This document shows positions 1 to 26,978 of a stretch of 26,978 nucleotides of DNA, one piece after another (position 1 is the stretch's first letter; each line of letters starts with the position of its first letter). The notes beneath the pieces were generated by a model. It had not been told where the DNA came from. It saw only the letters and a list, made by a program, of their open reading frames with translations, and searched no databases. The translations under genes were made by a program, and so were the position numbers. Source of the DNA: Campylobacteraceae bacterium (GTDB lineage Bacteria; Campylobacterota; Campylobacteria; Campylobacterales; Sulfurovaceae); NCBI GenBank assembly GCA_027002755.1, contig JALWZI010000043.1:1-26978 (forward strand), read 5' to 3'.

Positions 1-726
1 AATGTTGCCGGTCAGGATCACGTCGAACTGTTTGGGATCCCGGATCAGCTGCATGGCGGCGTTGTCCACATACATGTGGCTCAGCTCCACTTCGGGGTAC
101 TCTTTGTGCACCTCTTCGACGATATCCCGCCAGAACTGGCTGACCTCCAGGACGTTGGCCTTGTCGACCGAGCAGATCCGCTTGTCCCGCTTCATGGCGA
201 TCTCGAAGGCTACCCGGGCGATCCGTTCCACCTCGGGACGGGTGTAGACCATGGTGTTGTAGGATTTTTCCTCTCCATATTCTCTGGGCTGACCGAAATA
301 GATCCCGCCGGTGAGCTCCCGGACTACCATAATGTCGACCCCCTTGAGGACCTCGGGTTTGAGGGTCGAGGCGTTGACCAGCTCGTCGTAGACGGTAGCG
401 GGGCGGAGGTTGGCGAAGGTCCCCATGGCCTTGCGCAGGCCCAGCAGGCCGCTCTCGGGACGCAGATGGCGCTCCAGGTTGTCCCATTTGGGCCCGCCGA
501 TAGCGCCGAAGAGCACCGCATCGACCTTGCGGACCCCCTGGATCGTCTCCTCGGGCAGCGGTACACCGGTAGCGTCGATCGCCGCACCCCCCAGCAGGAA
601 CTCCTCGTAATCGAGGTTGAAACCCTCGGCGACGCTGACGGCGTCGAGGACCTTGATCGCCTCGTCGACGATCTCCGGTCCGATGCCGTCGCCTTTGATC
701 ACTCCGATCTTGTAGTTGCGTGTCAT
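1..726 (-). CDS. leuB: 3-isopropylmalate dehydrogenase LeuB, N-terminal 242 residues (runs off the window)
   Basis: LeuB oxidatively decarboxylates 3-isopropylmalate with NAD+ in cytosolic leucine synthesis. The translation shows the family N-terminus with GDGIGPE at residues 12-18, a Gly-rich FGAIGGP segment near residue 72, the Arg-rich substrate loop ([12 protein letters not shown]) and the VDKANVL segment with Lys189, the conserved catalytic lysine region. The C-terminal third lies beyond base 1. The ATG at 726-724 follows AAAAGGAG at a normal distance and overlaps the leuD stop as ATGA, so the two genes are translationally coupled. No leuC or leuA is seen here. The family call is firm. 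Confidence 0.95.
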
Positions 727-1223
727 ATCTGCTCCTTTTGGGCTGCCAACTCTTTTTTGGCGTATTGGATCAAACCCCCGGCATCGACCAGCTCCTGCAT
801 GAACTCGGGGATGGGGACAAATCTGTAGCTCTTGCCGGTGGTCTCGTCGATCACCTCGCCTTTCTCCATATCGATCCGGACGATGTCCCCTTCGTTGATC
901 TCCGCCGCTTCGGGGAGCTCAAAGATGGGAAGTCCCATGTTGAAGGCGTTGCGGTAGAAGATCCGGGCGAAGGTAGGCGCGATCACCGCGGCGATCCCGG
1001 CGGCTTTGAGGGCAATGGGAGCGTGCTCACGGCTGGAGCCGCAGCCGAAGTTCTCCCCGGCGACGATGATGTCTCCGGGCTCCATTTTGCTCACGAACTC
1101 CGGATCGGCATCCTCCATCACATGCTTGGCCAGTTCGGAGGGTTCACTGGTGTTGAGATAGCGGGCGGCGATGATGAGATCGGTATCGACATTGTCGCCG
1201 AATTTCCAGACTTTTCCTCTCAC
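723..1223 (-). CDS. leuD: 3-isopropylmalate dehydratase small subunit LeuD (GTG start preferred)
   Basis: This is the small (swivelling) subunit of isopropylmalate isomerase, which works with LeuC to convert 2- to 3-isopropylmalate. The family N-terminus ([14 protein letters not shown]) and the substrate-loop motif [10 protein letters not shown] near residue 60 are clear, and 166 residues is normal for bacterial LeuD. A longer reading from TTG at 1229 leaves only one base after the AAAGGA ribosome site. GTG at 1223 sits about 7 bases from it and gives the usual M-[KR]-G-K-V-W start, so I chose it. The stop overlaps the leuB start. It is transcribed away from mltG from a shared 130-base gap. 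Confidence 0.95.
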
Positions 1224-1268
1224 GTTCAATCCTTTGCATCGGGGATCCGCTCCCCGGAAATTTCCGCG

Positions 1269-1274
1269 ATTATA
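1269..1274 (-). promoter_or_regulatory. -10 box for leuD-leuB
   Basis: Reading on the minus strand gives GGCTATAATCG, a perfect TATAAT 46 bases before the leuD GTG. No convincing -35 is visible, which is usual for Campylobacterota sigma-70 promoters. It lies back to back with the mltG promoter. Confidence 0.6.
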
Positions 1275-1322
1275 GCCTAAATCATCTCCCAGGGATCTAA
1301 AGCTCTACGGAAAGAATTGGGA

Positions 1323-1328
1323 TATAAT
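1323..1328 (+). promoter_or_regulatory. -10 box for mltG
   Basis: TATAAT within GGGATATAATCGGG lies 29 bases before the mltG ATG. The ribosome site GGGAG is at 1349-1353. No clear -35 element is seen. Confidence 0.6.
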
Positions 1329-1357
1329 CGGGAAAAAAACCGTAGTTTGGGAGTCCA

Positions 1358-2590
1358 ATGGCGGGGAAAAAGAAGAGAGTGTTACTGCTGTTCGCTCTGT
1401 TGGCGGTACCGATCGTACTCCTCTTCTACCACTCCCGCCATCCCCGGACCATCGCACCGAAATCTCCGATACCGTCCCGATCCGTCCCGACGAAAACACC
1501 GCCTGCGACTCCTCCCGTTTCGACCCTGAAACCGGGTCCAGAAACGGCCGGGGCACCTTCGACATCGACCGCTTCGTCCACCACGCTCAATCCTGCCAAA
1601 CTGCGGGATCTGAACCGTGAAGAGAACCTCCCCCGTCTCATCCACCTCCCCGAGGGGGACCGCAGTGAAGTCTTCGCTTCCCTGAAACGTCAGGGGCTCC
1701 CGCTCTGGTTCTCGGACCGGTTTCTGCTCCCTGCCGAGATCCGACCGGGATGGATCCGCCTGGAACAGCCGATCTCTCTGAAAGAGTTCTTTGCGAAGAT
1801 CAACGATTTTCCGAGGGAGAAGACCCGCCGGGTCGTCATGTACAGCGGCGACAGCCTGGATGATTTCATCGGCCAATTCTCACGGCAGACCAACCTCGAT
1901 CCCCGGGAGCTTTTCGAGGAGTATTTTCGCTTCAGCCCCTATGTGGACGGGGGGATCCTGGCGGGCTACTACCGTCTCCCCTACCGCCTCAGCCCCGGGC
2001 CGGCCATGGCCTATCTGACCGGGGAGAGTGAAAAGCGCTTCCGGAAGATCTCCCACCGATATCTGGGACATTACGATCCGGCGGAGTTTCGGAAATACCT
2101 CATCATCGCCTCCATCATCCAGCGGGAGAGCTGGCATCCCGAGGAGATGCCCCTGATCTCCGCCGTCATTCATAACCGACTGGCAAAGAATATGAAACTC
2201 CAGCTCGACGCGACGCTCAACTACGGTCCCTGGTCCCACAAACGGGTAACACCCCGGCGGATCCGGACCGATAAAAGCCGCTTCAACACCTATCGCTACC
2301 GGGGGCTTCCCCCCGCTCCGCTGGGAAGCGTCACACCGGCAGCGCTGAAGGCGGCTTTCCGACCGGCCGAAAGTGAGGCACTCTATTTCGTCAAAGGCAA
2401 AAAAGGGCGTCACATCTTCAGCCGCACCTTTGCTCAGCACCAGGCGGTCATCGCCCGTCTGAGGGAGCGGAAAAGATCTGCCGGATCCGAAGGCAATTTC
2501 ACCCTGCCTCCCATCCGAACCGAACCTCAGATTGGCTATAATCTCCCCGATATTATTCCCATCATCCCGGAGACAAACACAACGCCATGA
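1358..2590 (+). CDS. mltG: Endolytic murein transglycosylase MltG (YceG-like)
   Basis: MltG is an inner-membrane lytic transglycosylase that cuts nascent glycan strands and is thought to set their length. The protein has a cytoplasmic basic start, one membrane anchor at about residues 7-24, a Pro/Thr/Ser-rich linker to about residue 80, then the YceG domain. The catalytic region [10 protein letters not shown] matches the family ASIVEKE motif and puts the catalytic Glu at residue 257. It is followed by the conserved VIHNRL...[10 protein letters not shown] segment and the [10 protein letters not shown] segment. At 410 residues it is somewhat longer than the E. coli protein because of the linker and a tail after the domain. 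Its stop overlaps the trpB start (ATGA), which is odd functional company. Confidence 0.93.
2537..2542 (+). promoter_or_regulatory. Possible internal -10 box for trpB
   Basis: GGCTATAATC lies inside the last codons of mltG, 45 bases before the trpB ATG. It matches the GCTATAATC form seen before other genes of this window, so trpB may have its own promoter as well as mltG read-through. Confidence 0.45.
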
Positions 2591-3816
2591 GTCAGACCCA
2601 CGATTTCTATATCCCTACCCCTTCCCCCTACGATCCCGACGAGATCGGCCACTTCGGCATCTTCGGCGGCCGCTACGTCCCCGAAACCCTGATGCCGGTC
2701 CTCGAGGCCCTCAAAAAAGATTATGAAGCCGTCCGCTTCGATCCCGAGTTTTGGAGAGAGGTGGACTACTACTACCGCAACTATGTCGGCCGCCCCAGTG
2801 CCCTCTATTTTGCCGAAAACCTCTCCAAAGAGACCGGAGCGAAAATCTACCTCAAGCGCGAAGATCTCAACCACACCGGGGCCCACAAGATCAACCACAC
2901 TGTCGCCCAGGCGATCCTGGCCAAGCGGCTGGGCAAAAAGAAGATCATCGCCGAGACCGGTGCGGGACAGCACGGGGTCGCCACCGCCACCGTCGCGGCG
3001 CTCTTCGGCCTGGAGTGCGAGATCTTCATGGGGGCCAAAGACGTGGCCCGCCAGGAGCTCAACGTTTTCCGGATGAAGCTGCTCGGCGCCAAGGTCCACG
3101 CCGTCCAGAGCGGCTCCAAGACCCTCAAAGACGCCATGAACGACGCCATCCGCCACTGGGTCACGCACGCCCGTGACACCTTCTACGTCATCGGCACCGT
3201 CGCCGGCCCCCACCCCTACCCGATGATGATCCGGGATATTCAAAGCATCATCGGCTGGGAGGCCAAGCGGCAAATTCGGGAGGCCGAAGGGCGCCTTCCC
3301 GATCGGGTCATCGCCTGTATCGGCGGAGGTTCCAACGCCATTGGGATCTTCAACCATTTTCTGGAGGAAGAAGGCACCGAATGCATCGGTATCGAAGCGG
3401 GCGGCCTGGGGCTGGATTCCAAACACGGCGCCAGCCTGGCCAAAGGCTCTCCGGGAGTGCTGCACGGTCAGATGAGCTACCTGCTTCAGGACGAGGACGG
3501 TCAGATCTTGGAAGCCCACTCCATCAGCGCCGGACTGGACTACCCCGGCATCGGCCCGGAACACGCCTACCTCAAAGAGCTGGGCAAAGTCCGCTACGAC
3601 CACATCACCGACCAGGAGGCCCTGGACGCCTTTGTCTGGCTCAGCCAGAAAGAGGGGATCATCCCCGCCTTTGAAAGCTCCCACGCCGTGGCCTACCTCA
3701 GGAAAATGAAGCCCGAAGAGCTGGCGGGCAAACTGATCCTCATCAACCTCTCCGGACGGGGTGACAAGGATATGATCCAGGCGAAAGAGCTCCTCGACTT
3801 CGGCGGAGCGGAATGA
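2587..3816 (+). CDS. trpB: Tryptophan synthase beta chain TrpB
   Basis: TrpB joins indole and serine to form tryptophan with pyridoxal phosphate. The start [17 protein letters not shown], the PLP lysine in HTGAHKINH (Lys101) and the phosphate-binding GGGSNAIG loop (from residue 246) mark it as a canonical TrpB1, and 409 residues is the usual length. It begins on the last bases of mltG (ATGA). No trpA or other trp gene is next to it, so the alpha subunit must be encoded elsewhere. A heptad-repeat hairpin follows the stop codon by 6 bases. Confidence 0.97.
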
Positions 3817-3822
3817 ATTCCG

Positions 3823-3906
3823 AGTGAGTAGTGGGTAGTGCGTAGTGTGTAGATGTTTCACCCTCCCTTGTTTTCTACCCACTACCCACTACGCACTACC
3901 CACTAA
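3823..3906. repeat. Heptad-repeat element R1 (between trpB and pepA), paired arms
   Basis: The left arm 3823-3852 consists of four 7-base units of the form AGTGNGT in which N is A, G, C and T in turn. The right arm 3875-3906 is the reverse complement type (ACTACCC/ACTACGC units). Bases 3830-3847 and 3887-3904 are perfectly complementary over 18 bp, with a 39-base loop. The transcript of trpB could fold into this hairpin, but no T-run follows it. The element belongs to a family also found at 11362, 16766, 17893, 19160 and 19934. Confidence 0.85.
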
Positions 3907-3923
3907 GATTTGAAGGAAAACCT

Positions 3924-5408
3924 ATGAAGACTATCAAATTCTACGAAAAACTGTTAAACGAGATCGAAGCCGACATCGAGATCGTCATCGTCATCAACAA
4001 GAACTTCGATCAGCGTTTCTCCGATGCGGAAAAAGATCTGCTCAAGGCCGCGGGGTTCAGCGGGGATCAGGACGAAACCTGCCTGTTGCCCGAGCGACGC
4101 AAGCTCTTCGTCGGAGCCGACTCCATCAAAAGCGCCGATATCCGCTCCGCGGCGGCCTGTGCCGTCCGGGCGCTCATGGGCAGCGAATACCGCATCGCCA
4201 AGATGGGAAGCTACATGAGCCATCCCACCTGTACCGCTACGCTGCGGGCTCAGGCCGAGGGGCTGCTGCTGGGAGGATACCGCTTCGAACGCTACAAGAG
4301 CAAACACTCCGACAAAGGACTGCACAAGGTCCGGATCTCTCTGGAGGAGTACAACGGCTATGCCCTCGACATCCCTGCCGCTCAGCGTGCCATCGACAAA
4401 GGGATCGTCAGCGCCGAAGCGACCAATTTCGTCCGGGATATCGTCAACACCGCCCCCGACGACTGCTATCCGGAGATCATGGCGCAGATCGCACAGGAGC
4501 TGGCCGAAAAAGAGCCGCACCTGAAGGTCGAGGTCCTCGATACCGAGGCGATGCGCAAAGAGGGGATGAACGCTCTGCTGGCCGTTGCCCGGGCCAGCCG
4601 CCACGAGCCCAGGCTCATCCACCTGAGCTATATCCCCAAAGAGAAGCCCGTCGCCACCGTCAGCCTGGTGGGCAAGGGGCTCACCTACGACAGTGGCGGG
4701 CTCAGCCTCAAACCCGCCGACTATATGGTAACGATGAAAGCCGACAAGAGTGGCGGCTCCGCCGTGCTGGGGATCCTCAAAGCCATCGCTGAACTTCATC
4801 TGCCCGTCGAGGTCCACGGTTTCATCGGTGCCGTGGAGAACATGATCGGCGGCGATGCCTACAAACCCGACGACGTGCTCAAAGCCAAGAATGGCAAAAC
4901 CATCGAAGTGCGCAACACCGACGCCGAAGGGCGCCTGGTCCTGGCCGACGTCCTCTGCTACGCCCAGGAGAAGGTCAAGGCCGACTACCTCTTCGATCTG
5001 GCGACCCTGACGGGTGCCTGCGTGGTGGGCGTGGGGCAATACACCAGCGGTGTCATGGGCTTCGCCGCCGAGCCGGTCAATCGGGTCCTCTACGCCGCCA
5101 ACACCCTTGCCGGAGAGCTGGCGACGAAACTGGACTTCAACCGCTTCCTTCGCAAGACCCTCAAAAGCGAGATCGCCGACATCTGCAACATCTCCAACAC
5201 CCGCTACGGCGGGGCGATCACCGCGGGAATGTTCCTGGGAGAATTCATCGACGAGCAGCACAAAGAGAAGTGGGCCCATATCGACATCGCCGGCCCCGCC
5301 TTCGTCGAGCACCCCTGGGGGGAGAATCCCCACGGCGCCAGCGGGGCGGGAGTACGGACGATCACCCGGCTCCTGGAGAAACTCGCACGAGGCGACGAGC
5401 ACAAGTAG
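3924..5408 (+). CDS. pepA: Leucyl aminopeptidase, peptidase family M17
   Basis: This is a cytosolic two-metal aminopeptidase, usually a hexamer, that removes N-terminal residues from peptides. The catalytic C-terminal domain shows VGKGLTYDSGGLSLKP (Lys251, Asp256) and the family signature NTDAEGRL (Asp333, Glu335), which carry metal ligands and the catalytic residues. The first 150 or so residues are the less conserved N-terminal domain. Length 494 is typical. The ATG follows GAAGGAAAACCT at a good distance. It stands alone: the R1 repeat lies upstream and a 180-base gap downstream. In E. coli PepA also binds DNA at cer sites; nothing here tests that. Confidence 0.95.
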   Translation: MKTIKFYEKLLNEIEADIEIVIVINKNFDQRFSDAEKDLLKAAGFSGDQDETCLLPERRKLFVGADSIKSADIRSAAACAVRALMGSEYRIAKMGSYMSHPTCTATLRAQAEGLLLGGYRFERYKSKHSDKGLHKVRISLEEYNGYALDIPAAQRAIDKGIVSAEATNFVRDIVNTAPDDCYPEIMAQIAQELAEKEPHLKVEVLDTEAMRKEGMNALLAVARASRHEPRLIHLSYIPKEKPVATVSLVGKGLTYDSGGLSLKPADYMVTMKADKSGGSAVLGILKAIAELHLPVEVHGFIGAVENMIGGDAYKPDDVLKAKNGKTIEVRNTDAEGRLVLADVLCYAQEKVKADYLFDLATLTGACVVGVGQYTSGVMGFAAEPVNRVLYAANTLAGELATKLDFNRFLRKTLKSEIADICNISNTRYGGAITAGMFLGEFIDEQHKEKWAHIDIAGPAFVEHPWGENPHGASGAGVRTITRLLEKLARGDEHK

Positions 5409-5491
5409 CGACTACAGGCAGGTTTGGCTCCAGGCCCTGACAGGTATCGACATATCTGACGAATTTCTCGGAACAGATACGCCGAAAGGAA

Positions 5492-5509
5492 GCGGGATTC
5501 CAGTCCCGC
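5492..5509. repeat. Small hairpin after pepA
   Basis: GCGGGA and TCCCGC (6 bp, 6-base loop) form a perfect hairpin 80 bases after the pepA stop. There is no T-run, so it is a weak terminator or a REP-like palindrome. Confidence 0.45.
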
Positions 5510-5517
5510 CTGTCAAG

Positions 5518-5540
5518 GCCAAAGAGCTCTCCGCTTTGGC
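5518..5540. terminator. Hairpin in the pepA-elyC gap
   Basis: GCCAAAG (5518-5524) pairs with CTTTGGC (5534-5540) around a 9-base loop. A T-rich stretch (CTTCTTTTCT) begins about 12 bases later. It may help terminate pepA transcription; the distance to the T-rich part makes this uncertain. Confidence 0.35.
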
Positions 5541-5561
5541 ACAATGATATGTCTTCTTTTC

Positions 5562-5567
5562 TATAGA
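5562..5567 (+). promoter_or_regulatory. Possible -10 box for the ElyC-like gene
   Basis: TATAGA lies 22 bases before the ATG at 5590, downstream of the two hairpins of this gap. No -35 element is clear. Confidence 0.35.
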
Positions 5568-5589
5568 CCATCATTCAGAAAGAGTCTTC

Positions 5590-6288
5590 ATGGGTTTCTA
5601 TCTCAAAAAGTTCATTTCACATCTCCTGGATCCGCTCTCTTTCGTTCTTGTTCTCCTGCTTCTGTCCCTTTGGTTCCTCTACAAAAAGAGACGGAAGCCT
5701 GCCATACTCTTTTTGACCACTTCCATTCTTCTTCTCTGGCTCTTCAGCTCCAAACCTTTCAGCTATGCACTGATACACCCGCTTGAATCAAGCTACAAAA
5801 AGCTCCGGAATCCGCCCGGATCGATCCCCTATATCCTCTTTCTCGGCGGGGATCTGGAGCGAAGGGGGTGGGAGTTGCTGCGGCTCCATCACCTCCTGCC
5901 GAAGGCACGTATCATCACGACAGGGTATGAAGGAAGCTTCCAAGAGAGCGATGCGCTACGGAACAGGCGGATCTTTGCCGATACGGGGATTGAGCCTGGG
6001 CAGATCATCGCACTTTCCCGACCGAAAGATACCGTCGAAGAGGCGAAAGCGATCAAGAAAATTGTCGGCGACAAACCTTTTATTCTCGTCACCTCAGCCT
6101 ATCATATGCCAAGAGCCATGATGATCTTCGGGCACGAGGGGCTTCATCCCCTTCCGGCTCCTGCAGATTTTCCGCGTCCGTCCAAACGCTTCTGGGTACT
6201 CTTCCCCGGAATAAAAAATCTGGAAAAAACGCAGAAGGCTCTCCACGAATACCTGGGCATTTTGTGGTTGAAGATCAAGGGATATTGA
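5590..6288 (+). CDS. ElyC/YdcF-family membrane protein (DUF218 domain)
   Basis: This is a 232-residue protein with two N-terminal membrane segments (about residues 12-31 and 38-54) and a DUF218 domain from about residue 80. Family features visible are ILFLGGD, the ITTGYEG segment, KDTVEEAKAI (the place of the family T-x-E-N/E-A motif) and LVTSAYHMPRAMMIF. E. coli ElyC acts in envelope biogenesis and peptidoglycan assembly; the biochemical activity of the domain is not settled. The start is the ATG after AAAGAG. The gene converges on the FAD oxidoreductase with only 22 bases between the stops and no obvious terminator there. Confidence 0.85.
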   Translation: MGFYLKKFISHLLDPLSFVLVLLLLSLWFLYKKRRKPAILFLTTSILLLWLFSSKPFSYALIHPLESSYKKLRNPPGSIPYILFLGGDLERRGWELLRLHHLLPKARIITTGYEGSFQESDALRNRRIFADTGIEPGQIIALSRPKDTVEEAKAIKKIVGDKPFILVTSAYHMPRAMMIFGHEGLHPLPAPADFPRPSKRFWVLFPGIKNLEKTQKALHEYLGILWLKIKGY

Positions 6289-6310
6289 TACATTCAGTCT
6301 GTCTGTAGGG

Positions 6311-7735
6311 TCACGTACCGACGCAACGATCCCCCATCGCCTCAGGGTATCCCCGACCGGTGGCAATTCGAATGGAACGTTCAGCCAGTTGCGCTTCGTC
6401 CACGCTTTCCAATTGGGGGATCTGCCAGAGCATCGCTTCGTCCCGAAACTCAAATGATCCTTCACGATCCAGATCCCGCAGGATCTCCCGGGCCATATCG
6501 GTCACCGAAGAGACTTTGACGATCTCACAGCGGGCATAGCCCGGCAGCGGGAATGTCACCTCCGCCACCCGCAGCGTGGGATCCTCTCCCGGGATCTGCT
6601 GAGCCCCAAAAAGCGGCGGTCCCCCTACCGTCGCCTCGGTGAAATCGGGGAGGAACCGGGCCAGATGCATTATGGCCCGACGGGTGCGCTCATCTCTCTC
6701 CTTGGCGCTCCAGCCCTTTTCTATCTTCTCCATAAAGTGTTCCGGCAATTTGGGCTGACTGCTCTCTCCGCCACTTCCGACCAATCCGTCGGAGTAGAGA
6801 GTGATCTGCTGCGTCATCCCGTGCAACTGTACGTAGCCTCCCGGATAGGGGGTAAACTGCCCCATCCCTCGGGGGGTCCCCCGCTCCCCGTGGAAGATCA
6901 CTTCGGGCCAGAGGGGTTCACGATCGCTCCAGCGGGAGGTATAGGCGGCTTTGAACTCCACCATCCGCCGTTCCCGAACCCCCAACATATCGTCGATCTC
7001 CCCGGTCCGAAAGCCCGCGGCGTTGATGAGATAGTCGGCTTCAATCTCTCCGCCAAACATCCCTGTGCATTGCACTGCGAAGCCTTGCAAACGCTTCTGC
7101 ACCCCCGTGACTTTCGTCTCACGTAGAATCGTCACGTTGGGCATCGCCTCCAGAGCCAGGCCTGCCCCGGCGGCGAGACGAAAGAGATTGATCCCATACT
7201 CCTGCACCAGGATCAGGGGATACTGCACACGCTCCAGGTCCAGATGTCGCGCCAGAGGTATCATCCATTCCCGGGCGTTTCGGGGCCTCTCCACCGCTTC
7301 GGATCGGGCCAGCGTTTCGATCTCGCCACGATCGAAAAGGCGGTAATACTCCTCCGGCTCCCCCAGCACCCCGCACTCCGGATCCTCGGCCACCATCCGG
7401 GCATAAGCCTCCCGCAACAGCTCCAGTCGCCTCAGAAGCTCCGTAGGTTTCCCGGAGTCCTCCGTCGGCACGGCGATCACCGTCGGACGGCGGTCGATGG
7501 CGAAGGGGTAAAGCCGGGCAAAATCGATCGACTGACGCAGCAGGCTTAGACACTGAGCATCGTCGATCTCCCGGTAGAGATTTCCCCCGGCGTGTAGATG
7601 ACAAAAAGGTGGCCCCGCCACCAGGGTGGGCTGCCGCTCGATCAGCGTCACTTCCTTGCCCAGCTTCCCCAGCAGCAGCGCCGCACTCACCCCGGCCACT
7701 CCGCCGCCGACGATGACGATTCGGTTCCTCTTCAT
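6311..7735 (-). CDS. FAD-dependent oxidoreductase, substrate unknown
   Basis: The N-terminus has a Rossmann dinucleotide-binding motif (IVIVGGGVAGVSAA, Gly10-x-Gly12-x2-Gly15) followed by the acidic residue of a second beta strand (TLIE). A second FAD contact is likely in DYLINAAGFRTGEID, and the C-terminal GPPLFGAQQIPGEDPTLRVAEV part fits the DAO/NAD(P)-binding superfamily. At 474 residues it is longer than simple amino-acid oxidases. I cannot name the substrate. Its ATG is 6 bases past the gph stop; the ribosome site GGGAG overlaps the last gph codons, so the pair is coupled. Confidence 0.8.
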   Translation of the reverse strand: MKRNRIVIVGGGVAGVSAALLLGKLGKEVTLIERQPTLVAGPPFCHLHAGGNLYREIDDAQCLSLLRQSIDFARLYPFAIDRRPTVIAVPTEDSGKPTELLRRLELLREAYARMVAEDPECGVLGEPEEYYRLFDRGEIETLARSEAVERPRNAREWMIPLARHLDLERVQYPLILVQEYGINLFRLAAGAGLALEAMPNVTILRETKVTGVQKRLQGFAVQCTGMFGGEIEADYLINAAGFRTGEIDDMLGVRERRMVEFKAAYTSRWSDREPLWPEVIFHGERGTPRGMGQFTPYPGGYVQLHGMTQQITLYSDGLVGSGGESSQPKLPEHFMEKIEKGWSAKERDERTRRAIMHLARFLPDFTEATVGGPPLFGAQQIPGEDPTLRVAEVTFPLPGYARCEIVKVSSVTDMAREILRDLDREGSFEFRDEAMLWQIPQLESVDEAQLAERSIRIATGRGYPEAMGDRCVGT

Positions 7736-7741
7736 CTCGAC

Positions 7742-8431
7742 TCACTCCCTATGGGATCTTTCAAAAAAATCCAGAATCTCCCCGAAGCGCTCTACCACCG
7801 CATCGGCCCCCAGATCCCGAACCTCCCGATCGGCGCTGTAGCCGTAGGCGACGACGACGGAGGGGATCCCAGCCGCCCGGGCCGCCAGGATGTCGTTGGA
7901 GGAATCGCCGATCATCACCGCAGCTTCAGGTTTGCATCCCAGCACATCGCAGCTGTGCAGCAGCGGGAGCGGATCGGGCTTTTTTCGGGGCAGATCCTCC
8001 CCGCCGACGATATAGTCGAAATGGGATTCGATGGCTAGGTTTTTGAGGATCGGAGCGACGAACTGGGAGGGCTTGTTGGTGACGATCGCCATCCGGTAGC
8101 CCTGATCCTCTAACTTCTGCAGCGTCTCTTTGACCTCGGGATAGAGCCCCGTGGCATCGTTCAATACCGCCGCGTAGCGCTTCAGAAAGATCTCCATCGC
8201 CCGCCGGAAAAGCACCCCCTCCGGTTCCCGGTCGATCTCCCGTCTGCCCACCAGTCCCCGCTTGACCAGCACTGCAGCGCCGTTGCCGATCCAGGTACGA
8301 ACCGTCGCCTCGTCGTAGGTAGGCAGATCCAGCTCCCGCAGTGTAGCGTTGAGGGCTTTGGCCAGATCGGGCACGCTGTCGATCAGGGTGCCGTCCAGAT
8401 CGAAAAGGAGCAGCTCTTTGTCGTGAAACAT
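7742..8431 (-). CDS. gph: Phosphoglycolate phosphatase (HAD family)
   Basis: This HAD hydrolase would dephosphorylate 2-phosphoglycolate. Motif I FDLDGTLIDS gives the nucleophile Asp11 and Asp13. The helical cap follows, then motif II (VTNKPS), motif III lysine (KKPDPLPLL) and motif IV (MIGDSSNDILAA). Length 229 and the sequence PDLAKALNATL fit Gph rather than a general HAD. The ATG follows CAGGAA with a short spacer. It is transcribed divergently from the thioredoxin-like selenoprotein candidate and in front of the FAD oxidoreductase. The exact substrate is inferred from family similarity. Confidence 0.88.
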   Translation of the reverse strand: MFHDKELLLFDLDGTLIDSVPDLAKALNATLRELDLPTYDEATVRTWIGNGAAVLVKRGLVGRREIDREPEGVLFRRAMEIFLKRYAAVLNDATGLYPEVKETLQKLEDQGYRMAIVTNKPSQFVAPILKNLAIESHFDYIVGGEDLPRKKPDPLPLLHSCDVLGCKPEAAVMIGDSSNDILAARAAGIPSVVVAYGYSADREVRDLGADAVVERFGEILDFFERSHRE

Positions 8432-8457
8432 CTATATTCCTGACATTTTTTGCCAGA

Positions 8458-8463
8458 TTTATA
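8458..8463 (-). promoter_or_regulatory. Possible -10 box for gph
   Basis: On the minus strand the sequence reads CGATATAAATC, with TATAAA 27 bases before the gph ATG. Confidence 0.35.
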
Positions 8464-8526
8464 TCGAAAATCTTCCCCGGCGGCAAGCCTCTTCACCGTT
8501 ACACAAAAGCTCCACAGAAGATCCGC

Positions 8527-8532
8527 TATAAT
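8527..8532 (+). promoter_or_regulatory. -10 box for the thioredoxin-like selenoprotein candidate
   Basis: CCGCTATAATC contains a perfect TATAAT 28 bases before the ATG at 8561. The ribosome site AAGGAG is at 8550-8555, five bases before the ATG. Both support a functional gene beginning at 8561 rather than a decayed one. Confidence 0.6.
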
Positions 8533-8560
8533 CTCTTATCATGAAAAATAAGGAGAACGG

Positions 8561-8953
8561 ATGAAACGATCTGTTTTCGTTCTTTTGGGGCTCCTCTTCC
8601 TCAGCGGATTCGCCACAGCCTCCGGATGGCTGCACGACTACGAGGAAGGACTGGAGAAGGCCCAGAAAGAGCATAAACTCGTTTTGATGATGTATGTCAA
8701 AAAGACCTGACCGGTCTGCAATCGTATGGAACAGGCTGTTCTACCACAAAAAGATGTTGCAGATCTGCTGGCGAAGCATTTCGTCACGGTCATTCTGGAT
8801 ATCGACGATCACATGCTGCCTGAAGGCTTCGGCTACTTTGCCGTTCCGACCTTCTACGTCATCGATTCCAAGGGGAAAAAGCTTGACCGGGCAGTCGGCG
8901 GTGCCGATGCTGAGACTTTTCTGGAGTTTCTCCGAAAATTCGTCAAGGAGTAG
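8561..8953 (+). CDS. Secreted thioredoxin-like protein with an in-frame TGA read as selenocysteine (U50-P-V-C53); candidate selenoprotein
   Basis: Reading from the ATG at 8561 (AAGGAG, 5-base spacer) gives 130 codons to TAG at 8951, interrupted only by TGA at 8708-8710. The first 20 residues are a signal peptide (MKRSVFVLLGLLFLSGFATA). The rest is a thioredoxin_7-like fold: a YEEGLEKAQKEHKLVLMMYV helix and strand, then KKT-TGA-PVCNRM, and the cis-proline segment AVPTFYVID. The TGA falls exactly on the first residue of the expected CPVC motif, giving UPVC. A hairpin with an AGGCT loop follows (8727-8743), resembling a bacterial SECIS. A protein starting at the ATG at 8726 would lack the signal peptide, first strand and active site and has no ribosome site. 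The alternatives are a one-base nonsense mutation (TGC to TGA) or a sequencing error. A periplasmic thiol or selenol oxidoreductase role is inferred; the partner is unknown. Confidence 0.65.
8727..8743 (+). promoter_or_regulatory. SECIS-like hairpin after the in-frame TGA
   Basis: TGGAAC (8727-8732) can pair with GTTCTA (8738-8743) through six pairs, one of them G-U, leaving the loop AGGCT. The loop GG is about 24 bases after the TGA. The fdhF SECIS of E. coli has an AGGUCU loop, with its GG about 20 bases downstream. The position and loop fit a SelB-binding element, but the stem is short and this was folded by eye. Confidence 0.5.
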
Positions 8954-9042
8954 CTCCCAACGGGGACGACCCGTCTCCATGATCTTTTCAACCCACTATG
9001 CAGTCAAAAGAGACGTATCCAAGCTCAGTCCAAAGGTCCATC

Positions 9043-10299
9043 ATGCAGAGTGAAAACCTGATCATCGGAGGAGGGGTCATCGGCCTCATGACCGCCTATA
9101 TGCTAATTCGGGCGGGACGGGAGGTTACCGTCATCGACAGGGGACGGATCGAAAACAGCACATCCTTCGGCAATGCCGGATTGCTGAGCGCTTTCGAAAA
9201 ATCGCCTCTCTCCGCACCGGGTGTCGTCTCCAAGACCCTCAAACTGATGCTCAAGGGCCAAAGCCCCATGTTTCTCAACCCCACACCGGATCCCCACATC
9301 TACCGATGGATTCTGAACTTCGTCAAAAATGCCAACGAAGAGCGCCTGAAAAAGACGTTGGCACTCTTCGAGAAATACGGTGAGATCGCAATGGGGTACT
9401 ACAGGGAGATGCAGGAGGACCTGGGGCTCGATCTCGATTTCCACCGGGAAGGGCTGCTGATGGTCTACACCCTACAGGAGAGTTTCGACGAGCGGCGCCG
9501 ATCCATCGAAGGAGAAGAAGAGGAAGCATGCGAAGAGAAATACAGCCTCCTCACCCCCTCGGAATGTCGGAACTATCTGCCGCTGCTCAACGACAGGATC
9601 GCCGGGGGTATCCTCCTCAAACGCAACGGCCACCTCGATCCCGGACGGATGATGCGAAATCTCAAAGCCTATCTGGAGGGACAGGGCGTGCGTTTCATTC
9701 TGGAAGAGGAGATCGTCGATTGGGAGCTGAAAGATCATCGGGTCGTCGCCGCCATTGGAAAAAAAGGCCGTTATCCGGCTCGAAACCTCATTCTCTCCAA
9801 CGGGGCCGACCGGAGCCTGGCGAAGCAGCTCGGTCGGGATCTGATGATGACCCCGGCCAAAGGGTACAGTATCACTTTCGGGATGGAAGAGTCCCTCAAA
9901 CCCAGAGTCCCTGCCCTTTTCAACGATCTCTTCATCGCCTGTACGCCCAGGCGGAACGATGTTCGTCTCACCAGCAAACTGGAGCTTGGTTCCAGGGACC
10001 CCAGGCCGCTGCAGAAGCGGATCGACAGCTTTTTGAACCATTTCCGGGAATATACCCGGCCTTTCGAAATGCACCATCCCGAAACCTGGGCTGGTTTCCG
10101 TCCTCTGACTCCCAACGACCGCCCCCTCGTCGGGCGTGAAGCGCGTTATCCGAACCTCATCTACGCGACCGGTCTGGGCTGGCTGGGGATCACCATGGGA
10201 CCGGCGGTTGGAGAGATGGTCGCCGATCTGATCCTCCGGGAAGCCCCGGACAAAAAGAGTGACGATATCCTGCTCTTCTCCGGATTCTGGCAGGGTTAG
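9043..10299 (+). CDS. DadA-like FAD-dependent D-amino-acid dehydrogenase / DAO-family oxidoreductase
   Basis: This is a 418-residue DAO-superfamily flavoprotein. The N-terminus carries the FAD motif LIIGGGVIGLMTAYMLIRAG with VTVID after it, then STSFGNAGLLSA, typical of DadA-type proteins. The C-terminus has WAGFRPLTPNDRPLVGR and ATGLGWLGITMGPAVGEMVADLI, the usual second FAD and substrate part. DadA oxidises D-amino acids to oxo-acids and passes electrons to the respiratory chain; glycine or sarcosine-like substrates are also possible. A longer reading begins at 8998, but the ATG at 9043 has AAAGG seven bases upstream and starts directly at the FAD strand, so I chose it. The 89-base gap after the selenoprotein candidate has no clear promoter, so they may be co-transcribed. 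Confidence 0.85.
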   Translation: MQSENLIIGGGVIGLMTAYMLIRAGREVTVIDRGRIENSTSFGNAGLLSAFEKSPLSAPGVVSKTLKLMLKGQSPMFLNPTPDPHIYRWILNFVKNANEERLKKTLALFEKYGEIAMGYYREMQEDLGLDLDFHREGLLMVYTLQESFDERRRSIEGEEEEACEEKYSLLTPSECRNYLPLLNDRIAGGILLKRNGHLDPGRMMRNLKAYLEGQGVRFILEEEIVDWELKDHRVVAAIGKKGRYPARNLILSNGADRSLAKQLGRDLMMTPAKGYSITFGMEESLKPRVPALFNDLFIACTPRRNDVRLTSKLELGSRDPRPLQKRIDSFLNHFREYTRPFEMHHPETWAGFRPLTPNDRPLVGREARYPNLIYATGLGWLGITMGPAVGEMVADLILREAPDKKSDDILLFSGFWQG

Positions 10300-11126
10300 C
10301 GCCTTGAAATCCTCGTCGCTTCCGCATCGATACTCTCTTCACGAACCAATTCTGTCAGCGCCTGCTTAAAGAGCTTTCGACTGAGACCAAAGACTTCCCG
10401 GATCTCTTCCGGCGAACTCTTATAACCATAGGGCAGCTCCCCTACGGCTTCGTCCAACCTTTCCAGAATCCTTTTCGTCGCTTCCGTCAGTTTCGCATCC
10501 CGACCGGGAGGACGAAGGCTCAGATCAAGTTTCTTATCCGGGCGGACCTTGACGATGTAGCCCCGGCGCCGATCTCCGGGCTCGAGTTTCTCGAACGTGT
10601 CATTCCCGAAGAGCATCCCTTCGTACTTCCCTTCGACGATGGCTTTGTATCCCAGCGGCGTTTTGGCCAGGATCGTCAGCTCCACCTCCTGACCGGGCTT
10701 GAGACCCTTCATCTCCCGGACGAAATATTTCCCCAGCTTCTGCGTCGCGTAGAGCCGCCCTGTCTGCTCGTCCCGACAGACCCGCAGCAGTTTCTTCTCC
10801 CCGATGCGGAAGTACTCTTTTTGCTGAGAAAGAGGGACAAAGAGATCCTTGGGCAGTCCCCAGTCGACAAAGGCCCCGTAGGGGCGATAGTCCACCACAG
10901 TAAAGAGTCCGTACTCATCCAGCATCGCCCTTGGGCGCTGCGTCGTGGCCACCGGTCGATCCTCCGAATCGTGGTAGAGAAAGACCTCGACCTTCCCTCC
11001 CACTTCCATCTCCGGGGTGACATAGGCGTTGGGTAACAGCACCTCCCCACCGTCCGCGGCACGAAGGAAGAGCCCGAATTCACTCCGTTTGTAGATCTCC
11101 AGCGTGTTGATCCGCCCGATCTCCAA
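10296..11126 (-). CDS. CvfB-like S1 RNA-binding protein (TTG start)
   Basis: The 276-residue protein matches the CvfB/YitL layout: tandem S1-type OB domains followed by a winged-helix end. Visible S1 pieces are LEIYKRSEFGLFLRA near the start, LFTVVDYRPYGAFVDWGLPKDLFVPLSQQ in the middle and GYKAIVEGKYEGMLF later; the wHTH part is SSPEEIREVFGLSRKLFKQALTEL. It probably binds RNA and tunes gene expression. The reading frame is open to 11309, but that overlaps the small membrane gene upstream, and the family begins with an I-G-x-x-N-x-L-E segment. The TTG at 11126 fits this; its ribosome site is not ideal (GGAG lies 17 bases off), so the exact start is uncertain. The 3' end overlaps the DadA-like stop on the other strand by 4 bases. 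Confidence 0.82.
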   Translation of the reverse strand: MEIGRINTLEIYKRSEFGLFLRAADGGEVLLPNAYVTPEMEVGGKVEVFLYHDSEDRPVATTQRPRAMLDEYGLFTVVDYRPYGAFVDWGLPKDLFVPLSQQKEYFRIGEKKLLRVCRDEQTGRLYATQKLGKYFVREMKGLKPGQEVELTILAKTPLGYKAIVEGKYEGMLFGNDTFEKLEPGDRRRGYIVKVRPDKKLDLSLRPPGRDAKLTEATKRILERLDEAVGELPYGYKSSPEEIREVFGLSRKLFKQALTELVREESIDAEATRISRR

Positions 11127-11154
11127 AGTCTGGGAAAGTGTTTCTCCTCTCTCC

Positions 11155-11346
11155 TTACTGCTCACTATTCTTTTCTTCTCCACTCGATTTCTCATTTTTC
11201 TTTTCTGTTTTCTCATTGGGATCGACAAGATCGCGTCTGCGCCCCTCCTCATCGAACTTCCGCTGAAAATTCCCCCGGACGATCGCAAAAGTGATCCACG
11301 CGAAAACAATCATTGCGATAATGTATAGAATATCTCCGAATTTCAT
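11155..11346 (-). CDS. Small single-pass membrane protein of unknown function (63 aa)
   Basis: The ATG at 11346 follows GAGGTG with a 5-base spacer. The protein has one hydrophobic segment at about residues 6-23 (ILYIIAMIVFAWITFAIV) and then a strongly charged cytoplasmic tail rich in Lys, Glu, Asp and Asn. I do not recognise a named family. A GTG two codons upstream (11352) is an alternative start. Its stop is followed directly by GGAGAGAGGAG, the likely ribosome region of the CvfB-like gene, so the two form a short operon. The hydrophobic start, good ribosome site and tight coupling support a real gene. Confidence 0.72.
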   Translation of the reverse strand: MKFGDILYIIAMIVFAWITFAIVRGNFQRKFDEEGRRRDLVDPNEKTEKKNEKSSGEEKNSEQ

Positions 11347-11361
11347 AAACACACCTCAAAA

Positions 11362-11398
11362 ATTGGTTATTGGTATATTGGTTATTGGTGTATTGGGG
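11362..11398. repeat. Heptad-repeat tract R2-left
   Basis: Five units of ATTGGTT / ATTGGTRT (7 or 8 bases) run in tandem just upstream of the small membrane gene. The same unit recurs at 19934-19962, including a shared TTATTGGTGTATTGG stretch. The facing tract at 11432 is a different heptad and not its complement. Confidence 0.8.
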
Positions 11399-11431
11399 AT
11401 ATTTTCAATCCAAAACCTAACAATCCCATCA

Positions 11432-11461
11432 TTCTCCATTCACCATCCTCAATTCTCAATT
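11432..11461. repeat. Heptad-repeat tract R2-right, running into the 3' end of trmL
   Basis: The units are TTCTCCA, TTCACCA, TCCTCAA, TTCTCAA and TT in strict 7-base steps. On the minus strand this is the AATTGAG-type heptad. The trmL stop (TGA at 11451-11449) and the codons just before it are made of this repeat. The same heptads occur at 16825-16866. Confidence 0.8.
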
Positions 11462-11916
11462 AAAATCCCCCCGTTCTGCCGTACCCCTTCGTAGGCCACG
11501 ATCCCGACGGCGACAGAGAGATTGAGGCTCCTGCCCTGCGCTCCCATGGGGATCGTCACACAATTTTGGGGATGATCCGCTATCAGCATTTCGGGAAGCC
11601 CCGAGGTCTCCGAACCGAAGAGCAGCCAGTCCCGGGGTCGGTAGCTCGCTTCCCAGTAGGGACGCGTCGTTTTGGTGGTAGCCAGATGGAAACGCTCGCT
11701 GATCGGATGGGCCTGCAAAAACTGTTCCAGTGAATCCCAAACCGTCAGATCCAGCTCTTTCCAGTAATCCAACCCTGCTCTGCGCACCGCCTTTTCACTG
11801 ATATCGAACCCCAGGGGCTTCACCAGATGCAGCCGCGCCCCCAGGTTGACACAGAGGCGTCCGATGTTGCCGGTATTGGGCGGGATCTGGGGGGAGACGA
11901 GGACGATGTTGAACAT
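11449..11916 (-). CDS. trmL: tRNA (cytidine(34)-2'-O)-methyltransferase TrmL (SPOUT family)
   Basis: TrmL methylates the wobble ribose of certain leucine tRNAs. The sequence has the SPOUT N-terminus NIVLVSPQIPPNTGNIGRLC and the SAM-binding trefoil-knot motifs LLFGSETSGLP and IPMGAQGRSLNLSVAVGIVAYE. Length 155 is normal. The ATG at 11916 overlaps the purU stop (TGATG); a TTG one codon upstream is less likely. The last residues (ILIEN) and the stop come from an intergenic heptad repeat that has reached the gene end, so the natural C-terminus may have been altered slightly. Confidence 0.93.
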   Translation of the reverse strand: MFNIVLVSPQIPPNTGNIGRLCVNLGARLHLVKPLGFDISEKAVRRAGLDYWKELDLTVWDSLEQFLQAHPISERFHLATTKTTRPYWEASYRPRDWLLFGSETSGLPEMLIADHPQNCVTIPMGAQGRSLNLSVAVGIVAYEGVRQNGGILIEN

Positions 11917-12752
11917 CAAAAAACAATCGTTTTGTTGCCGTGGATGAAGACCCGGTCGTTGAGGACCAGATTGAGCGCCCGAGAGAGGACCACCTTCTCC
12001 ACATCCCGGCCGGCGCGCTGCATATCCCGCCAGTCGAAGCGGTGGTTGACCGGGATGACATCCTGGGCGATGATGGGCCCTTCGTCCAGATCGTCAGTGA
12101 CGAAGTGGGCGGTAGCACCGATGATCTTGACCCCCCGCTCGTAGGCCTGCTTGTAGGGATTGGCTCCTATGAAGGCGGGGAGAAAGGAGTGGTGGATATT
12201 GAGGATCTTGCCCGGATAGCGGGCGACGAAAGCGGGAGTGAGGATCCGCATATATTTGGCCAGGACGATCACATCGAAATCGTACTTCTCCAGCTCCTCC
12301 ATGACCTTCGCCTCATGTTCCTCCCGACTCAGCCCGTCCGCAGGGATGTAGACGAAAGGAATGTCGAAGCGCTCTACCAGTCCCCGCAGCACCTCCCGAT
12401 TGGCAATCACCGCCTCAATATCCGCCTCCAGCTCCCCGTCGGCATGACGGATCAGGATATCCCCCAGGGCGTGGGACTCCTTGGTAGCCATGAGGACGAT
12501 CTTTTTCCGACGGGGCGTGATGACCCGGACATTGGCCCCCTCGGGAACCACCGCACGCAGATCCTCCTGCAGACGCTCTTCGTCGAAATTTCCGGTGATC
12601 ACCGAACGCATGAAGAACTTCCCAGCCTCCTTGTCCACGAACTCCCGGTTGCTGTCGATGTTGAGCCCGTAGTCGTAGAAGACTTTGGAGATCCGATAGA
12701 CCAGTCCCCGCTCGTCGTTACAGTCGATGAGTACCCGCGCCCGTTCCGCCAT
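11916..12752 (-). CDS. purU: Formyltetrahydrofolate deformylase PurU
   Basis: PurU hydrolyses 10-formyl-THF to formate and THF, balancing one-carbon pools. An N-terminal ACT-like domain (about residues 5-80, RVLIDCNDERGLVYRISKVF) is followed by a formyltransferase-like domain with ILNIHHSFLPAF (Asn185, His187) and HFVTDDLDEGPII, which contains the catalytic Asp. At 278 residues it has the standard length. The frame is open up to 12812, but the ATG at 12752 has AAGGA at a good distance and starts directly at the ACT domain. It overlaps trmL at the stop. Confidence 0.95.
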   Translation of the reverse strand: MAERARVLIDCNDERGLVYRISKVFYDYGLNIDSNREFVDKEAGKFFMRSVITGNFDEERLQEDLRAVVPEGANVRVITPRRKKIVLMATKESHALGDILIRHADGELEADIEAVIANREVLRGLVERFDIPFVYIPADGLSREEHEAKVMEELEKYDFDVIVLAKYMRILTPAFVARYPGKILNIHHSFLPAFIGANPYKQAYERGVKIIGATAHFVTDDLDEGPIIAQDVIPVNHRFDWRDMQRAGRDVEKVVLSRALNLVLNDRVFIHGNKTIVF

Positions 12753-12780
12753 GGCCGATCCTTGAAGAATTTTATTCGCG

Positions 12781-12786
12781 ATTATA
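12781..12786 (-). promoter_or_regulatory. -10 box for purU-trmL
   Basis: The minus strand reads CGATATAATCGCG with TATAAT 29 bases before the purU ATG. It lies back to back with the mnmD promoter. Confidence 0.6.
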
Positions 12787-12825
12787 TCGAAGATAAGTGA
12801 AGAGCTCTCCAAACCACCATCACGC

Positions 12826-12831
12826 TATAAT
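12826..12831 (+). promoter_or_regulatory. -10 box for mnmD
   Basis: ACGCTATAATTTT holds TATAAT only 20 bases before the ATG at 12852, so the leader would be about 14 bases long with a weak ribosome site (AAGCGAAG). Confidence 0.55.
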
Positions 12832-12851
12832 TTTCCCAAAAAGCGAAGCCG

Positions 12852-13625
12852 ATGTCCCTTTACGATCCCGAAAAACGCAGCCAAAAAGAAAAAGTCCCCA
12901 CCGAAGACGGCAGCCTCACCCTCTATTCCGCCGAATTTGACGAGTGTTACCACTCCACCCGAGACGGTGCCCTCAGGGAATCCCTGCACAAACATATCCT
13001 CCCCGCCTTCAGCCTGTCCGAAACCGACAAAGAGGAGCTGGTGATCCTGGATGTCTGCTTCGGGCTGGGCTACAACACCTTGGCGACACTCCATTATCTA
13101 CAGGAACACCCCATTGATGCCAAAGTAAAGATCTACTCCCCCGAATTCGATCGGGATCTGGTGGCATCGCTGACCGACTTCGACTATCCCGAAGTCTTCG
13201 CCCCGTTTGCCGAAATTATCCACCGGCTGGCCGAGCAGGGATCCTACCGCGATGAAAAAGTCGAAATCACGATCCTCTTCGGCGATGCGAGAGCGACGAT
13301 CCCGGAGATTCCGGATCGGATCGATATCGTCTATCAGGATCCGTTCAGTCCGAAGAAAAACCCCCTCCTCTGGACCCGTGAATACTTTGCCGACATCCGG
13401 GCCAAAGCCTCGAAGGATCTGATCCTCACCACCTACTCCAGCGCCACGCCGGTGCGGATGGGACTCTACGAAAACGGCTTTCTACTTTATGATACCCCCG
13501 GCGACGAAGTCCGCACCGGCACTATCGCTTCTCTCAAGCCCCTCGATCTGAAGCCCGTCGATATGGAGCTCAAAAAACAACGCAATCCCCAGGCGGCTTC
13601 CCTGCGGGATGGTATGTTCTACTAA
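12852..13625 (+). CDS. mnmD: MnmC-N/MnmD-like tRNA mnm5s2U methyltransferase (DUF752)
   Basis: This is the stand-alone version of the methyltransferase half of MnmC, which makes the final methyl transfer at wobble uridine 34 of certain tRNAs. Visible hallmarks are DECYHSTRDGALRESLHKHI, the SAM-binding strand with FGLGYNTL (residues 70-77), and YQDPFSPKKNPLLWTREYF (Asp163). No FAD oxidase domain is present, so 257 residues fits MnmD. It stands between a divergent promoter region and the structured segment before mutS7. Confidence 0.88.
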   Translation: MSLYDPEKRSQKEKVPTEDGSLTLYSAEFDECYHSTRDGALRESLHKHILPAFSLSETDKEELVILDVCFGLGYNTLATLHYLQEHPIDAKVKIYSPEFDRDLVASLTDFDYPEVFAPFAEIIHRLAEQGSYRDEKVEITILFGDARATIPEIPDRIDIVYQDPFSPKKNPLLWTREYFADIRAKASKDLILTTYSSATPVRMGLYENGFLLYDTPGDEVRTGTIASLKPLDLKPVDMELKKQRNPQAASLRDGMFY

Positions 13626-13648
13626 CGTCCCCGACATCCTCACTATGG

Positions 13649-13654
13649 TAAAAT
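13649..13654 (+). promoter_or_regulatory. Possible -10 box for mutS7
   Basis: TATGGTAAAATC contains TAAAAT 175 bases before the GTG at 13829. If used, the transcript would carry a leader of about 165 bases that includes the stem-loops at 13698-13802. Confidence 0.4.
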
Positions 13655-13697
13655 CTCTCAAATCTTAAATTGACCCCTCAAAAAACTTCATCAGAGA

Positions 13698-13802
13698 GGT
13701 TTCACTCGATGGCGACAAAGGAGCGCTCAACCCGTTAAACGGGCGCTTGCGTTCGCGACTGCCAGAGCCATCGAGTGAAACCGATTCAAGAATACTGAAT
13801 CG
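13698..13802. other. Structured segment in the mutS7 leader (16-bp stem plus second hairpin)
   Basis: GGTTTCACTCGATGGC (13698-13713) is perfectly complementary to 13767-13782. Inside lies a second helix: CCCG at 13731-13734 with CGGG at 13740-13743, stacked on AGCG/CGCT (13722-13725 with 13744-13747), and a GCGTTCGC mini-hairpin (13749-13756). It is followed at once by CGATTCA (13782-13788) pairing with TGAATCG (13796-13802). The mutS7 ribosome site starts 12 bases later. It could be a cis-regulatory leader, a small RNA, or a miniature mobile element with 16-bp terminal repeats. I do not recognise a known riboswitch. Confidence 0.7.
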
Positions 13803-13828
13803 GGTCGGATAAAAAAGGAAAAATCGGA

Positions 13829-16768
13829 GTGGATCGGGCGACGGAGATTCTCAACCAAAAGGGCAAACTGCTCACCGAAATCTATTTCGAGCTCCAGCGC
13901 TACTACGAAGAGCGTTACGGTCCCGACGCCCTGGTCTTCATCGAAGTGGGCAACTTCTTCGAGGTCTACGAGGTCAACAACGAAGAGCTCAAGATCGGCA
14001 AGGCCAAAGAGATCGCCGAGTTCCTCAATATCCAGCTGACACGCAAAAACAAAACCATCCTGGAAAACTCCGTCACCAACCCACTGATGGCCGGCGTCCC
14101 CACCATCAGCCTGGAGCGCTATCTGGCCCGGTTGGTCCAGAGCCGCAAATATACCGTCATTTTGGTGCGTCAAAAGGGCACGCCTCCCAAGGTCAAACGC
14201 TACATCGGCAACATCATCTCCCCCGGCACCAACTTCGACTACCAGAACGACGCCAGGGAAAACAATATCGTCTCCATCCTCGTAGACGAGAACCGGGGGA
14301 TCTACTCGGTAGGCTACGCCGCCATCGACGTCACCACCGGAAAGACCCTGGTCAACGAGATCCACTCCACGCGGGACGACCGGACCTTCGCCCTGGATGA
14401 GCTCTTTAACCTGCTCCAGAGCTACCACAGCTCCGAAGTGACTCTCACTCTGGTCAACAAAGAGATCGACCGGGAGTGGCTGCTCAACTATCTGGAAATC
14501 AAGAACCTTCCCCACAGCTTCAACGAGTCCCACCCCCGTATCGCCTACCAGAACGAACTCTTCGCCCGGGTCTTCGAGATCCGCTCTCTGCTGAGCCCCA
14601 TCGAATATCTGGATCTGGAGCGCTACCCCCTGACCACCGAGGCCCTGGCGATCCTCATCGACTTCATCATCGAGCACGACGAGAGCCTCATCGAAAAGAT
14701 GAACCGCCCCCAGTTTCTGGGAAACAACCGCTACCTCTACCTGGGCAATAACGCCCTGGAGCAGCTGGGGGTCGTCAGTCGGGATCCCTCGGAGGTGACG
14801 CTGCTGGAGCTTATCGACCGCAGCTCCACGGCCTTTGGCAAGCGGCTGCTCAAGGAACGGCTCCTCAACCCCATCTGCGATCCGGAGAGCCTCAATGCCC
14901 GCTACGACCTGAGCGAGCGGGTCGCACCGCGCAGTGAGCAGTTCGCCACCCGTCTCAAGCAGATCTACGACCTGGAGCGCCTGGCACGGCGGATCAAGCT
15001 TCGCCGTCTTCATCCGGTGGAGCTGACATATGTTGCCATGTCCATGGAGGGGATCGAAGGGCTCTTCAAGCTCTGCCGGGAGTCGGGGATCGAGGTGGAT
15101 GACGCCCTGGAGAGCGAGAGCCGGGAGTTCTCCCGCTATCTGGAGCAGAGCTTCGATCTGGAACGCTGCGCCCGCTTCCGCCTGGATCAGATCGACGACA
15201 ATATTTTCTGTGAAGGGGTCCACCCCGCCATCGACGAGCTGGTGGAGCAGCAGCAGCGGGAACTGGAGAAGATCGAAGCCGTCGCCCGTCACATCGAAGC
15301 GCTCTTCGACCGGGACCGGCTCCTTGCCACCACCAACGGCTCGGTGGTCCAAACGGGCTACCTTGAGAGCGAGGGATACCACCTGGTGCTCACCAAAACC
15401 CGTTTCAACCAGATCGAGAAGGAGCTCAAAGAGAGCTACGTCACCCTGGAAGGCGAGCATATCTTCCTGAGGGATTTCCGCTTCAAGGTCCTCAAGAGCG
15501 TCGTCAAGATTCACGCTCCCGTCTTCGAAGAGATCACCAAACGGATCGAATCGGCCCGGGTCAAGCTGGTGGCCCTGGTCAAGGAGCGCTATCAGCTCAG
15601 CCTCGAAGAGATCGAGCGGCGACACTCGCTGCTGCTGGAGCGGTTGGTCGCCTTCATCGCCGATATCGATGTGGCGGTCAGCAACGCCCGCTGTGCCCGC
15701 TGGATGCAGCTGAGCCGCCCTATCCTCGAAGAGGGGAACTTCTTCGAAGCCGTCGCCCTGCGCCACCCCATCATCGAAGCCAATGAAAAACACGGGATCT
15801 ATATCCCCAACGACGTCTACCTGGGAGAACCCAACGGCACGGCCCACGACCACATCATGCTGGATGCTTCCGGCGGCGAAGAGGTCCGGGGGGTCCTGCT
15901 CTACGGCATCAACTCCAGCGGCAAATCCTCTCTGATGAAGAGTGTAGGCCTGGCGGTGATCCTGGCCCAGGCGGGCTTTTTCGTCCCGGCGGTGGAGCTG
16001 CGGATGGGGATCTTCCGCAAACTCTTCACCCGGATCGTCAGCCGGGACAACCTTTACAAGGGGCTTAGCACCTTCAGTGTGGAGATGTTGGAGCTCAAAA
16101 ACATCTTCAACCGGGCCGACGAGCGCTCCATTGTCCTGGGCGACGAGATCAGCCAGGGGACCGAAACCCTCTCGGCCCTGGCGATCGTCAGCAGCGCCAT
16201 TCTGCGCCTGGAGGAGTTGGGGGCCCGTTTCATCTTTGCCAGCCATCTACACCAGCTGGCTGATGTGGAAGCGGTACGCAAGCTCAAGCGGCTGATTTTC
16301 CTCCATTTGGGCGTGCGCTACGACGCCGCCACCGATCGGCTCATCTACGACCGAAAGCTCAAGATCGGTCTGGGGGACTCCCTCTATGGCCTGGAGTTCG
16401 CCCGCAGCCTTCATATGGACGAGACCTTCCTCCGCCGGGCTTCCGAGATTCGCGAGGAGCTGGTCTCCGGCGGCAGCGAGCTCAAGAAGCTCAAAAAGAA
16501 AAAACGCAGCAAATACCACAAAGAACTCTACGTCGCCCAGTGCGCCCTTTGCGACGCCCCCGTGGAGGAGGTCCACCACATCACCCCCCAGCATCTGGCC
16601 GACGACGCCGGCCACATCGGCCACTATCACAAAAACCACCGATACAACCTCATTCCGCTGTGCAAAAAACACCATGAGATGGTCCACAAAGGCGAGATCG
16701 TCATCAGCGGCTTTGTCATGACCAGCAAAGGATTGCAATTGCATTATGAAGAGAAAGATAAAAGATAG
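13829..16768 (+). CDS. MutS7: MutS-family mismatch-binding ATPase with C-terminal HNH nuclease domain
   Basis: The 979-residue protein has the MutS domain order. Domain I contains [10 protein letters not shown], keeping the mismatch-stacking F-x-E motif (Phe43, Glu45), and [19 protein letters not shown]. Connector, lever and clamp follow, then the ATPase with Walker [10 protein letters not shown] (Gly693-Ser701), Walker [10 protein letters not shown] and the dimer-region [11 protein letters not shown]. After a Lys-rich linker comes an HNH domain: CALC (905-908), EVHHITP (His916/917), [15 protein letters not shown] (Asn940, Cys945, His948/949). This MutS-plus-HNH layout is that of MutS7, known from Campylobacterota, octocoral mitochondria and giant viruses. 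The HNH would supply nicking that MutL/MutH provide elsewhere. Start is GTG, with AAGGA nine bases upstream. The TAG stop is the first unit of heptad tract R3. Confidence 0.93.
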
Positions 16769-16800
16769 TGGGTAGTGGGTAGTGGGTAGTGGGTAGTTTA
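16766..16800. repeat. Heptad-repeat tract R3-left, starting on the mutS7 stop codon
   Basis: Four perfect copies of TAGTGGG and one TAGTTTA are placed so that the first TAG is the mutS7 stop. The unit is the same as in R1 (AGTGGGT phase), but no complementary partner tract is nearby. Confidence 0.85.
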
Positions 16801-16824
16801 TACTACCTTATAAAAATTGTCAAA

Positions 16825-16866
16825 CCATCCTCCATCCTCAATTCTCAATTCTCAATTCTCCATCCT
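16825..16866. repeat. Heptad-repeat tract R3-right
   Basis: Six uninterrupted 7-base units: CCATCCT twice, CAATTCT three times, CCATCCT once. This is the same heptad family as R2-right (11432-11461) and is not complementary to R3-left. A half-conserved unit C[AC]AT[TC]CT describes all six. Confidence 0.85.
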
Positions 16867-16915
16867 CAAAAATCCCCCTCTCAGCCCCCTTTGGATAAAC
16901 TATCTATTGATTTTT

Positions 16916-16930
16916 CCGGGATAATCCCGG
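16916..16930. promoter_or_regulatory. Palindrome CCGGG-ATAAT-CCCGG before ilvE
   Basis: A 5-bp perfect stem with loop ATAAT lies 25 bases before the chosen ilvE start and is followed by GACTTTTATA. It can be read either as a short terminator for mutS7 (hairpin plus T-rich run) or as an operator around a GATAAT -10 box for ilvE. The sequence alone does not decide. Confidence 0.45.
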
Positions 16931-16954
16931 GACTTTTATATTGGGAGTATGAGA

Positions 16955-17869
16955 ATGACAGAAGCGAAATATATCTGGATGGACGGGGAGCTGGTTCCCT
17001 GGCAGGAAGCCAAGGTTCATGTCCTGACCCATACCCTCCATTACGGCAACGCCGTCTTCGAAGGGACCCGGGCCTATCAGACCGCTGACGGTCTGGCGAT
17101 CTTCCGTCTCGAAGATCACTGCCGCCGCCTTTACAACAGCGCCAAGATCGTCGCCATCGAGCCCAACATCGACTACGAGACCGTCCAGCAGGCCCACATC
17201 GACCTGTTACGGGCTAACGAATTCGCCGGCAACGTCTATATCCGGCCCCTGATCTATCTGGGCTACGGCGTCATGGGGCTCTACCACAAGCATGCCCCCG
17301 TCAACACCATGATCGCTGCCTGGGAGTGGGGAGCCTATCTGGGTGAAGAGGGGCTGGAGAACGGGATCAAGGTCTGCACCTCCTCCATCACCCGCAACCC
17401 CAACCGCTCCACCTTCGGCAAAGCCAAAGCCGCCGCGAATTACCTCAACAGCCAAATGGCCAAATACGAAGCGATCGAAAACGGTTTCGAGGAGGCCCTG
17501 ATGCTGGACGAGAACGGTTTCGCGGCTGAAGGAACCGGCGAGTGTCTCTTTATCGTCCGCGATGGCAGACTGATCTCCCCTCCCAACGACAACTCCCTGG
17601 AGTCCATCACCCAGGCAACGGTCCTGGAACTGGCCCGGGATATGGGGATCGAGATTGAACGGCGCAATATCACCCGGGACGAGATCTATATCTGTGACGA
17701 AGCCTTTTTCACCGGAACCGCCGCCGAACTGACCCCCATCAATTCCCTGGATCACAGAGTCATCGGTAACGGCCGCCGCGGCCCCGTCACCGAGAAACTC
17801 CAAAGCGCCTATTTCGACGTGGTCTACGGACGCAACGAGAAATACAAGAACTACCTGACATTCATCTAG
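16955..17869 (+). CDS. ilvE: Branched-chain amino acid aminotransferase IlvE
   Basis: IlvE is a fold-type IV PLP enzyme carrying out the last (reversible) step of Val, Ile and Leu synthesis with glutamate. The start KYIWMDGELVPWQEAKVHVLTHTLHYG and VFEGTRAY are typical. The PLP lysine lies in GKAKAAANYLNS (Lys158 from this start), and the cofactor phosphate loop is in FFTGTAAELTPI. Of two close ATGs, the one at 16955 has GGGAG seven bases upstream; the one at 16949 leaves a single base. It gives 304 residues, the normal size. The stop codon lies in a long hairpin, and heptad tracts lie on both sides of the gene. Confidence 0.95.
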   Translation: MTEAKYIWMDGELVPWQEAKVHVLTHTLHYGNAVFEGTRAYQTADGLAIFRLEDHCRRLYNSAKIVAIEPNIDYETVQQAHIDLLRANEFAGNVYIRPLIYLGYGVMGLYHKHAPVNTMIAAWEWGAYLGEEGLENGIKVCTSSITRNPNRSTFGKAKAAANYLNSQMAKYEAIENGFEEALMLDENGFAAEGTGECLFIVRDGRLISPPNDNSLESITQATVLELARDMGIEIERRNITRDEIYICDEAFFTGTAAELTPINSLDHRVIGNGRRGPVTEKLQSAYFDVVYGRNEKYKNYLTFI

Positions 17870-17886
17870 ATGCATGTCAGGTAGTT
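17849..17886. terminator. 38-base palindromic hairpin over the ilvE stop codon
   Basis: AACTACCTGACAT (17849-17861) pairs perfectly with ATGTCAGGTAGTT (17874-17886), and the centre CATCTAGATG folds further. The TAG stop sits in the apical part. No T-run follows, so it may be a 3'-end stabilising or processing hairpin rather than an intrinsic terminator. Confidence 0.65.
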
Positions 17887-17892
17887 CAATGA

Positions 17893-18028
17893 ATAATTAA
17901 TAGTTAATAATTAATAATTTCGGGTGGTGTTTCTTCGAAGCACTTCTTTGCAATATTATTTGAAAAATAGCGTTGCCACCGCAACGCATACCCCAACCAT
18001 TCACTATTAATTATTAACTATTAACTAA
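17893..18028. repeat. Heptad-repeat element R4 (ilvE to SPFH gene), paired arms
   Basis: The left arm is TTAATAG, TTAATAA, TTAATAA in 7-base steps. The right arm at 18000-18028 is the reverse complement. Bases 17897-17916 and 18005-18024 are perfectly complementary over 20 bp, enclosing 88 bases. The enclosed part includes a second hairpin GCGTTGC-CACC-GCAACGC (17973-17990). The AT-rich arms contrast with the GC-rich genes on both sides. Confidence 0.85.
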
Positions 18029-18043
18029 ATCCAAAGGATTCCC

Positions 18044-19162
18044 ATGCCCGCCGATCTCAACGACTACTTCAAAAAACGTAAATCACCGGGCTCCGAACCC
18101 GAACAGGACAACTCCGGCAACGGAAACAACGGTGGCGGAGGACCAGACTTCCAAAGCCCCTTTTCCGGCGGAGGGAATACCCGCCTTGTCATCATCTTCG
18201 GGATCGTTCTGATCCTGATCCTGGGCTTCTTCACCTTCAAACCCTTTACCATCATCAATTCAGGTGAAGTGGGGATCAAGGTCACCACCGGAAAATTCCA
18301 GGAGAAACCACTGCAACCGGGACTCCATTTCTTTATCCCCGTTTTCGAAAAGATCATCCCCGTCAATACCCGGGTGCGGATGATCACCTATTCCAACCAG
18401 ACCCGCCCCAATGTCAGTGAAGGATACTCCCGCTACGAAGGGGGTCTCAAGCGCAATCCCGCGATCCGGGTGATGGATTCGAGGGGACTGGATGTCGATA
18501 TCGACCTGGCGGTCCAGTACCACCTCCGTCCCGAGACCGCTCCCCAGACCATCGCCACCTGGGGAACGGCCTGGGAGGACAAGATCATCAACACCAAAGT
18601 CAGGGAAATCGTCCGGGATGTCATCGGTAAATATGCTGCCGAGAATCTGCCTCAGAAGCGGACCGAGATCGCCAAGGAGATCCAGGAGCGGGTCCGCAAA
18701 GCCGTCGAGTCCATCCCCGGCAAACCGGTGGTCCTGGATTCGGTGGAGCTTCGTAATATCGAACTGCCCCCCAAAATCAAACAGAAGATCGAAGAGCTCC
18801 AGGCCGAAAAACAGAACGTCATGATCGCCGAGCAGCAGAAAGACCGGGCCAAACGGGAAGCGGAACGCAAAGCGGAGATCGCACGGGGTGAAGCCCAGAA
18901 GAAACGGATCGAGGCCCAGGGATTCGCCGACAAAATCCGGATCGAAGCCACCGCCCAGGCCAAGGCCAACAAACTGATCTCCGAATCCCTGACCCCCGCC
19001 CTGCTCCAGCTGGAGCAGATCAAGACCCAAAAGGCCTTCAACGACGCGCTGCGGGTCAACAAGGATGCCAAGATCTTCCTGACCCCCGGCGGTGCCGTCC
19101 CCAATATCTGGGTCGACACCAAAGGCCGGGAGCAGAAGGCGACATCAACTCAAGATCAGTGA
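18044..19162 (+). CDS. SPFH/prohibitin-family membrane protein (HflK-like)
   Basis: The 372-residue protein has a soluble Gly/Asn-rich N-terminus (GNGNNGGGGPDF), one membrane helix at about residues 46-66 and an SPFH domain (NSGEVGIKVTTGKF, LQPGLHFFIPVFEKIIPVNTR, RGLDVDIDLAVQYHL). A charged coiled coil follows from about residue 240 (EELQAEKQNVMIAEQQKDRAKREAE region). Such proteins form large membrane rings that can control FtsH proteolysis. The Gly-rich start recalls HflK; the domain is closest in look to prohibitin. No hflC neighbour is present, so it probably forms a homo-oligomer. ATG follows AAAGGA. The TGA stop is the first unit of heptad tract R5. Confidence 0.88.
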   Translation: MPADLNDYFKKRKSPGSEPEQDNSGNGNNGGGGPDFQSPFSGGGNTRLVIIFGIVLILILGFFTFKPFTIINSGEVGIKVTTGKFQEKPLQPGLHFFIPVFEKIIPVNTRVRMITYSNQTRPNVSEGYSRYEGGLKRNPAIRVMDSRGLDVDIDLAVQYHLRPETAPQTIATWGTAWEDKIINTKVREIVRDVIGKYAAENLPQKRTEIAKEIQERVRKAVESIPGKPVVLDSVELRNIELPPKIKQKIEELQAEKQNVMIAEQQKDRAKREAERKAEIARGEAQKKRIEAQGFADKIRIEATAQAKANKLISESLTPALLQLEQIKTQKAFNDALRVNKDAKIFLTPGGAVPNIWVDTKGREQKATSTQDQ

Positions 19163-19233
19163 GGAGTGAGGAGTGAAGAGTGAGGAGTAGATTGAATTCT
19201 TCTCAACACTCAGCACTCAACGCTCAACACTGA
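19160..19233. repeat. Heptad-repeat element R5 (SPFH gene to hisIE), starting on the stop codon
   Basis: The left arm 19160-19187 has TGAGGAG, TGAGGAG, TGAAGAG, TGAGGAG; the first TGA is the stop of the SPFH gene. The right arm 19202-19233 has CTCAACA, CTCAGCA, CTCAACG, CTCAACA, CTGA. The reverse complement of the right arm is GAGTGTT-type against GAGTGAG on the left, so the GAGTG core is conserved and the last two bases vary. The arms are only partly complementary. Confidence 0.85.
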
Positions 19234-19252
19234 TGATTTCGGAGAAATCATC

Positions 19253-19915
19253 ATGAACATCGACTGGAACAAAACTCCTCTCATCCCCGCCATCGCCCAG
19301 GAGGCCGACAGCGGCGAAGTCCTGATGCTGGCCTATATGAACGAAGAGGCCTACCGGCTCACCCTGGAGACGGGCTACGCCCACTACTTCAGCCGCTCCA
19401 GACAGCGGATCTGGAAAAAGGGCGAGAGCTCCGGCCATACCCAGAGGGTCCGGGATCTGCTCATCGACTGCGACGCCGACACGGTCCTGCTGAAAGTGGA
19501 GCAAAAAGGGGTCGCCTGCCATACCGGCCGCCCCAGCTGTTTCTTCACCTCCGTCACCCAGGGCAAAGTGATAGCGGACAAAGCGGTAAATACCGACGCG
19601 ATCTACAGCGTCGTGGACACTCTCTATCACACCATTCTTGAGCGCAAAAGCTCCGGTGGAGAGAAATCCTGGACCCGCAAGCTGCTGAACGACAAAGAGC
19701 TGCTGCTCAGCAAGATCCGGGAAGAGGCCGACGAACTGGCCACCGCCATCGACGAGGAGAGCGACGAGCAGGTGATCTACGAAGCCGCCGACCTGCTCTA
19801 CCACGCCCTGGTCGGCCTGGGCTATCGGGAGATCTCCCCCGACCGGGTCAAACAGGAACTCGCCCGCCGTTTCGGAATGAGCGGGATTGAAGAGAAGGAG
19901 AGCCGCAAAAAATAA
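19253..19915 (+). CDS. hisI: Bifunctional phosphoribosyl-AMP cyclohydrolase / phosphoribosyl-ATP pyrophosphatase HisIE
   Basis: The fused enzyme performs the second and third steps of histidine synthesis. The HisI half (about residues 1-115) shows LMLAYMNEEAY, HYFSRSRQRIWKKGESSGHTQ and the metal-binding region LLIDCDADTVLL...GVACHTGRPSCFF. The HisE half (about 120-205) shows the MazG-like acidic helices SKIREEADELATA and YEAADLLYHALVGL. At 220 residues it is normal for the fusion. ATG follows GGAG at 8 bases. Its last codons and stop form part of a terminator hairpin. No other his gene is adjacent. Confidence 0.96.
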   Translation: MNIDWNKTPLIPAIAQEADSGEVLMLAYMNEEAYRLTLETGYAHYFSRSRQRIWKKGESSGHTQRVRDLLIDCDADTVLLKVEQKGVACHTGRPSCFFTSVTQGKVIADKAVNTDAIYSVVDTLYHTILERKSSGGEKSWTRKLLNDKELLLSKIREEADELATAIDEESDEQVIYEAADLLYHALVGLGYREISPDRVKQELARRFGMSGIEEKESRKK

Positions 19916-19931
19916 TTTTGCGGCTCTCCTT
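19895..19931. terminator. Intrinsic terminator enclosing the hisIE stop codon
   Basis: A perfect 16-bp stem (19895-19910 with 19916-19931) encloses the loop AATAA. The stem has an A-run on one side and a T-run on the other, then CGGCTCTCC. The TAA stop is in the loop. The symmetrical A/T content suggests it can act in both directions. Confidence 0.8.
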
Positions 19932-19933
19932 TG

Positions 19934-19962
19934 TTATTAGTTATTGGTGTATTGGTTATTGG
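19934..19962. repeat. Heptad-repeat tract R6 after hisIE (single arm)
   Basis: TTATTAG, TTATTGG, TGTATTGG and TTATTGG run in 7-8 base steps. It is the same unit as R2-left (11362-11398). No facing arm is seen; two other palindromes follow directly. Confidence 0.8.
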
Positions 19963-19964
19963 GA

Positions 19965-20008
19965 GCGCCTTCGGCGCAGATGTAGGTTGGGCTACTGCCC
20001 AACCTACA
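19965..20008. repeat. REP-like double palindrome
   Basis: A small hairpin GCGCC-TTC-GGCGC (19965-19977) is followed by a perfect 12-bp palindrome, TGTAGGTTGGGC (19981-19992) with GCCCAACCTACA (19997-20008), loop TACT. The GTAGGTTGGGC type is known as a dispersed intergenic palindrome in several proteobacteria. No transposase is nearby. Confidence 0.75.
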
Positions 20009-20073
20009 CAAACATACGGTTGGAACACACAGGGTCTTGCGCCACACATGGCACACATTGAAAGACGGCAGTA

Positions 20074-20137
20074 TTTCGCGTTTTCTTTTTCTTTGCTTCG
20101 TTTCTCTTTTCTTTGTCGCGAAACAAAGAAAAAGAAA
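20074..20137. repeat. T-rich dispersed repeat, copy 1, with nested hairpins
   Basis: Bases 20074-20103 are identical to 22827-22856. In this copy the repeat continues into a hairpin TTTTCTTTG (20107-20115) with CAAAGAAAA (20124-20132), loop TCGCGAAA. Two further complementary pairs overlap in pseudoknot order (TTTCGCG 20074-20080 with 20117-20123; 20082-20095 with 20124-20137), so alternative folds are possible. The strand of function is unknown. Together with R6 and the REP-like element it fills the 276-base gap before the next gene. Confidence 0.75.
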
Positions 20138-20191
20138 TGAAGAGGAAACCTGACAAAGCTCAAAAATTACAAAAGGAACTATATTTATTCT

Positions 20192-21478
20192 ATGAGATAT
20201 AAAATCATACTACTGACCCTTGCCCTGTTTATCGGAAGTCTGAACGCCGACGAACTCTTCCACCCTTCCCAGCTCAAAGATACCTCGGAAGAGTATCGAA
20301 AACCCGATGCCTACGGCTCCTTCGGTTTCGGAATGCGCTCTGAGGTCCGGGCCCTCTACCTCAACCGCCATACTGCCAAACCCAGCACCCCGCAATTCAG
20401 GCGTGCCCTCAAGATCATCGAAACGACTCCGATGAACGCCCTGATTATCGATATGAAAAACGTCAAAGGTGATCTGACCTATCACAGCAGTTTTTCCGAA
20501 GCCAAACGGGCCAGAGCTTCCCGATATGCCACGATACACAATGTCCGTGCTTATGTACAAAATCTCAAAGCCAGAGGGATCTATCTCATCGCCCGCATCG
20601 CCGTCTTCAAAGACAGGCGTCAGGCCCGTACCTACCCCTCCCGCGCCGTCCACGGCCCCGGCGGCGGGGTCTGGCGGGACCGGCATGGGGAGATGTGGGT
20701 CGATCCTTTCGACCCGAGAGCGAGGAACTACACGCTGGAGATCGCCGAAGAGGTGGCCCGTCTGGGCTTCGACGAGATCAACTTCGACTATATCCGTTTT
20801 CCGGCCCACAAGGGACTGCGCTACGATCGGGCCGATACTCAGGCCAACCGGGTCGCCGCCATCGACACTTTCCTCCAGGAGGCCGAAAATCGGCTCCATC
20901 CTCTCGGCGTCAAAGTCTCCGTGGATGTCTTCGGCTATGTCCTCTGGAACCGTACCGACACCCATATCGGTCAGATCCTGGAGCGGATGGCCCCCCATGT
21001 GGATTATATCTGCCCCATGCTCTATCCGTCAGGATTCCGGCGGGGAAGCGTCACCTTCTCCAACCCGGCGGCCCATCCCTACGACATCGTTCGCATCAGC
21101 CTCCAAAAAGGGATCGCCCGCGGTGTGGCTCCTTCCAAATTCCGCCCCTGGCTCCAGGCTTTCCGGGACTATGCTTTCAGTCGGCACCAATACCGGGAAC
21201 ACGAGATCGCCGCCCAGATCCGTGCCGCCGAAAAACTGGGAGCCTCGGGGTGGCTGCTCTGGAACCCCTCCAGCCGATTCTCCTATGTCAACGAACGGAT
21301 GTTCGCCCTCATAGGATATGACGGAGTGGAAGCACCCAGCGCCGCCCGCTACACCCCCCGAACCACCCGTACCGAAAGGCGAGAAATCGCTGCGTCGAAC
21401 CGTCGGAAAAGAAACATCAGGAAAAAGGCGGGGGCTCCGGCAAGACCTTCGCCTCTTGAGATCCTTCGGGGACACTGA
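20192..21478 (+). CDS. Exported putative glycoside hydrolase (DUF4015, TIM-barrel type)
   Basis: The 428-residue protein begins with a signal peptide (MRYKIILLTLALFIGSLNA) and continues as a DUF4015-like barrel: VRALYLNRHTA, NALIIDMKNVKGDLTY, GIYLIARIAVFKD, LGFDEINFDYIRFP, KVSVDVFGYVLW, VDYICPMLYPSGF and GASGWLLWNP. These strands and the acidic pair in FDEINFDYIRFP are the usual catalytic-site region of such barrels. The substrate is not known; envelope or exopolysaccharide is only a guess. The last 40 residues are very basic (Arg/Lys-rich) and follow the barrel, which is unusual. It ends three bases before the MFS start. Confidence 0.82.
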   Translation: MRYKIILLTLALFIGSLNADELFHPSQLKDTSEEYRKPDAYGSFGFGMRSEVRALYLNRHTAKPSTPQFRRALKIIETTPMNALIIDMKNVKGDLTYHSSFSEAKRARASRYATIHNVRAYVQNLKARGIYLIARIAVFKDRRQARTYPSRAVHGPGGGVWRDRHGEMWVDPFDPRARNYTLEIAEEVARLGFDEINFDYIRFPAHKGLRYDRADTQANRVAAIDTFLQEAENRLHPLGVKVSVDVFGYVLWNRTDTHIGQILERMAPHVDYICPMLYPSGFRRGSVTFSNPAAHPYDIVRISLQKGIARGVAPSKFRPWLQAFRDYAFSRHQYREHEIAAQIRAAEKLGASGWLLWNPSSRFSYVNERMFALIGYDGVEAPSAARYTPRTTRTERREIAASNRRKRNIRKKAGAPARPSPLEILRGH

Positions 21479-21481
21479 CCC

Positions 21482-22702
21482 ATGTCTTACCGGCTCAACA
21501 ACCTCAAAAATGCTCTCCATGGCTTTTTCCTCTCGGTGGCCACCACCGTCGCTGAACCCACGACGATCCTCCCGCTGATCGTCCACCACTTCAGCTCCAA
21601 CCTGATCCTGGTGGGGCTCTTCGCTTCGCTCCTGCGCGGCGGGGCCATCGCCGTGCAACTCGTAGCCGCCTTCTACGCCCAGAGCTATGCCCGGGTCATG
21701 CCACTGATGCGCCTGGTCTTTCTCTTTCGTTTCCTCTTCTGGTTTCTCATCGGGGCGGCGATCCACTTCGTCGGCGACCGCAACCCCACCCTCACCCTCT
21801 GGCTCATCGGGATCGGACTCTTCGGATTCAGCTTCGTCGCCGGCTTCGGCGGGATCTATTTCAAAGAGATCATCGCCAAGGTCTTCACCAGGGAGCAGCG
21901 GGGACGCACCATGGCCGACCGGCAACTCTGGTCGTCGGTGGGTGCCATCATCAGCGGCGGCATCGCCGGCTGGGTCCTGCAGCGTTTTCAAGCCCCGGAG
22001 AACTACGCCATGCTCTTCATGCTCAGCGCTTTTCTCATGGCCATCGGATTGATCGCCTTCGCCACCATCGAGGAGCCTCCAAAAGCCAAGGTGAGCCAAA
22101 GAGAAGAGAGTTTCCTCCATTTTCTGCACAATGCCTGGGGCATCCTGCAAGGTGACCGGAGGCTTCAGATCCAGATCGCAGCCTCGCTCCTGGGGTACTC
22201 CTTCCTCCTGGCCATGCCCTTCGTCATCCTCCAGGCCAAACAGACCATCCATCTCAGCGGCTGGCTCGTGGGAAGCTTCATCACCGTTCAGATGATCGGC
22301 AGCGTCCTGGGGAACTTCTTTCTCTGGAAACGCTTCAGCGGCCGCTATGTCCGAATGCTTCAGACCGCCTACAGCCTGATGATCACCGCTTTTCTCCTGG
22401 CCTTTTTCGCCGACAACGCCTGGCTCTACGCGCTGATCTTTCTGCTCTTCGGCATCGGTATCGACGGCTTCCGCAACGCCGACATGAACCTGGTCCTCGA
22501 GATCGCTCCCGAGGAGAAGCGCCCCGTCTATGTAGCCATCCAATCCACCATCGTTTCGGTGGGACTTTTCTTTTCGATCCCCGGAGGTTTCATCCTCGAA
22601 TGGTTCGGTTACCCTGTCCTCTACAGTGTCACGTTGACGATGCTGGGATCGGGTCTCTATTTCGTCCATCGACTCAAAGAGCATTTGCCGCAGGAACGGT
22701 GA
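21482..22702 (+). CDS. MFS transporter, substrate unknown
   Basis: The 406-residue integral membrane protein has about 11-12 hydrophobic helices and MFS features, such as FTREQRGRTMADRQLWSSVGAIISGGIAGW between the halves of the first bundle and IAPEEKRPVYVAIQSTIVSVGLFFSIPGGFIL in the second. The EKRPVY and EQRGRTMADR loops take the place of the usual G-x-x-x-D-R-x-G-R-R loops. It is coupled to the DUF4015 gene (3-base gap, weak own ribosome site), so the two may act on related sugar-type compounds; this is inference only. Confidence 0.85.
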   Translation: MSYRLNNLKNALHGFFLSVATTVAEPTTILPLIVHHFSSNLILVGLFASLLRGGAIAVQLVAAFYAQSYARVMPLMRLVFLFRFLFWFLIGAAIHFVGDRNPTLTLWLIGIGLFGFSFVAGFGGIYFKEIIAKVFTREQRGRTMADRQLWSSVGAIISGGIAGWVLQRFQAPENYAMLFMLSAFLMAIGLIAFATIEEPPKAKVSQREESFLHFLHNAWGILQGDRRLQIQIAASLLGYSFLLAMPFVILQAKQTIHLSGWLVGSFITVQMIGSVLGNFFLWKRFSGRYVRMLQTAYSLMITAFLLAFFADNAWLYALIFLLFGIGIDGFRNADMNLVLEIAPEEKRPVYVAIQSTIVSVGLFFSIPGGFILEWFGYPVLYSVTLTMLGSGLYFVHRLKEHLPQER

Positions 22703-22717
22703 TTCAGTCGCAAGCAC

Positions 22718-22738
22718 GGCCCTGCGGGCCTCACGTTG
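22718..22738. repeat. GC-rich hairpin after the MFS gene
   Basis: GGCCC-TGC-GGGCC forms a tight hairpin. Flanking GCAA/TTGC and GTGA/TCAC pairs extend it imperfectly. No T-run follows, so it is more like a dispersed palindrome than a terminator. Confidence 0.45.
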
Positions 22739-22769
22739 CAAGTCACAGGAGAGGTTCTAGTGTTAGGTG

Positions 22770-22804
22770 CCATGTGTTACAAAAAGTGTTGACGCAACAC
22801 ATGG
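22770..22804. promoter_or_regulatory. 9-bp inverted repeat around a TTGACG box upstream of hsp20
   Basis: CCATGTGTT (22770-22778) is complementary to AACACATGG (22796-22804) with 17 bases between. The spacer contains GTGTTGACGC. A related CACACATGG occurs at 20043 before copy 1 of the T-rich repeat, so this may be part of the dispersed element rather than an operator. Confidence 0.4.
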
Positions 22805-22826
22805 TAGAACAAAAGTGACGTCAGTC

Positions 22827-22856
22827 TTTCGCGTTTTCTTTTTCTTTGCTTCGTTT
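22827..22856. repeat. T-rich dispersed repeat, copy 2
   Basis: These 30 bases are identical to 20074-20103. Before both copies there is a similar ACACATGG...GACG(G/T)CAGT context, so the repeated unit is longer than the exact match, but the hairpin half of copy 1 is absent here. Confidence 0.8.
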
Positions 22857-22865
22857 GAAGTGATA

Positions 22866-22902
22866 TTAACACTACGTTAAACTTGAGTCTATATCCTTCA
22901 AG
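22866..22902 (+). promoter_or_regulatory. hsp20 promoter with HAIR-like HspR operator
   Basis: CTTGAGT-N7-CTTCAAG at 22882-22902 matches the HAIR consensus CTTGAGT-N7-ACTCAAG at 12 of 14 positions. The spacer CTATATC holds a -10-like TATATC (22890-22895), and TTAACA at 22866-22871 is a fair -35 with an 18-base spacing. HspR bound here would cover the -10 box. HspR is the known heat-shock repressor in Helicobacter and Campylobacter. Confidence 0.65.
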
Positions 22903-22950
22903 TTGAAGAAGATTGAAAACCTTCACACATCCAAAAGAAAGGAGAATCTC

Positions 22951-23598
22951 ATGAAACGTTTCAGCAAGATACTCCCCCTGCTCATCGCCGGTACGACCCT
23001 CGGTTTTGCCAGTGCCACCACCACACCCGCCACGGCCCAGAACCCGGCAACTGCCGATCCTTTCGCCCAGATGGAACGGATCTTTCAGATGCAGATGAAG
23101 CAGATGGAACAGATGCGCCGTCAGATGGATGCCATGTTCCGTAACTTCGAGCAGAACTTCCAGGCTCCCTCCATCGTCAACACCCCGATCCTGGTCCACT
23201 CATCAGGGGTCCTCAGCTCCGGGTTCAAGGACAAAGGGGACCATTACGAACTGCAGATCAAAGTGGGAGATCTGAAAAACTCCAAGATCAAGATCACCAC
23301 CGAAAACGGCATGCTTACTGTTGAAGTGACCGAGAACAGAAAGGTGGAGAAGACCACCGGCAACTACGGCAAGATCATCAGCTATGCCAACAGCAGCTCT
23401 GTTCAGAGCTTCACGCTGCCTGACGACGCCGATACCTCCCAGATCAAGGCGGAACAGCAGGACAATACGATCCTGATCACCATCCCCAAAAAGGCAGCGG
23501 CCAAGAGCAAGGCGAAAATAATTCCCATCAAGAAAAATACAAAAGAGGAGAGTAAGCAGCCTCAGGAGCAAACCTCCAAGACACCCGCTTCCAAGTAA
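22951..23598 (+). CDS. Periplasmic Hsp20 / alpha-crystallin small heat-shock protein
   Basis: The ATG at 22951 follows AAAGGAG with a 6-base spacer. The protein has a signal peptide (MKRFSKILPLLIAGTTLGFASA), a Met/Gln-rich amphipathic segment (about residues 40-72, QMERIFQMQMKQMEQMRRQM) and an alpha-crystallin domain (about 85-185) with VQSFTLPDDADTSQIKAEQQDNTILITIPK, the usual F-x-LP and terminal strand. A Lys/Gln-rich tail with IIPIKK, a possible I-x-I-like anchor, ends the 215-residue protein. Most Hsp20s are cytosolic; the leader predicts export. It would hold unfolded periplasmic proteins without ATP. A HAIR-like site at its promoter suggests heat induction. Confidence 0.88.
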   Translation: MKRFSKILPLLIAGTTLGFASATTTPATAQNPATADPFAQMERIFQMQMKQMEQMRRQMDAMFRNFEQNFQAPSIVNTPILVHSSGVLSSGFKDKGDHYELQIKVGDLKNSKIKITTENGMLTVEVTENRKVEKTTGNYGKIISYANSSSVQSFTLPDDADTSQIKAEQQDNTILITIPKKAAAKSKAKIIPIKKNTKEESKQPQEQTSKTPASK

Positions 23599-23607
23599 AC
23601 GTCATCG

Positions 23608-23635
23608 GAGGAGGTTCCCCTCTCCTCTCACTTTT
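23608..23635 (+). terminator. Weak terminator after hsp20
   Basis: GAGGAG (23608-23613) pairs with CTCCTC (23622-23627) around an 8-base loop and is followed by TCACTTTT and a pyrimidine-rich stretch. The stem is short. Confidence 0.4.
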
Positions 23636-23661
23636 CCCCACTTTCCTTTTTTTACTTTTGC

Positions 23662-23667
23662 TACAAT
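23662..23667 (+). promoter_or_regulatory. -10 box for the L,D-transpeptidase gene
   Basis: TTGCTACAATTC contains TACAAT about 104 bases before the ATG at 23771, giving a leader of about 95 bases. It follows a T-run at 23648-23654. Confidence 0.45.
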
Positions 23668-23770
23668 TCTCTAGAGTGGCTGAAAAACCCGGTTTGATCG
23701 AAAAGACGTGTACGATCGACAGCCGATGCCGATGATCCGGCAGAGGCGGAAGAGGAAGAAGGATACGAAA

Positions 23771-24622
23771 ATGAGGAGAGGGTGGATACTGTCCGCGTTT
23801 TTGTGGACCGCAGCACTCTGTGCGATGGAAGAACCTCCCCACAGCACCGACAGTGTGCTCACGGAGGATCCCATCCTGCAGGAACTTCAGCAGATCTCAC
23901 AAGCGGATCGAACTCCCGGGAAACCGGAAGCAAACAGTACCCGGGCTCTCTCCCCGCAGGGCGAAGATCATCGTACAGTCCAATCAACCGATACCAACCT
24001 GTCCGATACGAGGGAGTCGAAAGTTCCCGATACTGCAGAACATGGTAGTGAAGCGCGACCCCCGGAAGCCTCCTCCACCCCTGATCCCCACCCGGTCACC
24101 TACGATCCCCACACTTATCTGGGACTCAAAAAGGTCCCCCTTCAGCCCGCCGATCCCGTCGATCCCCGACGCTACCTCTCCCTCAAGCGCATCGTCGATC
24201 CCATGCCGGAAGAGTACGCCAAAACCTACCTGAAGATGAAAACGCTGCTCAATCCCACCCAAACCTACGTCATCGTCCATATCGACAAACCCCGTCAACA
24301 GATGCGCGTCTATCTGGACAACGACTACATCGGCGGATGGAAGGTCTCAACGGCACGGCGGGGCTACTGGACCCCCACCGGAGTCTATCGCCCCTATACA
24401 CTGCATCGGATGCACTACTCCCGCAAATACCACCACTCCCCCATGCCCTGGTCGGTCTTTTTCAAAGGGGGCTACGCCATCCACGGAACCAACGCTATCC
24501 GCCGCCTGGGACGTCCCGCCTCCCACGGCTGTGTCCGCGTCCATCCCCGTAACGCCAAGATCCTCTACCAGCTCATCCGCCGCTACGGCAAACAGAACAC
24601 CCGGATCATTATCAACGGGTAA
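23771..24622 (+). CDS. Exported L,D-transpeptidase (YkuD domain)
   Basis: The 283-residue protein starts with a signal peptide (MRRGWILSAFLWTAALCA) and a long Ser/Pro/Asp-rich low-complexity region (about 20-110). A short block follows with three Y-L-x-[LM]-K copies (YLGLKK, YLSLKR, YLKMKT). The YkuD domain begins at about residue 175 with YVIVHIDKPRQQMRVY and ends with the catalytic signature: HGT (His238) and SHGCVR (Cys254, Arg256). It would form 3-3 or lipoprotein cross-links in periplasmic peptidoglycan, or cleave them. The frame is open from 23708, but AAGGA seven bases before 23771 and the signal peptide fix the start. Confidence 0.9.
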   Translation: MRRGWILSAFLWTAALCAMEEPPHSTDSVLTEDPILQELQQISQADRTPGKPEANSTRALSPQGEDHRTVQSTDTNLSDTRESKVPDTAEHGSEARPPEASSTPDPHPVTYDPHTYLGLKKVPLQPADPVDPRRYLSLKRIVDPMPEEYAKTYLKMKTLLNPTQTYVIVHIDKPRQQMRVYLDNDYIGGWKVSTARRGYWTPTGVYRPYTLHRMHYSRKYHHSPMPWSVFFKGGYAIHGTNAIRRLGRPASHGCVRVHPRNAKILYQLIRRYGKQNTRIIING

Positions 24623-24797
24623 CTCAGACAAGAGTCAATTTCCTTTGTCCCCTCTATGACACTGTGCAGAGAATCTGATACAAACCGAATCCATATCCGA
24701 ATTTCTGAAAATCGCTATGACCGATAAGGAGTGGAGTGGGAGATAAAAAGTCTGAAGCAGGATACTTGGTGTGGTGGTATAAGGTGAACGGGAGAGC

Positions 24798-26615
24798 TTA
24801 GAGCTCTTCCGCTTTGTGGACATCGTAGAGGATATCGTCCCAGGGGTGGCGGTACATGGGCATCGCCAGGCGTTTCTCGTCCAGGACATGGCCGATGAAG
24901 CCGATAGTCCGTCCCAGAATGAAGAAGGCGTTGAGGGTTCCCGACTCGATGAACTCGTCGATCTCCTCTTCGTGATAGCCCAGAGAGCGCCACATATCCA
25001 CCATCAGGATCCCGATGGTCCCGTCCACGTTGAGGATCAGGTTGTCCTTTTTGGAGGTGGTCAGCTGTTCCACGGTCAGGGCATAGTCCAGCAGCGGCGT
25101 TTCGGGGAAATGCTCTGCCGCGAACTTCTTGAGTCCTTCGACCCGCAGGTCGGGATTGCGCAGAGACTTGATCCGGTGACCGATACCGGGAATGGGGATC
25201 CCCTCTTTCTTCATGTAGGCCAGGAACTCGGCGGGAGTCATATCGTTGTCGTGGGCATACTTGAAGTATTTGGCCGCTCCGTCGATAGCGCCGCCGAAGC
25301 GGGGACCGATGGTGAGCAGTCCGGTCACCAGGGACTCCACGACACTCTTGCCGGCACGGGCCGTGACCTTGGCGTTGTGGGCACCGGAAACGGCGGGGCC
25401 GTGATCGGCGACGGTCTTGATAACCGTTTCGATGAAATCGACCGCCCAGCGGGGATAGACCTTCTTGAACCAGAGCAGGCTTACAACGTCCCCGATGGTC
25501 TTGCCGGTATCGGGAGTGGCCACGGAGCTGATGGGATAGCCGGCATAGGTGGCCTCTTCGCCCCGGTCGTCACTGATGGTACAGATGAAGTTTTTGGGCC
25601 GGCGCACCTTGGGAATGGTGCGGATCTCGGGCTCTTCGATCTCCAGGATCACCCCTTCGTTGTAGAGCTTGGTATAGACCTCGTTGATGACACGGGGCAG
25701 ATCGTTGAAGCTCTCGGGGACATGGATCCCCGCTTCGCGCATCGCCTCGTTTTTCGCTGCCGCGGTCTCACGCTCGGCGTTGGCGGAAGCTCCCGCATGG
25801 CCGAACTGGACGCCGCTGCTGAAGTGCTTGGCGATGGTCCCGATACACCAGGCGATGACCGGCTTGGTGATCTTGCCCGACTTGACCGCTTCGATCACTT
25901 TGTACTCTTCGGTTCCCCCGACCTCACCCAGGAGGATCATATATTTGACATCCGGGTTGCTCTCCATGCGGAGCATGTTGTCGATGAAGACCGAGCCGAC
26001 GAAGCGGTCGCCACCGATGGCCACACCCTCGGCGATACCGTCGGCATTGAGGGCGATGATGTTACAGAGCTCGTTAAACAGACCGCCGGAGCGGGTCACC
26101 AGACCGGCACTTCCGGCCCGGTGGAGCTTGGACTTGATGATGTTCTCGATGGTTCCGCCGATGTTGGCAATCTTGAAGGCGCCGGGAGCGATGGCACCGA
26201 CGGTCGCGGGTCCGATGACGGTGACGCCCGCATCTCTGGCCGCCTGGTTCATGGTCCGTGCCAGCCGCTCGGGGATCCCTTCGGCGGTGACCATGATCAC
26301 CCGGAACTGATTGGGGATGGCGATCGCCTCCATGGTCACGTCATAGGCCGTCCGGAAGGAGGCGAAGTTCAGCAGGACGTCAGCGTTGGGATGAGCCTCC
26401 ACCGCCTCCTTGGTACTGCGGAAGACATCGATCATGATCTCATCAGGACCCCAGAAGAACTTCTCGAACTTGGCACTGCTGGTCGGCGCCACGATCGCGG
26501 CGACGGAGGGCGTCTCCCGATTGATCACATAGTCGTAGTCCAGCATCCGCTGGATCGCACTCTTGTTGTTGTTCCAGAAAATCGCCTGGGTATCCCGTGT
26601 AAAAAGTCTGCTCAT
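24798..26615 (-). CDS. aclA: ATP-citrate lyase subunit AclA (large, citrate-synthase-like)
   Basis: Together with AclB it splits citrate with CoA and ATP into acetyl-CoA and oxaloacetate, the key step of the reductive TCA cycle. The first half is like succinyl-CoA synthetase alpha: VIGPATVGAIAPGAFKI for CoA binding and GVQFGHAGASA with the phosphohistidine His273. The second half is citrate-synthase-like, with VSGAHNAKVTARAG, GPRFGGAIDGAAKYF, IPGIGHRIKSLRNPDLRV and ILNVDGTIGIL. At 605 residues it fits the approx. 65 kDa AclA of green sulfur bacteria and Campylobacterota. ATG at 26615 follows a GGAGAGG ribosome site. It is 17 bases downstream of aclB in the same operon, and ends facing the L,D-transpeptidase gene. 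The 175-base gap between them shows nothing beyond a short AGAGCT/AGCTCT hairpin at the aclA stop. Confidence 0.97.
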   Translation of the reverse strand: MSRLFTRDTQAIFWNNNKSAIQRMLDYDYVINRETPSVAAIVAPTSSAKFEKFFWGPDEIMIDVFRSTKEAVEAHPNADVLLNFASFRTAYDVTMEAIAIPNQFRVIMVTAEGIPERLARTMNQAARDAGVTVIGPATVGAIAPGAFKIANIGGTIENIIKSKLHRAGSAGLVTRSGGLFNELCNIIALNADGIAEGVAIGGDRFVGSVFIDNMLRMESNPDVKYMILLGEVGGTEEYKVIEAVKSGKITKPVIAWCIGTIAKHFSSGVQFGHAGASANAERETAAAKNEAMREAGIHVPESFNDLPRVINEVYTKLYNEGVILEIEEPEIRTIPKVRRPKNFICTISDDRGEEATYAGYPISSVATPDTGKTIGDVVSLLWFKKVYPRWAVDFIETVIKTVADHGPAVSGAHNAKVTARAGKSVVESLVTGLLTIGPRFGGAIDGAAKYFKYAHDNDMTPAEFLAYMKKEGIPIPGIGHRIKSLRNPDLRVEGLKKFAAEHFPETPLLDYALTVEQLTTSKKDNLILNVDGTIGILMVDMWRSLGYHEEEIDEFIESGTLNAFFILGRTIGFIGHVLDEKRLAMPMYRHPWDDILYDVHKAEEL

Positions 26616-26632
26616 AATATTCCTCTCCTCCC

Positions 26633-26978
26633 TTACTTCTTCTCGTCTTCGAGTGCCATACGGACAATGTCGGTCACGTGGGTCTCAGGGCCGTAGACAT
26701 GGATCTCCAGTCCCAGACGCTCCGCCGCCTCTTTCATATCCTGGAGGCCCTTTTCATAGTTGGGGCCGCCCCGGCGTACGTAGATCTTGGTGTTGTGCTC
26801 CTTGAGCTTGGGTGCCCACTTCTCCAGAGCGTTGATGATCCCGGTGAAGGTCTTGGCCACGTCGGTGAAGTTGGCGATGGCGCCACCGATGATGAGGATC
26901 TTGCCTCGGGGATCGGGATAGCGGGTCATCAGATCGAAGATGGTCTCGGCGTAGAACTGGGTCTCACCGGTGGTGGGG
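26633..26978 (-). CDS. aclB: ATP-citrate lyase subunit AclB, C-terminal end (partial)
   Basis: The last 115 residues are present; the gene enters from beyond the right edge (reading PTTGETQFYAETIFDLMTRYPDP). The segment ILIIGGAIANFTDVAKTFTGIINAL and the KIYVRRGGPNYEKGLQDMKEAA part match the succinyl-CoA-synthetase-beta-like C-terminus of AclB. The order aclB-aclA is the one known from Chlorobium and other rTCA bacteria. An ATG at 26929 is internal, not a start. Confidence 0.93.
   Translation of the reverse strand, partial: PTTGETQFYAETIFDLMTRYPDPRGKILIIGGAIANFTDVAKTFTGIINALEKWAPKLKEHNTKIYVRRGGPNYEKGLQDMKEAAERLGLEIHVYGPETHVTDIVRMALEDEKK

Follow-up and report, generated by a model that had tools for sequence, protein, structure and literature searches.

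Relationship to described thioredoxin-like families

Thioredoxin chemistry proceeds through a CxxC motif, of which the first position attacks and the second cysteine resolves, and involves a cis-proline of the type seen at Pro96 below. Within the PF13098 thiol:disulfide interchange proteins, those with a UxxC motif are listed as a predicted selenoprotein family in two reviews (PMC13188914 and PMC9312934). A previous reading of the present DNA (hereafter the sequence-only reading) had stated more generally that UxxC motifs occur in bacterial thioredoxin-like selenoproteins. Selenoproteins of Epsilonproteobacteria, which belong to the same bacterial class as the organism considered here, included Fdh, SelD, SelW, a thioredoxin and DUF466 in the consulted sections of Cravedi et al. 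2015 (PMC4607533), where a shared hairpin of 5/6 bp, its loop bearing an invariant G, was described. Nitratifractor did not appear in the main text of that paper. In the excerpt of PMC3847290, Nitratifractor was encountered in a figure legend and a paper on selenocysteine was cited. No paper on a Nitratifractor selenoprotein was found in the literature searched.

The window, i.e. the whole stretch of 26,978 nucleotides analysed here, belongs to a genus that we infer to be Nitratifractor (Campylobacterota), which has been little studied. One of its genes very probably encodes an exported thioredoxin-fold selenoprotein, in which SelB and tRNA-Sec, assisted by a hairpin, would read the UGA at codon 50 as selenocysteine (Sec); this interpretation was built on comparison of sequences. 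The protein is of an already known kind (PF13098, UxxC), of which this member was overlooked and is truncated in databases. It shared both the Pfam domain and the UxxC motif with the thiol:disulfide interchange family (reference sequence WP_011366075.1), a likeness at the level of domain and motif.

Resemblance extended to the C-terminal (gamma) domain of DsbD and to DsbH, from which the window protein differed in being free-standing and in the putative replacement of the first cysteine by Sec. With its 130 residues it reached 24 bits against the DsbD model (NCBIfam NF001419, cut-off 330) and 24.1 bits against the DsbH model (NF043050, cut-off 190), and was assigned to neither. TsoB (NF045694), a Rhodanese/DsbD fusion-like selenoprotein, matched the window protein with its C-terminal part (E 9.9e-6); the complete model is, however, a fusion of 572 positions with a cut-off of 805, against which the window protein scored 23.9 bits. 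At the top of the structure matches stood a cytochrome c biogenesis-related domain, a thioredoxin, DsbH and DsbD-gamma, all tied within 1 Z.

Features of the gene and its surroundings

The sequence-only reading had described a 130-codon frame interrupted by one TGA exactly at the first position of the CxxC motif, which was confirmed from the sequence. This TGA was the only one in frame and gave the motif UPVC. Coordinates of all features are collected in Table 1.

Table 1. Features of the putative seleno-thioredoxin locus (window coordinates)
Feature	Position	Strand	Basis
Putative seleno-thioredoxin gene, 130 residues with UGA as Sec, including the TAG stop	8561..8953	+	frame, domain, comparison
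TGA, putative Sec codon (residue 50; U within the motif UPVC)	8708..8710	+	comparison with relatives
TGC, Cys53	8717..8719	+	invariant in 24 aligned sequences
Pro96 of VPTF, at the cis-Pro position	8846..8848	+	invariant in 24 aligned sequences
AAGGAG, ribosome-binding site	8550..8555	+	sequence
TATAAT, possible -10 element	8527..8532	+	sequence
Predicted signal peptide, ~20 residues	8561..8620	+	translation, by eye
SECIS-like hairpin, 6 pairs (8728-8733 with 8737-8742), loop GGC 8734-8736, 23 nt after TGA	8728..8742	+	comparison, synonymous constraint

The proposed thioredoxin fold with cis-Pro was borne out by matches to PF13098 (Thioredoxin_2; E 3.3e-11, 43.9 bits against a curated cut-off of 27) and to PF13899 (E 1.7e-9, above its cut-off), and by the invariance of the proline. 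We take Cys53 to be the resolving cysteine of thioredoxin chemistry. The claimed ribosome site was likewise found, and a similar purine-rich stretch preceded the start codon in relatives (by eye). The TATAAT box was present, and recurred in eight of nine upstream stretches of the genus, but a two-hexamer sigma-70 scan matched no promoter on the + strand. As for the signal peptide, the N-terminus displayed K/R, a hydrophobic run and A-T-A before S21 by eye; the structure model was of low confidence over residues 1-20. Rfam returned no matches in the window at gathering thresholds.

Upstream, a phosphatase-like gene and a flavoprotein, both named by eye, adjoined the gene within 1.5 kb in all nine loci of the genus and in neither of two further loci. 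Directly downstream in the window (8998-10299) lay an FAD-dependent oxidase, DadA-like by eye, which also accompanied the gene at locus L020; within 1.5 kb it was missing from the seven remaining loci of the genus.

Conservation of the TGA codon and exchange with cysteine

Matches were found in 53 of 60 related genomes, and the 11 best each carried one TGA, at the same codon in every case, which is more than chance would give. These carriers comprised the window genome together with eight more from the same genus, plus two from further afield: a member of a different genus in the family (47 % identity) and a member of a different family (40 %). Beyond the 11 best, no TGA form occurred among the matches listed for the 60 genomes. 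A second draw of 397 genomes from the phylum gave 67 matches at E 1e-15 or better; five displayed the TGA form, all belonging to the 11 already found. Residue 50 was Cys in all 13 more distant aligned sequences. The sequence-only reading had asked whether homologues show Cys or TGA at this codon; the outcome favoured its proposal, TGA being kept in the nearest relatives and Cys being present in those further away. Among 13 genomes of the genus, none displayed a close Cys form.

When 44 rows were placed in a tree, those of the 11 Sec forms made up one side of a branch (support 92/92), recovered in 90 % of 200 bootstrap trees. This tree was built after tighter filtering, by which L045 and L034 were removed; in an earlier tree of 46 rows the Sec group needed two label changes, the 10 %-filled row L045_C having fallen inside it.

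Both halves of the gene around the TGA are under purifying selection and are kept as protein. For the nine sequences of the genus, compared in 36 pairs, mean pN/pS amounted to 0.13 on the upstream side of the TGA (leaving out the first 22 columns) and to 0.28 downstream, and median dN/dS was 0.05 and 0.16, respectively.

The foremost alternative, rejected here as very improbable, is that the TGA is a true stop, so that the locus would yield a product of 49 residues, a C-terminal protein of 75 residues initiated at the ATG at 8726, or both. This might seem to be what the databases hold: in a set of 5.8 billion proteins, 20 homologues were retrieved, all 74-76 residues long, and the seven that were inspected began with the Met located six codons after the TGA. 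One of them, a protein recorded under the name Nitratifractor salsuginis, was by eye identical to the last 75 residues of the frame in G011, a carrier genome made up of one contig. A protein starting at 8726 would, however, begin inside helix 51-60 of the structure model and would lack both the CxxC motif and the first strand. Columns between signal peptide and TGA were at least as conserved as later ones (mean pN 0.08 against 0.15 after the TGA), and sequence L024 had GTA at the position of this ATG. The sequence-only reading had expected ordinary annotation to split or lose this gene; the entries in the protein set searched are truncations of the full protein. Records in which U is written might escape a protein search of this type.

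Selenocysteine machinery

The assembly of the window genome comprised 1.57 Mb in 300 contigs and was 75.6 % complete. The sequence-only reading had tied its proposal to selA, selB, selC and selD, of which two were encountered in this genome: selA (470 bits, running off a contig end) and an N-terminal fragment of selD, also at a contig end, which covered 52 profile positions and remained under the cut-off. Neither selB above cut-off nor selC (tRNA-Sec) was found in the 75.6 %-complete assembly. Seven matches to the SelB family were below cut-off (best 193 bits against 242); the one inspected (L010, at a contig end) appeared by eye to be a CysN-like GTPase and adjoined a CysD-like gene. Matches to tRNA-Sec below cut-off corresponded to ordinary tRNAs according to ARAGORN (Ser, Gly, Tyr, Trp, Ser).

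The selD fragment itself included a TGA (KAAGUAAKLGPGD; L015:1-201, - strand, contig C88), at a position which we take to be the usual Sec/Cys site of SelD, and SelD is probably also a selenoprotein here. Searches in 15 genomes revealed a full-length selD match with one TGA in 11, nine of them carriers; the exact place of the TGA was inspected for the window genome's own fragment alone. In G003 the TGA-bearing part of selD was above cut-off, while G002 and G005 displayed only matches below cut-off and devoid of TGA.

All 11 carriers possessed selA, which was partial in G000, G005 and G006 and under cut-off in G005, against 12 of 49 non-carriers (Fisher P 4e-6, uncorrected for kinship). At the thresholds used, selB was detected in nine of the 11 carriers (E 1e-60; not in G000 and G005), and so was tRNA-Sec (E 1e-8; not in G000 and G006). 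In several relatives selB directly followed selA. Genome G002, of the same genus and 99 % complete, was devoid of selA, selB, tRNA-Sec and the seleno-thioredoxin gene at these thresholds, and use of selenocysteine was likely lost there within the genus. As G003, G007 and G012 displayed sel genes in the absence of the TGA form, the seleno-thioredoxin gene is not universal among genomes with this machinery.

SECIS-like hairpin

A hairpin with a GG-containing loop had been proposed within SECIS range of the TGA. Comparison favoured it: alignment columns 21-26, counted from the T of TGA, paired with columns 30-35 around a GGN loop in the 11 UGA genes. Pairing was complete in the nine distinct sequences (54 of 54 cells), and one stem pair switched from G-C to A-U in two of them. 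When the partner was slid by one to three columns, only 44-63 % of cells were paired. Out of 500 shuffles, eight reached the observed covariation score and share of paired cells; the count of double-change pairs was reached by 186, and that of further pair types by all 500.

None of 37 segments from Cys genes displayed all six pairs, seven displayed five pairs, and GG was found at the place of the loop in five. These segments originated from 35 of 40 Cys loci (L027-L045, L095-L115), the ones retained by a motif filter; two each came from L041 and L042. The hairpin was thus conserved in UGA genes and absent from the Cys segments tested.

Constraint was also visible at synonymous positions. Codon identity, counted among sequences with the same residue, amounted to 90 % (277/307) for codons +7 to +13 and to 51 % (1802/3527) outside codons 0 to +16; the three top windows out of 120 started at +6, +8 and +7. 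In synonymous redraws, the share that gave six pairs together with a GG loop did not exceed 5 % for any of the 11 sequences except L026 (47 %).

Folding programs did not favour the same structure. RNAalifold, applied to the 48-nt alignment, preferred a different fold reaching into the TGA, and single-sequence folds varied, the best fold of the first 50 nt in the window pairing otherwise. The dimensions of the hairpin (6 bp, GGN loop, 23 nt) fit the bSECIS model as quoted in the excerpt of PMC13188914: a G in the first two positions of the loop, a distance of 16-37 nt from the UGA, an upper stem of 4-16 bp and a loop of 3-9 nt.

These observations also bear on the idea that UGA is read as Trp or Cys, by near-cognate read-through or through a changed code. 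It could draw on the Cys of the more distant relatives; nevertheless, it is even less probable than a true stop. Trp was found at residue 50 in none of the 24 aligned sequences, carriers possess Sec machinery, the genome's own SelD fragment has a TGA at the active site, and the hairpin is missing from the Cys segments tested. TGA was moreover an ordinary stop: among 22 evident genes of the window, chosen from the ORF list, 11 ended with TGA, seven with TAA and four with TAG, and TGA was the final stop of four of the 11 UGA genes themselves. As TGA ends so many ordinary genes, the code is unchanged.

A pseudogene or sequencing error, in which the TGA would replace a Cys codon by decay or misreading, is the least credible explanation; a lone premature stop is a common artefact in an assembly as fragmented as this one, but the identical codon recurred across 11 separate assemblies, including a single-contig one, selection was strong on both sides of it, and the next stop-like codon was the natural end (codon 128-132) in each of the 11 frames. 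Insertion of selenocysteine, as put forward in the sequence-only reading, was therefore upheld by comparison, not by chemistry.

Proposed function and significance

According to the selenoprotein interpretation, codon 50 would be decoded by SelB and tRNA-Sec, aided by the short downstream hairpin, to give a Sec-Pro-Val-Cys active site. The precursor would be exported via its predicted signal peptide. By analogy with the family, the exposed Sec, as first residue of the motif, may act in the periplasm by reducing disulfides or similar oxidised groups; Cys53 would then resolve it. The probable electron source is a membrane protein of DsbD/CcdA type encoded in the same genome. Such a donor is plausible, since a DsbD-like gene and a CcdA-like gene were both present: the DsbD-like protein, cut at a contig end, comprised 416 residues and included the start of the membrane domain, and the CcdA-like frame comprised 236 residues. 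In the former (L130:2-1249, - strand), the N-terminal periplasmic stretch seemed by eye to occur twice in tandem, in nearly alike copies.

A broader role can be suggested only tentatively, and may well prove wrong: the protein might be a selenium-dependent outlet of the periplasmic DsbD electron path in some Campylobacterota, and its loss would have accompanied that of the Sec machinery in at least one relative (G002). Sec might have been kept in this protein because the substrate needs selenol chemistry, a possibility raised by the lack of close Cys forms in the genus.

The biology encountered here is not of a new kind. An overlooked protein with a predicted Sec residue is added to genus Nitratifractor, and entries of the protein set, including the one named Nitratifractor salsuginis, are revealed as truncated. 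The gene further provides a clear-cut example of Sec/Cys exchange, with a SECIS-like hairpin accompanying the putative Sec form.
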